Positions 1 through 64,000 of a stretch of 64,000 bases of DNA are shown here, piece by piece (the stretch's first letter is position 1; each line of letters begins with the position of its first letter). The notes under the pieces are model-generated. The model was not told the DNA's origin. It ran no database searches and saw only the letters and a list, made by a program, of their open reading frames with translations. The translations under genes and the position numbers were made by a program. This stretch comes from Pseudomonas kilonensis (GTDB taxonomy: Bacteria; Pseudomonadota; Gammaproteobacteria; Pseudomonadales; Pseudomonadaceae): positions 1 through 64,000 of the forward strand of contig NZ_LHVH01000005.1 in NCBI RefSeq assembly GCF_001269885.1, in the 5' to 3' direction.

Positions 1-2285
1 CCGACTGGGATGGTGATGGTCTGGCCGTTGCTCAACGTCACGACGAGCGGGGCATCAGTTACCGGAGCATTGACCGAGGCGGTGTAAACCACAGTCCCGC
101 CTTCAGCGACGGTGGACGTTGCGGTCAGGCTGACAGTCGAGGTGTCGATGGTGTCGGTGACGTCGGTCGCTGCTGGGGTAGTGCTCGGAACCAGGTTCTC
201 GAAGTTACCACCGGTGGCGTTGTCGATGCTGACTTCGACTTTGCCAGCGTCTTTGTAGACGTCGTCTGTTGGCGCATCGACCGTCACTGTGCCGGTGGTG
301 GCGCCGGCGGCGATGTTGATGACCGCGCCGTTGCTCAGGGTCACGGTCACTGGCGAGCCAGCGGCGTTGGTCAGGGTAGCGGTGTAAACGATGGAACCGC
401 CTTCAGCGACAGTGTCGGTTGCCGAGAGCGTCAGGCCAGTGGTGTCCTGCACGTCGGTAACGGTGGTGTCTGCCGGAGTGCCATCGATGTCCAGTTTTTC
501 GTAGTTACCGCCCTGGGCGTCGTCGATCTTCACGCTCAGGTTGTCGCCGCCGGCGAGGGCGTCGTTTGGTGTAACGAAGTTCACGCTGCCACTGCTGGCG
601 CCGACCGCGATGGTGATGGTCTGGCCGTTCGACAGGGTGATAACCAACGGAGCTTCGGTCACGGGTGCATTGACCGAGGCGGTGTAAACCACGGTGCCGC
701 CTTCGGCCACAGTCGAAGTCGCTGTGAGCGAAACGGTGCTGGTGTCGATGGTGTCGGTGACGTCAGTCACCGCCGGCGTGGTGCTCGGAACCAAGTTCTC
801 GAAGTTACCACCAGTGGCGTTGTCGATGCTGACTTCGACTTTGCCCGCGTCTTTATAGACGTCGTCTGTTGGCGCATCGACGGTCACGGTGCCGGTGGTA
901 GCACCTGCGGCGATGTTGATCACCGCGCCGTTGCTCAGGGTCACGGTCACTGGCGAGCCGGCGGCGTTGGTCAGGGTGGCGGTGTAGACGATTGAGCCGC
1001 CTTCGGCCACTTCGGTAGACGCGGACAGGCTCAGGCCAGTGGTGTCCACCGAATCGGTAATCGTGGTGACCGCAGGCGTAGTGCTCGGCACCAGGTTCTC
1101 AAAGTTGCCACCCGTCGCACCCGTGATGGTGGTGCTGACAGTGCTGCCGTTGTTATAGACGTCATTAGCCGGTGTCTCGACGTTGACGGTGCCAGTGGTC
1201 TGGCCGGCGGCGATGTTGATCACCGCGCCGTTGCTCAAGGTCACGGTCACCGGCGTCTGGGCCGGGTTGGTCAGCGTCGCGGTGTAGGTGATCTGGCCGC
1301 CTTCGGTGATGGTTTCGCTGGCGCTCAGTGTCAGGCCGGTGGTGTCGGTCGAATCGGTAATCGTAGTAACGGCAGGTGCGGTGCTCGGCACCAGATTCTC
1401 AAAGTTGCCACCCGTCGCGCCGGTAATCGTAGTACTGACGGTGCTGCCGTTGTTGTAGACGTCGTTGGCTGGCGTCTCGACGTTAACGGTGCCGGTAGTC
1501 TGGCCAGCCGCGATGGTGATGACCGAGCCGTTGCTCAAGGTCACGGTCACCGGCGTCTGAGCCGGGTTGGTCAGCGTCGCGGTGTAAACAATCGAACCGC
1601 CTTCGGTGATGGTGTTGCTGGCCGTCAGGGTCAGGCCAGTGGTATCCGCCGAATCAGTAATCGTGGTGACCGCAGGCGCAGTGCTCGGGACCAGGTTTTC
1701 GAAGTTACCGCCGGTTGCGCCGGTAATCGTAGTACTGACGGTGCTGCCGTTGTTGTAGACGTCGTTGGCTGGCGTCTCGACGTTAACGGTGCCAGTAGTC
1801 TGGCCGGCAGCGATGGTGATGACCGAGCCGTTGCTCAAGGTCACCGTCACCGGCGTCTGGGCCGGGTTGGTCAGCGTCGCGGTGTAAACAATCGAACCGC
1901 CTTCGGTGATGGTGTTGCTGGCTGTCAGAGTCAGGCCAGTGGTGTCCGCCGAATCAGTAATCGTGGTAACCGCAGGCGCCGTGCTCGGCACCAGGTTTTC
2001 GAAGTTGCCGCCCGTTGCACCAGTAATGGTGGTGCTGACCGTACTGCCGTTGTTGTAGACGTCATTGGCCGGCGTCTCGACATTGACGGTGCCGGTAGTC
2101 TGGCCGGCGGCGATGGTGATGACCGAGCCATTGCTCAAGGTCACGGTCACCGGCGTCTGGGCCGGGTTGGTCAGGGTGGCGGTGTAGGTGATCTGGCCGC
2201 CTTCGGTGACGGTATTGCTCGCGCTCAGGGTGACGGTGGTGGTGTCGATGGTGTCGGTGATCTGGGTCACGGCCGGCGTGGTGGG
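1..2285 (-). repeat. 300-bp tandem coding repeats of lapA
   Basis: The adhesin coding sequence repeats with an exact 300-bp (100-residue) period. Equivalent blocks begin near 1081, 1381, 1681 and 1981, and the pair around 1441 and 1741 differs by a single base over 60. The distal copies (1-1080) alternate between two subtypes, giving a 600-bp super-period: 1-480 resembles 601-1080. Encoded units share motifs such as VTEGGQITYTATLTNPA and NDVYNNGSTVS. Such near-identity indicates recent duplication or gene conversion. Confidence 0.9.
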
Positions 2286-3065
2286 TACGGTCACGGCAAT
2301 GCCAGTGCCACCGGTGGTGCCAGTGACGGTCACACTGATCTGGCTCGGGTCGTTGTAGACCGTGTCATTCGGCGCGAGTGGAACGTTGACGCTGCCGGTC
2401 AGCTGACCAGCCGGGATCACGATCACCGCGCCGTTGGACAAGGTCACGGTCAGGTTGGTCTGCGGGGCCTGGGTCACGGTCGCGGTGTAGACCAACACGC
2501 CGCCGGCCTCGGTCAGGGTCGGCGTGGCGCTCAGGGTCATCGTCGCATTGAGCACGGCGTTGGCGGTCGTATCGGCCGTGGTATCGCCACCCAGGATGTT
2601 GTCATCGGTGGCGGCAGCCGCAGCGAGGCCTTCCGTTGGGAAACCGATGGTAGGGTCGACGCTACCAGCGGTGGCATCCAGCACCACAAAACTGTGGCCG
2701 CCACCGGCGGCACCCCCCGTGCCCGCGGCAGTGGCGCCGGCGGCGGTGGCTTCCAGGGCGGTCGTCGGGTCGACGCCCGCGGCGATGGCTTGCTGCAACT
2801 CTTCTACCGACGGCGCGGCCTGGGCAGTGGCTTGTGCCAGGTCGGTGGAAGAGTCCGGGGCATTGGCGCTCCACTGGGTGTCGCGGCCCAGGTCCAGGGT
2901 GCGGCCATCGGCCAGATCCAATGTGACGGCGCCGGACGGGCCAGTGTCCAACTGGTCGCCCGTGTACAGGCGATCACCTTCAATGAGTACGCGTCGGATG
3001 CCTTCTGGGGATACGACGAAAACCTGACCAACAATGCTTTTGACAACGGCAATAACACTGCTCAT
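1..3065 (-). CDS. lapA: LapA-type giant biofilm adhesin, N-terminal part (partial)
   Basis: This is the N-terminal ~1021 residues of a cell-surface adhesin secreted by a type 1 system; the gene runs off the left edge. The ATG at 3065 follows a GGAGAG ribosome site 8 nt upstream. The first ~65 residues (MSSVIAVVKSIVGQ, then VLIEGDRLYTGDQLDTGPSG) match the LapA retention module that holds the protein in the outer-membrane pore. Two TAAG motifs at residues 107-110 and 112-115 match the di-alanine site cut by the periplasmic protease LapG in P. fluorescens Pf0-1 (A108/A109). From about residue 260 onward come 100-residue Ig-like repeats. The divergent lapEBC genes next door encode its exporter. 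In the known system LapD (c-di-GMP receptor) guards the cut site; lapD and lapG are not in this window. The identity is sure; total length and the C-terminal secretion signal cannot be seen. Confidence 0.95.
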   Translation of the reverse strand, partial: MSSVIAVVKSIVGQVFVVSPEGIRRVLIEGDRLYTGDQLDTGPSGAVTLDLADGRTLDLGRDTQWSANAPDSSTDLAQATAQAAPSVEELQQAIAAGVDPTTALEATAAGATAAGTGGAAGGGHSFVVLDATAGSVDPTIGFPTEGLAAAAATDDNILGGDTTADTTANAVLNATMTLSATPTLTEAGGVLVYTATVTQAPQTNLTVTLSNGAVIVIPAGQLTGSVNVPLAPNDTVYNDPSQISVTVTGTTGGTGIAVTVPTTPAVTQITDTIDTTTVTLSASNTVTEGGQITYTATLTNPAQTPVTVTLSNGSVITIAAGQTTGTVNVETPANDVYNNGSTVSTTITGATGGNFENLVPSTAPAVTTITDSADTTGLTLTASNTITEGGSIVYTATLTNPAQTPVTVTLSNGSVITIAAGQTTGTVNVETPANDVYNNGSTVSTTITGATGGNFENLVPSTAPAVTTITDSADTTGLTLTASNTITEGGSIVYTATLTNPAQTPVTVTLSNGSVITIAAGQTTGTVNVETPANDVYNNGSTVSTTITGATGGNFENLVPSTAPAVTTITDSTDTTGLTLSASETITEGGQITYTATLTNPAQTPVTVTLSNGAVINIAAGQTTGTVNVETPANDVYNNGSTVSTTITGATGGNFENLVPSTTPAVTTITDSVDTTGLSLSASTEVAEGGSIVYTATLTNAAGSPVTVTLSNGAVINIAAGATTGTVTVDAPTDDVYKDAGKVEVSIDNATGGNFENLVPSTTPAVTDVTDTIDTSTVSLTATSTVAEGGTVVYTASVNAPVTEAPLVITLSNGQTITIAVGASSGSVNFVTPNDALAGGDNLSVKIDDAQGGNYEKLDIDGTPADTTVTDVQDTTGLTLSATDTVAEGGSIVYTATLTNAAGSPVTVTLSNGAVINIAAGATTGTVTVDAPTDDVYKDAGKVEVSIDNATGGNFENLVPSTTPAATDVTDTIDTSTVSLTATSTVAEGGTVVYTASVNAPVTDAPLVVTLSNGQTITIPV
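2721..2747 (-). other. Tandem LapG-type cleavage motifs in LapA
   Basis: Codons for residues 107-115 read TAAGATAAG, so two TAAG motifs are separated by one alanine. The first falls on the same residue numbers as the LapG site of P. fluorescens Pf0-1. Whether both are cut is unknown. Confidence 0.7.
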
Positions 3066-3178
3066 TGAAGACTCTCCGGGTGCCACGCTCAGTAGACTTC
3101 CATGGACCCGGCAGCTTGTAGGCAGCAGCGGTCTGGACGTACATGTTCACAAAGTAAGGTTATTTGACGCTTCCGTAT

Positions 3179-3231
3179 GTCAATATTTTGGCTGTTTTTT
3201 TCAATTATTTTGTTTGTGCCAAACTATTGAC
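3179..3231. promoter_or_regulatory. Two inverted FleQ-like boxes between lapA and lapE
   Basis: The 357-bp gap 3066-3422 is AT-rich for this genome and must hold both divergent promoters. It contains GTCAATATTTTGGC at 3179-3192 and GCCAAACTATTGAC at 3218-3231. The second is the inverted copy of the first with one mismatch. Both resemble the FleQ consensus GTCAATAAATTGAC, and FleQ (c-di-GMP responsive) is known to control lapA in P. putida. Binding here is inferred. No convincing -10/-35 pair was assigned. Confidence 0.55.
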
Positions 3232-3422
3232 CTTCTGCCGGCCATCCTAAACAATTGCCGAGGTAATGTCACATTGATATTTAAGCGGCGACCTGTTCTT
3301 TCAGTGCGTGTTCCAGCTCCTGTTTTGAACTTTCCGACATACGGTCATTCCGGTTGCCATCATCCGATGCAGCGCCACGTTTCGCTGTGATCCAAGACAA
3401 GTGTTTCAGGAAGAAATCCACC

Positions 3423-4772
3423 ATGCGTCTGCACCTGTTCAAGGCTTTACCCTTTGCCCTCGCCGCCAGTTTCGTACAAGCACAAACCTTGCCGCAGGCC
3501 ATGCAACAGGCGCTGGATGTCCATCCTGAAATCCAGGCCGGCGTGAACAGCCGCTTCGCGGCGGATTACCAGCTCAAGGCGGCCAAGGGCGGCTACCTGC
3601 CTAGAGTGGACCTTGCAGCCGGATACGGCCGTGAAGGCACCGACAGCGTCACCACCCGGTCGGGCGGTACCAATCATTGGGAAACCCTGAACCGCAGCGA
3701 GTCGAGCCTGCGCCTGTCGCAAATGGTTTTTGACGGTTTTGCGACGTCCAGCGAAGTGGGGCGTCAACAAGCCACCGTCAATGCCCGTGCCTACTCGTTG
3801 CTGGACGCCTCCGAGCGTACCGGGTTGACGGTGGCGCAGGTCTACCTGGACGTGCTGACCCGTCGCGAGTTCGTGCGTCTGGCCGAGGAAAACCTCAAGA
3901 GCCACGAGCGCATCTTCGACCAGATCAAACTGCGCACTTCCCGTGGCGTGGGCAGTGGCGCTGACCTGGACCAGGCCGAAGCGCGCATGGCCCAGGCCCG
4001 CAATAACCTGATCACCGAACAAACCAACCTGGCCGATGCCGAGACCAACTACCTCAGCGCCGTCGGCCAACTGCCCGATCAACTGGAGCGTCCTGCCGAT
4101 TTTCTGGCGTTGCTGCCGGCCAACCTGACCGAAGCCCGCGCCCAGATGCTGGAGAACAGCCCGGTGCTGCGTTCGGCCGAAGCCGACATCGCCGCGTCCG
4201 AGCAACAGTACGAAGCTGCCAAGTCGAGCTTCTACCCACGCTTCGACGCCGAGCTGGGCCGCACCGCCGACAACGACCTGGACGGCCAGAACGGCCATAA
4301 CAATGAATGGCAAGCCATGCTGCGCATGCGTTTCAACCTGTATGCCGGCGGCAGCAACAAGGCGGACCTGGAATCCAAGTCGTACCTGTCCAACCAGGCC
4401 CTGGATATCCGCAACAACGCGCTGCGCCAGCTCAATGAAGAGCTGGGCCTGGCCTGGAACGCCTTGAACAACGCCAACGCCCAAGTGCCGATCGCCCAGC
4501 AATACGTAGACCGCAGCGCCAATGTGCGCACCGCCTACCAGAAGCAGTTCAGCCTCGGCGAGCGGACCCTGCTCGACTTGCTCGACAGCGAAAACGAGCT
4601 GTTCAGCGCTTCCCGACGCCTGGCGGAAATCAAGAACGTGCAATTGTTCACCCAATACCGTATCAAGGCAACCATGGGCCAACTGTTGAAAAGCCAGGGT
4701 GTGGTCGCACCGTTGGCATCGGTTGTGCAGAGCGACGTGAAACCCAAGGTCCAGTTGCCTGGGATGAATTGA
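3423..4772 (+). CDS. lapE: TolC-like outer-membrane channel of the LapA secretion system
   Basis: This is the outer-membrane channel through which LapA is exported; in the known system LapA is also retained in this pore. The start chosen is ATG 3423, which follows AGGAAG and opens a clean signal peptide (MRLHLFKALPFALAASFVQA, likely cut before QTL). The frame is open upstream to 3354 but those codons have no signal sequence. The 449-residue product has the TolC architecture: two similar halves, long amphipathic helices, and the second-half sequence FNLYAGGSNKADLE typical of the family. It is followed after 27 bp by lapB and is divergent from lapA. I see nothing broken. The name rests on neighbourhood as well as family. 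Confidence 0.92.
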   Translation: MRLHLFKALPFALAASFVQAQTLPQAMQQALDVHPEIQAGVNSRFAADYQLKAAKGGYLPRVDLAAGYGREGTDSVTTRSGGTNHWETLNRSESSLRLSQMVFDGFATSSEVGRQQATVNARAYSLLDASERTGLTVAQVYLDVLTRREFVRLAEENLKSHERIFDQIKLRTSRGVGSGADLDQAEARMAQARNNLITEQTNLADAETNYLSAVGQLPDQLERPADFLALLPANLTEARAQMLENSPVLRSAEADIAASEQQYEAAKSSFYPRFDAELGRTADNDLDGQNGHNNEWQAMLRMRFNLYAGGSNKADLESKSYLSNQALDIRNNALRQLNEELGLAWNALNNANAQVPIAQQYVDRSANVRTAYQKQFSLGERTLLDLLDSENELFSASRRLAEIKNVQLFTQYRIKATMGQLLKSQGVVAPLASVVQSDVKPKVQLPGMN

Positions 4773-4799
4773 GTTTACCACCCGTTTTAATCAGTCAGA

Positions 4800-6965
4800 G
4801 TGTCGAGCGTGGAATCAGAAGTCAGTCCAGTTGAACTCGTTCATGATCCGCGCACGCTGCACGACGACCCGCTGCTGGACGGCTTGTTGGCGCTCTGCAT
4901 GCTGCATCAGAAGCCGGCCAGTGCGGCAATGCTCACCACCGGCCTGCCGCTGCCCAAGCAACGGCTGAGCGTCGAATTATTGTCGCGCGCGGCGGCCCGC
5001 GCCGGGCTGCAAGGCCGGGTGCTGCAACGCAAGCTCGAGCAAATCCCGACCATCGCCATGCCGGCGCTGTTGCTGCTCAAGGACGGCCGCAGCGCCGTGC
5101 TGCTGGGCTGGGTCGGCGATGACCAGGCGCGGCTGCTGCTCAGCGAAAGCGAGGGTGGTGAAGTCACGGTCAGTCGTGAGCTGCTGGCCGATGACTACAG
5201 CGGCAAGGTGTTCTTCGCCCAGCCGCAGCATAAATTTGACGTGAACCACGGCACGCTGATTCCCCGGGCGCGTTCGTGGTTTCGCGACACCCTCAAGCGG
5301 TCACGCTGGTTGTATGCCGATGCTATCGCGGCAAGCCTGCTGATCAACATCATTGCCATGGCCGCGCCGCTGTTCGTGATGAACGTCTACGACCGCGTGG
5401 TGCCGAACCAGGCCGAAGCGACCCTGTGGGTGCTGGCTGTCGGCATCACTGGCGCCTATGTGTTCGACCTGATCCTGAAGATGCTGCGCAGCCTGTGCCT
5501 GGACCTGGCCGGCAAGAAAACCGACCTGATCATTTCGGCGACGCTGTTCGAGCGCATCGTCGGCATGGCCATGAAATACCGCCCGGCGCGGGTCGGCAGC
5601 TTTGCCCAGAACATCCATGAATTCCAGAGCCTGCGGGACTTCCTCGCCTCGCTGACCCTCACCAGCCTGATCGACCTGCCGTTCACCCTGCTGATCTTCG
5701 CGGTCATCGCGATCCTAGGCGGCCACCTGGTGTGGATTCCAGTGCTGGCGTTCCCGATTGCCCTGCTGATCGGTTATGCGCTGCAGAAGCCTTTGGTGGC
5801 GACCATGGAGCGAACCATGGCCTTGGGCGCCGAGCGCCAATCCAGCCTGATCGAAACCCTGTCCGGCCTGGACGCGGTGAAGGTCAACAATGCCGAGAGC
5901 GAGCGCCAGTACCAGTGGGAACAGACCATTGGCACCCTCAGCCGTCTCGAACTGCGAGTGAAGATGCTGTCCGGCCTGGCGATGAACATCACCTTGCTGA
6001 TCCAGCAATTGGCCGGGGTGATCATGATCGTCTTCGGCGTGTACCAGATCATCGCTGGTAACTTGAGCATGGGCGGGCTGATCGCCTGCTACATGCTCAG
6101 CGGTCGCGCCCTCAGCCCATTGGCGTCGTTGTCGGGTTTGCTGACCCGCTACCAGCAGGCGCGGGTGACCATGACCTCGGTCGACCAGATGATGGAGCTG
6201 CCCCAGGAGCGTAATTTCGACGAGCGCCCGCTGAGCCGCAAGGTCCTGCAGGGCGCCATTGAATGCCGCCAGTTGAATTTCACTTACCCGAACCAGCAGA
6301 ACGCCGCGCTGAAGAACATCAACCTGGTGATCAAGCCGGGCGAGAAAATCGGCATCATTGGCCGCAGCGGCTCGGGCAAGAGTTCCCTGGCCAAGTTGCT
6401 GGTGGGGCTTTACCAACCCGACGATGGTGCCTTGCTGGTGGACGGCGTGGACATCCGCCAGATCGACGTCAGCGAGCTGCGCTACAACATTGGCTACGTG
6501 CCCCAGGACATCCAACTGCTGGCCGGTACGTTGCGCGACAACCTGACTTCCGGCGCCCGGTACGTCGAAGATGAGTTGGTGCTCCAGGCCGCAGAACTGG
6601 CAGGCGTGCATGAGTTTGCCCGCCTGCACCCGCAAGGCTATGAACTGCAAGTCGGTGAGCGCGGACAGAACCTGTCCGGTGGTCAGCGCCAGAACGTCGC
6701 CCTGGCCCGCGCGCTGCTGCTCAACCCGCCCATCCTGTTGCTGGACGAACCCACCAGCGCCATGGACAACACCGGTGAAGAACGCTTGAAACAGCGCCTG
6801 GCCGCCGTGGTGGAAAACAAAACGGTGCTGCTGGTGACGCACCGGGCATCCCTGCTGTCGCTGGTGGATCGCCTGCTGGTGATCGACCGTGGACAGATCC
6901 TCGCCGATGGCCCGAAAGCCGCTGTCATGGAAGCGTTGAAGAAGGGGCAGATCAGTGTTGCTTAA
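4800..6965 (+). CDS. lapB: Type 1 secretion ABC transporter with C39-like domain (LapB)
   Basis: This is the inner-membrane ATPase that drives LapA export. It is 721 residues from GTG 4800; GTG 4809 is an equally plausible start, since neither has a strong ribosome site. Order: an N-terminal C39-peptidase-like domain (about 20-140) with LLALCMLHQKPAS where an active peptidase would have its catalytic cysteine motif, so a substrate-binding, non-cleaving domain; a membrane domain (about 165-440, beginning LYADAIAASLLINIIAMAA); and a nucleotide-binding domain with Walker A GRSGSGKSS at 521-529 (K527), signature LSGGQ at 625-629, Walker B ILLLDEPTSA from 645 (D649, E650), and H-loop H681. The stop overlaps the start of lapC by 11 bp, indicating translational coupling. 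Confidence 0.94.
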   Translation: MSSVESEVSPVELVHDPRTLHDDPLLDGLLALCMLHQKPASAAMLTTGLPLPKQRLSVELLSRAAARAGLQGRVLQRKLEQIPTIAMPALLLLKDGRSAVLLGWVGDDQARLLLSESEGGEVTVSRELLADDYSGKVFFAQPQHKFDVNHGTLIPRARSWFRDTLKRSRWLYADAIAASLLINIIAMAAPLFVMNVYDRVVPNQAEATLWVLAVGITGAYVFDLILKMLRSLCLDLAGKKTDLIISATLFERIVGMAMKYRPARVGSFAQNIHEFQSLRDFLASLTLTSLIDLPFTLLIFAVIAILGGHLVWIPVLAFPIALLIGYALQKPLVATMERTMALGAERQSSLIETLSGLDAVKVNNAESERQYQWEQTIGTLSRLELRVKMLSGLAMNITLLIQQLAGVIMIVFGVYQIIAGNLSMGGLIACYMLSGRALSPLASLSGLLTRYQQARVTMTSVDQMMELPQERNFDERPLSRKVLQGAIECRQLNFTYPNQQNAALKNINLVIKPGEKIGIIGRSGSGKSSLAKLLVGLYQPDDGALLVDGVDIRQIDVSELRYNIGYVPQDIQLLAGTLRDNLTSGARYVEDELVLQAAELAGVHEFARLHPQGYELQVGERGQNLSGGQRQNVALARALLLNPPILLLDEPTSAMDNTGEERLKQRLAAVVENKTVLLVTHRASLLSLVDRLLVIDRGQILADGPKAAVMEALKKGQISVA

Positions 6966-8322
6966 AACCGGCTTAAAGGGCGCTGTGGGTCGCTATTTCA
7001 AAGGTTCCGACTCGCTGCACGGCCAACCGCTGCCCGAGGTCAACAAGGCGCTGATCGAGGACGCTCCCCGGGTGGTGCGTTTGACGATCTGGGGCATCAT
7101 CGGTTTCTTTGTGTTCCTGATGTTGTGGGCCAACTTCGCCGTGATCGACGAAGTGACCAAGGGCGACGGCAAGGCGATTCCCTCGTCCAAGATCCAGAAA
7201 ATCCAGAACCTGGAAGGCGGCATCGTTGCTGAGCTGTTCGTCACGGAAGGGCAGATCGTCGACGCCGGCGCGCCGTTGATTCGCCTGGACGACACCCGGT
7301 TTGTCTCCAACGTCGGCGAAACCGAGGCTGACCGCCAGTCCATGCTGTTGCGGGTCGAGCGCTTGAGTGCCGAGGTCGATGACCGGCCGCTGAATTTCCC
7401 GGCCGACGTGCTCAAGGCGGTGCCGGGCCAGGCCGCCAGCGAGGAGTCGCTGTACATCAGCCGCCGCCAGCAGTTGCACGATGAAATCGGCGGCTTGCAG
7501 GAGCAGTTGATCCAGCGCCAGCAGGAACTGCGCGAATTCGTCTCCAAGCAGGCGCAGTACCGCTCCGGCCTGGCGCTGCAACGCCAGGAAATCAACATGT
7601 CCGAGCCGCTGGTGGCTCAGGGCGCGGTATCGCCGGTGGAAGTGCTGCGGCTCAAGCGCGCCGAAGTCGAGACCCGTGGGCAACTGGACGCCACGACGCT
7701 GGCGATCCCGCGTGCCGAATCGGCGATCAAGGAAGTGCAGCGCAAGATCGACGAGACCCGCGGCAAGTTCCGCAGTGAAGCCCTGACCCAGCTCAACGAA
7801 GCTCGCACCGACTTGAACAAGGCCCAGGCCACCGGCAAAGCCCTGGAAGACCGGGTGAGCAGGACCCTGGTGACGTCGCCCGTGCGTGGCATTGTCAACA
7901 AGTTGCTGGTGAACACCATCGGCGGCGTGATCCAGCCCGGCAGTGACCTGGTGGAAATCGTGCCGCTGGACGACACCATCCTGGTGGAAGCGAAAATCCG
8001 TCCCCAGGACATCGCCTTCCTGCACCCCGGTCAGGACGCCACGGTGAAATTCACCGCGTACGACTACACCATCTACGGCGGGATGAAAGCCAAGCTGGAA
8101 CAGATCGGCGCCGACACCATCACCGATGAAGACAAGAAAACCACCTACTACATCATCAAGCTGCGCACCGAACGCAGCCACCTGGGCACGCCTGAAAAGC
8201 CCTTGCTGATCATCCCAGGGATGGTGGCGTCTGTGGACATCATCACCGGCAAGAAAACCGTGCTCAGCTACCTGCTCAAACCCATCATCAAGGCCCGGTC
8301 CGAGGCGTTGCACGAGCGCTAG
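6955..8322 (+). CDS. lapC: HlyD-family periplasmic adaptor of the LapA exporter (LapC)
   Basis: This membrane fusion protein links LapB in the inner membrane to the LapE channel. The start is GTG 6955, preceded by AAGGGG with 8-nt spacing and lying inside the end of lapB. The 455-residue product has a short cytoplasmic N-terminus, one transmembrane helix at about 42-62 (TIWGIIGFFVFLMLWANFAV), a lipoyl/barrel half-motif (SKIQKIQNLEGGIVAELFV), a long coiled-coil hairpin (about 120-290), the returning half-motif RTLVTSPVRGIVNKLLV, and a C-terminal beta-barrel. This is the standard HlyD-type adaptor layout of type 1 secretion systems. The three export genes lapE, lapB and lapC form one apparent operon ending in a REP-type repeat; lapD is not next to lapC here. 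Confidence 0.94.
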   Translation: MLLKTGLKGAVGRYFKGSDSLHGQPLPEVNKALIEDAPRVVRLTIWGIIGFFVFLMLWANFAVIDEVTKGDGKAIPSSKIQKIQNLEGGIVAELFVTEGQIVDAGAPLIRLDDTRFVSNVGETEADRQSMLLRVERLSAEVDDRPLNFPADVLKAVPGQAASEESLYISRRQQLHDEIGGLQEQLIQRQQELREFVSKQAQYRSGLALQRQEINMSEPLVAQGAVSPVEVLRLKRAEVETRGQLDATTLAIPRAESAIKEVQRKIDETRGKFRSEALTQLNEARTDLNKAQATGKALEDRVSRTLVTSPVRGIVNKLLVNTIGGVIQPGSDLVEIVPLDDTILVEAKIRPQDIAFLHPGQDATVKFTAYDYTIYGGMKAKLEQIGADTITDEDKKTTYYIIKLRTERSHLGTPEKPLLIIPGMVASVDIITGKKTVLSYLLKPIIKARSEALHER

Positions 8323-8345
8323 TACCCTGGTTGATCATTCCCATG

Positions 8346-8433
8346 TGTGGGAGCAAAGCTTGCTCGCGAAACAGGCACCTCGGTCCCTGAAGGATCGCGT
8401 TGCCTTCATCGCGGGCAAGCCTTGCTCCCACAG
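8346..8433. repeat. REPIN-type inverted repeat (TGTGGGAGCAAGC family)
   Basis: Two inverted copies of TGTGGGAGCAAGCTTGCTCG-like sequence flank ~40 nt, just after lapC. It probably also serves as the 3' hairpin of the lapEBC transcript. Confidence 0.85.
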
Positions 8434-8462
8434 CGGTGCAGTGCCAAATTCCGGGTCATATC

Positions 8463-8507
8463 GTTATTCGCTAACGGTATTTAAATTCTGCTGCTTATAT
8501 CCTTAAA
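8463..8507 (+). promoter_or_regulatory. Putative sulfur-control region upstream of the tauD-like operon
   Basis: The 306-bp gap 8323-8628 holds the REP element and then an AT-rich patch. Within it lie TTATTCGCTAACGGTATTTA (8464-8483) and TTATATCCTTAAA (8495-8507). The latter resembles TTATTCCTTAAA words upstream of two other sulfur-type loci in this window (36635-36677 and 38536-38547). A CysB-like regulator is an inference; no promoter hexamers were assigned with confidence. Confidence 0.35.
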
Positions 8508-8628
8508 CTCATCCCCCTGCGTACCTGCCGACCAATCGGCGCGCCGCACGACATAAACCAACACGGTAACGCCGTGAGTTTTGATCGATTGCGCGCCTGT
8601 TCAAGCGCGCCGTGCGTGGGAGTGATGT

Positions 8629-9531
8629 ATGCCAGCCGTCTCTTATTCTCCAGATTCATCTATCGCGAACATTGCCCCGCAGTCGTTCGACATCCGCTCG
8701 TTCCGCGATGCCGTAGGCGCCGAAATCGTCGGGTTGGACCTGTCCCGACCGATCAGCGACCAGGATTTCGCCCGCATCCACCGCGCACACCTGGACTATC
8801 ACGTCGTGGTGTTCCGCGACCAACGCATCACCCCGGAACAACAGATCGCCTTCAGTCGCCGTTTTGGCGTGCTGCAGATCCATGTGCTCAAGCAGTTCCT
8901 GCTGGCCGGGCATCCGGAAATCCTCATCGTCTCCAACATCATCGAAAACGGCCAATCCATCGGCCTCGGCGATGCCGGCAAATTCTGGCATTCGGACCTT
9001 TCCTATAAAGAACTGCCCAGCCTCGGCTCGATGCTTCACGCCCAGGAGTTGCCGAGTGAAGGCGGTGACACGTTGTTTGCCGACATGCACAAAGCCTGGG
9101 ACGCTCTGCCCGAAGCGCTGCGTAAAGCCGTGGAAGGCCGCTCGGCGGCGCATTCCTACACGGCGCGCTACAGCGAAACCAAATTCGAAGGCAACTGGCG
9201 CCCGACGCTCACGCCAGAGCAACTGGCCCAGGTCGCCGAAGTGGTGCATCCGATCGTGCGCACCCACCCGGAAACCGGGCGCAAGGCGTTGTTCGTCAGT
9301 GAGGGGTTCACCACCCGCATCGTCGGTCTGCCGGAAGACGAAAGCACCGCGCTGCTGGCCGAGCTGTATGCCCACAGTGTGCTGCCGCAGAACATCTATC
9401 GCCATCAATGGCAGCCCCATGACCTGGTGTTCTGGGACAACCGCTCGCTGACCCACTTGGCCGCCGGTTGCCCGAGTCATCTGCGCCGCAAGCTGTACCG
9501 CACCACCATCCAGGGCGACGCCCCTTTCTGA
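8629..9531 (+). CDS. TauD/TfdA-family 2-oxoglutarate-dependent dioxygenase
   Basis: This is a cytoplasmic Fe(II)/2-oxoglutarate dioxygenase of the taurine dioxygenase family, whose members free sulfite from sulfonates or oxidise other small acids. The 300 residues carry the facial triad: H121 and D123 in FWHSDLSY, and H276 in RSLTHLAAG. R291 sits 15 residues after the distal histidine, the same spacing as H255-R270 in E. coli TauD. It heads a run with binding-protein, ATPase and permease genes of a nitrate/sulfonate/taurine-type ABC importer, so it likely attacks the imported compound. The substrate cannot be read from sequence; taurine, alkylsulfonates or sulfate esters are all possible. The same gene set lies beside lapA in P. 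putida, as I recall. Confidence 0.88.
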   Translation: MPAVSYSPDSSIANIAPQSFDIRSFRDAVGAEIVGLDLSRPISDQDFARIHRAHLDYHVVVFRDQRITPEQQIAFSRRFGVLQIHVLKQFLLAGHPEILIVSNIIENGQSIGLGDAGKFWHSDLSYKELPSLGSMLHAQELPSEGGDTLFADMHKAWDALPEALRKAVEGRSAAHSYTARYSETKFEGNWRPTLTPEQLAQVAEVVHPIVRTHPETGRKALFVSEGFTTRIVGLPEDESTALLAELYAHSVLPQNIYRHQWQPHDLVFWDNRSLTHLAAGCPSHLRRKLYRTTIQGDAPF

Positions 9532-9568
9532 TCGGCTGCGCCTTGCGCAAAGAGCCCGGAGAATCACC

Positions 9569-10594
9569 ATGTCCAAACGCATTGCTTTTGCACCGCTGGC
9601 CGCCGCCATTGGCCTGGGGTTCAGTTTGCTGGCCGGCAGCCTGGTCGCGCCGGCCAGCGCCCACGCTGAGGGCGAGATTCGTATCGCCGAACAGTTCGGC
9701 ATTGTTTACTTGCTGCTCAACGTGGTCCGTGATCAACAATTGATCGAGAAATACGGCAAGCAGGAAGGCATCGAGATCAAGGTTGATTGGACCCAGTTGT
9801 CCGGCGGCGCGGCGGTCAACGATGCGTTGCTGTCGGGCTCCATCGACATTGCCGGGGCCGGCGTCGGGCCGTTGTTGACGGTCTGGGACCGCACCCGTGG
9901 CAAGCAGAACGTCAAAGCCGTCGCCTCCCTGGGCAACTTCCCTTATTACCTGTTGAGCAACAACCCGAACGTCAAGACCATCGCCGACTTCACCGAGCAG
10001 GACCGCATCGCGGTGCCGGCGGTGGGCGTTTCGGTGCAGTCGCGCTTCCTGCAATACGCCGCCGCGAAACAGTGGGGCGACAAGGACTTCAATCGCCTCG
10101 ACAAGTACACCCTGGCGGTTCCGCATCCAGACGCCACGGCCGCGCTGATTGCCGGCGGCACCGAGTTGACCGGGCACTTTTCCAACCCGCCGTTCCAGGA
10201 CCAGGCCCTGCAAAACCCCAACGTCCACGTGGTGCTCAACTCCTATGACGTGCTCGGGCCGAATTCGCCCACGGTGCTGTTCGCCACCGAGAAATTCCGC
10301 GATGAAAACCCGAAAACCTACAAGGCCTTCGTCGAGGCGCTGACCGAAGCGGCCGAGTTCGCCCAGAAGGACAAAGGCGCGGCGGCGGACACCTACCTGC
10401 GGGTGACCAAGGCCAAGATCGACCGGGCGACGTTGCTGAAGATCATCGACAACCCGCAGATCGAATTCACCGTCAGCCCGAAAAACACCTACCCGCTGGC
10501 CGAATTCCTCTACCGCGTCGGCGCCATCAAGAACAAACCGGCGTCGTGGGAAGACTATTTCTTCCAGGACGCCAAATCGTTGCAGGGGAGCTGA
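9569..10594 (+). CDS. ABC importer substrate-binding protein (NitT/TauT/SsuA type)
   Basis: This periplasmic binding protein captures the substrate for the importer encoded next. The ATG at 9569 follows GGAGAATC. The 341-residue product begins with a signal peptide (about 1-33, ending SAHA before EGEIRIAEQFG). The mature part has the sulfonate/nitrate-binding fold seen in SsuA/TauA proteins: RIAEQFGIVYLLLNVVRDQ, a GGAAVNDALLSGSIDIAGAG segment, and the later ALIAGGTELTGHFSNPPF. There is no lipobox cysteine, so it should be soluble in the periplasm. It sits 37 bp after the dioxygenase and 5 bp before the ATPase gene. The ligand is probably an organosulfur compound, judged only from context. Confidence 0.88.
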   Translation: MSKRIAFAPLAAAIGLGFSLLAGSLVAPASAHAEGEIRIAEQFGIVYLLLNVVRDQQLIEKYGKQEGIEIKVDWTQLSGGAAVNDALLSGSIDIAGAGVGPLLTVWDRTRGKQNVKAVASLGNFPYYLLSNNPNVKTIADFTEQDRIAVPAVGVSVQSRFLQYAAAKQWGDKDFNRLDKYTLAVPHPDATAALIAGGTELTGHFSNPPFQDQALQNPNVHVVLNSYDVLGPNSPTVLFATEKFRDENPKTYKAFVEALTEAAEFAQKDKGAAADTYLRVTKAKIDRATLLKIIDNPQIEFTVSPKNTYPLAEFLYRVGAIKNKPASWEDYFFQDAKSLQGS

Positions 10595-10599
10595 TTGTC

Positions 10600-11460
10600 A
10601 TGAACGCGCTTTTGCAAGGCCACGCGGCCAGCAACCCCACCTCCACTGGCACGGCGTTGTTGTCGGTGGATAACGTCAGCCTGGAATACCGCACCCCGCA
10701 GCGGGTGGTGCGGGCCACCCACCAGGTCAGTTTCGAAGTCGATCCGGCGGACCGTTTTGTACTGCTCGGGCCATCGGGTTGCGGCAAGTCCACCTTGCTC
10801 AAGGCCATTGGCGGCTTTATCACGCCGTGCGAAGGCGAGATTCGCTTGCAAGGCCAGACTGTCAGCGCACCGGGGCCGGATCGGATCGTGGTGTTCCAGG
10901 AGTTCGATCAACTGCCGCCCTGGAAAACCGTGAAGCAGAACGTGATGTTCGCGCTGCTGGCATCCGGCACGCTCAAGCGTCGCGAGGCTGAGGAGCGGGC
11001 ACTGCACTATCTCGACAAAGTCGGCCTGGCGGCGTTTGCCGATGCCTACCCACACACCTTGTCTGGTGGGATGAAGGCCCGCGTCGCGATTGCCCGAGCG
11101 CTGGCGATGCAGCCGAAGATCCTGCTGATGGACGAACCCTTCGCTGCCCTCGATGCCCTGACCCGACGCAAGATGCAGGAAGAATTGCTGCTGCTCTGGG
11201 AAGAGGTGCGTTTCACCCTGCTGTTCGTCACCCACTCCATTGAAGAAGCGTTGGTGGTGGGCAATCGCATCCTGCTGCTGTCACCGCACCCAGGAAGGGT
11301 ACGGGCGGAAATCCACAGCCATCAATACGATCGGCACAGCCTCGGCGGCGTGGGGTTCCAGCACACGGCGCGGCGGATTCATCGGTTGCTGTTCGATGAA
11401 AACCAGTCGCCGGACACCGAGCGTGAGCTGGATTTCGCCGATATCCGTATCGCGTATTAA
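10600..11460 (+). CDS. ABC importer ATP-binding protein (SsuB/TauB type)
   Basis: This is the cytoplasmic ATPase of the importer. ATG 10600 was chosen because AGGGGAG lies at 10583-10589 and the frame upstream overlaps the binding-protein gene. The 286 residues contain Walker A GPSGCGKST at 57-65 (K63), Q-loop VVFQEFDQLPPW around 98-109, signature LSGGM at 154-158, Walker B with D178-E179 (ILLMDEPFAALD), and H-loop VTHSIEEAL. The Q-loop followed by LPPW and the C-terminal extension after residue 230 are typical of nitrate/sulfonate importers. The stop is 12 bp before the permease start. Confidence 0.9.
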   Translation: MNALLQGHAASNPTSTGTALLSVDNVSLEYRTPQRVVRATHQVSFEVDPADRFVLLGPSGCGKSTLLKAIGGFITPCEGEIRLQGQTVSAPGPDRIVVFQEFDQLPPWKTVKQNVMFALLASGTLKRREAEERALHYLDKVGLAAFADAYPHTLSGGMKARVAIARALAMQPKILLMDEPFAALDALTRRKMQEELLLLWEEVRFTLLFVTHSIEEALVVGNRILLLSPHPGRVRAEIHSHQYDRHSLGGVGFQHTARRIHRLLFDENQSPDTERELDFADIRIAY

Positions 11461-11472
11461 GGGGAGCGTTCC

Positions 11473-12339
11473 ATGAGCCAGCTATCGCCTGCGCGCGAAG
11501 AATACGAAGTCGATTTGCAACCCCTGACCCGGGTGCCATTGGAGCGCGAGTTGCCCTTGGGCCAGCGCCTCTGGCAACAGGGTTGGCTGCGCAAAAGTTT
11601 GATCCTGCTACTGCTGGCGCTGGTGTGGGAGGGCGTGGCGCGTTACCAGAACAACGACCTGCTGCTGCCGAGCTTCTTGCAGACCGCCAGCGCGTTGTAC
11701 GACGGTTTGCTCAGCGGCGAGCTGTTGGGCAAGGTGTGGATTTCCCTGGTGGTGCTGCTCAAGGGCTATTTGCTGGGGATCGTCCTGGCGTTTGGCTTGA
11801 CCACGCTGGCCGTGTCGACCCAGTTCGGCCGCGACTTGCTCAGCACCCTGACGTCGATGTTCAACCCGTTGCCGGCCATCGCCCTGTTGCCGTTGGCGCT
11901 GCTGTGGTTCGGCCTGGGGCAGAACAGCCTGATTTTCGTGCTGGTGCATTCGGTGCTGTGGGCGCTGGCGTTGAACATGTATGCGGGGTTTCTCGGCGTG
12001 TCGGAAACGCTGCGCATGGCCGGGCGCAACTACGGGCTCAAGGGCCTGCGTTTTGTGCTGTTCATCCTGATCCCGGCGGCGCTGCCGTCGATCCTCGCCG
12101 GGCTGAAAATCGGCTGGGCCTTCGCCTGGCGCACCCTGATCGCCGCCGAACTGGTGTTCGGCGCCACCAGCGGCAAGGGTGGCCTGGGCTGGTACATCTT
12201 CCAGAACCGCAACGAGCTGTACACCGACAAGGTCTTTGCCGGGTTAGCGGTGGTGATCCTGATCGGGTTGCTGGTGGAGAACCTGGTGTTCGACAGTTTG
12301 GAACGGGTGACGGTGAAGCGCTGGGGGATGCAGCGGTGA
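11473..12339 (+). CDS. ABC importer permease (SsuC/TauC type)
   Basis: This is the inner-membrane channel subunit of the importer. The 288-residue product has a ~40-residue cytoplasmic N-terminus, then about six transmembrane helices (first SLILLLLALVWEGVA). The cytoplasmic EAA loop that contacts the ATPase appears as AGRNYGLKGLRFVLFILIPA, followed by LPSILAGLK. Family: BPD_transp_1. It closes the four-gene operon; a REP-type inverted repeat follows within 50 bp. The four genes together import a small anion, probably an organosulfonate, and oxidise it. Confidence 0.9.
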   Translation: MSQLSPAREEYEVDLQPLTRVPLERELPLGQRLWQQGWLRKSLILLLLALVWEGVARYQNNDLLLPSFLQTASALYDGLLSGELLGKVWISLVVLLKGYLLGIVLAFGLTTLAVSTQFGRDLLSTLTSMFNPLPAIALLPLALLWFGLGQNSLIFVLVHSVLWALALNMYAGFLGVSETLRMAGRNYGLKGLRFVLFILIPAALPSILAGLKIGWAFAWRTLIAAELVFGATSGKGGLGWYIFQNRNELYTDKVFAGLAVVILIGLLVENLVFDSLERVTVKRWGMQR

Positions 12340-12385
12340 TTAAGTAATACTCCCTTGCCAAGGGTTTTGGGTTGCCTGGGCTGAC

Positions 12386-12485
12386 GCCTTCGCGAGCAAG
12401 CCCGCTCCCACACTGGATTTGTGTTGAACCGAAATACTGAAATCAACACCGATCAACTGTGGGAGCGGGCTTGCTCGCGAAAGCG
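12386..12485. repeat. REPIN-type inverted repeat (GTGGGAGCGGGCTTGC family)
   Basis: Inverted copies of TGTGGGAGCGGGCTTGCTCG at the two ends flank ~50 nt between convergent genes. Confidence 0.85.
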
Positions 12486-12508
12486 GTTTTCAATTCACCA
12501 CAGGCCTG

Positions 12509-12880
12509 TCAGCCCGCCGCTTGAACCTCCAGCCGATCCATCGCCCTTTCCACCAACAGATGCACCCCATCGGCCATCCGGCTGATCGCCAGGATGACGC
12601 TGCGGCGCGAACCGTCGACATCATCGGCCAGGTCGGCGGCGATGGCGCTGATGGACAGCAGATCTTCGGAAGCATTGGCCAACAGGGTTTCGGTGTCGAT
12701 GTCCGGGGCGACCATGAAAAGTTGGGATGCTTGGGTTTTGCCCGGGGCTTCATCGGTGGGTTTGGGGTTGAGGTAGTAGTCGAGGGCGCGCTCGGCGGCT
12801 TCGTCGAGTTTTTTGGATTTCGAGGATTTGTCGGACGTGTTGCCAGGATTTCCTGGCGGATTTGGAGTTACTTTGAACAT
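12509..12880 (-). CDS. Small DUF6124/DUF3077-like protein of unknown function
   Basis: This 123-residue acidic protein is of a type found in Pseudomonas (DUF6124/DUF3077-like, from memory of the MFKVTPNPP start and the FMVAPDIDTETLLANASEDL block). The first ~45 residues are polar and probably disordered. The rest is predicted helical (SISAIAADLADDVDGSRRSV, then ILAISRMADGVHLLVERAMD). There is no signal peptide, membrane segment or enzyme motif. The ATG at 12880 follows AGGG with 8-nt spacing, and that ribosome site lies inside the 10-nt word CTGTTTAGGG, which can pair with an upstream complementary word. The gene is preceded by a ~240-nt structured leader with its own promoter. Function unknown. 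Confidence 0.75.
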   Translation of the reverse strand: MFKVTPNPPGNPGNTSDKSSKSKKLDEAAERALDYYLNPKPTDEAPGKTQASQLFMVAPDIDTETLLANASEDLLSISAIAADLADDVDGSRRSVILAISRMADGVHLLVERAMDRLEVQAAG

Positions 12881-13121
12881 GAGAGATACCCTAAACAGTA
12901 ATTAGTTGGGAACCGTCACCGTCCGCTTGCACGCGAATGGGGTGGCGGCCGTACGCAGGTGTGCAAGACCGGGCCTGTTTAGGACACCCAGCAGATCCAA
13001 GGATCTCCTGCGCGCAGCCGCCATAAAGCCAGAGGGCAGAAGAAAGCCCCTGAGCGATGCAGCGTTGCATCCTAAACAGTTTGTTCGGACTTGCACGTCC
13101 GTGTCACCGTTTTTTCAGTGA
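12881..13121 (-). promoter_or_regulatory. Structured mRNA leader with two mutually exclusive helices
   Basis: On the minus strand the leader carries CTGTTTAGGA (13079-13070), its exact complement TCCTAAACAG (12984-12975), and a third copy CTGTTTAGGG (12898-12889) that contains the AGGG ribosome site of the downstream gene. The middle word can pair with the first (10 pairs) or the third (9 pairs plus a wobble), exposing or hiding the ribosome site. An outer pair GTGCAAG/CTTGCAC (13096-13090 with 12967-12961) and two compact hairpins (13056-13071, GATGCA/TGCATC; 12993-13006, AGATCC/GGATCT) support a folded RNA. The ligand or signal is unknown. Confidence 0.55.
12902..13096 (-). CDS. Possible 64-codon upstream ORF in the leader
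   Basis: A GTG-started frame runs through the leader and stops with TAA at 12904-12902, 21 bp before the DUF6124-like start. Its product begins MQVRTNCLGCNAASLRGF and is arginine- and alanine-rich, with no recognised domain. No clear ribosome site precedes the GTG. It could be a leader peptide whose translation alters the RNA fold, or merely an open frame in structured RNA. Conservation of reading frame in relatives would decide. Confidence 0.3.
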   Translation of the reverse strand: MQVRTNCLGCNAASLRGFLLPSGFMAAARRRSLDLLGVLNRPGLAHLRTAATPFACKRTVTVPN

Positions 13122-13128
13122 CAAACCC

Positions 13129-13157
13129 AGACTAGCGGTGAGCCCAAAGGCGGACAA
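13129..13157 (-). promoter_or_regulatory. Sigma-70-like promoter for the leader and DUF6124-like gene
   Basis: On the minus strand TTGTCC (13157-13152) and TAGTCT (13134-13129) are separated by 17 bp. This predicts a start near 13121, giving a ~240-nt untranslated leader. Confidence 0.5.
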
Positions 13158-13227
13158 GTTCACCAACATCGCCGCAACTTGAAGGAAATCTCCTAGGACG
13201 TTGCTGTACGCAAGCAGCACACCAAAC

Positions 13228-13392
13228 CTGTGGCGAGGGGATTTATCGAAACGTCGCACCGCCCCGCTGGGCTGCGAAGCAGCCCCCAAATGGGCTGAAG
13301 ACCAACAACCTGACACACCGAGGTGACTGGCTTTAGGGCTGCTGCGCAGCCCAGCGGGGCGGTGCGACGTTTCGCTAAATCCCCTCGCCACA
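13228..13392. repeat. Long inverted repeat of the TGTGGCGAGGGGATTTA family
   Basis: The arms TGTGGCGAGGGGATTTATCG and its complement enclose further complementary blocks (AAACGTCGCACCGCCCCGCT and GGGCTGC) around a ~60-nt centre. It occupies most of the gap before the next operon; open frames across it are by-products of the palindrome. The remaining stretch, about 13393-13524, shows no gene. Confidence 0.85.
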
Positions 13393-13524
13393 ACGGTGTT
13401 CGGCTTGGGTTTCAAGTGCTCCAGACGACTGATTTTATTTCTCGCTGCCCGGGCCATTAGCCAAGTAAAGCCCCTCCCATTTCCTTTAGACTGGCCGCCC
13501 TCAAGCAAGCCTTCAGGACATGGA

Positions 13525-14013
13525 ATGCCAACCCCTCACAGCCCCTTTCGCAAAGCCCTGGTCGTTTGGTTATATGCCGGCGCTCTGATGCACCTGCTCG
13601 CTGGCGTCACGCTGACCTGGGCCGGTCATTCGGGCTTGCTCGACGGTTATCTGCAGAACATCGAGCAGGCTTTCTGGGGCGTCAATGTCGTGCCCGCCAC
13701 GGCCCGCGCGCAACAAGTCTGGTGGCTGGCCTTGTTCGGCGCCACATTGCAGAGCTATGGGCTGTACATGCTCGCCCTGGTCCATATCGGCAATCGATTG
13801 AAGCGCGCCATGCCTTGGGGATGGTTAATCGCCGGCATTCTGCTCTGGGCACCCCAGGACATGCTGATTTCCGCCCATGCCCAAGTCTGGTCGCACCTGT
13901 GGCTCGACAGTCTCGCGCTGCTGCTATTACTGCCGCCGCTGTTCTGGCTCTATCGCCACGACCGCCGCACCTCCCTGACTGACAACGCGTCGAGTGATGC
14001 AAACCATGCCTGA
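13525..14013 (+). CDS. Small four-helix membrane protein of unknown function
   Basis: This 162-residue inner-membrane protein has no family I can name. ATG 13525 was chosen because AGGA lies 6-7 nt upstream and it directly precedes the first helix; the frame is open further upstream only through repeat DNA. Four hydrophobic segments are visible: about 9-27 (ALVVWLYAGALMHLLAGVTL), 64-86, 94-110, and 120-140 (LDSLALLLLLPPLFWL). It ends in a short basic-to-polar tail. It overlaps the next gene by 8 bp, so the pair should be co-translated. The partner is a membrane-anchored oxidoreductase, suggesting the two form a membrane complex. Confidence 0.8.
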   Translation: MPTPHSPFRKALVVWLYAGALMHLLAGVTLTWAGHSGLLDGYLQNIEQAFWGVNVVPATARAQQVWWLALFGATLQSYGLYMLALVHIGNRLKRAMPWGWLIAGILLWAPQDMLISAHAQVWSHLWLDSLALLLLLPPLFWLYRHDRRTSLTDNASSDANHA

Positions 14014-15448
14014 CTTTTCACTGCTGGACTGGGCCATCACCCTGCTGATTGCCCAAGCGATCCTCGGTGCGCTGGATACCCTGTATCACCACGAACTCAC
14101 TGTCGCCTTGCCCTATCGCCACAGTGCCCGGCTGGAGCTCTCTATCCATGCCCTGCGCTCGTGCTTCTACGGGATCCTGTTCCTGGGCATGGCGCACTTG
14201 GCCTTCGAGGGGACGTGGGCGATCGTCATCGCGCTGCTGTTTGCACTGGAGATCGGTCTGACGCTCTGGGATTTCGTGGTCGAGGACCGTAGCCGCAAGC
14301 TGCCCGCCATCGAGCGCATCATGCACACGGTGCTGGCGGTCAACGGCGGGGCCTTCTTCGCGCTGTACGGCGTGCAACTGGCGCAGTGGGCGAGTTTGCC
14401 CACCGGCCTGAGCGCGATCGACCTCGGCTGGCGCGGTTGGCTGCTGACCTTGTTCGCCATTGGGGTTACGGCCTCGGGGATTCGCGACGGCTTGGCGGCC
14501 TTGCGCATGCAGCGCGCGGGCAAGCCCGCCAACCCGTTTGCCGGTGGTGCCTACAAGCGCGTGTTGGTGACCGGGGGCACCGGATTTATCGGCGAGACGC
14601 TGGTCAATCAATTGCTCGACGCCGGGCACACAGTCAGCGTGCTGGCTCGCGATCCATTGAAAGCGGCCTATCTGTTTGATGGCCGCGTCCGCTGCCTCCG
14701 CTCGCTGGGCAAGCTGGGTCATGACGAAACCTTCGATGTGGTGATCAACCTGGCGGGCGCACCGGTGGCCGGGCCGCGCTGGAGCCCTGCGCGTCAGGCG
14801 CAGCTCATCGCCAGCCGGGTCAATACCACTGAAGCTTTGATGACCTGGTTGAAAAACGCCCGGCACAAACCGGCGTTGTGGATACAGGCCTCGGCCGTCG
14901 GTTTTTATGGCGTGCGTGACGCCAGCGAAAGCCTCGATGAAAGCGCCACCCAGGGTGATGGCTTCATGGCTGAACTCTGTGTGCGTTGGGAAGCCTCAGC
15001 CCGGCCTGCCACGGAGTTGGGCGTGCGCCAGGTGGTGATGCGCCTGGGCGTGGTGTTTGGTCCGGGCGGTGCTTTGTTGCCGTTGCTGATTCCATTTCGC
15101 CTGGGGTTTGGCGGGCGGATGGGTGACGGTCGGCAAATCATGAGTTGGGTGCATCGCGACGACGTGATCCAGGTGATCGCCCGGGCCTTCGATGACGAAA
15201 GCCTGAGCGGCACCTACAACCTGGTGGCGCCAGAAACGGTCACTCAGGCGCTGTTCGCCGAAAGCGTTGGCAAGGTGCTCAAGCGCCCGGTGTGGTTCCA
15301 CATTCCCGCCGCGCCAGTGCGTGCCTTGGCAGGCGAAATGGCCCAGTTGTTTTTCGACGGCCAACGTGTGCTGCCAAGTCGTCTCGTCGAGGCGGGCTAT
15401 ACGTTCCGTTACCCGACGCTTGATGCTGCCCTGCGCGACCTGGCCTGA
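14006..15448 (+). CDS. Membrane-domain/TIGR01777-type NAD(P)-dependent epimerase fusion
   Basis: This two-part protein has a membrane domain and a cytoplasmic Rossmann-fold oxidoreductase. ATG 14006 fits GAGTGA as ribosome site and makes an ATGCCTGA overlap with the upstream gene; GTG 13994 and ATG 13997 are alternatives. Residues 1-~170 hold about five hydrophobic helices with many His and acidic residues (YHHE, RHSARLELSIH, WDFVVEDRSRK, ERIMH). From ~185 the sequence is the TIGR01777/YfcH type: nucleotide loop TGGTGFIG, VVINLAGAPVAGPRW, QASAVGFYG, and RQVVMRLGVVFGPGGALLP. The fold belongs to the extended short-chain dehydrogenases; the substrate is unknown. YfcH itself lacks the membrane half. 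The stop is 9 bp before the next gene. Confidence 0.82.
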   Translation: MPDFSLLDWAITLLIAQAILGALDTLYHHELTVALPYRHSARLELSIHALRSCFYGILFLGMAHLAFEGTWAIVIALLFALEIGLTLWDFVVEDRSRKLPAIERIMHTVLAVNGGAFFALYGVQLAQWASLPTGLSAIDLGWRGWLLTLFAIGVTASGIRDGLAALRMQRAGKPANPFAGGAYKRVLVTGGTGFIGETLVNQLLDAGHTVSVLARDPLKAAYLFDGRVRCLRSLGKLGHDETFDVVINLAGAPVAGPRWSPARQAQLIASRVNTTEALMTWLKNARHKPALWIQASAVGFYGVRDASESLDESATQGDGFMAELCVRWEASARPATELGVRQVVMRLGVVFGPGGALLPLLIPFRLGFGGRMGDGRQIMSWVHRDDVIQVIARAFDDESLSGTYNLVAPETVTQALFAESVGKVLKRPVWFHIPAAPVRALAGEMAQLFFDGQRVLPSRLVEAGYTFRYPTLDAALRDLA

Positions 15449-15457
15449 GGAGCGCCC

Positions 15458-17893
15458 ATGAGCAAGCCCCGGATGTACCTGCTGGCCGGCAACGGCAGCG
15501 CCGCCGATTGGTGGGACGACGCGTTGCCGCATTTTCAACACCACGACGTGGTGCCGCTGGAGCTGCCTGGCTTTGGCAGCAACCCTCAGGCTCCCTGCGA
15601 AGACCTGGCGGCCTACGCCCAGGCATTGCTGGCGGCAACGGACAAGGGCAGCGCGATCATGGCGGTCGGGGTCAACGCCTTGCTGGTGCTGCACGCCTTG
15701 CAACGTCAGCCGGGGCACTTTTGCCGCAGTGTGTTGCTGGCGCCGGTGGGTGCGTTTTTGTGGCAACGACGGCTGCCGGCGTTGATGTCGCCGCTGCCGA
15801 TTCGCAAGACCATTCACTGGCTGCTGGCGAACAAACCGACGCTGTTTGCCCACAAGTTTTCCAGCCAGGCCTGGACGCCCGCGCAGTACCAGCGCATGGG
15901 CGCCGGCTATGCTCGCTGCCGCGCCTTTGTGCCGCACTGGGACTTGGTGCGTGCCGACACTGCCTTGCCATTGCTGGAGTGGATCACCGACCCGGTCGAA
16001 CTGGTGTGGGGCGATCAGGACAAGGTACTGGGCGTCGCGCAGGCGGCGGCCTGGTCGGCCATTCTTGCCCGTGCCGATTTGACCATCAGCGTGAAGCCCG
16101 GCTGGGGTCACTACCCGTGGATCGACTCACCCGCTGAGTTCGCGGCGTGGCTGGAGTCCGGCGAGCGTGGCTTCGTCGCGCATACCAAGGGCGGCCGCTT
16201 GCGTCTGGCGGCGTTGGCTGGGCAGCCGGTGCCTGCCGCGCTGTCGCTCAACGATTGCGCTGACCCGCGCTTGCCAAACTTTCTGAAGAGCCAGCCGGAC
16301 GCTATCTGGGCCGTGCGTTCCTCCAGTTACGGGGAGGATCAGGCCGATGCGGCCAATGCCGGCTTGAGCACCACATTCCTACGCGAGCCGACGCACAACG
16401 TGCCGGCGCGCATTGCCGAGTTGAGTGGGGCAGGTGTCGAGGAAGTGGTGGTGCAGCGCTTCATCACACCACGGCTGTCCGGGATAGCCTTTGTGCGTCA
16501 CCTGTCAGTCGAACTGGAATGGGTCGAAGGTCACTTGGAGTCCTTGGCCGACGGTCACGTGAGCCCCGAGCGCGCGATCATTTCCCGCCTCGGCGCGTCG
16601 TGGAACAGCGACACCTTCAAGCCCGCCCATGGCCTGACTGCAGACCTGCTGTGGCGTTTCCTGCAAGGCGTGCTGCGGGTCTTCCACTACGTACCCGGCG
16701 ACGTTGAATGGGCCTGGGACGGTACGCAACTCTGGCTGCTGCAATACCGACCGATCAGCGATTACGGCTGGCGCCGCCACCTGACCGCCGCCAACATCGC
16801 CGAGATCCTGCCGCCGCAACCCAGCGTGTTGGTGGAGTACGCTCAGCGCCGGGCGGCGGCGAGCATTCCGGCGATCATGGCGCGTTGGGATTCGCGGGTG
16901 CTGCAGGACAACGAGCCTTTCACGGCGGTGTTCGGCGGCGCTTCGTATATCAACAATGATTTGTTTCTCGCCCGGCTGGTCGACTGGGGCATCAGCGCCA
17001 GCAGCTACGCCGGCGAGGTCGGCGGCGCGACTCCGCACCTGCCTTGGCGGCCGCTGCGCCTGCTGCGTTCGCTGCCGTTGTTCCTGGGCATGCAACGCAT
17101 CGCCCGCGGGCATTTGCTGACGCTGGAAAACGGCTTGCGACGTTTTGATCGAGAGCTGCACGAACTGACCGCACAAGGCGCAGACGGCCAGCAACTGGCC
17201 GACTGGTTTACCCGTTTCTACGTATTCGTGGTGCAAGGCAACCTGTGCATCGCCAGTGCCTTGGCCAGCAGTGGCGGCGACTGGCTGGGCCGGCCACCAA
17301 CCGCCTATGACAACCTTGAACACAGCCCTCATCGCCTGCCGTGGGAGACCGATCCGGCCACGCCCCGCCCGGCGCCGACTGCGCTGCCATTGCAGGTCTT
17401 TCCCCAATGGCCGTTGGCGATTCGCCTGGCTCACGGGGCCTGCCTGCCGGGGTTGCGCGGTTACTACTTGCAGGTGCGCGAATGGTATCGCGACAACCTG
17501 ATGCGGATCTTCTTCCGCCTGCATCACGCCATGCCGGCGGAGGACCGGGCGCATTGGTTCGCGCCGCACCCGGACATCCGCACCCGCGATGGCAGCTTCT
17601 GGCAGGACGGTCGTGAAGGCACCGAGCAGGCGAGTGGGTTCTTGATCTACCCAGGGCAGGCTCAAGGTATTTTGGGCGAGGACATCCTGCTGGAAGACAC
17701 CCTGGACCCTGGCCGCCATGCCCACTATCAAAGCGCCCGGGCTGTGATCGCGCGGATGGGCGGCCGCTTGTCCCACGGCTCGACGCTGCTGCGTGAATTG
17801 CGCAAACCTTCGGCGGTATTGCCTCAGGTGGATGTGGGGTGGTTGGGGCGTGAGGTGGTGTATTGCGATGGGGTGTTGAGGTTGGTGGAGTAG
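15458..17893 (+). CDS. Alpha/beta-hydrolase plus PEP-synthase-like phosphotransferase fusion
   Basis: This 811-residue fusion has ATG 15458 after GAGGAG. Residues 1-~230 look like an alpha/beta-hydrolase (YLLAGNGSAADWWDD, PVELVWGDQDKV, GWGHYPWIDSP), but the nucleophile elbow reads VGVNAL instead of GxSxG, so hydrolase activity is doubtful. Residues ~245-435 match the PPDK/PEP-synthase ATP-grasp domain: VRSSSYGEDQADAANAG (V286), VVVQRFITPRLSGIAFV, and GDVEWAWDGTQLWLLQYRPI. Residues ~435-735 are unrecognised, helical, and may bind the acceptor. Residues ~740-811 are the swivelling phosphohistidine domain with GGRLSHGSTLLRELRKPSAV (H773). The ATP-grasp/middle/His layout recalls rifampicin phosphotransferase. 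It completes the three-gene unit; the acceptor is unknown. Confidence 0.8.
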   Translation: MSKPRMYLLAGNGSAADWWDDALPHFQHHDVVPLELPGFGSNPQAPCEDLAAYAQALLAATDKGSAIMAVGVNALLVLHALQRQPGHFCRSVLLAPVGAFLWQRRLPALMSPLPIRKTIHWLLANKPTLFAHKFSSQAWTPAQYQRMGAGYARCRAFVPHWDLVRADTALPLLEWITDPVELVWGDQDKVLGVAQAAAWSAILARADLTISVKPGWGHYPWIDSPAEFAAWLESGERGFVAHTKGGRLRLAALAGQPVPAALSLNDCADPRLPNFLKSQPDAIWAVRSSSYGEDQADAANAGLSTTFLREPTHNVPARIAELSGAGVEEVVVQRFITPRLSGIAFVRHLSVELEWVEGHLESLADGHVSPERAIISRLGASWNSDTFKPAHGLTADLLWRFLQGVLRVFHYVPGDVEWAWDGTQLWLLQYRPISDYGWRRHLTAANIAEILPPQPSVLVEYAQRRAAASIPAIMARWDSRVLQDNEPFTAVFGGASYINNDLFLARLVDWGISASSYAGEVGGATPHLPWRPLRLLRSLPLFLGMQRIARGHLLTLENGLRRFDRELHELTAQGADGQQLADWFTRFYVFVVQGNLCIASALASSGGDWLGRPPTAYDNLEHSPHRLPWETDPATPRPAPTALPLQVFPQWPLAIRLAHGACLPGLRGYYLQVREWYRDNLMRIFFRLHHAMPAEDRAHWFAPHPDIRTRDGSFWQDGREGTEQASGFLIYPGQAQGILGEDILLEDTLDPGRHAHYQSARAVIARMGGRLSHGSTLLRELRKPSAVLPQVDVGWLGREVVYCDGVLRLVE

Positions 17894-17920
17894 GCAGCGC
17901 GATGTCTGCCAACCACATAA

Positions 17921-18056
17921 CCTGTGGCGAGGGGATTTATCCCCGTTGGGCTGCGCAGCAGGCCTAAATGGTTAAAGACCAACAGCCTGATACACCGAGA
18001 TGACTGTTTTCAGGGCCGCTTCGCGCCCCAGCGGGGATAAATCCCCTCGCCACAGG
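17921..18056. repeat. Long inverted repeat of the TGTGGCGAGGGGATTTA family
   Basis: The arms CCTGTGGCGAGGGGATTTAT and its complement close a ~136-nt palindrome containing TTGGGCTGCGCAGC and GGGCCGCTTCGCGCCCC sub-hairpins. It separates the fusion gene from the next operon; the rest of the gap up to 18154 holds only the AGGGAG ribosome site. Confidence 0.85.
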
Positions 18057-18154
18057 GTGTGTATGACCACCATATTTCTCACCTCACACCGCTACTCCCT
18101 TGACGCCCCCCACCGCTGTCGTAGACTCCGCCCATCCGTCAGGGAGTAACGGTC

Positions 18155-18931
18155 ATGCGACGTTTGAGCAGTTGGGTTGTGGGATTGGCCTTCATAACGT
18201 GCGGGGTCCAGGCGCAAACGTCGGCTTCCGACGATCCGTTGCTTGAGAGCAATGCTTCGGCCAGTGCGTCTGGCAACGAGGCGCGAGGGGTGCTTCGGGC
18301 GCGGGATCAGGCGGTGCTGGCCAGCGAGTTGGCCGGGCGTATCGTCGAGTTGCCGTTCAGTGAGGGCGAGTCGTTCAAGAAGGGCGACACCCTGGCGCGT
18401 TTCGATTGCTCGGCCTATCAGGCCCAGCTCAATGCGGCCCAGGCGGCCAGCCGTGGGGCCGGTGAAGAACTGGCGCATAACCGGCAATTGGCAGCATTGA
18501 AATCCGTCGGGCGTTTCGAGGTGTCGCGGGCCGAGGCCCGGCTCAGCGAGGCCCAGGCGCAGTCCCAGGTGTATCAGGTCCAGGTCAAGCGCTGCAGCGT
18601 GATCGCACCCTTCGACGGGCAAGTGGTGGCGCGCAAGGTCCAGCGTTATGAAAGCGTCGCAGCCGGCGCGCCGTTGCTGGATGTGGTCGACAACCGCACC
18701 CTGGAGATTCACCTGCTGGTGCCTTCACGCTGGATGGACAGGCTCAAGCCCGGCCAGCCCTTTACCTTTGTTCCCGATGAAACTGGCAAGCCGTTGCAAG
18801 CGACGGTCAAGCGCCTGGGTGCGCGCATCGACGAGGGCAGCCAGACCCTGCTGCTGGTGGCGAACGTGCCGGATGCCAGCGGCCTGCTGTCGGGCATGAG
18901 CGGCACGGCGCGTTTCGCGGAGCCCAAGTGA
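18155..18931 (+). CDS. Periplasmic adaptor (HlyD/RND-type membrane fusion protein)
   Basis: This 258-residue adaptor opens the large surface-protein locus. The ATG follows AGGGAG with 8-nt spacing, and a signal peptide (MRRLSSWVVGLAFITCGVQA) is present without a lipobox at the cut. The core has the biotinyl/lipoyl half-motif GRIVELPFSEGESFKKGDTL, a short coiled-coil hairpin (about 85-145), the returning half RCSVIAPFDGQVVARKVQRY, and a beta-barrel. It is short for the family. It overlaps the next gene by 4 bp (GTGA), so it is probably made with the two other HlyD-like proteins downstream. No inner-membrane ABC or RND pump is encoded beside it. Confidence 0.85.
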   Translation: MRRLSSWVVGLAFITCGVQAQTSASDDPLLESNASASASGNEARGVLRARDQAVLASELAGRIVELPFSEGESFKKGDTLARFDCSAYQAQLNAAQAASRGAGEELAHNRQLAALKSVGRFEVSRAEARLSEAQAQSQVYQVQVKRCSVIAPFDGQVVARKVQRYESVAAGAPLLDVVDNRTLEIHLLVPSRWMDRLKPGQPFTFVPDETGKPLQATVKRLGARIDEGSQTLLLVANVPDASGLLSGMSGTARFAEPK

Positions 18932-20247
18932 ACGCGCCGATATCGGGCGGCGCCGAGCAGGTGTTTGCCCGCTTCCTCGACCTTGAACGCCAGACCCGGG
19001 CCGCACGAACGCCAGCGCAGTTGAGCTACAGCCTAGTCAACGACGGCCAGGCCTTGTTCGGGTTTCGCCACGCCGCGTTGTTGATCGCCGGCAAGGTCCA
19101 GGCCGTGACTGGCGTCAGTACCGTGGAGCCGAATGCGCCGTTCGTGGCGTTTGTCGAGCAGGCGGTGGCGCAGTTGTTCAAGCAGGGGGTGCTGAAGCAG
19201 GCCCGGGTGATTGCCGCCGATGGGGTGAGCGAGTCCATCCGGGCAGACTGGCGAAGCCTGTCGGCCGGGCAAGTGTTCTGGTTGCCGTTGATCGATCATC
19301 AGGGCCAGGTGTTCGGCGGTTTGTGGCTGGCCCGCGATCTGCCCTGGACCCCACCCGAACAAGTGCTGCTGTCGCAACTGGGCGACACCTACAGCCATGC
19401 GTGGCTGGCGTTGCAACCGCGCAAGCCGTGGCGCCTGCGCTGGACGCGCAAGCGCCAGGTCGCCCTGGTGGCGGTGTTGCTGCTGGGCTTGTTGATCCCT
19501 GTGCGCCAGTCGGTGTTGGCCCCGGCCGAAGTGGTGCCGCTGGGCGGGCAGGTGGTGGCGGCGCCGTTGGATGGCGTCATCGCCGAGTTCCTGGTCAAGC
19601 CCAACCAGGCCGTCAAGAACGGCGACCTGCTGCTGCGTTTCGAAAGCACCAGCCTCAAGGCCCAGGCCGATGTGGCCGAGCGTGCGCTGGGCGTGGCCGA
19701 GGCGGAACTCAAGGCCAACTCCCAGCGCTCGTTTGCCGACGCGGAATCGAGTTCGAAGATTGATTTGCTGGCCGCCCGCGTCGAACAGAAACGCGCCGAG
19801 CGCAACTACGCGCTTGAACTGCTCAAGCGCAGCGAAGTACGCGCCGAGCGGGACGGCATTGCAGTGTTTGCCGACGCCGAGCGCTGGCTCGGCAAGCCCG
19901 TGCAAACCGGCGAGCGACTGATGGAAATCGCCGATCCGAACCAGGCCGAGTTGCGTATTGAGTTGGCGGTGGGCGACGCGATTGCCCTGGAGCCCGGTGC
20001 GCAAGTGGCGTTGTTTCTCGACAGCGACCCGTTGCAGCGGCACCTGGCCTGGCTCGAACGTTCGGCCTATGAAGCGCAGCCGACCGCCGCCGGGCAACTG
20101 GCGTATCGGTTGGATGCGCGTTTCGAGGCTCAAGCGCCGCGTATCGGCCTGCGAGGTACGGCGAAGGTCTTCGGCGACCGCGCGCCGCTGGCGTTGTACC
20201 TGCTGCGTCGGCCACTGGCCGGCTTGCGCCAGAGCGTAGGCCTGTAG
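18928..20247 (+). CDS. GAF-like domain plus transmembrane HlyD adaptor fusion
   Basis: This 439-residue protein starts at GTG 18928, overlapping the preceding stop. Residues ~10-165 resemble a GAF sensor domain (LSYSLVNDGQALFGFRHAAL, then QVFWLPLIDHQGQVFGGLWL). After a basic stretch comes one transmembrane helix at about 178-192 (VALVAVLLLGLLIPV). The periplasmic part is HlyD-like: VVAAPLDGVIAEFLVKPNQ, a coiled coil at about 245-295 (KAQADVAERALGVAEAELKA), RAERDGIAVFADAERWLGKP, and a barrel. A cytosolic GAF domain would allow the adaptor to respond to a small molecule or protein; this is inference. It stops 1 bp before the next start. Confidence 0.8.
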   Translation: MNAPISGGAEQVFARFLDLERQTRAARTPAQLSYSLVNDGQALFGFRHAALLIAGKVQAVTGVSTVEPNAPFVAFVEQAVAQLFKQGVLKQARVIAADGVSESIRADWRSLSAGQVFWLPLIDHQGQVFGGLWLARDLPWTPPEQVLLSQLGDTYSHAWLALQPRKPWRLRWTRKRQVALVAVLLLGLLIPVRQSVLAPAEVVPLGGQVVAAPLDGVIAEFLVKPNQAVKNGDLLLRFESTSLKAQADVAERALGVAEAELKANSQRSFADAESSSKIDLLAARVEQKRAERNYALELLKRSEVRAERDGIAVFADAERWLGKPVQTGERLMEIADPNQAELRIELAVGDAIALEPGAQVALFLDSDPLQRHLAWLERSAYEAQPTAAGQLAYRLDARFEAQAPRIGLRGTAKVFGDRAPLALYLLRRPLAGLRQSVGL

Positions 20248-20248
20248 C

Positions 20249-22345
20249 ATGGACCTGCCGAGCCTGCGGCCGGACCTGCAACTGTCCCCGGCGGCGCCGG
20301 ACCCGGACGGTTCGCCGCAGTGGACCTTGGCCGATCCGGTGCGCGGGCGCTATTTCAAGCTGGGCGCGGCGGCGATGCGCATGTTGCGCCACTGGTCCCT
20401 GGGCGATCCGGAACAGGTGTTGCAGGCGGCGAACCGCGAGCCGGGCCTGCCGCTCAATGGCGAATCGCTGGAGCAGTTGCTGGGCTTCTTGCGCGGCCAT
20501 GATCTGATCAGCGCGATGGACCCGCAACAGCGCGACAGCTATCTCTCCAAGACCGCCGCACAGCGCCAGAGCCTGTGGCAGATCCTGCTGCATCAATACC
20601 TGTTTTTTCGCATTCCGCTGTGGCGCCCGGACGCCTTTCTCAACCGGGCCTGGCCCTGGTTGGCGCAGTTCGGTCCCGGGATCCTGCGCTATGGCCTGCC
20701 GCTGACCCTGGGCGTCGGCATCTTCCTGGTTTCGCGGGACTGGCAGCGCTTCATCGCGACGTTTCCGCACCTGTTCAGCCTGGGCGGTGCGCTGGCGTTC
20801 GGGACGGCATTGCTCTTCGCCAAGCTGTGCCACGAATTCGGCCATGCGTTCATGGCCAAGCGCGCCGGTTGTCGGGTGCAAAGCATGGGCGTGGCGTTCA
20901 TGGTGCTGTTGCCGATGTTCTACACCGACGTCAGCGACGCCTGGCGGATCAATGATCGCCGCGCGCGGTTGCTGATCGGTGCCGGTGGGGTCCTGGCCGA
21001 GCTGTTGCTGGCGTGCATCGCGTTGCTGGCCTGGTCGCTGCTGCCCGACGGGCCGGCGCGCACCGCGGCGTTCATGCTGGCCAGCGCCACCTGGATCACC
21101 ACGTTGATCATCAACCTGAACCCCTTCATGCGCTTCGATGGATATTTCCTGCTCAGTGATTTCTGGGCGGTGGATAACCTTCAGGGGCGTGCGTTCGCCC
21201 TGTGCCGCTGGCGCCTGCGCGAAGCCTTGTTCGGTTACGGCGCGGCGGCGCCGGAACCCTGGTCGCCGAAGATGCGCCGGCGTTTGCTGGTGTGGGGTTA
21301 TGGCTCCTGGCTGTGGCGGGCATTGTTGTTTTTCGGGATTGCCCTGGCGGTCTATCACCTGTTCTTCAAGGTGCTGGGCATTTTTCTGATGATGGTGGAA
21401 TTGGCGTGGTTCATTTTTATGCCCATCGTGAATGAATGGCGGCAATGGTGGAGTCGCCGTGAGCAGGCTCACGGTGGGCGGATGCTGCTGAGCGGCCTGG
21501 TTTTGTTGGCGTTGCTGCTGGTGTTGCTGTTGCCCTGGCGCAGCGCGGTGGAAGTGCCGGCCATGCTCGAGGCCGGGCGCGCCAGTGCCTTGCACGCGCC
21601 GGTGGCGGCGCGGGTCAAGCAAGTGAATGTGCGCGACGGCCAGACCGTGGCCCAGGGCGATGTGTTGATTGAGTTGGAGTCGCCGGATATGGCGTCACGC
21701 CTGACGATCGTGCGTCGGGAAATCCAGATCCAGCAGTTGCAGATGCGTCGTCAGGCCGGGCGCAGCGAAACCGCCGCCGATGCCGGCATCATCGAACAAC
21801 AACTGGCCGAAGCGGTGGCCGAGTACCGCGGCCTGGTCGCCCAGCGTGAACGCCTGTTGCTGCGTGCGCCCCATGCCGGCCAGGTACGCGACTTGTTGCC
21901 GCAACTGTCGGTAGGCCGCTGGTTGTCACCGACGCAGGCGCTGGCGCGGGTGGTGCAGACCGATTCGCGGCTGCGCGGGTACTTGACCGAAGCTGAGCTT
22001 TGGCGGGTCGAGCCGGGGGCCACGGGACGGTTCATTGCTGACGATCCGATGCACACCTCGATTGCCGTGCAGTTGAATGAAATCGACACCAACGGCGTGG
22101 CCTGGGTCGAACAGCAAGCGTTGACGTCCGACCATCACGGGCCGATTGCGGTGCGCCGCGACTCGCAGCAACGGGCCGAGCCGGTGCAGGCGCAATACGG
22201 CGTGCGCCTGAGTGCGGTCGACGAGGCGTCGGCGCCGGTGCAACCGCTGCGCGGCGTGGCGGTGTTGCAGGGCAAGGGCGAGTCGGTGTTGGGAGCGGCC
22301 TGGCGTCGGTTGGCGGCGTTGGGTGTCAGGGAAAGCGGGTTCTAA
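20249..22345 (+). CDS. PqqD-like/M50 site-2 protease/HlyD adaptor fusion
   Basis: This 698-residue multidomain membrane protein seems central to the locus. Residues ~24-88 (WTLADPVRGRYFKLGAAAMR, then MLRHWSLGD) resemble PqqD-type peptide-recognition domains. Residues ~140-430 form an intramembrane M50 metalloprotease with HEFGH at 195-199 (zinc ligands and E196) and NPFMRFDGY at 291-299 (D297 as third ligand). A final helix (about 415-430, LVLLALLLVLLLPW) leads to a periplasmic HlyD-like part: ALHAPVAARVKQVNVRDGQT, a coiled coil, RAPHAGQVRDLLPQLSVGRW, and a barrel. Such proteins are usually annotated only as site-2 protease or HlyD. The architecture suggests recognition, possible processing and export of a protein. 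The cognate substrate is unproven; the DUF4347 protein downstream is the obvious candidate. Confidence 0.82.
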   Translation: MDLPSLRPDLQLSPAAPDPDGSPQWTLADPVRGRYFKLGAAAMRMLRHWSLGDPEQVLQAANREPGLPLNGESLEQLLGFLRGHDLISAMDPQQRDSYLSKTAAQRQSLWQILLHQYLFFRIPLWRPDAFLNRAWPWLAQFGPGILRYGLPLTLGVGIFLVSRDWQRFIATFPHLFSLGGALAFGTALLFAKLCHEFGHAFMAKRAGCRVQSMGVAFMVLLPMFYTDVSDAWRINDRRARLLIGAGGVLAELLLACIALLAWSLLPDGPARTAAFMLASATWITTLIINLNPFMRFDGYFLLSDFWAVDNLQGRAFALCRWRLREALFGYGAAAPEPWSPKMRRRLLVWGYGSWLWRALLFFGIALAVYHLFFKVLGIFLMMVELAWFIFMPIVNEWRQWWSRREQAHGGRMLLSGLVLLALLLVLLLPWRSAVEVPAMLEAGRASALHAPVAARVKQVNVRDGQTVAQGDVLIELESPDMASRLTIVRREIQIQQLQMRRQAGRSETAADAGIIEQQLAEAVAEYRGLVAQRERLLLRAPHAGQVRDLLPQLSVGRWLSPTQALARVVQTDSRLRGYLTEAELWRVEPGATGRFIADDPMHTSIAVQLNEIDTNGVAWVEQQALTSDHHGPIAVRRDSQQRAEPVQAQYGVRLSAVDEASAPVQPLRGVAVLQGKGESVLGAAWRRLAALGVRESGF

Positions 22346-22354
22346 GGAGCAAGC

Positions 22355-22846
22355 ATGGATTCAGTGGCGGCAGAGGGATTGGTGGTGCGTCCATCGCGGG
22401 TCAGCGATGGGCCGTTCTTGCAGAGCCTGTACCAGGCGGCCCGACCGGACTTGCAATGGATCGATGGCGAGCCTGAGCAGGTGCAACAGGTGATTGCCCA
22501 GCAGTTCCAGGTGCAGGAGCAAGGGTTGGGCGAGAACTTCCCCAACGCCATGCATTACGTCGTGGAAAAACTCGGCACCGCGATCGGCGCCTTGAGCACG
22601 GATTTCGGCCCCAATGAGATCCGCGTGCTGTACCTGGCCTTCATCCCCCAGGCGCGTGGGCAAGGTTATGGCCGGACGGTGCTGCAAGGGGTGCAGAAAG
22701 CTGCACAACAGATCCGTTGCCCGGTGGCGACCGTGGTCTGGGCCAGCAACCCCCACGCCCGTCGGCACTACCTGGCCCTGGGCTTCGAAGTACAAGAGCG
22801 CAACCCGGCGGCGGAGCGGTTGGTCTGGTATCCGAAAGGCGACTGA
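22355..22846 (+). CDS. GNAT-family N-acetyltransferase
   Basis: This 163-residue acetyl-CoA-dependent acyltransferase starts at ATG 22355, after AAGGAG and 9 bp past the preceding stop, so it lies in the same operon. The fold elements are visible: an N-terminal beta-alpha pair (LVVRPSRVSDGPFLQSLYQA), the strand IRVLYLAFIPQARGQGYGRT with the acetyl-CoA loop RGQGYG, and the C-terminal NPHARRHYLALGFEVQER. The acceptor is unknown. Placement directly after the export-like genes hints at modification of a component of this system, though stray GNAT genes are common. Confidence 0.85.
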   Translation: MDSVAAEGLVVRPSRVSDGPFLQSLYQAARPDLQWIDGEPEQVQQVIAQQFQVQEQGLGENFPNAMHYVVEKLGTAIGALSTDFGPNEIRVLYLAFIPQARGQGYGRTVLQGVQKAAQQIRCPVATVVWASNPHARRHYLALGFEVQERNPAAERLVWYPKGD

Positions 22847-22871
22847 GCAAGTCTTGCAGGCACTATAAATT

Positions 22872-22990
22872 CCTGTGGGAGCGGGCTGTGTGGGAGCAAG
22901 GCTTGCCCGCGATGAAAACGCCGCGGTCTCTTGAGGACCGCAGCGCCTGGATCGCGAGCAAGCTTTGCTCCCACACAGCCCGCTCCGACA
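22872..22990. repeat. Nested REPIN-type inverted repeat
   Basis: An inner inverted pair (TGTGGGAGCAAGGCTTGCCC and its variant complement) sits inside an outer pair (CCTGTGGGAGCGGGCTGTG and CACAGCCCGCTCCGACA). It looks like one REPIN inserted into another. It lies between convergent genes. Confidence 0.8.
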
Positions 22991-23022
22991 ATAGGTTTGT
23001 TTTGAACCCAGGTTTTGTGTGA

Positions 23023-23334
23023 TCAGTTAAACGCGATGTAGAAATACCCCAGCGCCGGATCCCGTCCCATGGGCGGTATCCGCGACACGAACACCCCTTC
23101 TATCTTGCCCAGTTCCGGCACCTCCAACCCGCAGAGGCCGTCCACGAACGCCGTGCTTTCCAGGCTGTTGAATTCCACGCTGAACGGCATGCGCTCGGTG
23201 TTCGGCATCTTGGCCCGAGGTGTTTCTTCGAGGGTTTCGAAGCGCACCGGCAGGCAACTGCCGTCGGGCAGGGTCAGGCGGCCGGTCTGGCCCAGCAGCG
23301 GTTGGAAATGACGGCTATGAACCTGTTGCAGCAT
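23023..23334 (-). CDS. Small DUF6916-like protein paired with the tail-collar protein
   Basis: This 103-residue protein resembles DUF6916-type proteins often found beside collar-domain (microcystin-dependent) proteins. It has no signal peptide or membrane helix and is probably all-beta: MLQQVHSRHFQPLLGQTGRL, then PFSVEFNSLES and IEGVFVSRIPPMGRDPALGY. The ATG at 23334 follows GGAG. It lies 46 bp downstream of the collar gene on the same strand, so the two are likely co-transcribed. The role is unknown; a folding or assembly partner of the collar protein is inferred from recurring adjacency. Confidence 0.7.
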   Translation of the reverse strand: MLQQVHSRHFQPLLGQTGRLTLPDGSCLPVRFETLEETPRAKMPNTERMPFSVEFNSLESTAFVDGLCGLEVPELGKIEGVFVSRIPPMGRDPALGYFYIAFN

Positions 23335-23380
23335 GTCGACACTCCAAAAGGCCGGAGGACCGCAGCCCTCCGGCAGCTCA

Positions 23381-23968
23381 TCAGTTGCGGGATGGGAAGT
23401 AGCCTTGAAGGGCGATGCTGAAGTTGATGGCCAGGAACGGGTTCATGACCGCCATGGGCATGCTGTTGCCCGTGGCGGAAACCGAGCCGCTGACCGCGGT
23501 GGTCACGCCTTGCAGCGGCACTGGCGAAGCGCCTATCTGGTCGGAATAGATCGCTGCCGAGCCCGGCCCGGTGCCTGAGGTGCCGATGAACGAGTTGGTG
23601 GCCGTTGGCGTATTCACCGGGTTGCTGGCCGGGTTGGCCAACTGCAGGGTGGTCGAGGCGGTGATGCCGGTGAGGGTGTGGGTGTGGTTGGGTAGGTTGT
23701 TGAGCGTGGCGCTGACGTTTTCGGTGCCGGAGACTTCACCGATGACGCGCGGGGTCAGGCCCAGGCCATTGCCTTGGCCCAAGGGCAGGCGACCTTGCAG
23801 GTTGGGCAGCATGAAGGTGGTCTGGCCGTTGCCTCCGTACGTCACGCCGATCAGGGCGAACAAGGTCTGGTATTGAGAAAGGGAAAGCGTCTGACCGTTG
23901 CACAGGGCCCAATCCCTGGGTGCAAAGTTAAAGGCGAATGACTGGATAGTGCCGATGAATACTTCCAT
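23381..23968 (-). CDS. Phage-tail collar domain protein (MdpB-like)
   Basis: This 195-residue protein is of the microcystin-dependent/tail-collar family. The start MEVFIGTIQSFAFNFAPRDW with LCNGQTLSLSQYQTLFALIG and YGGNGQTTFMLPNLQGRLPL is the diagnostic collar sequence (PF07484). A Ser/Thr/Asn-rich middle (about 95-150) resembles fibre tips, followed by MNPFLAINFSIALQGYFPSR at the C-terminus. No other phage structural genes are near, so this is a bacterial stand-alone member rather than prophage. It is encoded opposite to the export genes and divergent from a sulfotransferase. It has no signal peptide; how or whether it leaves the cell is unknown. Confidence 0.88.
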   Translation of the reverse strand: MEVFIGTIQSFAFNFAPRDWALCNGQTLSLSQYQTLFALIGVTYGGNGQTTFMLPNLQGRLPLGQGNGLGLTPRVIGEVSGTENVSATLNNLPNHTHTLTGITASTTLQLANPASNPVNTPTATNSFIGTSGTGPGSAAIYSDQIGASPVPLQGVTTAVSGSVSATGNSMPMAVMNPFLAINFSIALQGYFPSRN

Positions 23969-24273
23969 AGATTCCTCATCCCTTCAGATTGTTGGTATGG
24001 CATGCCGGCAGGGCTCGAGGGACGAGAAGTGCGATCAGCCCTACTCCTTAATCCCTGGCCTGGTCACGCACGGCTGAGCGTAGACCGGGATGTTTGATTC
24101 TGCCGAGCGAAGCAGGCGGAAAAATGTCGCGACACGGCTTAATCGATTCAGGTTCCCGAGCGTCGCTACCGTCCATCTTCTTTTATGGCTTGGGATGAAT
24201 CTGATATCAAAGTACTACTAGGCGAAGGTTGTTTCCTCGGCTACGCTTCGGCTACAAAGGGACTACAAACAAG
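23969..24273. other. Divergent intergenic region, collar gene / sulfotransferase
   Basis: These 305 bp must contain promoters for both directions. The only discrete sequence seen is the perfect palindrome TGTCGCGACA at 24125-24134, a possible operator. An AT-richer patch at 24182-24225 may hold the rightward promoter. I see no gene or repeat. Confidence 0.4.
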
Positions 24274-25119
24274 GTGAATGGATTGCCGCAGTTTCACTTC
24301 ATTTCCGGTTTACCGCGCTCAGGCTCGACCCTGCTTTCTGCCATCTTGTTGCAGAATCCGCGCTTTCACGCCGGCATGACCAGTCCCGTCGGCACGCTGT
24401 TCAGCAGCGTCCTGCAGCAATGCAGCGCTGGCAGCGAGTTCGGTTCGGTGATCGACACCGACCTGCGCCGCCGCCTTTTGCGCGGTCTCTTCGACTCCTA
24501 CTACGCCGACAAATCCGACAAGCCGGTCATCTTCGACACCAACCGTCAGTGGTGCGCACGCTTGCCTGCCCTGCAGGATCTGTTTCCCCAAGCCAAGACC
24601 ATCGCCTGTGTGCGCAACGTCGCCTGGGTGCTCGACAGCCTGGAGCGGCTCTACCGCGCCAATCCGTTCGAAAACACCAAGCTGTTCAACGACGATGACG
24701 AGCGCAACACCGTCTACAGCCGCTGTGAAACCCTGGCCCAGCGCAACCGCCTGGTGGGGTTCGCCTGGACGGCGCTCAAAGAGGCTTACTACGGTGAGAA
24801 CGCCGAGTCGCTGCTGATCGTTGATTACGATTTGTTGAGCCAGGCCCCGGAGCGGGTGATGCGCCTGGTGTACGACTTCATCGGCGAACCCTGGTTCGAA
24901 CACGATTTCAATCACTTGACCTACGACGCACCGGCCTTCGACCAGGCCCTGGGCGTTGCCGGCCTGCACAAGGTCAAGCCCAAGGTCGCGCCGCAAGCCC
25001 GGCGGACCTTGCTGCCGCCGGATCTGTTTGAAAAGTATGCCGAGTTGTCATTCTGGCGCGATGGGTCCGCAAGCGCCGCCAATGTCATTCGTATGAAAAC
25101 CGACGCCGCCGTCAGCTGA
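24274..25119 (+). CDS. Sulfotransferase family protein (first of two)
   Basis: This putative PAPS-dependent sulfotransferase has ~281 residues. GTG 24274 was preferred because the conserved fold begins at once (FHFISGLPRSGSTLLSAILL); the frame is open to TTG 24229 but that adds a non-family extension. GLPRSGSTLL is the 5'-phosphosulfate-binding loop. CVRNVAWVLDSLERLYRANP corresponds to the 3'-phosphate-binding region, and LLIVDYDLLSQAPERVMRLV and YDFIGEPWFEHDFNHL are typical of the Sulfotransfer_3 type. Proteins of this group can sulfate tyrosines or small molecules. Position just before the giant DUF4347 gene and the second sulfotransferase at 33.8 kb suggest the surface protein as substrate; this is inference. 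Confidence 0.82.
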   Translation: MNGLPQFHFISGLPRSGSTLLSAILLQNPRFHAGMTSPVGTLFSSVLQQCSAGSEFGSVIDTDLRRRLLRGLFDSYYADKSDKPVIFDTNRQWCARLPALQDLFPQAKTIACVRNVAWVLDSLERLYRANPFENTKLFNDDDERNTVYSRCETLAQRNRLVGFAWTALKEAYYGENAESLLIVDYDLLSQAPERVMRLVYDFIGEPWFEHDFNHLTYDAPAFDQALGVAGLHKVKPKVAPQARRTLLPPDLFEKYAELSFWRDGSASAANVIRMKTDAAVS

Positions 25120-25132
25120 CTGCGGTTTTTTT
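25106..25132 (+). terminator. Hairpin plus T-run overlapping the sulfotransferase stop codon
   Basis: CCGCC-GTCAG/CTGAC-TGCGG forms a compact stem around the TGA stop and is followed by TTTTTTT. It lies 40 bp before the start of the giant gene, so it could terminate or attenuate transcription into it. Confidence 0.6.
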
Positions 25133-25171
25133 CATTTGCGTGTTCAAGAAGTTCGAGTCCAGGTGATCGTC

Positions 25172-28100
25172 ATGTGGTGGAGCAAAGGCAAATCGCGGGT
25201 AACCGAGGGCGCACAGGCCCTGGCATCGCCAATGATCATGTCCCTGGAGCCGCGAATGCTGTTCGACGGCGCGGTGGCGGCAACCGTGGCCGACGCCGCG
25301 CAACCGGACGCGCAGCCGACCGCTGATGCCGCGAAGGCGCCGACGGCCGACCAGCCTTCCGACAACCATGCGCCTCAAGGTCAGACTGACGCCACCGAGG
25401 CTGCCGTCCCAGGCAAGTCTGTGGTGTTCGTCGATTCCCGGGTCAAGGATGCCGCCAACCTGCTCGAAGGCGTGGCGCCCGGTACCCAGGTGGTGCAACT
25501 GGATGCCACCAAAGACGGCTTGCAGCAGATTGCCGATTACCTGGACACCCATCAGGGCATCAGCTCGGTGCAGATCATCGCCCACGGTAACGCCGGTGAC
25601 TTGTGGCTGGGCAACAGCTACCTGTCGGCGGACAACGTCCAGGCCCGCAGCGAAGTGCTCGCGCAGATCGGCCAGGACATGAACGCCGGTGGCGATATCC
25701 TGATCTATGGCTGCTACACCGCCGAAGGCGAACGTGGCCTGAGTCTGGTCGATTCATTGGCGCAGTTGACCGGCCGCGACGTGGCGGCGTCCAACGACCG
25801 CACGGGCCTGGGCGGCGACTGGGACCTGGAAATCGCCACCGGCAGCATCGAAAGCGCCAACGTGCTCTCGGCCAATGCCATGAGCGAGTATCAATGGGGC
25901 CTGGCCACCTGGACCGCCACCAACAACCTCAATAGCGGCGTGGGCTCCCTGCGCGCCGCTCTGGCGTCCGCGGAGAACGGCGACATCGTCACCTTCAACA
26001 CCGGCATGATCGTCGGGCTGACCTCGGTGCTGGTGGTCGACGTGAACATCACCATCGATGGCGACCTCAATAACGACAACGTCGCCGAGGTGACTCTCGA
26101 CGGTCAGAACCGAACCCAGATCCTGCAAGTGACGTCCGGCACCACGGCCACCCTCGATGGCCTGGTGATTACCCGGGGCATGGTGGCAGGCAACGGTGGT
26201 AACGGCGGCGACGATGCGCTGGTGTCCCAGGGCGGCGGCATCTACAACGCCGGCACCTTGACCCTGCGCAACGTCACGGTGACCGCGAACGCCGCCTCGG
26301 GCGGCGGTGGTGGCGGTGGTGTAACGCCGCAGTACGCCGGTGGTGGCGGCGGTGGCGGTGGCGCGCTCACTGGCGGTACCGGTGGCAAGGGCGGCGACAC
26401 GCTCAACTCTACGGGCTCCAACGGCACGGCCGGACAAGGGGGCGCCGGTGGCGGCTTCTTCAACATTGGCGGGCGTGGCGGTTCCACCACGGGTGGCGCG
26501 GGCGGTGCGGCTTATCCGGGCTACAGCACCGGTTCGGCCGGCGGCACGGCCACCAGCGGAGGCTTGTCCATCGGCGGTGGCGGCGGCGGTGACGGGTATG
26601 ACAATTTTGGCGGCGACGGCGGCGGTGCGGTGGGGGGTATCTACAACGATACCGGCGCGACCCTGCGGATCATCGGCAACTCGACCATTTCCAACAACGT
26701 CGGTGCCGGCGGTGGCGGTGGTGGCGGCGGGGCTGGCGGTAGCTATCTCCAGGCGGGTGGTGCGGGCGGTGTCGGTGTCGGCGCCATCTGGAACAAAGGT
26801 TCGATCCTGATCACCGCTGCCAACTTCGCCGCCCTGGCCGGTAACGTCGGCGGCAGCGGCGTGGGTGGGACGAGTGCGGGCACCGCGGGTGTTTCGCCGG
26901 CGTCGGTGGCCAACGTCTACGGCGATGGCGGTACTATCAACACCAACTATGTGCCGGACGAGACGCCGCCCACCGCGACCGTCGTGGTGGCCAATACCAA
27001 CCTGAACTCCGGTGGCACATCGACGGTCACCATCACCTTCTCCGAAGCCGTGACCGGCCTTACCGCGGCGGACCTGACGGTGCAGAACGGCACCGTCGGC
27101 ACTTTGACCACTGGTGACGGCGGCATCACCTGGACCGGGACGTTGACCGCGGCCAGCAACATCGCCGACACCACCAACATCATCACCCTGAACAATACCG
27201 GCGTGGCCGACCTGGCCGGCAATACCGGCGTGGGTACCACCGACTCGAACAATTACATCGTCAACGACACCGTGGCGCCCACGGCGTCCATTGTGGTGAG
27301 CGACACGGCCCTCAGGATTGGCGAGACCTCGACGGTCACCATCACCTTCTCCGAGGCCGTTTCCGGCTTTACCACGGCCGACATGACGGTGGCCAACGGT
27401 ACGCTCAGCGGCCTGAGCACCAGCGACGGTGGCATCACCTGGACGGCCACGCTGACGCCGGATGCGACGATCACCGATACCTCCAATCTCATTGTCCTGA
27501 ACAATACGGGCGTGGCGGACCTCAATGGCAACGCTGGCGTGGGGACGACCAACTCCAACAACTACGCCATCGACACGCAACGCCCGACCGCCACCATCGT
27601 GGTGTCTGACACCGCGCTGCGCATCGGTGAAACCTCCGTGGTGACCATCACCTTCACCGAGGCCGTGAGTGGTTTCACCACCGCCGACCTGACGGTCGCC
27701 AATGGCACGGTCACCGGCCTGAGCAGCAGCGACGGTGGTATCACCTGGACCGGGACGCTCACCCCGAGCGCCAGCATCGATGACACCAGCAACCTGGTCA
27801 CCTTGACCAACAGCGGCATTGCCGACCTGTCCGGGAACGCCGGCAGCGGGACCACTGACTCGAACAACTACGCCGTCGATACCCTGCGTCCGACCGCCAC
27901 CATCGTGGTGGCCGATACCGCGCTGAACATCGGTGAAACGTCCCTGGTGACGATCACCTTCAGCGAGGCCGTCACGGGCTTCACCCTGGCGGACATGACC
28001 GTTGCCAACGGCTCCTTGAGCGGGCTGAGCAGCGGCGACGGCGGCATCACCTGGACCGCGACGCTCACCCCGAGCGCCAGCGTCAGCGATGCCACCAACC

Positions 28101-31100
28101 TGATCATCCTGGCCAATACCGGTGTGGCGGACGCGGCGGGCAACACCGGCAGCGGCACCACCAGCTCCAACAACTACGCGGTCGACACGCAGCGGCCAAC
28201 CGCTAGCATCGTTGTAGCCGACACCTCCCTGAGCGTTGGCGAAACCTCCCTGGTGACCATCACCTTCAACGAAGCGGTGACAGGCTTCACCACCGCCGAC
28301 CTGACGGTCGCCAACGGCACGGTCACCGGCCTGAGCAGCGGCGACGGCGGCATCACCTGGACCGGGACGCTCACGCCAAGCGCCAGCACCAGTGACACCA
28401 GCAACCTCATCACCCTGGATAACACTGGCTTGACTGACGCGGCGGGCAACGCCGGCAGTGGCACCACCGACTCCAACAACTACGCCATCGACACCGCGCG
28501 TCCGACCGCCACCATTGTGGTCGCCGACACGGCCATCGCCGCTGGCGAAACATCGGTGGTGACGATCACCTTCAGCGAGGCGGTGACTGGTTTCACCCTG
28601 GCCGACCTGAGCGTCACCAACGGTAGCCTGAGCGGCCTGAGCACCAGCGACAACATCACCTACACCGCGACCTTCACACCGAGCGCGGGCGTCAGTGATG
28701 CCACCAACCTGGTTACGCTCAATAACACCGGCGTGGTGGACGGCGCGGGCAATACCGGCAGTGGCACCACCGACTCCAACAACTACGCCGTCGACACCCA
28801 GCGTCCGACCGCCACCATCGTGGTCGCCGACACGGCGCTGAGCGTCGGCGAAACCTCGCTGGTGACCATTACCTTCTCCGAGGCGGTCAGCGGCTTCGAC
28901 AATTCGGACCTGAGCATCGCCAACGGCACGCTGAGTGCGGTCAGCAGCAGTGATGGCGGCATCACCTGGACCGCCACCTTCACCCCGGCCCTCGGGGTCA
29001 GCGACACGTCCAACCTTATTGTCCTGAACAACACCGGGGTCAACGATGGGGCGGGCAACACCGGCACCGGCACCACCAGTTCCAACAACTATGCCATCGA
29101 CACCAACGTGCCGACGGCGACCATCGTGGTGGCCGATACGTCCCTGAGCATCGGTGAAACCACCGTAGTGACCATCACCTTCAACGAGGCGGTGAGTGGT
29201 TTCGACAACAGCGACCTGACCATCAGCAACGGCACCCTGAGCACCATGAGCAGCACCGACGGCGGCGTCACCTGGACGGCCACGTTCACGCCGAGCGCGA
29301 GCATTTCCGATACCAGCAACGTGATCACCCTGGACAACACCGGCTTGATCAACGGCGCGGGCAACGCGGGTGTGGGCACTACCGACTCCAACAACTACGC
29401 CGTCGATACGGTGCGCCCAACCGCGACCATCGTCGTGGCCGACACGGCCATTGCCGCTGGCGAGACCTCGCTGGTGACCATCACCTTCAGCGAGGCGGTG
29501 ACGGCGTTCACCAGTGCCGACCTGGCGGTCGCCAATGGCGTGATCTCCGGGCTGAGCAGTAGCGACGGCGGCATCACCTGGACCGCGACCCTCACGCCGA
29601 CCGCTGGCGTCACGGACACCAGCAACGTCATCTCGCTCAACAGCGGTGGCATCGTTGACGTGGCCGGCAACGCCAACGTCGGCACCACCGATTCGAACAA
29701 CTACAGCGTCGACAGCCAGCGTCCGACCGCCACCATCGTGCTGAGCGATTCGGTGTTGAAACCGGGTGAAACCGCGCAGGTGACCATCACCTTCAGCGAG
29801 GCAGTGACCGGTTTCAGCAACGCGGACCTGAGCGTTGCCAACGGCACCCTGAGCGCCGTCAGCAGCAGCGATGGCGGCCTGACCTGGACCGCGACCTTCA
29901 CGCCGACCCAGGGCGTGACCGACGCCAGCAACCTGATCATCCTGGACAATACCGGCGTGAGCGATGCGGCCGGCAATACCGGGACAGGCACCACCGATTC
30001 GGCCAATTATGTGGTCGAGACGCAGGTACCGACGGCCACGATCGTGGTGGCCGACAGTGCGCTGCAGATAGGGGAAACCTCGCAGGTCACTATTACGTTC
30101 TCGGAAGCGGTGAGTGGTTTCGACAACAGCGACTTGACCATCAGCAACGGCACGCTCAGCAATGTGTCGTCCACCGACGGCGGCGTCACCTGGACGGCGA
30201 CGTTCACGCCGAGCGCCAGCATCACCGACACCAGCAACCTGATCAGCCTGGACACCAGCGGTGTGGTCAACGCCTCGGGCAACAGCGGTGTCGGCGTGGT
30301 GGACTCCAACAACTACGCGATCGACACGGTTCGCCCTGGCGCCACCATCACCGTGGGCGACACCACCCTGGGCATCGGCCAGAGCACCACCGTGACCATC
30401 AGCTTCACCGAGGCGGTGTCCGGTTTCGACTTGTCGGATCTGAGTGTCGCCAATGGCGTGTTGTCCAACCTTGCCAGCAGTGACGGTGGCCTGACCTGGA
30501 CCGCGACCCTGACGCCGACTGCCGGCGTCAACGATGCCACCAACCTGATCCTGCTCGACGCCAGCAATGTGCAGGACCTGGCCGGCAACGCCGGCGTGGG
30601 CATCGCGATTTCCGCCAACTACGCACTCGACGCCACCCGGCCGACGGCAACCATCGTGGTCGCCGACCCGAACCTGACGGTGGGCGAGACGACCCAGGTG
30701 ACCTTCACCTTCAGCGAAGCGGTGACGGATTTTGACCTGTCGGACCTCAGCGTCACCAACGGTGAACTGACCAACCTGGCCACCAGCGATGGCGGCAGGA
30801 CCTGGACCGCGACGTTCACACCAACGGTGAATCTCACCGACCCGAGCAACTTCATTGCCCTGGACACCAGCAACATCAGCGACCAGACGGGCAACGCCGG
30901 GGCCAGCGTGGCGGTGTCCAACAACTATGCGATCGACACCGTGGTGCCCAACGATGTGAAGCCGCCACCGGAGTTCCTGACGTCCGACCCGGTCACGGTT
31001 ATCCCGCCGTCCGAGGTGCCGTTGCAACCGATCGTCTTTACCCCGCCGACCGGCAACCTGGGTTCGCCGCTGGGCTTCCCACCGCTGTTCGAGCAACGGG

Positions 31101-31492
31101 ACGTGGGCGGGGGCCTGCGACCGATTGGGGATATTTTCATCAACCAAGGCGCACTGGCGCCGAGCTATATCGCCCAGGTTTTCAGCAGTGACGCTGCCGG
31201 CGATGGCAGTGGCCAGGGGTTCCTGGGCTTTGGTGGGGGCGATGGCGGGGTGTTCGGCAGCAGCACGCTTTCGACCCTGTTCGGCCAGGACTCCACTTCC
31301 GAGGGCGAGTCGATGGAGGCCTTCGGCAGCCAGTCGATGCAGGGCGGCGATGTGTCCCAAGGGCTGCGCGGGATGTTCGGGGCGCCCACCCTGGGTCAGC
31401 AGCTGCAACAGCTCAAGGACACTGAACAACGTCAGGTCGATAGCCTGGCAACCGCGTTACGACAGGTCGGCATCAGCCAAGTGCAGGCCTGA
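25172..31492 (+). CDS. Giant DUF4347 / Ig-like repeat surface protein
   Basis: This large secreted or surface protein has 2106 residues from ATG 25172 (AGGTGAT upstream; TTG 25136 is an unlikely earlier start). It has no classical signal peptide. Near the N-terminus is LEPRMLFDGA (25-34), the LEPR-type motif found in giant exported proteins. Residues ~83-240 are DUF4347 (VVFVDSRVKDAANLLEG, then IIAHGNAGDLWLG and LIYGCYTAEG) with H138 and C181 placed like the His/Cys pair of caspase-like peptidases. Residues ~250-590 start like a beta-helix and include very Gly-rich stretches. About 26947-30924 encodes 13 Ig-like units of ~102 residues. The last ~190 residues are Pro/Gly-rich, then a helical tail (LGQQLQQLKDTEQRQ). 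Neighbours supply adaptors and a TolC-like channel. An adhesin role is likely but unproven. Confidence 0.88.
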   Translation: MWWSKGKSRVTEGAQALASPMIMSLEPRMLFDGAVAATVADAAQPDAQPTADAAKAPTADQPSDNHAPQGQTDATEAAVPGKSVVFVDSRVKDAANLLEGVAPGTQVVQLDATKDGLQQIADYLDTHQGISSVQIIAHGNAGDLWLGNSYLSADNVQARSEVLAQIGQDMNAGGDILIYGCYTAEGERGLSLVDSLAQLTGRDVAASNDRTGLGGDWDLEIATGSIESANVLSANAMSEYQWGLATWTATNNLNSGVGSLRAALASAENGDIVTFNTGMIVGLTSVLVVDVNITIDGDLNNDNVAEVTLDGQNRTQILQVTSGTTATLDGLVITRGMVAGNGGNGGDDALVSQGGGIYNAGTLTLRNVTVTANAASGGGGGGGVTPQYAGGGGGGGGALTGGTGGKGGDTLNSTGSNGTAGQGGAGGGFFNIGGRGGSTTGGAGGAAYPGYSTGSAGGTATSGGLSIGGGGGGDGYDNFGGDGGGAVGGIYNDTGATLRIIGNSTISNNVGAGGGGGGGGAGGSYLQAGGAGGVGVGAIWNKGSILITAANFAALAGNVGGSGVGGTSAGTAGVSPASVANVYGDGGTINTNYVPDETPPTATVVVANTNLNSGGTSTVTITFSEAVTGLTAADLTVQNGTVGTLTTGDGGITWTGTLTAASNIADTTNIITLNNTGVADLAGNTGVGTTDSNNYIVNDTVAPTASIVVSDTALRIGETSTVTITFSEAVSGFTTADMTVANGTLSGLSTSDGGITWTATLTPDATITDTSNLIVLNNTGVADLNGNAGVGTTNSNNYAIDTQRPTATIVVSDTALRIGETSVVTITFTEAVSGFTTADLTVANGTVTGLSSSDGGITWTGTLTPSASIDDTSNLVTLTNSGIADLSGNAGSGTTDSNNYAVDTLRPTATIVVADTALNIGETSLVTITFSEAVTGFTLADMTVANGSLSGLSSGDGGITWTATLTPSASVSDATNLIILANTGVADAAGNTGSGTTSSNNYAVDTQRPTASIVVADTSLSVGETSLVTITFNEAVTGFTTADLTVANGTVTGLSSGDGGITWTGTLTPSASTSDTSNLITLDNTGLTDAAGNAGSGTTDSNNYAIDTARPTATIVVADTAIAAGETSVVTITFSEAVTGFTLADLSVTNGSLSGLSTSDNITYTATFTPSAGVSDATNLVTLNNTGVVDGAGNTGSGTTDSNNYAVDTQRPTATIVVADTALSVGETSLVTITFSEAVSGFDNSDLSIANGTLSAVSSSDGGITWTATFTPALGVSDTSNLIVLNNTGVNDGAGNTGTGTTSSNNYAIDTNVPTATIVVADTSLSIGETTVVTITFNEAVSGFDNSDLTISNGTLSTMSSTDGGVTWTATFTPSASISDTSNVITLDNTGLINGAGNAGVGTTDSNNYAVDTVRPTATIVVADTAIAAGETSLVTITFSEAVTAFTSADLAVANGVISGLSSSDGGITWTATLTPTAGVTDTSNVISLNSGGIVDVAGNANVGTTDSNNYSVDSQRPTATIVLSDSVLKPGETAQVTITFSEAVTGFSNADLSVANGTLSAVSSSDGGLTWTATFTPTQGVTDASNLIILDNTGVSDAAGNTGTGTTDSANYVVETQVPTATIVVADSALQIGETSQVTITFSEAVSGFDNSDLTISNGTLSNVSSTDGGVTWTATFTPSASITDTSNLISLDTSGVVNASGNSGVGVVDSNNYAIDTVRPGATITVGDTTLGIGQSTTVTISFTEAVSGFDLSDLSVANGVLSNLASSDGGLTWTATLTPTAGVNDATNLILLDASNVQDLAGNAGVGIAISANYALDATRPTATIVVADPNLTVGETTQVTFTFSEAVTDFDLSDLSVTNGELTNLATSDGGRTWTATFTPTVNLTDPSNFIALDTSNISDQTGNAGASVAVSNNYAIDTVVPNDVKPPPEFLTSDPVTVIPPSEVPLQPIVFTPPTGNLGSPLGFPPLFEQRDVGGGLRPIGDIFINQGALAPSYIAQVFSSDAAGDGSGQGFLGFGGGDGGVFGSSTLSTLFGQDSTSEGESMEAFGSQSMQGGDVSQGLRGMFGAPTLGQQLQQLKDTEQRQVDSLATALRQVGISQVQA
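26170..26940 (+). repeat. Glycine-rich low-complexity coding region
   Basis: Runs of GGC/GGT codons encode blocks such as GGGGGGGV, GGGGGGGGAL and GGGGGGGGAGG, separated by beta-helix-like stretches (GIYNAGTLTLRNVTVTAN). It divides the DUF4347 head from the Ig repeats and probably forms a flexible or layered spacer. Confidence 0.75.
26947..30924 (+). repeat. Thirteen ~306-bp tandem coding repeats (Ig-like units)
   Basis: Units start near 26947, 27253, 27562, 27868, 28174, 28480, 28783, 29089, 29395, 29701, 30007, 30313 and 30619. Eleven are 306 bp, one is 309 (27253) and one is 303 (28480). Each encodes a version of PTATIVVADTAL, then GETSLVTITFSEAVTGF, then DGGITWTATLTP and SNNYAVDT. Sequence drifts along the array, with the final two units the most divergent. 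Confidence 0.9.
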
Positions 31493-31532
31493 ATTCTAAA
31501 AAATATTGGGGCAGCCAGGGGCAATCCAGGGA

Positions 31533-33047
31533 ATGAATAGAAGTCAGAAGTTATTCGGTATGAGTGTGCTGGCGTTGGTGGTGAGTGGATGTGCGGTCAC
31601 CAGCGATCCGATCGAGCGTAGCGTCAGCGAACAGCGCGCTCGAACTGACCTGCAGAACATGTACAAGGATCAGGAGCCGCTCAGCGGCCCACTGACCCTG
31701 CACCAGGCCATGGCCCGGGCAGTGAAGTACAACCTCGAAGGCCGCTTGAAGATCATGGAGGAAGCCCTGGCCAAGCGTCAGTTGGACCTGGCCAGTTTCG
31801 ACATGCTGCCGCGCATGGCCCTGGACGCCGGCTACGTGGGCCGTAACAACGTCAGTGCTTCCAGCAGCCAGAGCGTGGAAACCGGTACCCAGTCCCTGGA
31901 GCCGTCGACCTCCCAGGACCGCGACCGCGAGGTGGCGGACCTGACCATGGTCTGGAATGTGCTCGATTTCGGCGTCAGCTACATCAGCGCCAAGCAGGCC
32001 GGGGACCAGCGCCTGATCGTGCAGGAGCGCCGGCGCAAGGTGATCAACACCATCGTCCAGGACGTGCGTTCGGCCTACTGGCGCGCCATGGCCGCCGAGC
32101 GTCTGCTCAAACAGATCGACAGCCTGATGGTTCGGGTCGAGGCGGCGCGTGACAACAGCCAGAGCATGAGCGAACAGCGCATCGGTGACCCGGTGCAGGC
32201 CTTGGGTTACCAGCGCTCGCTGATCCAGGCCACCCGCCAGCTGGAAGAGCAGCGCCGAGCGCTGTCCCTGGCCAAGACCGAACTGGCGACCTTGATCAAC
32301 CTGCCTTTGGGCACCGAGCTGACCCTGGCGACCCAGGATGAATACACCATCCCGGAACTCAAGGTCGACCTGGCCCGTCTCGAACAGGAAGCCCTGGCCA
32401 GCCGTCCGGAACTGCGCGAGCAGGATTACCAGACCCGCATCACCGCCGCCGAAACCCGCAAAGCCATGCTGCGCCTGCTGCCGGGGCTGGAGTTTTCCGC
32501 CGGCGGGCATTACGACAGCAACTCGTTCCTGGTGGAGCAGGGCTGGGCCGACTATGGCGTGAAAGTCACCTGGAACCTGTTCAACGTGATTTCCGCCCCG
32601 GCGGCCATCGACGTGGCCAAGGCCGGTGAAGAAGTGGCGTCGGCACGGCGCCAGGCGATGTCGATTGCTGTGCTGGCGCAGTTGTACGTGGCCAATGCCA
32701 ACTATCGCGAAGCGCTTCGCCAGTTCAAGACCAGCCAGCAACTGGCGGACATCGACGGGCAGATTGTCGGTCAGTTGCGCAGCCGTCACCAGGCTGCCGG
32801 CATTGGCGAGCTGGACCTGATCCAGGGTGAACTGAACACCCTGCAGGCCGATCTGCGCCGGGACCTGGCTTATGCCGACATGCGCAACGCCTACGGGCAG
32901 ATCTTCGCCAGCGCCGGCCTCGACCCACTGCCAAACGAAGTGCAATCGACCGAAGTCCAGTCGATCGCCACGGCGCTGGCTAACCGCGAAGCGGCCTGGG
33001 CCCAGGGCGATATCACCGTGCCGAAGACGGCCGCGGTGACTCAATAA
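31533..33047 (+). CDS. TolC-family outer-membrane channel lipoprotein
   Basis: This 504-residue outer-membrane efflux protein lies 40 bp after the giant gene. ATG 31533 was chosen because CCAGGGA precedes it and it opens a lipoprotein signal (MNRSQKLFGMSVLALVVSGC, lipidated Cys20). Two outer-membrane-efflux-protein repeats with long coiled coils follow (LTLHQAMARAVKYNLEGRL, RRKVINTIVQDVRSAYWRAM, GVKVTWNLFNVISAPAAIDV). Together with the three HlyD-like proteins at 18.2-22.3 kb it could make an envelope-spanning export path for the DUF4347 protein. No ABC ATPase is seen in the locus, so either LapB-like proteins elsewhere or the M50 fusion protein must serve as the inner-membrane part. Confidence 0.88.
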   Translation: MNRSQKLFGMSVLALVVSGCAVTSDPIERSVSEQRARTDLQNMYKDQEPLSGPLTLHQAMARAVKYNLEGRLKIMEEALAKRQLDLASFDMLPRMALDAGYVGRNNVSASSSQSVETGTQSLEPSTSQDRDREVADLTMVWNVLDFGVSYISAKQAGDQRLIVQERRRKVINTIVQDVRSAYWRAMAAERLLKQIDSLMVRVEAARDNSQSMSEQRIGDPVQALGYQRSLIQATRQLEEQRRALSLAKTELATLINLPLGTELTLATQDEYTIPELKVDLARLEQEALASRPELREQDYQTRITAAETRKAMLRLLPGLEFSAGGHYDSNSFLVEQGWADYGVKVTWNLFNVISAPAAIDVAKAGEEVASARRQAMSIAVLAQLYVANANYREALRQFKTSQQLADIDGQIVGQLRSRHQAAGIGELDLIQGELNTLQADLRRDLAYADMRNAYGQIFASAGLDPLPNEVQSTEVQSIATALANREAAWAQGDITVPKTAAVTQ

Positions 33048-33059
33048 CCGGGCGCTGGC

Positions 33060-33845
33060 ATGACGCGTCCGGCGTTTTCCCGGCTGCCGGTGGCGGTGAA
33101 CCTGCCGTTGCTGTTGCAGGCATTGGCGGCCATTGAAGACGAGCGCTGGCAGGGGCATTTCAACAGTGCCTATTACAGTGGCGACTGGAGCGGTGTGGCG
33201 CTGATCTCGGCGGCCGATGCCGTCACCGAGCTGTCGCCCGGGTACGGCCAGCCGCTGCACCGCGCGCCTTGGTCAACGGACGGCCGCTGGCATGAAGCGT
33301 TGCGCGACTGGCCCCTGGAAATCGTCTCGGCCCGGCTGCTGCGGCTCGGTCCCGGCGGGTGCATCCACGAACATCGCGACTATGACCTGGGCGGGCCGGA
33401 CGCTGACCTGCGCCTGCACGTGCCGTTGCTCAGTTCGCCTGGCGTGGACTTCTTCCTGGATGGGCAAATCATTGCGATGACGGTGGGCGAGTGCTGGTTC
33501 CTCGACTTGGCACGACCTCATCGGGTTGTGAATCGAAGTGCTCATTCGCGGGTTCACCTGGTACTCGATTGTCGTCCCGGGCCGTGGCTGGCCCAGCAGA
33601 TTACCGATGGTCTGCCGACCACACCCGCCCCGGGCGTCGGACCAAGCGACTTTGTCCGTTTTCGGCAGCGCGTGGAAACGGATCCTCATCTCGTCCGAAC
33701 CTTGCAGAACCTGCCTGACCTGGACGCTTTCATTGACTCTGCCCTGGCGCTGGGGGCCGAACAAGGGCTTCATTTCACCCGGGAGGAGTTGCGGGCTGCG
33801 ATGCGCACCGGTCGCCAGCAGTGGAGAAACCAGTGGAAGACCTGA
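33060..33845 (+). CDS. Aspartyl/asparaginyl beta-hydroxylase-like dioxygenase
   Basis: This 261-residue protein has a cupin-type 2-oxoglutarate dioxygenase core of the Asp/Asn hydroxylase family (PF05118-like). Visible features are SARLLRLGPGGCIHEHRDYD (first metal His and acidic residue), LRLHVPLLSSPGVDFFLDGQ, CWFLDLARPHRVVNRSAHSR (second His), and VHLVLDCR (Arg/Lys-type 2-oxoglutarate contact nearby). Family members hydroxylate Asp/Asn or Pro side chains in proteins or peptides. It begins 12 bp after the TolC gene and overlaps the second sulfotransferase by 13 bp, so it lies in the same operon. The repeats of the giant protein are rich in Asn and Asp; a modifying role is inference. Confidence 0.78.
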   Translation: MTRPAFSRLPVAVNLPLLLQALAAIEDERWQGHFNSAYYSGDWSGVALISAADAVTELSPGYGQPLHRAPWSTDGRWHEALRDWPLEIVSARLLRLGPGGCIHEHRDYDLGGPDADLRLHVPLLSSPGVDFFLDGQIIAMTVGECWFLDLARPHRVVNRSAHSRVHLVLDCRPGPWLAQQITDGLPTTPAPGVGPSDFVRFRQRVETDPHLVRTLQNLPDLDAFIDSALALGAEQGLHFTREELRAAMRTGRQQWRNQWKT

Positions 33846-34786
33846 ATCTGCAGGGCTGGTTGCCGATCCGCGTATGGCAAGAGGCCGGGCTGTGGCGGGT
33901 CGATTGGTGCTGGTTTGGCGACGCGCGACTGGCGCAACCGTTCTTCGGCGACGCCGTGGAAGACGCCCTGCGCTTGCCCTTCAACCAGGCGTTCCGCCGC
34001 CAGACACCCTTGGACGTGCTCGGTCAGTGGCAACGACAAAGCCCGGGCCTGGCGCCCAGTGCGTTCATTTTCCATGCCTCCCGTTGTGGCTCGACATTGA
34101 TCAGCCAGATGCTTGCCCAACTGGACGATCACATCGTCATTTCGGAACCGCCGCCCCTGGATACGTTGCTGCGCAGTGATCTGCCGCCTGCCGAGCGGTG
34201 CGTGGCGCTCAAGGGCTTGATGTCGGCGTACGGACAGCGCCGCCGAGGCGTGGAGCGACGGCTGGTGGTCAAGCTCGACGCCTGGAACATCGGTGAGCTG
34301 GCGCTGCTGCGTGAGTGTTTTCCCGACACACCTTGGTTGTTCCTGTACCGCGATCCCTTGGAAATCGCCGTCTCCCATCTGCGTCGTCCTGGCATGCACA
34401 TGGTGCCTGGGATGATCGGAACAAGTGTCCTGGACGACGGATTACCGTTCAGCAGCCCGGAAGATTTCATCTCGCGTCGGGTGGGGCGGTTGTTGGCGAC
34501 GGGTTTGGAACACTGTCAGGCATTTGCTGGAATGGCGGTCAACTACACCGAACTGCCCGAGGCGATGACGGGCCGGCTGGCGGCGTTTTTCCGGCTCGAT
34601 GAGGGGCAAGGCAGGCAAGTGTTCGCCGCGGTTGGGCAGCATGCCAAGCAACCGGCGCAGACGTTTGTTGGCGATAGCGAGGACAAGCGCCTGGAGGCTT
34701 CGGCGTTGTTGCGTGAGCGGATCCTGCGCTGGGCGCAGGGGCCTTATGAAGCACTCGCAACATTGCACTGTGGCGAGGGGACCTAG
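33833..34786 (+). CDS. Sulfotransferase family protein (second of two)
   Basis: This putative sulfotransferase has ~317 residues. GTG 33833 was chosen because GGAG lies 6 nt upstream; GTG 33821 in the same frame lacks a ribosome site. The phosphosulfate loop is FIFHASRCGSTLISQMLAQL, and PWLFLYRDPLEIAVSHLRRP matches the 3'-phosphate-binding Arg/Ser region. MAVNYTELPEAMTGRLAAFF follows the usual later strand. It differs clearly from the sulfotransferase at 24.3 kb (PRSGST versus SRCGST), so the two are not a recent duplication. Its last residues and stop codon fall inside a REP-type repeat (34769 on), suggesting that the repeat reshaped the C-terminus. Overlap with the hydroxylase gene suggests a shared substrate. 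Confidence 0.8.
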   Translation: MEDLNLQGWLPIRVWQEAGLWRVDWCWFGDARLAQPFFGDAVEDALRLPFNQAFRRQTPLDVLGQWQRQSPGLAPSAFIFHASRCGSTLISQMLAQLDDHIVISEPPPLDTLLRSDLPPAERCVALKGLMSAYGQRRRGVERRLVVKLDAWNIGELALLRECFPDTPWLFLYRDPLEIAVSHLRRPGMHMVPGMIGTSVLDDGLPFSSPEDFISRRVGRLLATGLEHCQAFAGMAVNYTELPEAMTGRLAAFFRLDEGQGRQVFAAVGQHAKQPAQTFVGDSEDKRLEASALLRERILRWAQGPYEALATLHCGEGT

Positions 34787-34896
34787 CGAAATGTTGCACC
34801 GCCCCGCTGTGGGAGCAAAGCTTGCTCGCGAAACAGGCGCCTCGATTTCTGAAAGACCGCATCGCCGCCATCGCGGGCAAGCCTTGCTCCCACAGT
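34769..34896. repeat. Mosaic of two REP families
   Basis: A half element of the TGTGGCGAGGGGA family runs directly into a complete REPIN of the TGTGGGAGCAAAGCTTGCTC family. The first ~18 bp are coding and provide the stop of the sulfotransferase. Confidence 0.8.
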
Positions 34897-34924
34897 GGGC
34901 AGTGCGTGCCTTGTCTGCAATGCA

Positions 34925-35686
34925 TCAGGACTTGTTGGGCGACAACTCCGCCATCCCCTTGAGCAATTCAATCGGCAAGGGGAAGACGATGGTGGAGCTT
35001 TTATCCCCGGCAATCGAGCCCAGTGTCTGCATGTAGCGCAGTTGCATGGCGCCTGGCTGGCGGCCGAGCATTTCGGCGGCCTGCATGAGTTTTTCCGAGG
35101 CTTGCAGTTCGCCTTCGGCGTGGATCACCTTGGCCCGGCGTTCGCGCTCGGCTTCGGCTTGGCGGGCGATGGCGCGGATCATCGATTCGTTGAGGTCCAC
35201 GTGCTTGATCTCGACATTTGCCACCTTGATACCCCAGGCATCGGTCTGGGCGTCGAGTACTTGCTGGATGTCGCCGTTCAATTGCTCGCGTTCGGCCAGC
35301 AGTTGGTCCAGGTCATGCTTGCCGAGGACCGCGCGCAAGGTGGTCTGGGCCAGTTGGCTGGTGGCCATGAGGAAGTTCTCGACCTGGATAATGGCTTTCT
35401 GCGGATCGAGCACGCGGAAATACAGCACCGCGTTGACCTTCACCGAGACGTTGTCGCGGGTGATCACGTCCTGGGGCGGCACGTCGAGGACAATGGTGCG
35501 CAGGTCGACGCGGATCATCTGCTGCACCACCGGAATCAGCAGGATCAACCCCGGCCCCTTGACTTGCCAGAACCGACCGAGCTGGAACACCACTGCTCGT
35601 TCGTATTCACGCAGGATCCGGAACGTCGCACCCGCCAGTGCGATCAACAGCAACAACAGCACTACAAAACCTATTTGCATGCCCAT
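34925..35686 (-). CDS. Slipin/stomatin-family SPFH membrane protein
   Basis: This 253-residue membrane scaffold protein starts at ATG 35686, after GGAGGGG. One N-terminal helix ([20 protein letters not shown]) is followed by the SPFH domain: [40 protein letters not shown], and [21 protein letters not shown] coiled region [20 protein letters not shown] and [20 protein letters not shown] complete it. In bacteria such proteins pair with NfeD proteins, and the gene directly upstream encodes one. The pair is thought to organise membrane microdomains or regulate membrane proteolysis; the exact role here is unknown. Confidence 0.9.
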
Positions 35687-35687
35687 C

Positions 35688-36212
35688 TCATACCCCTCCA
35701 GAGTCAGCGGCGGCCACTTCCAGCAGCAACCCCTTGCGTGCGATGACCCGCACCGCTTGCCCAGACCGCAGCGGCGTCGCACTTGCCACCTGCCAGCGTT
35801 CGCCTTCCAACTGGACCCAGCCATGATGATGATTGCCGGCCTGCAACGCGGTCACCATCGTGACGCTGCCCAACAGCGCGGCATCGCCGCTGACGGGTTG
35901 GCGCGGTCGGGTTTTCAACGCACGGACCAGCAGGAAGATCAGCAGCAGCGCACTGATCAGGCCCAGGCCGAGCATCAGCGGAACCGGGACATCGGCGTTG
36001 GTCAGGATGACCGCGCCAATCACACACAGGACCATGCCACCCAGCCCCGCGACGCCGTAATTGGGCAGCGCTGCCTCGAAGACCAGCAAGGCCACGCCAA
36101 CGGCAACCAGCCAGAACCCCAGGGGATCGGTGCCCAGTGGCACGAGACCCTCGGCACCGAACGCAGGCCCGCTGATCGCCAGCAGTGCAACCGTCAACCA
36201 GTGAATGTTCAC
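35688..36212 (-). CDS. NfeD-family membrane protein
   Basis: This 174-residue protein has a signal-like N-terminal helix ([20 protein letters not shown]), two to three further membrane segments ([57 protein letters not shown]) and a C-terminal OB-fold domain ([13 protein letters not shown] to [11 protein letters not shown]). It is the short NfeD form, lacking the ClpP-like protease of long members. The stop abuts the slipin start (1 bp between), so the two are translationally coupled. Confidence 0.9.
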
Positions 36213-36359
36213 AGGACCCTCCGCAACGTGTATTCGTCGGGACGTTATTCAAAGTCTAGTCGAGTCGTGGGTTGATTGAATTTTGATCAGTATGGCGGTC
36301 ATTCAGGGCTAGACTGCGGGAAAGAACCCAATCACCCGTCTTATCCTCAGGAGCCTCGC

Positions 36360-36605
36360 ATGGAATCCCCGATCCACAGCCTGCCCGCGCTGTTCAAACA
36401 ATTGGGCCTGTCTGATGACGCCGTTGATATCGACAAATTCATCGCGGCCCATTCCCCTCTCAAGCCTGAACTTCACTTGGCCGATGCGTATTTCTGGAAC
36501 GAGGGCCAGCGGCAAATGCTGCGCGACGAAATCCTCGAAGATGCGGACTGGGCGGAAGTGATAGATCAGTTGGATGTGTTGTTGCGCAAGGGGCGTAGCG
36601 AGTGA
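36360..36605 (+). CDS. DUF2789 small protein
   Basis: This 81-residue acidic, helical protein matches the DUF2789 pattern (MESPIHSLPALFKQLGLSDD, then FIAAHSPLKPELHLADAYFW and DWAEVIDQLDVLL). ATG 36360 follows AGGAG. There is no membrane segment. It stands alone, divergent from the nfeD-type gene with a 147-bp shared upstream region. Function unknown. Confidence 0.85.
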   Translation: MESPIHSLPALFKQLGLSDDAVDIDKFIAAHSPLKPELHLADAYFWNEGQRQMLRDEILEDADWAEVIDQLDVLLRKGRSE

Positions 36606-36634
36606 GACCGACGCAATACCACAGAGTTGATTTG

Positions 36635-36677
36635 TTATTCCTTTAAAGAATTAACAAATAGCTTCTTATTCCTTAAA
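36635..36677 (+). promoter_or_regulatory. Two TTATTCCTTAAA-like words upstream of the hydrolase gene
   Basis: TTATTCCTTTAAA (36635-36647) and TTATTCCTTAAA (36666-36677) lie 31 bp apart in an AT-rich stretch. The same word, inverted, is upstream of the metQ-like gene (38536-38547), and a near match precedes the tauD-like operon. A common sulfur-starvation regulator is inferred. Confidence 0.45.
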
Positions 36678-36732
36678 TAATATAGCTCTCCTCCTTATAC
36701 TCGTCCGGGAACAGACACGCAGGAGAGCACCC

Positions 36733-37314
36733 ATGCGCAACGAATCGATTCGCTACCTGATTGTGCCGGGCTGGCAAGGATCGCCGGAAAATCATTGGCA
36801 AACCCACTGGCAGAACAGCCTGCCCAACAGTGCCAGGGTCGAGCAGGCCGACTGGGTCACGCCTCGGCGTGAAGACTGGGTGGCGGCGCTGGCCGAGGCC
36901 GTGGCCGCCGACAGCACACCAGTGATCCTGATTGCCCATAGCCTGGGTTGCATCACGGTGGCCCATTGGGCCGCCACCGCGCCGGTGCAGTTTCTGCGGC
37001 AGGTGCGTGGGGCGTTGCTGGTGGCGCCGGCGGATGTCGAACGGCCGGCCTGCGCCCCGGCGCTGCGCAACTTCGCGCCGATTCCCACTGATCTGTTGCC
37101 GTTCCCAAGCCAAGTGGTCAGCTCCGACAACGACGCCGCCGTGAGCGCCCCGCGCGCCCTGGAGCTGGCGCGCAACTGGGGCGCCGAGGCCGGGATCCTG
37201 TCCGGGGCGGGGCATATCAACGTGAAGTCCGGTCATCAGCGTTGGGAGCAGGGTTTCGCTTACCTCTATCGTCTGCAAAACCGCATGGAGCATCACGCCC
37301 TGCGTCGCGCCTGA
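36733..37314 (+). CDS. RBBP9/YdeN-type alpha/beta-hydrolase
   Basis: This 193-residue serine hydrolase is of the RBBP9/YdeN family. It shows YLIVPGWQGSPENHWQTHWQ at the N-terminus, the nucleophile elbow AHSLGC, an acidic residue region (VVSSDNDAAVS) and the catalytic His in LSGAGHINVKSG. It is cytoplasmic. The ATG follows AGGAG in the leader. It is followed after 47 bp by a sigma-54 activator and then a MetQ-like binding protein; with the shared upstream words this suggests a sulfur-related role, but the substrate is unknown. Confidence 0.87.
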   Translation: MRNESIRYLIVPGWQGSPENHWQTHWQNSLPNSARVEQADWVTPRREDWVAALAEAVAADSTPVILIAHSLGCITVAHWAATAPVQFLRQVRGALLVAPADVERPACAPALRNFAPIPTDLLPFPSQVVSSDNDAAVSAPRALELARNWGAEAGILSGAGHINVKSGHQRWEQGFAYLYRLQNRMEHHALRRA

Positions 37315-37361
37315 ATTTTTAGCGCCCCCCGTCTCCCGGCGGTCTGGGGCGGGAGCCTGCC

Positions 37362-38297
37362 ATGAGTTTGCATGAAACCTTCGGTCAGCCCTTGCTGACC
37401 TTTCCCGATGCAGAAAAAAGCCCCCTGAGCATTCGCGCCAAGGCGCTGGTGTTCGTCGACCCTCGTTCGCGGCAATTGCGCCAGGCGTTGGAGCAACTGG
37501 CGCCGCGTGCGATCTCGGTGCTGATACGCGGCGAAACCGGTAGCGGCAAGGAATTGCTGGCCCGGCATATCCACCGCGAAAGTGATCGCGGCGGGTTGTT
37601 TGTCTCGGTCAACTGCGGCGCGATCAGCCCGACTTACGCCGACGCTGAACTGTTCGGCTATGCCGCCGGCAGCTATAGCGGTTCGGCCAGCAGCCGGGCC
37701 GGTTGGTTTGGGTCGGCCAATGGCGGCACCCTCTACTTGGATGAAATCGGTGATTTGCCGCTGCCGATCCAGATCAAATTGCTGGCGGCCCTGGAAAACC
37801 ATGAAGTCACCCGCGTGGGTGCGCATCAGCCCAGCCCGGTGGATGTCCGCCTGGTGGCAGCGACCAGCATCGACCTGGCACAAGCGGTGGCGGCCGGGAA
37901 ATTCCACGAACGGCTCTACCACTACTTGAGCGAAGGCCAACTGGAACTGCCGGCCCTGCGCGAGCGGGTAGGCGATATCCTGTCCCTGGCCGAATATTTC
38001 CTGGGCATCTACAGCCAGCGACTCGGCCTGGCCGTGCCGCTGATCAGTGAAGCGGCGCAGTACGCCCTCGAGCGGCACAGTTGGCCGGGCAACACCCGCG
38101 AGCTGGAAAACGTCATTCACTTCGCGTTGCTGGTGAGCACGGGGGATGAGATTTTGCCGGAGCACTTGAATCTGCCGCCCCAGCCTTCAGCCTTGGAGCT
38201 GATTGATCAGCAGGTGGCGCAGGTCATTGCACAGGGTTCGGACGCCGAGCGCCTAGCCCTCAAGGCGCTGCTGAATCGACTGGAGCAAACGCTATAG
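37362..38297 (+). CDS. Short sigma-54 activator (AAA+), SfnR-like, no visible HTH
   Basis: This 311-residue enhancer-binding-type ATPase has only a short N-terminus, then the AAA+ domain: Walker A GETGSGKE at 57-64, Walker B GGTLYLDEIG (D127, E128), and WPGNTRELENVIHFALLVST near the end of the domain. The sigma-54-contacting GAFTGA loop reads GSYSGS (103-108). After ~275 the sequence (PQPSALELIDQQVAQVIAQG) ends at RLEQTL with no recognisable Fis-type helix-turn-helix, and a repeat starts 18 bp later. It may therefore act with a DNA-binding partner, or the C-terminus was lost. Similarity to SfnR-type dimethylsulfone/organosulfur regulators is judged from overall pattern and context. Confidence 0.75.
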   Translation: MSLHETFGQPLLTFPDAEKSPLSIRAKALVFVDPRSRQLRQALEQLAPRAISVLIRGETGSGKELLARHIHRESDRGGLFVSVNCGAISPTYADAELFGYAAGSYSGSASSRAGWFGSANGGTLYLDEIGDLPLPIQIKLLAALENHEVTRVGAHQPSPVDVRLVAATSIDLAQAVAAGKFHERLYHYLSEGQLELPALRERVGDILSLAEYFLGIYSQRLGLAVPLISEAAQYALERHSWPGNTRELENVIHFALLVSTGDEILPEHLNLPPQPSALELIDQQVAQVIAQGSDAERLALKALLNRLEQTL

Positions 38298-38315
38298 GGC
38301 ACACCTCGCCGGGCC

Positions 38316-38480
38316 TGCAGGAGCTGTGTAGGAACTGTGTAGGAGCTGTGTAGGAGCTGTCGAGTGCAACGAGGCTGCGATCCTTCCCCAGACAATTGAG
38401 TCGCAAGCGAAAGATCAAGATCAAAAGATCGCAGGCTTCGCCAGCTCCTACACAGAGCGGGAGCAAGCTCCCTCGCCACA
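38316..38480. repeat. Repeat of the GTAGGAGCT family with 11-bp tandem start
   Basis: About four tandem copies of an 11-bp unit (GAGCTGTGTAG) lead into an imperfect inverted repeat (GAGGCTGCGATC ... GATCGCAGGCTTC), closed by GCTCCTACA, with a fragment of the TGTGGCGAGGGAGCTTGC family at its right end. The gap 38298-38649 (352 bp) otherwise holds only the metQ promoter region. Confidence 0.8.
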
Positions 38481-38535
38481 AAAGCGGTGCTTTTCTATAT
38501 GAGTAAAATGAATATGAACTTGAATAAAAGATATT

Positions 38536-38547
38536 TTTAAGGAATAA
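38536..38547 (+). promoter_or_regulatory. TTTAAGGAATAA word upstream of the metQ-like gene
   Basis: TTTAAGGAATAA is the exact inverse of TTATTCCTTAAA at 36666-36677. It sits in a strongly AT-rich block (38495-38557) about 100 bp before the start codon, suited to a regulator site. Confidence 0.45.
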
Positions 38548-38649
38548 AAAATATCGGTATTGTCCGCATCACGCCAGCGATAGCACTTCACTGGCACTCC
38601 ACATTTGGCCGTCGTCCATGACGACCGTGATTTTCGATAAGGACACTGC

Positions 38650-39432
38650 ATGAAAAAGGTTCTGTTGTTCACCGCATTGGCGGCAGCCCTGGCCTCGGGC
38701 CTGGCCCAGGCCGCGGAGAAACTGGTCGTGGCCGCCACCCCGGTGCCACACGCTGAAATCCTCGAGCTGATCAAGCCGGCCCTGGCCAAAGAAGGCGTGG
38801 ACCTGGAAATCAAGGTCTTCACCGACTACGTCCAACCCAACGTACAGGTTGATCAGAAGCGCCTGGACGCCAACTACTTCCAGACCCTGCCGTACCTGAC
38901 GAACTTCAACGAAGGCAAAGGCACTCATCTGGTGACCGTGATCGGCGTTCACGTCGAACCGTTCGGCGGCTACTCGAAGAAGTACAAAAAATTGGCTGAT
39001 CTGCCAAACGGCGCAACCATCGCGCTGCCCAACGAAGGCAGCAACAGCGGCCGTGCCCTGCTCCTGCTGCAGAAGGCTGGCCTGATCGAGTTGAAAGACC
39101 CGAAAAATGCGTTGGCAACCCCGAAAGATATCGCCAAGAACCCGCACAACTTCAAGTTCAAGGAACTGGAATCGGCCATGCTGCCGCGCGTGCTGGACCA
39201 GGTCGACCTGGACCTGATCAACACCAACTATGCCCTGGAAGCGGGTCTTAACCCGGCCAAGGATGCACTGGTGATCGAAGGCGCGGACTCGCCTTACGTC
39301 AACTTCCTGGTGGCCCGTCCGGACAACAAGGACAGCCCGGCCATCCAGAAACTGGCCAAGGCCCTGACCAGCCCTGAAGTGAAGGCGTTCATCGAGAAGA
39401 AATACAGCGGCGCGGTACTGCCGGCGTTCTGA
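38650..39432 (+). CDS. metQ: MetQ/NlpA-family methionine-type binding protein
   Basis: This 260-residue ABC-importer binding protein is of the NlpA/MetQ family, which binds methionine or related sulfur compounds. The signal peptide (MKKVLLFTALAAALASGLAQ, then AAEK) has no lipobox cysteine, so unlike E. coli MetQ it should be soluble. Family motifs are VVAATPVPHAEILELIKPAL, VFTDYVQPNVQVDQKRLDAN, NYFQTLPYLT, ALPNEGSNSGRALLLLQKAG, and DLDLINTNYALEAGL. The matching ATPase and permease genes are not adjacent, so it is an orphan binding protein here. A strong terminator follows. Upstream it shares a word with the hydrolase gene. Confidence 0.88.
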   Translation: MKKVLLFTALAAALASGLAQAAEKLVVAATPVPHAEILELIKPALAKEGVDLEIKVFTDYVQPNVQVDQKRLDANYFQTLPYLTNFNEGKGTHLVTVIGVHVEPFGGYSKKYKKLADLPNGATIALPNEGSNSGRALLLLQKAGLIELKDPKNALATPKDIAKNPHNFKFKELESAMLPRVLDQVDLDLINTNYALEAGLNPAKDALVIEGADSPYVNFLVARPDNKDSPAIQKLAKALTSPEVKAFIEKKYSGAVLPAF

Positions 39433-39461
39433 TTCGCGCGGTAAATCCTTTCACGGTTTCA

Positions 39462-39497
39462 AACGCCGACGGCTGATACAGCGTCGGCGTTTTTTAT
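39462..39497 (+). terminator. Rho-independent terminator after the metQ-like gene
   Basis: AACGCCGAC and GTCGGCGTT form a perfect 9-bp stem around a 12-nt loop, followed by a run of T. Confidence 0.9.
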
Positions 39498-39498
39498 T

Positions 39499-39520
39499 GT
39501 GGGAGCGAGCTTGCTCGCGA
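39499..39520. repeat. Single REP unit
   Basis: One TGTGGGAGCGAGCTTGCTCG unit stands alone directly after the terminator, without an inverted partner nearby. Confidence 0.75.
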
Positions 39521-39540
39521 TTCGGTTGATCAGGCGCAGA

Positions 39541-40701
39541 TTAGTCCGGCCAATGCCACGCCGGCTCATCCAACATCCGCTGCCCGACAATCCCGGTCTG
39601 CCCAAGCTCCTTTTCCAGCACGATGCAATTGCACTGCTCATCCTGCTCCAGGGCGGCGATCAGGCGCGTGGCGTGGGACACCACCCAGACCTGGCAATTG
39701 ACTGAAGCACGGATGATCAGCCGCGCCAAGGCTGGCAACAGATCGGGGTGCAGGCTGGTTTCCGGTTCGTTGAGCACCATCAGCGAGGGTGGTCGTGGTG
39801 TGAGGAGGGCGGCCACCAGCAACAGATAGCGCAAGGTCCCGTCCGACAGTTCGGCGGCGGACAGCGGCCGCAGCAGGCCGTGCTGTTGAAACGCGATGGC
39901 GAAACGTCCGCCTTGCAGTTTCTCGATGCGCAGATGGGCACCGGGGAACGCGTCGCCGATGGCGGCATGCAAGGCCTCGACGTCACCGATTTCAAGGATG
40001 GTCTGCAACGCGGCGGCCAGATCGCGTCCGTCGTGGTGCAGCACCGGCGTGCGAGTGCCCAGTTGCGGTTGGCGCACCGGGGCGTCGGCGTCGCTGCGAA
40101 AATGATCGTAGAAGCGCCAGCGACGAATGAACTCGCGCATCTGCAAGACCTCCGGCGAAGTGCGCAGGCTGCCGACCTGGTCGAACAGGCTGTCGAAGGT
40201 CGGCGTGTGCTGGGCCAGCACATCCCAGGAACGACTTTCGCGGGCTCGGATCATCGGCCCGTTGCGGTCCACCAGCAGGCTGGCCGGCCGAAACACCGGG
40301 CCTGCCCAGAGGCATTCGCGCTTGATTTCAGGGTCCAGTGAAAACGCCGAACGACTGGGTTCCGGCAAGCCCAGGGCGATCGAATAGCTGAAGTCCTCCC
40401 CAGCGAAGCCCAGGCGCAGGCGCTTGGTGCCCTGGCGCACAATCGCCTGGACCGGCACCTCGCCGTTACGCATGCGCCGGCTGATTTCTTCCGGCCCGGC
40501 CCAGAAGGTCGAGTCCAGTCCGCCTTCGCGGGCCAGGGCGTTGACCACCCCGCCCTGGGCTGTCTCGGCCAACAGGCGCAGGGCGCGGTACAGATTGGAC
40601 TTGCCGCTGCCGTTGGGACCGGTGATCAGGTTCAGCCTGCCCAGGGGGATGACCAGTTTATTGATCGATCGATAGTTGGCCACCGCCAATGTCTTGAGCA
40701 T
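39541..40701 (-). CDS. AAA-family ATPase (RecF/SMC-like, DUF2813/AAA_21 type)
   Basis: This 386-residue SMC-like ATPase starts at ATG 40701, after AGGAG; the frame runs 24 codons further upstream without a better start. The N-terminus MLKTLAVANYRSINKLVIPL with Walker A GPNGSGKSN, signature-like SAAELSDGTLRYLLLVAALL, Walker B PPSLMVLNEPETSLHPDLLP and the switch WVVSHATRLIAAL define the type. No TOPRIM nuclease domain is attached, so it is not an OLD-family nuclease. No partner nuclease gene is adjacent, so there is no sign of a defence pair. Function unknown, probably DNA-related. Confidence 0.85.
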   Translation of the reverse strand: MLKTLAVANYRSINKLVIPLGRLNLITGPNGSGKSNLYRALRLLAETAQGGVVNALAREGGLDSTFWAGPEEISRRMRNGEVPVQAIVRQGTKRLRLGFAGEDFSYSIALGLPEPSRSAFSLDPEIKRECLWAGPVFRPASLLVDRNGPMIRARESRSWDVLAQHTPTFDSLFDQVGSLRTSPEVLQMREFIRRWRFYDHFRSDADAPVRQPQLGTRTPVLHHDGRDLAAALQTILEIGDVEALHAAIGDAFPGAHLRIEKLQGGRFAIAFQQHGLLRPLSAAELSDGTLRYLLLVAALLTPRPPSLMVLNEPETSLHPDLLPALARLIIRASVNCQVWVVSHATRLIAALEQDEQCNCIVLEKELGQTGIVGQRMLDEPAWHWPD

Positions 40702-40726
40702 GGGCAGACTCCTGCTGCATGGGTTC

Positions 40727-40832
40727 GTAGGAGCTGTCGAGCGAAGCGAGGCTGCGATCTTTCCGAACCCCATTGATTCTCAAGTGAAAGATCAAAAGAT
40801 CGCAGCCTCGCTTCGCTCGGCAGCTCCTACAG
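40727..40832. repeat. Inverted repeat of the GTAGGAGCT family
   Basis: GTAGGAGCTGTCGAGCGAAG with GAGGCTGCGATCTTT pairs with AAAGATCGCAGCCTC, CTTCGCTCGGCAGCTCCTAC. It is the cleanest copy of this family in the window. Confidence 0.85.
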
Positions 40833-40941
40833 GCGGCGATCAGTTTGCCTGATTTGCTGCACCCGTTGTATTCGTGGAACCCTGTTCTAAGCTCACAGTC
40901 GTATCGTCACTGGTACGTCCGTACAGCGCAAAGGAGTCTGC

Positions 40942-42045
40942 ATGGCTGGTCCCGGAATCAAATTGATGATTGGTTTGGGCGTGTGCGTGTTGTTGACGGG
41001 GTGCGGTGATAAGAAGCCCGAAGAAAAAGCCCTGCCACGGGTTTTCGTGCAGCAAGCGGTACCCAGCGAATACGCCGCTTCGGTGACCTTGACTGGCGAT
41101 GTCCAGGCGCGGGTGCAGGCTGACTTGTCGTTTCGCGTGGGCGGCAAGATCATCGAACGCAAGGTCGATGTCGGCGCCCGGGTCTCGGCCCGGCAAGTGC
41201 TGGCCCGGCTCGACCCCCGGGACCTGCAGACCAACGTCGACTCCGCCGAGGCTCAGGTGGCCGCCGAGCAGGCGCGAGTCAAGCAGAGTGCGGCGGCGTT
41301 CGTGCGCCAGCAGAAACTCCTGCCCAAGGGCTACACCAGCCAGAGCGAATACGACGCGGCCCAGGCCCAACTGCGCAGCAGCCAGAGTGCATTGAGCGCC
41401 GCCCAGGCCCAACTGGCCAACGCCCGCGAACAACTGAGCTACACCGCACTGATTGCCGAGGCCCCGGGCATCATCACCGCGCGCCAGGCGGAAGTCGGCC
41501 AGGTGGTGCAGGCCACGGAGCCGATCTTCAGCCTGGCCCGGGACGGCGAGCGCGACGCCGTGTTCAATATCTACGAATCGCTGTTGAGCGAACCGCCCTC
41601 GGACCCTGCAATCACCATCAGTTTGTTGGATAACCCCGCGATCAAGACCACCGGTACGGTGCGCGAAATCACCCCGGCGGTGTCGGCCCAGACCGGCACC
41701 GTGCAGGTCAAGGTCACCCTCAATGATTTGCCCGAAGGCATGCGCCTGGGCTCGGTGGTCAGTGCCACGGCCAAGTCCGCCGGCAAGACCGCCTTCGAGC
41801 TGCCTTGGTCGGCCCTGACCAAGAACCTCAGTGACCCGGCCGTTTGGCTGGTGGACGGCGAGGGCAAGGCGCAGTTGCAAACGGTGACGGTCGGCCGCTA
41901 CCTGACCGGCAAGGTCATCATCAGTGATGGGCTCAAGGGGGGCGAGAAAATCATCATCGCCGGTGGGCAATTGTTGCACCCCGGCGTACGCGTCGAGATC
42001 GCTGAAAACACCGCTGGAAAAACCACGCAGGGGGCCCAACCATGA
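40942..42045 (+). CDS. RND efflux adaptor lipoprotein, TriA-like
   Basis: This is the first of two different periplasmic adaptors for the RND pump encoded next. The 367-residue product has a lipoprotein signal (Cys21 in VLLTGC). Standard order: LTGDVQARVQADLSFRVGGK, a coiled-coil hairpin (about 95-165), LIAEAPGIITARQAEVGQVV, the barrel with REITPAVSAQTGTVQVKVTL, and the membrane-proximal domain GLKGGEKIIIAGGQLLHPGV. The arrangement of two adaptors and one pump matches triABC of P. aeruginosa (triclosan efflux). The stop overlaps the next start by 4 bp. Confidence 0.88.
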   Translation: MAGPGIKLMIGLGVCVLLTGCGDKKPEEKALPRVFVQQAVPSEYAASVTLTGDVQARVQADLSFRVGGKIIERKVDVGARVSARQVLARLDPRDLQTNVDSAEAQVAAEQARVKQSAAAFVRQQKLLPKGYTSQSEYDAAQAQLRSSQSALSAAQAQLANAREQLSYTALIAEAPGIITARQAEVGQVVQATEPIFSLARDGERDAVFNIYESLLSEPPSDPAITISLLDNPAIKTTGTVREITPAVSAQTGTVQVKVTLNDLPEGMRLGSVVSATAKSAGKTAFELPWSALTKNLSDPAVWLVDGEGKAQLQTVTVGRYLTGKVIISDGLKGGEKIIIAGGQLLHPGVRVEIAENTAGKTTQGAQP

Positions 42046-43106
42046 AGCGTTTGTGGATGGCCTCGGTCGGCCTCTTGCTGGCTGCCTGCTCCAAGGAAGA
42101 AGCGCCGCCCGAACCGGTGCGTCCGGTGTTGTCCGTTGAAGTCCGGGCCCTCGACCAGCAGGCACTCGGGCGGTTCGCCGGGAGTATCCAGGCGCGCTAC
42201 GAGAGCAACGTGGGTTTCCGTGTGCCTGGACGGATCGCCAGCCGCAATGTCGATGTCGGTGCGCAAGTGAAGAAGGGCGACCTGCTCGCCACGCTCGACC
42301 CTACCGACCAGCAAAACCAGTTGCGCGCCGCCCAGGGCGATCTGGCGCGGATCGAGGCGCAGTACATCAATGCCCAGGCCAATGCCCGCCGCCAGCAGCA
42401 ATTGTTCGACCGTGGCGTCGGCGCCCAGGCGCAACTGGACATCGCCCAGACCGACTTGAAAACCACTGGCGCCTCTCTCGAACAGGCCAAGGCCTCGGTG
42501 GAGCAGTCCCGCGACCAGCTCAACTACAGCGCGCTGCACACCGACCACGACGCCGTCGTCACGGCCTGGAATGCCGAAGCCGGGCAGGTGGTCACCGCCG
42601 GCCAGCAAGTGGTGACTCTGGCCCGCCCGGACATCAAGGAGGCGGTGATCGACCTGCCGGCCGGTCTGGCAGAGCGCCTGCCCACGGACGTGGTGTTCGA
42701 GGTCGCCGCGCAGTTGGACCCCAGCATCCACACCACCGCCACCGTGCGCGAGATCGAACCCCAGGCCCAGAGCGCCACCCGTACCCGCCGCGCGCGCCTG
42801 ACACTGACCGACACACCGCCAGGTTTTCGCCTGGGCACGGCCATCAGCGTGACCCTGAGCTCGACCATCGAACCACGCATCGAGCTGCCACTGAGCGCGC
42901 TGCAAGAGATCGACGGCAAGGCGCGCATCTGGCTGGTCGACCCGCAAACCCAGACCGTCTCGCCCCGTGACGTACGGATTCTCGAACGTTCGGCCAACTC
43001 GGTGCTGGTGGCCAACGGCATCAAGGCCGGCGATCGCGTGGTCAGCGCTGGGGTGAACAGTCTCCAGCCGGGGCAGAAAGTGAAACTCGACGAGGACGCA
43101 CGATGA
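42042..43106 (+). CDS. RND efflux adaptor lipoprotein, TriB-like
   Basis: This is the second adaptor, 354 residues, with lipobox Cys16 (GLLLAACS). Domains run as in the first: FAGSIQARYESNVGFRVPGR, a coiled coil (about 85-155), HTDHDAVVTAWNAEAGQVVT, barrel, and IKAGDRVVSAGVNSLQPGQK. In the TriABC system both adaptors are needed and act together, so this pair probably alternates in one assembly. It overlaps triA-like and triC-like genes by 4 bp each (ATGA type), giving strict coupling. Confidence 0.88.
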   Translation: MKRLWMASVGLLLAACSKEEAPPEPVRPVLSVEVRALDQQALGRFAGSIQARYESNVGFRVPGRIASRNVDVGAQVKKGDLLATLDPTDQQNQLRAAQGDLARIEAQYINAQANARRQQQLFDRGVGAQAQLDIAQTDLKTTGASLEQAKASVEQSRDQLNYSALHTDHDAVVTAWNAEAGQVVTAGQQVVTLARPDIKEAVIDLPAGLAERLPTDVVFEVAAQLDPSIHTTATVREIEPQAQSATRTRRARLTLTDTPPGFRLGTAISVTLSSTIEPRIELPLSALQEIDGKARIWLVDPQTQTVSPRDVRILERSANSVLVANGIKAGDRVVSAGVNSLQPGQKVKLDEDAR

Positions 43107-46100
43107 AAGGGCCTTTCAATCTGTCCGAATGGGCCCTGCGGCATCAGTCGTTCGTCTGGTACCTGATGTTCGTGGCACTGCTGATGGGCGTGTTTTCGTA
43201 CATGAACCTGGGGCGCGAAGAAGACCCATCGTTCACCATCAAGACCATGGTCATCCAGACCCGTTGGCCTGGCGCGACCCAGGAAGAAACCCTCAGGCAG
43301 GTCACCGATCGCATCGAGAAAAAACTCGAAGAGCTCGATTCCCTCGACTACGTCAAAAGCTACACCCGACCGGGAGAATCGACGGTGTTCGTGTACCTGC
43401 TCGACACCACCGGGGCCAAGGAAATCCCCGAGATCTGGTACCAGGTGCGCAAGAAGATCAACGACATTCGCGGCGATTTCCCTGACGGCTTGCAAGGGCC
43501 AGGCTTCAACGACGAGTTCGGCGATGTCTACGGTTCGGTGTACGCCTTCACCGGCGATGGCCTGTCGATGCGCCAGTTGCGCGACTACGTGGAACAGGTG
43601 CGCGCCGAGATCCGTGGCGTACCGGGCCTGGGCAAGGTCGAGATGGTGGGCGAGCAGGACGAAGTGCTGTACCTGAACTTCTCCACGCGCAAGCTCGCCG
43701 CGTTGGGGATCGATCAGCGTGAGGTCGTGCAAAGCCTGCAGACCCAGAACGCCGTGACTCCGGCAGGGGTGATCGACGCCGGGCCGGAGCGGATTTCCGT
43801 GCGCACGTCCGGGCAGTTCCAGTCGGAAAAGGACCTGGCCAACGTCAACCTGCGGCTCAACGACCGCTTCTATCGACTGGCCGACATCGCCGATATCAGC
43901 CGCGGTTACGTTGACCCTGCCACGCCGATGTTCCGTTTCAACGGTACACCGGCCATCGGCCTCGCCATCGCAATGAAGAAGGGCGGCAACATCCAGGACT
44001 TCGGCAAGGCGTTGCATGCGCGCATGAGCGAGCTGACCGCCGACCTGCCGGTGGGCGTTGGCGTGCATACCGTGTCGGACCAGGCCGAAGTGGTGGAGGA
44101 GGCGGTCGGCGGCTTTACCAGCGCCTTGTTCGAGGCGGTGATCATCGTCCTGCTCGTCAGCTTCGTCAGCCTCGGCGTCAGGGCCGGGTTGGTGGTGGCC
44201 TGCTCGATTCCGCTGGTGCTGGCGATGGTCTTCCTGTTCATGGAATACAGCGGCATCACCATGCAGCGGATTTCCCTTGGCGCGTTGATCATCGCCCTCG
44301 GCCTGCTGGTGGACGACGCGATGATCACCGTGGAAATGATGGTCACGCGCCTGGAAAAAGGTGACACCAAGGACCAGGCCGCGACGTTCGCCTACACCTC
44401 GACGGCGTTCCCGATGCTCACCGGGACCCTGGTGACCGTGGCGGGTTTCGTGCCCATCGGCCTGAACGCCAGTTCCGCCGGTGAGTACACCTTCACCCTG
44501 TTCGCGGTCATCGCCGTGGCGATGCTGGTGTCATGGATCGTCGCGGTGTTGTTTGCCCCGGTGATTGGCGTGCACATCCTCAGCACCAACGTGAAACCCC
44601 ACAGCGCCGAGCCGGGGCGGATCGGCCGGGCATTCAACGGCGGCCTGCTGTGGGCGATGCGCAATCGCTGGTGGGCCATTGGCATCACCGTGCTGCTGTT
44701 CGTGCTGTCGGTGTTTTGCATGCGTTTCGTGCAAAACCAGTTCTTCCCGTCCTCGGACCGGCCGGAAATCCTGGTGGACCTCAACCTGCCGCAAAACGCC
44801 TCGATGGACGAGACCCGCCGGGCGGTCGATCGCCTGGAAGCGACCCTCAAGGGCGACCCGGACATCGAGCGCTGGAGCAGCTACATCGGCGAAGGCGCGA
44901 TTCGCTTTTACCTGCCGCTGGACCAGCAACTGCAGAACCCGTACTACGCGCAACTGGTGATCGTCAGCAAGGGCCTGGAGTCGCGCACGGCCCTCACCGA
45001 GCGTCTGCAAAAGCGTCTGCGTGAGGATTTCGTCGGGATTGGCAGCTACGTGCAGGCCCTGGAAATGGGCCCGCCGGTGGGCCGGCCGATCCAGTACCGG
45101 GTCAGCGGCAAGGACATCGACCAGGTGCGCAAACATGCGATCGAACTGGCCACCGAGCTGGACAAGAACTCGCACATTGGCGAAATCATTTACGACTGGA
45201 ACGAACCGGGCAAGGTGCTGCGCATCGACATCGCCCAGGACAAGGCGCGGCAGCTGGGCCTGTCTTCCGATGATGTGGCCAGGGTGATGAACAGCATTGT
45301 CAGCGGCTCGCCCGTGACCCAGGTCAACGACGATATTTACCTGATCGACGTGGTCGGCCGTGCCGAAGATGCCGAGCGTGGTTCGCCGGAAACCCTGCAG
45401 AACCTGCAAATCGTCACCCCGGGCGACACCTCGATTCCGTTGCTGGCGTTCGCCACGGTGCGCTATGAACTGGAACAGCCCTTGGTGTGGCGTCGTGACC
45501 GCAAGCCGACCATCACCATCAAGGCCGCGGTGCGCGACGAGATCCAACCCACCGACCTGGTCAAGCAACTGCAACCGGCCATCGACACGTTCGCCGCCGG
45601 CCTGCCAGTGGGCTACAAGGTCGCCACGGGCGGTACGGTGGAAGAGAGCAGCAAGGCCCAAGGGCCGATCGCCAGTGTCGTGCCGCTGATGCTGTTCTTG
45701 ATGGCGACCTTCCTGATGATCCAGCTGCACAGCGTGCAGAAACTGTTCCTGGTGGCGAGTGTCGCGCCTCTCGGATTGATCGGTGTGGTGCTGGCGCTGG
45801 TGCCGACGGGCACGCCCATGGGCTTCGTGGCGATCCTCGGGATCCTCGCGTTGATTGGCATCATCATCCGTAACTCGGTGATCCTGGTGACCCAGATCGA
45901 TGAATACGAACGTGACGGCTACGAGCCCTGGGATGCGGTGGTGCAAGCTACCGAACACCGGCGCCGACCGATCCTGCTCACGGCGGCCGCGGCGAGCCTG
46001 GGGATGATCCCGATTGCCCGGGAAGTGTTCTGGGGGCCGATGGCCTACGCGATGATCGGCGGGATCATCATCGCGACGCTACTGACGCTGCTGTTCCTGC

Positions 46101-46150
46101 CGGCGCTGTATGTGGCCTGGTACAAGATCCGCGAGCCGAAGCGTGATTGA
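43103..46150 (+). CDS. RND-family efflux pump, TriC-like
   Basis: This inner-membrane proton-driven pump of 1015 residues is a normal length for the hydrophobe/amphiphile RND family. It starts with the amphipathic helix and TM1 (SEWALRHQSFVWYLMFVALL), has two large periplasmic loops and 12 helices, with the proton-relay aspartates in TM4 (LGALIIALGLLVDDAMITVE). The second half repeats the pattern from about 510 (RNRWWAIGITVLLFVLSVFC). No outer-membrane channel gene follows; in P. aeruginosa TriABC borrows OpmH, encoded elsewhere. The substrate is inferred from the orthologous arrangement only. Confidence 0.9.
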   Translation: MKGPFNLSEWALRHQSFVWYLMFVALLMGVFSYMNLGREEDPSFTIKTMVIQTRWPGATQEETLRQVTDRIEKKLEELDSLDYVKSYTRPGESTVFVYLLDTTGAKEIPEIWYQVRKKINDIRGDFPDGLQGPGFNDEFGDVYGSVYAFTGDGLSMRQLRDYVEQVRAEIRGVPGLGKVEMVGEQDEVLYLNFSTRKLAALGIDQREVVQSLQTQNAVTPAGVIDAGPERISVRTSGQFQSEKDLANVNLRLNDRFYRLADIADISRGYVDPATPMFRFNGTPAIGLAIAMKKGGNIQDFGKALHARMSELTADLPVGVGVHTVSDQAEVVEEAVGGFTSALFEAVIIVLLVSFVSLGVRAGLVVACSIPLVLAMVFLFMEYSGITMQRISLGALIIALGLLVDDAMITVEMMVTRLEKGDTKDQAATFAYTSTAFPMLTGTLVTVAGFVPIGLNASSAGEYTFTLFAVIAVAMLVSWIVAVLFAPVIGVHILSTNVKPHSAEPGRIGRAFNGGLLWAMRNRWWAIGITVLLFVLSVFCMRFVQNQFFPSSDRPEILVDLNLPQNASMDETRRAVDRLEATLKGDPDIERWSSYIGEGAIRFYLPLDQQLQNPYYAQLVIVSKGLESRTALTERLQKRLREDFVGIGSYVQALEMGPPVGRPIQYRVSGKDIDQVRKHAIELATELDKNSHIGEIIYDWNEPGKVLRIDIAQDKARQLGLSSDDVARVMNSIVSGSPVTQVNDDIYLIDVVGRAEDAERGSPETLQNLQIVTPGDTSIPLLAFATVRYELEQPLVWRRDRKPTITIKAAVRDEIQPTDLVKQLQPAIDTFAAGLPVGYKVATGGTVEESSKAQGPIASVVPLMLFLMATFLMIQLHSVQKLFLVASVAPLGLIGVVLALVPTGTPMGFVAILGILALIGIIIRNSVILVTQIDEYERDGYEPWDAVVQATEHRRRPILLTAAAASLGMIPIAREVFWGPMAYAMIGGIIIATLLTLLFLPALYVAWYKIREPKRD

Positions 46151-46185
46151 ATTGGCGTTAAATCATGGGGGCTGCTGCGCAGCCC

Positions 46186-46280
46186 ATCGCGAGCAAGCTT
46201 TGCTCCCACAGTGGATCGTTGCGAGTTCAGAATTTTGAACTCACTGTAGATCTGCTGTGGGAGCAAAGCTTGCTCGCGAT
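46186..46280. repeat. REPIN-type inverted repeat (TGTGGGAGCAAAGC family)
   Basis: GCGAGCAAGCTTTGCTCCCA and its complement flank ~46 nt containing a second inverted pair (GAGTTCA / TGAACTC). It lies between the convergent RND and cadA-type genes. Confidence 0.85.
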
Positions 46281-46305
46281 GAGGCCCTCCCGGTCACCGC
46301 AAACT

Positions 46306-48525
46306 TTACTTGCGTAGCAACCGCAACCCATTGAACACCACCAGCAAACTCACCCCCATGTCGGCAAACACCGCCATCCACATGGTGGCGAACCCGGCGA
46401 AGGTGAACCCGAGGAAGATCGCCTTGATCACCAACGCCAAGGCAATGTTCTGTTTCAGGATGCTTGAAGTCTGCCGCGACAGGCGAATGAACGCCGGGAT
46501 CTTGCGCAGATCATCGTCCATCAAGGCGACATCGGCGGTTTCGATGGCCGTGTCGGTGCCGGCCGCCGCCATGGCGAAACCGATTTCCGAACGGGCCAGG
46601 GCCGGGGCGTCGTTGATGCCGTCGCCGACCATGCCGACGTGGTGACCCTGGGCGTACAACGCTTCGATGGCTTGCAGCTTGTCTTCGGGCAACAGGTCGC
46701 CTCGGGCTTGGTCCATGCCCACCTGTGCAGCAATCGCGTCGGCGGTGTGGGCGTTGTCGCCGGTGAGCATCAAGGTCTTGATGCCCAGGTCATGCAGCTG
46801 CCGAATGGCTTCGCGGCTGGAGTCCTTCACGGTGTCGGCCACGGCAAACAGCGCCAAGGGGCCTGTAGCGTCGAGCAGCAGCACCACGGACTTGCCTTGT
46901 TTTTCCAGGGCGAAGAGTTTCTCTTCCAGTTCGGGGGAGCACAGTCCGAGGTCTTCCACCAGGCGGTGATTGCCCAGGTGATACGTCTGCCCTCCAATGT
47001 CGCCACGCACGCCGCGCCCGGCAAGCGCCTCGAAGTTATCCACAACCTGCTGTGCCAGTTGCTTATCCACAGCCGCGTTGGCAATCGCCCGGGAAACCGG
47101 GTGATCGGAGCGGGCGGCGAGGCTGGCGGCCAGGGCCGGAGCGATGGTTTCCACGCTCGGGTCCAGCGCCACATAGTCGGTTTGCACCGGCTTGCCGTGG
47201 GTGATCGTGCCGGTCTTGTCCAAGGCCAGGTAGTCGAGCTTGTAGCCGCCCTCCAGGTACACGCCGCCCTTGACCAGGATGCCTTTGCGCGCGGCGGCAG
47301 CGAGGCCGCTGACGATGGTCACAGGGGTGGAAATCACCAGCGCGCAGGGGCAGGCGACCACCAGCAGCACCAGCGCCCGGTAGATCCAGTCGAACCATGC
47401 CGCGCCCATGAACAACGGTGGGATGACGGCCACGGCCAGGGCCAGGACAAACACCGCCGGGGTGTAGACTTTCGAGAACTGGTCGACGAAGCGTTGGGTC
47501 GGTGCGCGGGAGCCCTGGGCCTGTTCCACGGCGTGGATGATCCGCGCCAGGGTGGAGTGATCGGCCGCTGCGGTCACGGTGTATTCCAATTCGCCGGCCT
47601 GGTTGATGGTGCCGGCAAACACCTTGTCGCCGATGGTTTTTTCCACCGGCAGGCTTTCGCCGGTAATCGGTGCCTGGTCAATGGTCGAACGACCGGCGAC
47701 CACGTCGCCGTCCAGGCCCACCCTTTCGCCCGGGCGAACCCGTACCCGCGCACCGAGGGCGATGACTTTTACGTCTTGCGCCTGCCAGCTGCCATCGGCC
47801 TGTTGCACGGTGGCCTGTTCCGGGGCCATCTGCATCAGGCCGCTGATGGCGTTGCGCGCCCGGTCCAGGGATTTGGCTTCGATCAGCTCGGCCACGGTGA
47901 ACAGGAACATCACCATCGCCGCTTCCGGCCATTGGCCGATCAGCACGGCGCCGGTCACGGCGATGCTCATCAGTGCGTTGATGTTCAAGTTGCGGTTTTT
48001 CAGGGCGATCCAGCCCTTCTTGTAGGTACCCAGGCCACCGCTGAGGATCGACACCAATGCCACCACTGCGACCACCCAGTTTGGCGCGGCGTTGGTGAAG
48101 TGGATCACCTCGGCGCCCAGGGCCGTCACGCCGGACAGCGCCAGCGGCCACCAGGGCTTGGCCGGGGCGGGCAAGTCAGGGGTGGTTTTCTCTTTGCCCG
48201 GGGTCATCGGCTCGGCCTGCATCCCTAAGGATTCGATGGCCTTGATGATCGGCGCGTCGCTGGGCAAATCGTGGGTCACGCCCAGTACGCGGTTGATCAG
48301 GTTGAAATCCAGTTGCTGCACGCCTTCGAGCTTGCCGAGCTTGTTCTGGATCAGCGTCTGTTCGGTGGGGCAGTCCATGGCTTCGATGCGGAAACTGCTC
48401 AGCCGCGCACCGTCCGTCGGCGTTTTGCCGAGGATCACCTGCGACGGGGCTGCTTTCGATGCGCAGCAGGAATGCCCGTGGTCATGGCCGTGGTCGGGTT
48501 TGTGGATGTGAAGGGAATCGCTCAT
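46306..48525 (-). CDS. cadA: Cd2+/Zn2+/Pb2+-exporting P1B-type ATPase
   Basis: This 739-residue heavy-metal export pump has an N-terminus that is His/Cys-rich (HIHKPDHGHDHGHSCC). A degenerate metal-binding domain follows with MDCP (residues 50-53) rather than a CxxC pair. The pump core has TGES (289-291 region), the membrane CPC motif at 392-394, and the phosphorylated D436 in DKTGT; GDGINDAPAL lies near the C-terminus. CPC with the upstream His-rich stretch is typical of Cd/Zn/Pb pumps rather than Cu pumps. It is divergent from cadR, and the shared gap holds the MerR-type promoter. It confers resistance by removing cytoplasmic metal. Confidence 0.93.
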   Translation of the reverse strand: MSDSLHIHKPDHGHDHGHSCCASKAAPSQVILGKTPTDGARLSSFRIEAMDCPTEQTLIQNKLGKLEGVQQLDFNLINRVLGVTHDLPSDAPIIKAIESLGMQAEPMTPGKEKTTPDLPAPAKPWWPLALSGVTALGAEVIHFTNAAPNWVVAVVALVSILSGGLGTYKKGWIALKNRNLNINALMSIAVTGAVLIGQWPEAAMVMFLFTVAELIEAKSLDRARNAISGLMQMAPEQATVQQADGSWQAQDVKVIALGARVRVRPGERVGLDGDVVAGRSTIDQAPITGESLPVEKTIGDKVFAGTINQAGELEYTVTAAADHSTLARIIHAVEQAQGSRAPTQRFVDQFSKVYTPAVFVLALAVAVIPPLFMGAAWFDWIYRALVLLVVACPCALVISTPVTIVSGLAAAARKGILVKGGVYLEGGYKLDYLALDKTGTITHGKPVQTDYVALDPSVETIAPALAASLAARSDHPVSRAIANAAVDKQLAQQVVDNFEALAGRGVRGDIGGQTYHLGNHRLVEDLGLCSPELEEKLFALEKQGKSVVLLLDATGPLALFAVADTVKDSSREAIRQLHDLGIKTLMLTGDNAHTADAIAAQVGMDQARGDLLPEDKLQAIEALYAQGHHVGMVGDGINDAPALARSEIGFAMAAAGTDTAIETADVALMDDDLRKIPAFIRLSRQTSSILKQNIALALVIKAIFLGFTFAGFATMWMAVFADMGVSLLVVFNGLRLLRK

Positions 48526-48557
48526 CGGGTGACGTCCGTGAAAAGTGCCTGTTGCGC

Positions 48558-48588
48558 AGTAAAGACCCTGTAGCCACTATAGGGTCAA
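48558..48588 (-). promoter_or_regulatory. CadR-controlled cadA promoter with 19-bp spacer and dyad
   Basis: On the minus strand TTGACC (48588-48583) and TTTACT (48563-48558) are 19 bp apart, the over-long spacing typical of MerR-family promoters. The spacer contains the dyad ACCCT...AGGGT (48565-48585). Confidence 0.85.
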
Positions 48589-48611
48589 GCACCTATTTGG
48601 GAGGTCGCAGC

Positions 48612-49058
48612 ATGAAGATCGGAGAACTGGCGAAAATCACCGACTGCCAGGTCGAAACCATCCGTTACTACGAGCGCGAAGGCTTGCTGCCGGAACCGGC
48701 CCGTAGCGACGGCAATTACCGTGTCTACACCCAGGCCCATGCCGAGCGGCTGACGTTCATCCGCAATTGCCGCACCCTGGACATGACCCTGGAAGAAATC
48801 CGCAGCCTCCTGGCCCTGCGCGACAGCCCCCAGGACCAGTGCGAAAGCGTCAACGCGCTGATCGACGAACACATCCAGCACGTCAAGGCCCGCATCGACG
48901 GCCTGCTGGCCTTGCAGACGCAACTGATCGACCTGCGCCATCGCTGTGGCGAAGGACCGGACCTGGATCAATGCGGGATCTTGCAGCGCCTGGAGGTGAG
49001 CGGGGCGGTGGCGCCGGAGGTGGAGCATTCCCATGTGGGGCGTAGTCACGGGCATTGA
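48612..49058 (+). CDS. cadR: MerR-family metal sensor CadR
   Basis: This 148-residue metal-responsive regulator starts at ATG 48612, after GGGAGG. The DNA-binding head is MKIGELAKITDCQVETIRYY, then EREGLLPEPARSDGNYRVY. A dimer helix follows, with cysteines placed as in CadR/PbrR (DQCESVNALIDEH, C77; RHRCGEGPDLDQCG, C112 and C119). The His-rich tail HSHVGRSHGH is typical of Pseudomonas CadR. It should untwist the 19-bp-spacer promoter when Cd, Zn or Pb binds. Confidence 0.92.
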   Translation: MKIGELAKITDCQVETIRYYEREGLLPEPARSDGNYRVYTQAHAERLTFIRNCRTLDMTLEEIRSLLALRDSPQDQCESVNALIDEHIQHVKARIDGLLALQTQLIDLRHRCGEGPDLDQCGILQRLEVSGAVAPEVEHSHVGRSHGH

Positions 49059-49100
49059 GCCCTTGCCACCAATCCCCAATACACAGAGTCGCCTATGGGC

Positions 49101-49275
49101 GAGCCTGTGGGAGCAAAGCTTGGTGTGAGCCTGTGGGAGCAAAGCTTGGTGTGAGCCTGTGGGAGCAAAGCTTGGTGTGAGCCTGTGGGAGCAAAGCTTG
49201 CTCGCGATGAACGATAACGCGATCTTCTGACGGATCGAGGCGTTTCCATCGCGAGCAAGCTTTGCTCCCACAGGC
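49101..49275. repeat. REPIN with a 26-bp tandem expansion
   Basis: Four head-to-tail copies with a 26-bp period (starts 49101, 49127, 49153, 49179) each contain GAGCCTGTGGGAGCAAAGCT. Only the last continues into a full REP (CTCGCGAT), and an inverted partner closes it at 49249-49275. Confidence 0.9.
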
Positions 49276-49303
49276 CCGCACACAGGGGGATGGTGGGATT
49301 CTT

Positions 49304-50275
49304 CTAGACCGCCATCGGCGCGGTCATCGGCGCATGGTGCTGGTAGCCTTCGAGGGAGAAGTCGCCCGGCTCCACCAACTCCAGCCACTCAGGCTGGTAC
49401 ACGCCGGTCTTGGCGAACTCCGGCACACGCTCGGAAATCACCAGCTTGGGCATCGGGAACGGCTCGCGCGTGAGCTGTTCGTTGAGCATGTCCAAGTGGT
49501 TTTCGTAGACGTGGGCATCGCCGATGAAATAGGTGAACCAGCGCGGCGTGTAGCCGGTCAGGCGGCCGATCAGGCTCAGCAGTGCGGCGCCTTCGGTGAG
49601 GTTGAACGGCGTGCCCAGGCCCAGGTCGTTGGAGCGGATGTAGAGGGTCAGGGAGATTTCCCTGGTCTCGACATTCGGGTGGAACTGGTAGAGCAGGTGG
49701 CACGGCGGCAGGGCCATTTCATCGAGCTGGGCGCAGTTCCAGCCGTGGAACAGGATGCGCCGGCTGCCCGGGTCCTTGATGATGGTGTCGACGCACTGGC
49801 GAACCTGGTCGATGGCCTTGTACAGCACCACGTAGGCCTGGCCGTTTTCTTCGCCCTCGGCGATCTGCCGGTAACCCTGGGCCAGTGTCTGCTCGATGGC
49901 GGCCGGGTTGCTCAAGGGGATCTGTTTGTAGGCCGGCCATTTGCGCCATTGCACGCCGTAGATCTCGCCCAGGTCGTCTTCGCCCTGGCGGAACGGGTTG
50001 GCCAGCCACTGGGCGTTTTCGTTGGCGTTCTGGTCCCAGACCTTGCAGCCCAGGGCACGGAATTCGGCGGCATTGTTCACGCCACGCAGGAAGCCGCACA
50101 TCTCGCCGATGGCCGATTTGAAGGCCATTTTGCGGGTGGTGATGGCCGGGAATCCGTCTTTCAAGTCATAGCGCAGCATGGCGCCGGGGAAGCTGATGGT
50201 GTTCACACCGGTGCGGTTGGCTTGCTTGGTGCCGTTCTTGATGACGTGGGCCACCAGATCGAGATATTGCTTCAT
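49304..50275 (-). CDS. thyA: Thymidylate synthase
   Basis: This enzyme makes dTMP from dUMP using methylenetetrahydrofolate; it is cytoplasmic. The 323-residue form is longer than the 264-residue E. coli enzyme because of an insert in the region ~85-150, as in other long ThyA proteins. Key residues are visible: [18 protein letters not shown] (R21 phosphate contact), the catalytic C192 in [19 protein letters not shown], and the nucleotide motif [20 protein letters not shown]. It lies 49 bp downstream of lgt on the same strand, a conserved pair in gamma-proteobacteria. There is nothing odd. Confidence 0.96.
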
Positions 50276-50292
50276 GGGTTACCTGTGTCCTT

Positions 50293-50319
50293 GAACCCGG
50301 GGCCAACGCCCCGGGGTTC
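50293..50319. other. Strong GC hairpin between lgt and thyA
   Basis: GAACCCGGGGC and GCCCCGGGGTTC pair around CAAC with one bulge. There is no clear U-run on the lgt-thyA strand, so it may stabilise or partly terminate the transcript. Confidence 0.45.
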
Positions 50320-50324
50320 GAATT

Positions 50325-51134
50325 TTAAACCTTGGCCGCCGCAGCCGGCGCACGATGATAAGCCAGCCAGATCAGCGCCAGGCCGCCGATGATCATCGGC
50401 AGGCACAACACCTGGCCCATGGTCAGCCAGTTCCACGCCAGATAGCCGAGCTGGGCGTCCGGTACGCGGACGAATTCAACGATGAAACGGAAGATGCCAT
50501 AGAACAGCGCGAACATGCCCGACACCGCCATGGTTGGCCGCGGCTTGCGCGAGAACAGCCAGAGAATCAGGAACAGTGCCACGCCTTCGAGGGCGAATTG
50601 ATAAAGCTGCGACGGGTGGCGCGGCAACTGCGCCGGGTCGCTGAACGGCGGGAAGATCATCGCCCACGGCACGTCGGTCGACTTGCCCCATAACTCGGCA
50701 TTGATGAAGTTGCCGATGCGCCCTGCGCCCAGGCCGATCGGCACCATTGGCGCGACGAAGTCCATCAGCTCGAAAAACGACTTGTTGTTGCGCTTGCCGA
50801 ACCACAACGCCGCCAACATCACGCCGATGAACCCACCGTGGAACGACATGCCGCCCTTCCAGACTTCGAAGATCAGCGTCGGGTTGGCCACATAGGCGCT
50901 CAGGTCGTAGAACAGCACATAGCCCAGGCGTCCGCCGACGATCACGCCCATGGACAGCCAGAACACCAGGTCGGAAAGTTTTTCCTTGTTCCAGGTCGGG
51001 TCGAAACGGTTGAGCCGGCGCGACGCCAGCAACCAGGCGCCGCCGATGCCGATCAGGTACATCAGGCCGTACCAGTGGATTTTCAGCGGGCCGATGGCCA
51101 GGGCTACCGGATCGATCTGCGGGTAAGGCAGCAT
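50325..51134 (-). CDS. lgt: Prolipoprotein diacylglyceryl transferase
   Basis: This inner-membrane enzyme transfers diacylglycerol from phosphatidylglycerol to the lipobox cysteine of prolipoproteins, the first step of lipoprotein maturation. The 269 residues have seven membrane helices ([40 protein letters not shown]). The signature [10 protein letters not shown] and [15 protein letters not shown] (Arg and Asn of the Lgt motif) are present, as is the C-terminal [19 protein letters not shown]. Upstream of thyA, as in many relatives. Confidence 0.96.
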
Positions 51135-51202
51135 TGATATTCCTCGTAAACGTCAAAAATACCCGGGCGACGCTGCCACCTCGGGATTAAGCCAGGATTG
51201 CG

Positions 51203-51985
51203 TCAGAACAGAAAACTCAAGCCCACGCAGAATAGCAGGGCGGCAAACAACCGCTTGAGCAAGCGCGGTGACAGGCGATGGGCCAGCCGCGCGCCGAAAC
51301 GGGCGAAGACCATGCTGGTCAAGGCGATGCCCAGCAGCGCCGGCAAATACACAAAACCGAGACTATGGGCCGGCAGCAGCGGATCGTGCCAACCCAAAAT
51401 CATGAAACTTAATGCGCTGACCACGGCGATGGGCAGTCCGCAGGCCGATGACGTCGCGACCGCTTGCTGCATCGGTACGCTGCGCCAGGTCAGGAACGGC
51501 ACGGTCAGTGAACCGCCACCGATGCCGAAAATCGCCGAGGCCCAGCCAATCACCGTGCCGGCCAGGGTCAGTCCGGCCTTGCCCGGTACGTTGCGACTGG
51601 CGTTGGGCTTGAAGTTCAGGGCCAGTTGCACGGCAATGATCAGGGCGAACACGCCGATGATCTTTTGCAGGTGCGGGCCGGAAATCGCTTCGGCGGTGAT
51701 CGCACCGAATCCGGCACCGATCAGGATGCCGACGGTCATCCAGGCGAACACCGGCCAGCGCACCGCGCCTTTGCGCTGATGCTCGCGCACCGCATTGACC
51801 GAGGTGAATATGATCGATGCCAGTGAGGTGCCGACGGCCAGATGCGTCAACACCTGCGGGTCGAAACCCTGCAGGGTGAAACTGAACACCAGCACCGGGA
51901 CAATGATGATCCCGCCCCCCACACCGAACAACCCGGCCAGCACGCCGGCGCAGGCGCCGAGCAGCAGATAGAGCACAAATTCCAC
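51203..51985 (-). CDS. TauE/SafE-family membrane permease
   Basis: This ~260-residue inner-membrane protein is of the TauE/SafE (DUF81) family, which moves sulfite, sulfonates or similar anions. GTG 51985 was chosen because GGGGAG precedes it and the protein then begins VEFVLYLLLGACAGVLAGLF; ATG 52003 is possible but lacks spacing for a ribosome site. Two repeated halves each contain a glycine motif (GLFGVGGGIIIVPVLV and AIFGIGGGSLTVPFLT) that is diagnostic. Eight helices are likely. It is upstream of lgt, as around PA0340 in P. aeruginosa. The substrate is not defined by sequence. Confidence 0.88.
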   Translation of the reverse strand: MEFVLYLLLGACAGVLAGLFGVGGGIIIVPVLVFSFTLQGFDPQVLTHLAVGTSLASIIFTSVNAVREHQRKGAVRWPVFAWMTVGILIGAGFGAITAEAISGPHLQKIIGVFALIIAVQLALNFKPNASRNVPGKAGLTLAGTVIGWASAIFGIGGGSLTVPFLTWRSVPMQQAVATSSACGLPIAVVSALSFMILGWHDPLLPAHSLGFVYLPALLGIALTSMVFARFGARLAHRLSPRLLKRLFAALLFCVGLSFLF

Positions 51986-52112
51986 CAGCGTCTCCCCGAC
52001 CATCCCTGAAATAAGAGCGGCATGGTAACGGATCCATGGCCCCGGGCTCCACTGAAGGCGATGGATGCGTCCGTGATGTATGGGTAGAGTGGCGGTGAAG
52101 CGACGAATAGCC

Positions 52113-52214
52113 TTTGTGGCGAGGGAGCTTGCTCCCGCTGGTGGGCGAAGCCCACCCAACAAGGTTTTTGGGGCTACTTCGTAGCCCAGCGGGAGCAAGC
52201 TCCCTCGCCACAAA
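52113..52214. repeat. Inverted repeat of the TGTGGCGAGGGAGCTTGCTCCC family
   Basis: The outer arms TTTGTGGCGAGGGAGCTTGC and its complement enclose TGGGCGAAGCCCA and GGGCTACTTCGTAGCCC hairpins. The remainder of the gap 51986-52269 shows no gene. Confidence 0.85.
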
Positions 52215-52269
52215 AGCAGTGTTCGGCTTTATTCTTTCAATGGATTGGCATTGTTAACGGGACAACCTG

Positions 52270-53016
52270 ATGTGCCTGATCGTATTTGCCTGGCGCCCCG
52301 GCCACGCCCGGCCGCTGATCGTGGCGGCCAACCGCGACGAGTTCTATGCCCGGCCGACCTTGCCCCTGGCCCAGTGGCCTGATGCGCCCCATGTGCATGC
52401 CGGTCGCGACCTGGAGGCCGGCGGCACCTGGCTCGGCATTGGCGCCGAGGGGCGCTTTGCGGCGCTGACCAACATCCGTGACCCAGGCCAATTGCCGGCC
52501 TTCAAGTCGCGCGGCGAGCTGGTGGCGCGGTTCCTGACCGGGAATCTGTCGATTGCCGACTACCTGAGCGAAGTCGTGCCCCGCGCCAGCGAGTACGGTG
52601 GCTTCAACCTGCTGCTCGGCGATGGCGTCGAGCTGTGGCACCACAACGCCCGCGATGCCCAGCCGCAGCGGTTGGGCGAGGGGCTCTATGGCGTGTCGAA
52701 CGCAGGGTTGAACACGCCCTGGCCCAAGTTGCTCAAGGCTCGTGCGGCGCTGGGCGAGGTGCTGGATGATCCGCAGCCCGAGGCGTTGCTGGCGCTGCTG
52801 AACGACCCGCAACCTGCTCCGGTGGCTGAGCTGCCTGATACGGGGGTGGGCGTGGCGACCGAGACGCTGTTATCGAGTGTGTTCATCGCCAGCCCGGCCT
52901 ACGGGACGCGGGCGAGTACGGCGCTGATTGTCCATGCCGATGGGACGCGGCAGATGGTCGAGCGCAGTTTCGGGCCGCATGGGGGGCATTTGGGGGAGGT
53001 GGCGCTGCACATTTGA
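52270..53016 (+). CDS. NRDE-family protein (TANGO2-like)
   Basis: This 248-residue protein has the NRDE/TANGO2 family pattern: MCLIVFAWRPGHARPLIVAA then NRDEFYARPTLPLAQW, GGTWLGIGAEGRFAALTNIR, and SNAGLNTPWPKL. The second residue is Cys, and the fold is related to N-terminal-nucleophile hydrolases, so removal of Met would expose a possible nucleophile. It is cytoplasmic and its biochemical role is unresolved (heme or lipid trafficking has been proposed for eukaryotic relatives). It lies between two REP-type repeats. Confidence 0.88.
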   Translation: MCLIVFAWRPGHARPLIVAANRDEFYARPTLPLAQWPDAPHVHAGRDLEAGGTWLGIGAEGRFAALTNIRDPGQLPAFKSRGELVARFLTGNLSIADYLSEVVPRASEYGGFNLLLGDGVELWHHNARDAQPQRLGEGLYGVSNAGLNTPWPKLLKARAALGEVLDDPQPEALLALLNDPQPAPVAELPDTGVGVATETLLSSVFIASPAYGTRASTALIVHADGTRQMVERSFGPHGGHLGEVALHI

Positions 53017-53023
53017 TTCAGCC

Positions 53024-53183
53024 CTGTAGGAGCTTGTAGGAGCTGTGTAGGAGCTGACGAGCGAAGCGAGGCTGCGATCTTTCCCCAGACACTTGAATCT
53101 CAAGCGAAAGATCAAAAGATCAAAAGATCGCAGGCTTCGCCAGCTCCTACAGAGCCCAGCGGGAGCAAGCTCCCTCGCCACAG
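53024..53183. repeat. Repeat of the GTAGGAGCT family with tandem start
   Basis: Three imperfect tandem GTAGGAGCT units lead into GAGCGAAGCGAGGCTGCGAT, a complementary right arm (GATCGCAGGCTTCGCCAGCT) and an adjoining fragment of the GGGAGCAAGCTCCCTCGCCA family. It has the same composite structure as 38316-38480. Confidence 0.8.
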
Positions 53184-53193
53184 GTGCTCGTGC

Positions 53194-55473
53194 CTAGAGG
53201 GTTTTGTTCGAAGCCGGATTGATCATCCGCGCCAACCCAAGGTTCTTCAGCGCCAGTTGCAAGGAGCTGTGGATCACTTGCGGGTTGTCGATGGTCATCA
53301 CTTCCGCGAGCAATTCCTGGGCCTTGCTGAGGTTGATCTGGCGCAGCATCCATTTCACTTTCGGCAGGTTGGTGGCGTTCATCGACAAGCTGTCGAACCC
53401 CATCGCCATCAGCAGCACCGCGGCCGCGGGGTCGCCAGCCATTTCGCCGCAGATGCTCACCGGCTTGCCTTCGGCATGGGCGTCACGCACCACGTTCTGC
53501 AAGGCTTGCAGCACCGCCGGGTGCAGGTAGTCGTACAGGTCCGCGACCCGCGGGTTGTTGCGGTCCACGGCCAGCAGGTACTGGGTCAGGTCGTTGGAAC
53601 CCACCGACAGGAAGTCCACCTGCCGCGCCAGTTCCTTGGTCTGGTACACCGCGGCCGGAATCTCGATCATCACCCCGACCGGCGGCATCGGCACGTCGGT
53701 GCCTTCGTCGCGTACTTCGCCCCAGGCCCGGTGGATCAGGTGCAGGGCTTCTTCCAGTTCATGGGTGCCGGAGATCATCGGCAGCAGGATGCGCAGGTTG
53801 TTCAGGCCTTCGCTGGCCTTGAGCATGGCGCGGGCCTGGACCAGGAAAATTTCCGGGTGGTCGAGCGTCACGCGAATACCGCGCCAGCCGAGGAACGGGT
53901 TGTCTTCCTTGATCGGGAAGTAGGACAGGGACTTGTCGCCGCCGATGTCCAGGCTGCGCATGGTCACCGGTTGCGGGTGGAACGCGGCCAGTTGTTCGCG
54001 GTAGATCGCCAGCTGTTCCTTTTCGCTGGGGAAGCGCTGGTTGATCATGAACGGCACTTCGGTGCGGTACAGGCCTACACCTTCGGCGCCACGTTTCTGC
54101 GCCCGGGCCACGTCGGCCAGCAGGCCGGTGTTGACCCACAGTGGCATGCGGTGGCCGTCAAGGGTTATGCACGGCAGGTCCCGCAGCGCATCCAGGCCCA
54201 GGGACAGTTGCTTTTCTTCCTCGACCACATCGGCAAACTGCTTGCGCAGCACGTCGCTGGGGTTGGTGTAGACCTCGCCGTGGTAGCCATCGACGATCAT
54301 CTGGATGCCGTCGACCTTGGAGTACGGCAGGTCCACCAGGCCCATCACCGTCGGGATGCCCATGGCCCGGGCCAGGATCGCTACGTGGGAGTTGCCCGAG
54401 CCCAATACCGAGACCAGCCCCGCCAGCTTGCCTTCGGGCACTTCGCCGAGCATGGCCGGGGTCAGCTCTTCGCTGACCAGGATGGTGTTGTCGGGGTAGA
54501 CCAGGGTCTGCTGGCGTTCCTGCTGCAAGTAGGCCAGCAAGCGGCGGCCAAGGTCCTTGACGTCCGAAGCCCGCTCGCGCAGGTAGGCGTCGTCCATCAG
54601 TTCGAAACGGTTGACGTGGTCGGTCACCACTTGGCGCAGCGCGCCTTGGGCCCACTGGCCGGTCTTGATGACGGTGGTCACTTCACTGCCCAGGGAAGCA
54701 TCGTCGAGCATCATCAGGTAAACGTCGAACAGAGCGCGCTCTTCAGGGCGCAGCTGTGTCGCCAGCTTGGCCGACAGGGCCCGCATGTCGGCGCGTACGC
54801 CTTCGATGGCGGTCTTGAACAAACCCAGCTCGGCCTCGATGTCGGCGATGGCCTTGTCCGGTACCACGTCGAGGTCGGCGGGCGGTAACATGACCACCGC
54901 CGTGCCCACCGCCGCGCCCGGTGAGCCCGGTACGCCGACGAACTTGGCTTCCTGGATGCCCTTGCCCTGGCGACCCAGGCCGCTGATCGAGCCGGTGGCC
55001 TCGGCGTGGGCGATAACCCCGGCCAGTTGCGCGCTCATGGTCACGAGGAAGGCTTCTTCACCTTCGTCGAACTGGCGGCGCTCTTTTTGCTGGATGACCA
55101 ACACGCCGACGACGCGGCGGTGGTGGATGATCGGTGCCCCGAGGAACGAGGCGTAGCGTTCTTCGCCGGTTTCGGCAAAGTAGCGGTAGCGCGGGTGATC
55201 CGCGGCGTTTTCGAGGTTCAGGGGTTCTTCGCGTGTGCCGACCAGACCGACCAGGCCTTCATTGGGGGCCATGCTGACCTTGCCGATGGAGCGCTTGTTC
55301 AAGCCCTCGGTGGCCATCAGCACGAAACGATTGGTCTCGGGGTCCAGCAGGTAGACCGAGCAGACCTGGCTGCCCATGGCCTCTTTGACACGCAATACAA
55401 TAATCCCCAACGCCGCCTTGAGATCCTTGGCGGAGTTAACTTCCTGGACGATCTTGCGCAGCGTATTGAGCAT
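53194..55473 (-). CDS. ptsP: Enzyme I-Ntr, PEP-protein phosphotransferase with GAF domain
   Basis: This is the first phosphotransferase of the nitrogen PTS. It takes phosphate from PEP and passes it to NPr and EIIA-Ntr. The 759 residues hold an N-terminal GAF domain (about 1-150, QVCSVYLLDPETNRFVLMAT), then enzyme I: the HPr-binding region, the phosphohistidine domain with GSGNSHVAILARAMGIPTVM (H363), and the PEP-binding C-terminus (GVGLYRTEVPFM, SVGSNDLTQYLLAVDRNN, CGEMAGDP). It is followed upstream on the same strand by rppH, the conserved rppH-ptsP pair. It has a normal length. Confidence 0.96.
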   Translation of the reverse strand: MLNTLRKIVQEVNSAKDLKAALGIIVLRVKEAMGSQVCSVYLLDPETNRFVLMATEGLNKRSIGKVSMAPNEGLVGLVGTREEPLNLENAADHPRYRYFAETGEERYASFLGAPIIHHRRVVGVLVIQQKERRQFDEGEEAFLVTMSAQLAGVIAHAEATGSISGLGRQGKGIQEAKFVGVPGSPGAAVGTAVVMLPPADLDVVPDKAIADIEAELGLFKTAIEGVRADMRALSAKLATQLRPEERALFDVYLMMLDDASLGSEVTTVIKTGQWAQGALRQVVTDHVNRFELMDDAYLRERASDVKDLGRRLLAYLQQERQQTLVYPDNTILVSEELTPAMLGEVPEGKLAGLVSVLGSGNSHVAILARAMGIPTVMGLVDLPYSKVDGIQMIVDGYHGEVYTNPSDVLRKQFADVVEEEKQLSLGLDALRDLPCITLDGHRMPLWVNTGLLADVARAQKRGAEGVGLYRTEVPFMINQRFPSEKEQLAIYREQLAAFHPQPVTMRSLDIGGDKSLSYFPIKEDNPFLGWRGIRVTLDHPEIFLVQARAMLKASEGLNNLRILLPMISGTHELEEALHLIHRAWGEVRDEGTDVPMPPVGVMIEIPAAVYQTKELARQVDFLSVGSNDLTQYLLAVDRNNPRVADLYDYLHPAVLQALQNVVRDAHAEGKPVSICGEMAGDPAAAVLLMAMGFDSLSMNATNLPKVKWMLRQINLSKAQELLAEVMTIDNPQVIHSSLQLALKNLGLARMINPASNKTL

Positions 55474-55495
55474 GGCTCGGGGTCGAACTCCGTCG

Positions 55496-55975
55496 TCAGT
55501 CGCGCGTCAGCAGGCGCGGGGCAAGCTCTTTGAGAGCGCGTCGGTACACTTCGCGCTTGAATGTCACCACCTGGCCCAACGGATACCAATAGCTGACCCA
55601 GCGCCAGCCATCGAACTCCGGTTTACCGGTCAAATCCATCCGCACCCGCTGCTCGTTGGAGATCAGGCGCAGGAGAAACCATTTCTGTTTCTGGCCGATG
55701 CACAGCGGTTGGCTGTGCGTCCTGACCAGGCGTTGCGGCAAACGATAGCGCAACCAGCCGCGGGTGCAGGCGAGTATTTCGACATCTTCTCGCTCAAGCC
55801 CCACTTCTTCATTCAACTCGCGGTACAAGGCCTCTTCCGGCGTCTCCTGGGGGTTGATCCCGCCCTGGGGAAACTGCCAGGCGTCTTGATTGATACGGCG
55901 TGCCCATAGCACCTGCCCAGCATCATTCGTAAGAATGATCCCCACATTGGGACGGAAACCATCGGGATCGATCAC
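55496..55975 (-). CDS. rppH: RNA pyrophosphohydrolase
   Basis: This Nudix enzyme removes pyrophosphate from 5' mRNA ends, starting decay. GTG 55975 was chosen because the protein then begins [20 protein letters not shown], the usual RppH start; the frame is open 20 codons further upstream. The 159-residue product carries the Nudix box at 38-60 (G38, E44, with the REL and EEVG elements) and the RppH-specific [10 protein letters not shown] and [13 protein letters not shown]. It lies 22 bp before ptsP. Confidence 0.95.
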
Positions 55976-56118
55976 GGCAACAACCTCGCAAACGCATGTC
56001 GCCGCATTGTTCCACAAAGGTTGTGAAAGCAGCAACGAGCGTCCCTAGCTTATGTGCACTCTTGTGAAAAGTCCGTATTCTGGACGCCTTTCTTCAGATT
56101 TTTCAGCGAGTAACTGCA

Positions 56119-56775
56119 ATGCGGCTGGCTTTATTCGACTTGGATAACACATTGCTGGGCGGCGACAGCGACCACGCGTGGGGCGATTACCTGTGCGAGC
56201 GCGGTTTCCTGGACGCTGTCACGTACAAGGCACGCAACGACGCGTTCTACCAGGATTACCTGGCCGGCAAGCTCGACAACGCCGAGTACCTGAATTTTTG
56301 CCTGGAAATCCTCGGTCGCACCGAAATGCACGTGCTGGCCCAGTGGCACCTGGACTACATGCGCGACTGCATCGAGCCGATCGTGTTGCCCCAGGCCATC
56401 GAATTGCTGGAAAAGCACCGTGACGCTGGCGACAAGCTGGTGATCATTACCGCCACCAACCGCTTTGTCACCGGGCCGATTGCCGAGCGCCTGGGCGTCG
56501 AGACCCTGATCGCCACCGAGTGCGAGATGATCGACGGGCGCTACAGCGGCCGCAGCACCGACATCCCGTGTTTTCGCGAGGGCAAGGTGACCCGGTTGAA
56601 CCGTTGGCTGGAAGAGACCGGGCATGCGCTCGAGGGCAGCTATTTCTACAGCGACTCGATGAATGACCTGGCGCTGCTGGAGGTGGTGACGCATCCGGTG
56701 GCGGTGGATCCGGATCCGAATCTTCGGGCCGAGGCCCAGAAGCGGGGTTGGCCGGTAATTTCGTTGCGCAATTGA
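56119..56775 (+). CDS. HAD-superfamily IB phosphatase
   Basis: This 218-residue cytoplasmic phosphatase is of the HAD IB type (PSPase-like), often annotated beside rppH-ptsP in Pseudomonas. Motif I is DLDNT (D7 nucleophile, D9). Motif II lies in [20 protein letters not shown]. The lysine of motif III is in [12 protein letters not shown], and motif IV is [14 protein letters not shown]. An alpha-helical cap sits between motifs I and II. Substrate unknown; phosphoserine or histidinol phosphate are possible. A REPIN starts 2 bp after the stop. Confidence 0.9.
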
Positions 56776-56776
56776 A

Positions 56777-56919
56777 CTGTGGGAGCAAGGCTTGCCCGCG
56801 ATTGGCTGTGGGAGCAAAGCTTGCTCGCGATTGGCTGTGGGAGCAAAGCTTGCTCGCGATTGGCATACGTACCTTTGCATCGCGTAAAGCCAATCGCGGG
56901 CAAGCCTTGCTCCCACAGA
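56777..56919. repeat. REP cluster with three tandem units and one inverted
   Basis: Three head-to-tail units of CTGTGGGAGCAAGCTTGCTC type with a ~29-bp period (56777, 56806, 56835) are followed after ~50 nt by one inverted unit. It separates two convergent genes and is a second case of local REP expansion. Confidence 0.9.
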
Positions 56920-56926
56920 CTGTGTT

Positions 56927-57352
56927 TTAAACCGGCTTGGCCCCCATCAACCCCGCAATGGCGACAAAGCAGACAACACTGAACAGCGCCAAGGCAAAGG
57001 TAAACTTCCCGCTACCTCCCGGTGCCTTGCGCAATTTGTTCAGTCGCACCACCAGCCAGAACCCCGCCAGCGCCGCCAAGGTGTAGAGCACGCTGGAAGC
57101 CAGCAACCAGGTCTGCCCCAGCGGCCAGCCAACCTGATGCACCATCCACCAGCCCGTGAAGGGCAGGCTCGCAAGAGCCAGGATCATCACCAGCCAGATG
57201 AACAGCCGCGGACGTTGCAGCGTGCGCGCCGCCGCCGTGGCATCGCCATTGCGGCGCGTGCGCCAGACCCAGACGGCCAGCCCCAGGGCGCCTGCCAGCA
57301 GCAGTACGGTGGCGACGACGTGTGCGATCTTCAGCGCAGTCAATGTTTCCAT
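56927..57352 (-). CDS. DUF2269 family membrane protein
   Basis: This 141-residue inner-membrane protein has four hydrophobic helices (LKIAHVVATVLLLAGALGLA, LFIWLVMILALASLPFTGWW, LGQTWLLASSVLYTLAALAG and FTFALALFSVVCFVAIAGLM). The pattern HVVATVLLLAG in helix 1 and TGWWMVHQVG after helix 2 fits DUF2269. It lies 45 bp downstream of ilvA on the same strand. Function unknown. Confidence 0.85.
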   Translation of the reverse strand: METLTALKIAHVVATVLLLAGALGLAVWVWRTRRNGDATAAARTLQRPRLFIWLVMILALASLPFTGWWMVHQVGWPLGQTWLLASSVLYTLAALAGFWLVVRLNKLRKAPGGSGKFTFALALFSVVCFVAIAGLMGAKPV

Positions 57353-57397
57353 TGTTGGATTTTCCTTAAGTCTTGCTCACAGCCTAGCCCGGCTTTA

Positions 57398-58912
57398 TCA
57401 ACCCAGGAACAGTTGATAGGCCGGGTTATCGCTTTCATCCCAGTACGGGTAGCCGATTTCTTCCAGGGCGGCCGGCACCAGGTGACGCTCATCGTGCGGC
57501 ACCTGTAGCCCGGCGACCACACGGCCATCGGCCGCGCCATGGTTGCGGTAGTGGAACATCGAGATATTCCAGCGCCCACCCAGCTTGTTGAGGAAGTTGA
57601 ACAGCGCCCCCGGGCGTTCCGGGAACTCGAAGCGCAGCACCACTTCGTCGATGACATGGGCTGCATGCCCGCCGACCATGTGGCGAATGTGCAACTTGGC
57701 CAGTTCGTTGTCGGTCAGGTCCAGCACCGGGAAGCCTTGTTCGGTCAGGCTGGCGATCAGTGCGCTGCGCGGGTCGTTTTCCGGGTGGGTCTGCACGCCG
57801 ACGAAGATGTGCGCTTCGCTGCCGGTGTTGTAGCGATAGTTGAATTCGGTGATCTGGCGCTTGCCGACGGCTTCGCAGAACGCCTTGAAGCTGCCCGGCT
57901 TCTCGGGGATGGTCACGGCGATGATCGCTTCGCGGCCCTCGCCCAGTTCGGCGCGTTCGGCAACGTGGCGCAAGCGGTCGAAGTTGACGTTGGCACCGGA
58001 GTCGATGGCCACCAGGGTCTGGCCGCTGATGCTCCGTGACTCGACGTACTTCTTGATTCCGGCCACGCCCAGGGCGCCAGCAGGTTCGGTGATCGAGCGG
58101 GTATCGTCGTAGATGTCCTTGATCGCGGCGCAGATCTCGTCGGTGCTGACGGTGATCACTTCGTCCACGTAATGCTTGCAGATATCAAAGGTGTGCTGGC
58201 CGATCTGCGCCACGGCGACGCCGTCGGCGAACAGCCCCACGGTCGGCAACACCACGCGTTCGCCAGCGGCCATGGCCGCTTGCAGGCAATTGGAATCGTC
58301 CGGCTCGACGCCGATGATCTTGATGTCCGGGCGCAGGTATTTCACGTAGGCCGCGATCCCGGCAATCAGCCCGCCACCGCCCACCGGGACGAAGATCGCA
58401 TCCAGGCGCCCCGGGTGCTGGCGCAGGATTTCCATCGCCACGGTGCCCTGCCCGGCAATGGTGTGGGGATCGTCATACGGGTGGATGTAGACGTAGCCTT
58501 TTTCGTCGACCAGTTTCAGCGAATAGGCCAGGGCTTCGGGGAATGAGTCACCGTGCAGCACCACTTTGCCACCGCGCGAACGCACGCCTTCGACCTTGAT
58601 TTCCGGGGTGGTCTTGGGCATCACGATGGTGGCCTTGACGCCCAGCACCTTGGCCGCCAGGGCCAGGCCCTGGGCGTGGTTGCCCGCCGAAGCCGTGACC
58701 ACGCCGCGTGCGCGCTCTTCGTCGCTGAGCTGGGTCAGCTTGTTGTAGGCCCCGCGAATCTTGAACGAGAACACCGGCTGCAAGTCTTCGCGCTTGAGCA
58801 AGATGCTGTTGCCCAGCCGCTCGGAGAGCTGGCGAGCGGTCTGCAGCGGGGTTTCTACGGCAACGTCGTAAACGCGCGAGGTGAGGATCTTTTTGACGTA
58901 CTGTTCAAGCAT
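57398..58912 (-). CDS. ilvA: Threonine ammonia-lyase, biosynthetic
   Basis: This PLP enzyme converts L-threonine to 2-oxobutanoate, the first step to isoleucine. The 504 residues comprise a catalytic domain (about 1-325) with the PLP lysine K51 in FSFKIRGAYNK and the phosphate loop VGGGGLIAGIA, plus two ACT-like regulatory modules at the C-terminus (about 330-504, AIIAVTIPEKPGSFKAFCEA and EVVLRFEFPERPGALFNFLN). The ACT modules give isoleucine feedback control in known enzymes, so this is the biosynthetic rather than the catabolic form. It is divergent from rpiA, a conserved pair. Confidence 0.95.
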   Translation of the reverse strand: MLEQYVKKILTSRVYDVAVETPLQTARQLSERLGNSILLKREDLQPVFSFKIRGAYNKLTQLSDEERARGVVTASAGNHAQGLALAAKVLGVKATIVMPKTTPEIKVEGVRSRGGKVVLHGDSFPEALAYSLKLVDEKGYVYIHPYDDPHTIAGQGTVAMEILRQHPGRLDAIFVPVGGGGLIAGIAAYVKYLRPDIKIIGVEPDDSNCLQAAMAAGERVVLPTVGLFADGVAVAQIGQHTFDICKHYVDEVITVSTDEICAAIKDIYDDTRSITEPAGALGVAGIKKYVESRSISGQTLVAIDSGANVNFDRLRHVAERAELGEGREAIIAVTIPEKPGSFKAFCEAVGKRQITEFNYRYNTGSEAHIFVGVQTHPENDPRSALIASLTEQGFPVLDLTDNELAKLHIRHMVGGHAAHVIDEVVLRFEFPERPGALFNFLNKLGGRWNISMFHYRNHGAADGRVVAGLQVPHDERHLVPAALEEIGYPYWDESDNPAYQLFLG

Positions 58913-59049
58913 CGGAAAGCATCACTGAGCGGGTTGGGCAGGGCCAAGGAGTCTAACCCGGCTTTTAGCTGGGCGACCACACGAATCCCAAGGTTTTGTT
59001 GGGTTATACTCGCGCCCCTCTTTACTTCCTGCCCGCTTTCGGAGCTCGC

Positions 59050-59724
59050 ATGACCCAGGATCAACTCAAACAGGCCGTGGCCCAGGCCGCCGTCGACCTC
59101 ATCCTCCCGAAGCTGGATGACAAGAGCGTCGTCGGGGTTGGCACCGGCTCCACGGCCAATTGCTTCATCGACGCGCTGGCGCAACACAAGGGCGCGTTCG
59201 ACGGCGCGGTCGCCAGCTCCGAAGCAACCGCCGCGCGCCTCAAGGGCCACGGGATCCCGGTGTACGAGCTCAACACCGTGAGCGACCTGGAGTTCTACAT
59301 TGACGGTGCCGACGAAAGCGACGCGCACCTGAACCTGATCAAGGGCGGCGGCGCGGCCCTGACTCGCGAGAAGATCGTTGCGGCCGTGGCCAAGACCTTC
59401 ATCTGCATCGCCGATGCCAGCAAGCTGGTGCCGGTGCTTGGCGCGTTCCCGCTGCCGGTTGAAGTCATTCCCATGGCCCGCAGCCATGTGGCCCGCCAAT
59501 TGGTGAAGCTGGGCGGCGACCCGGTGTATCGCGAAGGCGTGTTGACCGATAACGGCAACATCATCCTGGACGTGCACAACCTGCAGATCACCAACCCGGT
59601 GGAGCTGGAAAGCCAGATCAACGCCATCGTTGGCGTGGTCACCAACGGTTTGTTCGCTGCGCGTCCTGCGGATGTGCTGCTGCTGGGGACCCCTGAAGGG
59701 GTGAAGACCCTGCGGGCTGAATAA
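59050..59724 (+). CDS. rpiA: Ribose-5-phosphate isomerase A
   Basis: This enzyme interconverts ribose 5-phosphate and ribulose 5-phosphate in the pentose phosphate pathway. ATG 59050 was chosen because the product then has 224 residues and begins [20 protein letters not shown], matching the family; GGAG lies upstream. Visible are the substrate loops [16 protein letters not shown] and [20 protein letters not shown], then ALTREKI with its catalytic acidic and lysine region. The 137-bp gap to ilvA holds both promoters; TATACT at 59005-59010 may be the rpiA -10. Confidence 0.95.
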
Positions 59725-59750
59725 GTCGGCGAAATAACCTGAAGTATTCC

Positions 59751-59841
59751 CCTGTGGGAGCGAGCCTGCTCGCGATAGCGGTGTGTCAGCCAACATTGAT
59801 GTGGCGGATAAGCCGCTATCGCGAGCAGGCTCGCTCCCACA
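59751..59841. repeat. REPIN-type inverted repeat (TGTGGGAGCGAGCCTGCTCG family)
   Basis: CCTGTGGGAGCGAGCCTGCT and its complement, extended by CGATAGCGG/CCGCTATCG, flank a ~30-nt centre. Confidence 0.88.
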
Positions 59842-59872
59842 TTGGGTTCTGTTGTGGATCGAAATAATTGCA

Positions 59873-60781
59873 TCAAGGCTGCGGCTTCTTGAACACGTAG
59901 AACAGGTTCGGCTCGCTCACCAGATACAGGTTGCCATCGTCGTCCATGGCGAGGCCTTCGGCCTGGGGCACGTTTTTTTGCAGGCCCTGCCGGCCTTTGC
60001 TCAACGACAGCGTGCTCAACGGCCGGCCGTCGATATCCAATTCGATAATCAACCGCGACTCATCGGACAGCGCCAGCAAATGGCCGCTGCGCTCGTCGTA
60101 TTGCAGGCTTGAAAGGTCGCGCACGAACAGCCCGGCATCGCGCTTGGGGTTGTTGATCACATGGACCGCGTAGGACTTTTCTGGATTGTGGTGGGGAAAC
60201 CCATGCACTTCATAAATCAGCATCGGGTCGCGTTCCTTCGCCACGAACAGGCGTTTGCCCACCGAGTCGTAGGCCAGCCCTTCGAATCCCTTGTTGCCGC
60301 TCATGTGCACGCCGAGGGTCATTTGCTCGGCGTCGGCTGCGTCGAGGAATCGGGTGTCGGCCTCCAGGTGAATCTTGATCAGGCGATGCTGGCGCTCGTC
60401 AGTGATGACATAAGTGTCTTCGCTGATGAATTCCACCGCCTCCGGATCGCCAAAGCCGATCAGGGCGATACGCCGCAAGATCTTGCCGTCCAGCGATAAC
60501 TCGATCATTTCGGCATTTTTATTGGTGACGGTGAACAGGCTCTTGCGGATCGGATCGAACGTCAGCGCTGAAACATCATCGTCCAGGCCCTCGATCACCT
60601 GCGCTTCGAGCGTGACCCGGTATTGGTCCAAGGCGATGGTTTTTTCGCTGATGGGTTGCCAATAGGTGTTGAGGTTGAACCAGGCGCGTTCGAACAGGCG
60701 CAGGTGCTGGCCGGCTGCGATCAGGAAAATCAGCACCAGCGTCAGCAGTATCAACGGTTTGGGGCGGGCGAGTCGACGCAT
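59873..60781 (-). CDS. SdiA-regulated domain protein (YjiK-like), copy 1
   Basis: This 302-residue, probably periplasmic, membrane-anchored beta-propeller-type protein has an N-terminal helix LLTLVLIFLIAAGQHLRLFE after a basic start. The SdiA-regulated domain follows (LDDDVSALTFDPIRKSLFTV, IALIGFGDPEAVEFISEDTY, GFEGLAYDSVGKRLFVAKER, QKNVPQAEGLAMDDDGNLYL). ATG 60781 was chosen to give the short basic N-terminus before the helix; no strong ribosome site exists and the frame is open to 60859. The C-terminus VSEPNLFYVF is shared with the neighbouring paralog. Role unknown. Confidence 0.85.
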   Translation of the reverse strand: MRRLARPKPLILLTLVLIFLIAAGQHLRLFERAWFNLNTYWQPISEKTIALDQYRVTLEAQVIEGLDDDVSALTFDPIRKSLFTVTNKNAEMIELSLDGKILRRIALIGFGDPEAVEFISEDTYVITDERQHRLIKIHLEADTRFLDAADAEQMTLGVHMSGNKGFEGLAYDSVGKRLFVAKERDPMLIYEVHGFPHHNPEKSYAVHVINNPKRDAGLFVRDLSSLQYDERSGHLLALSDESRLIIELDIDGRPLSTLSLSKGRQGLQKNVPQAEGLAMDDDGNLYLVSEPNLFYVFKKPQP

Positions 60782-60899
60782 GTAGGGGGCTCGGATGAGA
60801 ACAGGTGAGTGGAAATACCACGGCTGCCTGAACTGAAACTTAATGGCTGTGTGCCACACCCTACAACGAAGGAAGACTTATCCTGCAGAGTTAGTGCTG

Positions 60900-61823
60900 T
60901 CAGCGCTGTTTTTCGAAACGATAGAACAGGTTCGGTTCGCTGACCATGTACAGGTTGCCGGCCTCATCGACGGTGACGCCTTCGGCACGCGGGATCGTAT
61001 TTTTCAAGCCGTTGAAACCGCCCAGCAAGGTCATGAAGCTGACCTGCTCGCCTTTTTCGTCCAGTTCCAGCAGCAGATGGGAGTCGGCCGAAAGCACCAG
61101 CATGTGACCGGTTCGCGGGTCGATCGCCAATGCCGAGAGGTTGCGCAGGTCCAGTTCATTGCTAACATGGATCTGCTTGTCGCCCTTGAGCAGCTGGCTG
61201 CCATCGCTTTTCCAGGTAAACAGCGCCGGCGGGCGTTCCTCTCCGAGCGCCAGTTGCTGGTTGCGTGGATCCCAGGTGACTCCTTCGAACCCTTTGTTCT
61301 GGTTTTCTGATGCACCCAGGTCGTAGTGAGGGAAGTCAGTGCTGTTGAGCTCGCGTGTGTTGGCGTCCACCTGGACGATCGAGAGGGTGTGACGGCGTTC
61401 GTCGGTAATCGCTAACAGGCCATTGGGCATATAGGCCACGCCCTCGGGATTGCTCCAACCCACCAAAGGTATCTTGCGCAGCACATCGCCTTGAAGGCTC
61501 AGTTCCACCAGGGACGGGTGCTTGCCCATGACGGCGAACAGGGTCTTGGTCTGGGGGTTGTAGGCCACATCGGACGCCTCGTCCTCCTCCATGCCTGGTA
61601 GCGGCTTGGCGTCGATCACGGCGTGGTAGTCCGGCAGCCAGACACTCACCTGGCGTTGAGTCGGGCTCTGGAGGTGTTCCGATAGCCAAAGCAGGCCGCG
61701 GTCGTCCCAGTGCATCGCGAACGCCAGGCCGTAGGCAGCGGCCACTGCCAGCAGCGACCAGGCATACCTGAGCCTAGGGCGACGGGCAGGTTTGGCGGCT
61801 GGCAGTGCTTGGGTTGTGGCCAT
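60900..61823 (-). CDS. SdiA-regulated domain protein (YjiK-like), copy 2
   Basis: This 307-residue paralog is encoded just upstream of copy 1 on the same strand. It has a basic N-terminus, one membrane helix (YAWSLLAVAAAYGLAFAMHW), then the same domain (EASDVAYNPQTKTLFAVMGK, PLVGWSNPEGVAYMPNGLLA, GFEGVTWDPRNQQLALGEER, IPRAEGVTVDEAGNLYMVSE). ATG 61823 was used; GTG 61877 with AGGGA close upstream is an alternative that adds 18 residues. The two copies have diverged well beyond recent duplication. Function unknown; a ligand-binding propeller is likely. Confidence 0.85.
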   Translation of the reverse strand: MATTQALPAAKPARRPRLRYAWSLLAVAAAYGLAFAMHWDDRGLLWLSEHLQSPTQRQVSVWLPDYHAVIDAKPLPGMEEDEASDVAYNPQTKTLFAVMGKHPSLVELSLQGDVLRKIPLVGWSNPEGVAYMPNGLLAITDERRHTLSIVQVDANTRELNSTDFPHYDLGASENQNKGFEGVTWDPRNQQLALGEERPPALFTWKSDGSQLLKGDKQIHVSNELDLRNLSALAIDPRTGHMLVLSADSHLLLELDEKGEQVSFMTLLGGFNGLKNTIPRAEGVTVDEAGNLYMVSEPNLFYRFEKQR

Positions 61824-61944
61824 CGGGGAATGCGTTCCAGAAAATTCGGCGAGGGGAATGGCTAGCTCAGACGCCACATTCCCTGGAATTATCCGGATGG
61901 CATGTGAAAAAAACGGTAAATGATCGGATATGCGCCCTGTATAC

Positions 61945-62035
61945 CCTGTGGGAGCGGGCTTGCTCGCGAATGCGGAGTGTCAGTCGACATATATCTTTCT
62001 GATACACCGCATTCGCGAGCAAGCCCGCTCCCACA
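61945..62035. repeat. REPIN-type inverted repeat (TGTGGGAGCGGGCTTGC family)
   Basis: CTGTGGGAGCGGGCTTGCTC and its complement, extended by GCGAATGCGG / CCGCATTCGC, flank ~35 nt. Confidence 0.88.
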
Positions 62036-62063
62036 TTTGATCTGTTGTGGTCACAAAACCGAG

Positions 62064-62729
62064 TTAACGAACGCTGCTTTCGAAGCGGCTTGCCCCCGGC
62101 AGCTCCAGTACCAGTTCATCGCCTGCATTCAGCGGCCCGACGCCTGCCGGGGTGCCGGTGAGGATCACGTCGCCGGCCTGCAGCGAGAAGCAGCCGGCCA
62201 TGTACTGGATCATCGGCACGATGGGGTTGAGCATCAGGCTGCTGTTGCCGTCCTGGCGCACTTCACCGTTGATGGTCAGGCGAACGGGGATGTCGGTCAG
62301 GTCGGCAAAGGTGCCGCTCGACACGAACGGTGCGAGCACCGCCGCGCCGTCGAAGGACTTGGCCACTTCCCACGGCAGGCCCTTGGCCTTGAGCTCGGCC
62401 TGCTTGTCCCGCAGGGTCAGGTCCAGGGCCGGGGCGAAGCCGGAGATCGCGTCCAGTACTTCTTCAACGCTGGGCTTGGTGGACAGCGGCTTGCCGATCA
62501 GCACGGCGATTTCCGCCTCGTAGTGCACCGAGCCACGGTCGGCCGGAATGCTGAAACCGCCTTCCAGCGGCACCACGCAACTGCCCGGCTTGATGAACAG
62601 CAAGGGTTCGGTGGGCACCGGGTTATCCAGTTCCTTTGCATGTTCGGCGTAGTTGCGGCCAATGCACACCACTTTTCCGACCGGGAAATGAATACGTGTA
62701 CCGTCGACATACTGGTGCTGATAGCTCAT
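62064..62729 (-). CDS. Fumarylacetoacetate hydrolase family protein
   Basis: This 221-residue metal-dependent enzyme of the FAH family acts on acylpyruvates or oxaloacetate-type compounds. It has the short single-domain form like E. coli YcgM. The core reads GKVVCIGRNYAEHAKELDNP, LLFIKPGSCVVPLEGG, and the metal ligands E71, E73 (HYEAEIAVLIGKP) and D103 (APALDLTLRD). GDVILTGTPAGVGPLNAGDE closes the active site. It is 43 bp downstream of the FAD-linked dehydrogenase gene, so the two probably form an operon. The true substrate is unknown. Confidence 0.92.
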   Translation of the reverse strand: MSYQHQYVDGTRIHFPVGKVVCIGRNYAEHAKELDNPVPTEPLLFIKPGSCVVPLEGGFSIPADRGSVHYEAEIAVLIGKPLSTKPSVEEVLDAISGFAPALDLTLRDKQAELKAKGLPWEVAKSFDGAAVLAPFVSSGTFADLTDIPVRLTINGEVRQDGNSSLMLNPIVPMIQYMAGCFSLQAGDVILTGTPAGVGPLNAGDELVLELPGASRFESSVR

Positions 62730-62772
62730 TTACCGACTCCTGCTTCTGGGATTCATCAGGTGTTTTTAGGCG

Positions 62773-64000
62773 TCAAACCGCGAAAATTTTGCCCGGGTTC
62801 ATGATGCCGTTCGGGTCGAATACCGCCTTCACGGCTTTCATGTACTCGATTTCCACAGGTGAACGACTATAGGTCAGGTAGTCGCGCTTGGTCATGCCCA
62901 CGCCATGTTCGGCGGAAATCGAGCCGTTGTACTTCTCGACGGTTTCAAAGACCCATTTGTTCACGGTCGCGCATTTGGCGAAGAACTCATCCTTGCTCAG
63001 GTTTTCCGGCTTGAGGATGTTCAGGTGCAGGTTGCCGTCGCCGATGTGGCCGAACCAGACGATTTCGAAGTCCGGGTAGTGTTCGCCGACGATCGCGTCG
63101 ATTTCCCGCAAGAAACCCGGAACCTTGGAGACGGTCACCGAGATGTCGTTCTTGTACGGTGTCCAGTGGGAGATGGTCTCGGAGATGTACTCGCGCAGCT
63201 TCCACAGGTTCTGCAGTTGGGTTTCGCTCTGGCTCATCACGCCGTCCAGCACCCAGCCTTGTTCCACGCAATGCTCGAAGGTCTCCAGGGCGTGGTTGGC
63301 GACTTCTTCGGTGGTGGCTTCGAATTCCAGCAGGGCATAGAACGGGCATTCGGTTTCGAACGGTGCTGGCACATCGCCGCGAGCGAGGATCTTGGCCAGG
63401 GCCTTGTCGGAGAAAAATTCGAAGGCGGTCAGGTCCAGCTTGCCCTGGAAGGCGTGCAGCACCGGCATGATCGAATCGAAGTCCGGTGTGCCGAGCACCA
63501 TGGCGGTGAGGTTTTTCGGTGCACGGTCCAGGCGCATGGTGGCCTCGACCACGAAGCCCAGGGTGCCCTCGGCGCCGATGAACAGTTGCCGCAAGTCGTA
63601 GCCGGTGGCGTTCTTGATCAGGTCTTTGTTCAGCTCCAGCAGGTCACCCTTGCCGGTGACAACCTTCATGCCCGCCACCCAGTTGCGGGTCATGCCGTAG
63701 CGAATGACCTTGATCCCGCCGGCATTGGTGCCGATATTGCCGCCAATCTGGCTGGAACCGGCCGAAGCGAAGTCTACCGGATAGTACAGGCCATGTTCTT
63801 CGGCCTTGTTCTGCAGTTGTTTGGTGACCACGCCAGGCTGGCAGACCGCGGTGCGGTCGGTGAGGTTCACGTCGAGCACCTGGTTCATGTAGTCGAACGA
63901 CACGACCACTTCGCCGTTGGCGGCCACGGCTGCGGCGGAAAGCCCGGTACGTCCGCCCGATGGCACCAGCGCGACCTTGTGTTCGTTGGCCCAGCGCACG
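62773..64000 (-). CDS. FAD-linked 2-hydroxyacid dehydrogenase (GlcD/D2HGDH type), 3' part
   Basis: The C-terminal ~408 residues of a VAO-type flavoprotein are visible; the start lies beyond the right edge. It begins inside the FAD-binding domain (GGRTGLSAAAVAANGEVVVS, PVDFASAGSSQIGGNIGTNA, IGAEGTLGFVVEATMRLDRA) and contains the C-terminal catalytic domain with the metal/substrate motifs HIGDGNLHLNI and SAEHGVGMTKRDYL. These features fit the D-2-hydroxyglutarate or D-lactate dehydrogenase group. In P. aeruginosa the similar gene (PA0317) lies next to serA, whose product makes D-2-hydroxyglutarate as a side product, which supports the D-2-hydroxyglutarate assignment; serA itself is not visible here. 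Confidence 0.88.
   Translation of the reverse strand, partial: VRWANEHKVALVPSGGRTGLSAAAVAANGEVVVSFDYMNQVLDVNLTDRTAVCQPGVVTKQLQNKAEEHGLYYPVDFASAGSSQIGGNIGTNAGGIKVIRYGMTRNWVAGMKVVTGKGDLLELNKDLIKNATGYDLRQLFIGAEGTLGFVVEATMRLDRAPKNLTAMVLGTPDFDSIMPVLHAFQGKLDLTAFEFFSDKALAKILARGDVPAPFETECPFYALLEFEATTEEVANHALETFEHCVEQGWVLDGVMSQSETQLQNLWKLREYISETISHWTPYKNDISVTVSKVPGFLREIDAIVGEHYPDFEIVWFGHIGDGNLHLNILKPENLSKDEFFAKCATVNKWVFETVEKYNGSISAEHGVGMTKRDYLTYSRSPVEIEYMKAVKAVFDPNGIMNPGKIFAV

Follow-up and report, generated by a model that had tools for sequence, protein, structure and literature searches.

The closest described relative of the leader studied here is the immI region of phage P1, whose C4 RNA is processed from a transcript by being cut from its leader, acts in trans and blocks translation (PMC5320573, PMC8546580). 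In the GenBank record of P1, its elements are arranged as a1 (48255-48261), b1 (48269-48276), C4 (48343-48419), a2 (48423-48429) and b2 (48452-48459), followed by the start of icd at 48470. C4-like RNAs are also described for Acinetobacter baumannii, where the Group 1 sRNAs have many chromosomal copies, a variable loop and an RNA-seq pattern of processed C4 (PMC5320573), and the c4 and c4-a1b1 motifs appear among the candidate RNAs that Weinberg et al. (2010; PMC2864571) proposed for phages and Proteobacteria, so that the a1-b1 site is listed there besides C4, as both are found here. DUF3077, a second protein family of interest in this work, is absent from the main text of the latter paper. 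No open-licence paper was found under the name DUF6124, DUF3077 occurs in an open-licence study on furfural-tolerant P. putida, and among the matches listed no open-licence paper showed a link between C4 and DUF6124 or DUF3077.

The C4 system is already known from phage P1; here it is set before a bacterial DUF6124 gene. The locus is from Pseudomonas kilonensis (GCF_001269885.1, contig NZ_LHVH01000005.1, positions 1-64,000 of the forward strand, the 64-kb stretch called the window in the following), and we assign it, with a probability of about 0.9, as a C4 antisense RNA locus with the P1 immI layout that silences DUF6124 instead of icd-ant.

Identification of the C4 antisense RNA

A first-pass annotation had reported three related words in the leader, and these are indeed found on the minus strand in the order CTGTTTAGGA, TCCTAAACAG and CTGTTTAGGG (Table 1), the last one harbouring, as proposed, the AGGG ribosome site of the DUF6124 gene (12892-12889), 8 nt 5' of ATG 12880. 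A repeat finder recovered the exact 10-nt inverted pair as well as a direct pair CCTAAACAGT at 12890-12899 and 13071-13080. The word triple, with at least 9/10 matches in the third word, was obtained in 0/3000 dinucleotide shuffles of 12881-13157, and some exact 10-nt inverted pair in 64/3000. An outer GTGCAAG/CTTGCAC pair had been noticed as well; a further GTGCAAG copy, missing from that annotation and corresponding to a2 of P1, completes a second triple GTGCAAG/CTTGCAC/GTGCAAG in the same leader. Following the P1 nomenclature, the word adjoining C4 is called a and the one at the ribosome site b. The promoter-like -35/-10 pair with 17-bp spacing is likewise present, and elements of the form TTG-N19-21-TA-N3-T were detected within 190 nt upstream of C4 in 27/32 C4 loci of the genome (scan without shuffle control).

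Table 1. Features of the C4-DUF6124 leader and its gene (window coordinates; a' and b', antisense words of C4).
Feature	Position	Strand	Basis
Promoter, -35-like TTGTCC	13157-13152	-	sequence; 17 bp to -10-like element
Promoter, -10-like TAGTCT	13134-13129	-	sequence
5' end hairpin GTCAC...GTGAC	13103..13122	-	by eye in other paralogues and P1
a1 hairpin CGGAC-GTGCAA-GTCCG	13086..13101	-	a1 word GTGCAAG 13096-13090; sequence, words, folding
b1 word CTGTTTAGGA	13070..13079	-	first word of first-pass annotation; b1 of P1 recorded as putative target
C4 antisense RNA, Rfam extent	12938..13028	-	RF01695, 59.9 bits, E 4.5e-09
Predicted mature C4	~13022-12941	-	starts at GG as mature P1 C4
b' antisense word TCCTAAACAG	12975..12984	-	loop of third helix; middle word of first-pass annotation
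a' antisense word CTTGCAC	12961..12967	-	unpaired stretch 3' of third helix
a2 target word GTGCAAG	12926..12932	-	directly after C4, as P1 a2
b2 target word CTGTTTAGGG with AGGG	12889..12898	-	third word of first-pass annotation; P1 b2 annotated
DUF6124 protein gene, 123 aa	12509..12880	-	PF19619, E 1.5e-27

Comparison with Rfam led to C4 antisense RNA, whose score exceeds its gathering score of 45 and which is the single match over gathering score within the whole window; no other family was detected over 12700-13300 (E up to 1). Neither this hit nor the other 31 C4 loci of the genome figure in the first-pass annotation. In the Rfam alignment TCCTAAACAG lies in the third-helix loop, and CTTGCAC in the unpaired stretch that comes after this helix. 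A covariance model trained on the genome's 32 C4s, with the Rfam structure, gave 78.3 bits for the studied C4 (its sequence being part of the model) and also recovered C4 of P1 (L203) at 438-523, annotated as 444-520, with 50.9 bits and E 4.4e-11. The GG that opens mature P1 C4 is kept in 105/105 Pseudomonas loci. In an unguided alignment of the 32 C4s, 17/27 pairs were changed on both sides, and 91.2% of the cells of the whole structure were paired vs 83.0% after shuffling, with 0/500 shuffles reaching the observed value. The first and second helices covary with compensatory changes; in the third only 60% of the cells are paired, because its loops are of unequal length.

As known for the C4 family, two antisense words match two target words, one of them at the ribosome site, and an upstream a1-b1 copy of the target is present. 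Further similarities to P1 immI are the C4 fold, the GG start, the order a1-b1-C4-a2-b2-start codon, a 5' hairpin before a1 (seen by eye, and formed in only some of the stretches folded) and the position of b2 just 5' of the start codon. In contrast, the gene under C4 is DUF6124 here and not icd-ant as in P1 and P7, so that the icd/ant mark of the P1/P7 immI operon is absent; the locus lies among genes for an ABC transporter and for an epimerase, and the genome carries 32 C4 copies. For the A. baumannii RNAs, the parts of PMC5320573 that describe them do not name the gene controlled by each copy, whereas here matched targets are found in the C4 RNAs' own leaders.

Distribution of C4 and DUF6124

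The genome contains 32 C4s over threshold and 31 DUF6124 genes over cut-off. A DUF6124 gene follows within 400 nt downstream for 25/32 C4s, two precede DUF3077 (Pfam E 2.6e-40 and 1.8e-37), four (L019, L026, L028 and L031) precede ORFs of 90-95 aa of two kinds, whose proteins matched no Pfam family over cut-off, and one (L016) has no fitting ORF. At L014, the ATG behind C4 opens no ORF of 60 aa and the DUF6124 match begins slightly farther on, reflecting either a frameshift within a stretch of Cs or a mistake in the assembly. Conversely, no C4 lies within 1.5 kb of 6/31 DUF6124 genes, whose frames are open; five of these (L041, L047, L049, L055 and L057) retain, as judged by eye, both the 5' hairpin and a hairpin resembling that of a1, and L057 carries similar words (CTCTAGG) in the positions of b1 and b2, the antisense being absent.

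Related bacteria hold up to dozens of C4 copies, many of them with their own matching code words. At least 1007 C4 and 695 DUF6124 matches were found in 59 genomes of the genus, with a maximum of at least 54 C4s per genome, and the counts of both were correlated (Spearman 0.88, shared ancestry being ignored). C4 occurs in 54/59 of these genomes, in one of them below the cut-off, and DUF6124 in 47/59; the five genomes lacking C4 all lack DUF6124. Across the phylum, C4 was detected in 42/299 genomes (E up to 0.001). As 61 candidates were scored per genome in the genus scan and 14 in the phylum scan, copy numbers may be lower bounds. Among named Pseudomonas DUF6124 loci (the best 80 of at least 312), a C4 is present in 74, in 73 of them directly upstream of the searched gene, and is missing from six. 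With these six and the 6/31 genes of the genome itself, C4 is not obligatory for a DUF6124 gene. In L074, L076, L077, L078 and L141 a short piece replaces C4 and a2, with the a1, b1 and b2 words kept and the b words remaining CTGTTTAGG / CGTTTAGGAG.

For the DUF6124 protein, an AlphaFold model (mean pLDDT 78.1) predicts helices at residues 17-37, 63-85 and 90-122. Neither a relative of solved structure by sequence (E up to 1) nor a significant match in a fold search (best E 0.67) was obtained; there was no match in PADLOC or PHROGs, and those in NCBIfam were far below cut-off. A DUF3077 protein matches phrog_36471 (E 5.5e-10), a phrog of unknown function. The protein alignment comprised 47 hand-picked sequences, namely the studied protein, 39 from the 80 named loci and seven from the same genome.

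Covariation and specificity of the word codes

For the analysis of word covariation, 105 loci were collapsed to 87 distinct word pairs, L144 being left out as its C4 belongs to another gene. Over these 87 loci the ribosome-site word scored 21.2 against its own C4 and 13.7 against others, and the word adjoining C4 17.4 and 11.7, neither difference being reached in 10000 permutations; the two upstream copies gave 18.7 vs 15.1 and 18.5 vs 14.3 for own vs others (again 0/10000), all permutations disregarding shared ancestry. Conservation and covariation upstream of homologous genes, whose absence would have spoken against the words proposed in the first-pass annotation, are observed, the former in 73/80 named loci and the latter in this set. 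From the sequences, the C4 fold, the two word triples, their covariation across loci and the P1-like order can all be read directly.

When both downstream words were combined in a position-restricted score, the restriction having been chosen after inspection of these loci, the own leader was the single best target for 26/32 C4s of the genome and the own C4 the best for 23/32 leaders; among the distinct loci the own leader was single best for 48/87. A coarser comparison (110 nt, unrestricted, ties allowed) had the own partner best in 16/32 for the ribosome-site word and 0/32 for the near word. By joint duplex energy, the own leader was strictly preferred by 10/32 C4s downstream and 17/32 upstream, and the studied C4 pairs as well or better with 9/104 other leaders than with its own. 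Word score and duplex energy together indicate codes that are matched to their locus and not fully separate.

A direct comparison is offered by the positional orthologue L071, whose flanks are 94-95% identical to the studied locus on both sides and whose protein is 94% identical, and which differs in the C4 loop and in the ribosome-site word. Its ungapped ribosome-word score of 15 is near the mean for foreign pairs (13.7). With bulges allowed, the duplex of the L071 C4 reaches -30.4 with its own leader vs -24.6 with the studied leader, and that of the studied C4 -29.4 with its own leader vs -28.8 with the L071 target. Of these two leaders, each of the two C4s prefers its own, and the energies indicate a compensated word change in one direction, with no clear exclusivity in the other.

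That the 32 C4s might act in trans on the six DUF6124 genes lacking a C4 was also considered and rejected, as no C4 passes for both halves of one leader. Past the 1% quantile of foreign pairs were L047 with L014 and L055 with L035 for the 5' half, and L041 with L014, L049 with L031 and L035, and L057 with L036 for the ribosome half (best of 32, uncorrected).

Proposed mechanism and alternatives

Transcription, RNase P cleavage, repression and expression on entry are steps that we infer for this locus, with translational repression and silence in the resident state taken from P1 by analogy. One transcript starting at ~13121 would span a1-b1, C4, a2-b2 and the DUF6124 gene. RNase P would cleave ahead of the GG at 13022 and release C4, whose a' and b' most likely pair with a2 and b2, covering the AGGG and thereby blocking translation of DUF6124. 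With C4 and its target made from one promoter, the gene would be silent at any promoter strength and would be expressed only if C4 is missing, as when the locus enters a naive cell for the first time, or is titrated or left unprocessed. The upstream a1-b1 may serve as a decoy, in an anti-C4 fold or as a second target.

The second of these roles would turn the leader into a bistable cis element, in which nascent a1-b1 pairs with a'-b' and prevents folding of C4, the anti-C4 form being on and the C4 form off. The timing would perhaps be set by RNase P or by the speed of transcription, and such a switch would add to the antisense mechanism rather than replace it. Cofolding of the upstream part with C4 gave -79.0 kcal/mol with both word pairs formed, compared to -78.7 for the separate folds, so the first and middle words can form a pairing of about the same stability as the C4 fold, and an anti-C4 fold in cis is conceivable. 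The own upstream duplex (-36.8) also exceeds that with other loci (-26.4; 32 loci, 0/5000 permutations) and is strictly best in 17/32. However, when the whole leader is folded as a single strand, the minimum-energy structure retains C4 and leaves it unpaired with a1-b1. The sites are recorded as putative targets in P1, and a1-b1 may be just a second target. We regard the bistable form as rather unlikely.

Improbable to a greater degree is a pair resembling type I toxin-antitoxin systems, with DUF6124 as a harmful protein and C4 as its RNA antitoxin. An antisense RNA at the ribosome site and the cassette-like copies would be in line with such a function, as would the first gene under C4 in P1, icd, which is annotated as inhibitor of cell division, and the lack of a DUF6124 gene within 1.5 kb of the neighbouring permease in 28 of the 30 genomes that carry this permease. 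The six DUF6124 genes of the genome that have open frames in spite of lacking C4, five of them with the 5' hairpin retained (by eye), argue against it. A riboswitch, RNA thermometer or leader-peptide attenuator, as suggested by the first-pass annotation because alternative pairings could hide the ribosome site, is hardly tenable, given that only C4 matches Rfam at 12700-13300 (E up to 1), that the words vary widely yet stay complementary, which is not expected for a ligand pocket, and that four close relatives, L083, L090, L122 and L123, lack the leader ATG 13070 (ORF 13070-12891). What stands of that proposal is a structured leader with words able to hide or expose the ribosome site; RF01695 takes the place of the three switch types.

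Silencing of DUF6124 by its own C4 thus being the preferred reading, its meaning for the genus can be sketched tentatively. Possibly, though we would not call it probable, Pseudomonas chromosomes carry large sets (a maximum of at least 54 C4s in one genome) of moron-like cassettes, every one of them under the lock of a separate C4 whose two-word code has diversified. Resident copies would then spare an incoming one, and DUF6124 and DUF3077 would function when the cassette or its phage enters. This would resemble the P1 and P7 immunity groups in having separate codes, but spread over a chromosome and placed on DUF6124/DUF3077. Independently of this scenario, the C4 assignment shows for two large families of unknown function, DUF6124 and DUF3077, how they are probably controlled and that their history is linked to phages; should these genes look silent in resident strains, C4 locks would account for it. 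A single genome with dozens of antisense locks of different code also represents a natural set for directly measuring how specific RNA silencing is and how much crosstalk occurs.

Genomic neighbourhood, phage links and other genera

Around the studied copy are the ABC transporter and epimerase genes and an ORF that matches nothing in Pfam, and among six neighbouring ORFs no phage family was detected in Pfam, one ORF having no family at all. A DUF6124 gene within 1.5 kb of the neighbouring permease was found in 2/30 genomes with this permease (the own genome and G057); in a third permease genome, a C4 (L179) lies near the permease without DUF6124. Directly upstream of the promoter is a 57-nt inverted repeat (13229-13285 / 13336-13392, 96% complementary), for which about 25/44 matches on 13219-13250, at the low end of the inner arm, indicate a genome repeat. 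Another inverted repeat of 43 nt (12385-12427 / 12443-12485, 88% complementary) directly follows the DUF6124 gene.

On viral contigs, C4 was counted by hand directly upstream in 75/80 DUF6124 loci (80 kept of 122), with no upstream DNA in 2/80 and C4 farther away in 3/80. C4-DUF6124 cassettes are located between tail-fibre assembly and tail-sheath genes (L211), after tail-fibre genes (L212) and near a CI-like repressor (L222). Surroundings of tail genes or CI-like repressors are common places for phage cargo genes. No rate is given for such neighbours, since the 8 loci and 10 neighbour proteins checked were hand-chosen and 1/10 had no PHROG match. Among GenBank phages, DUF6124 was found in 1/50,697 records (DVM-2008, with C4), and 72,556 plasmid records gave no DUF6124 match.

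Inspection was extended to 20 C4 loci in other genera, drawn from 11 genomes. By eye and without a statistic, 15/20 match in both downstream words, those of L187, L188, L193, L194 and L195 being unmatched. Four of ten downstream proteins showed Bro-N and one, behind L195, HTH_35; the Bro-N test used the first 130 residues, L182 being barely over (26.4 vs 25.6 bits). C4 before Bro-N genes follows the same word logic as before DUF6124, the difference being the downstream Bro-N over cut-off in L182, L183, L185 and L189. L201 appears similar to these four loci. Ant of P1 presumably carries a Bro-N-type domain too. In another family of the phylum, three C4s were observed in a row, about 0.7 kb apart (L196; G111:C237 13851-15365).
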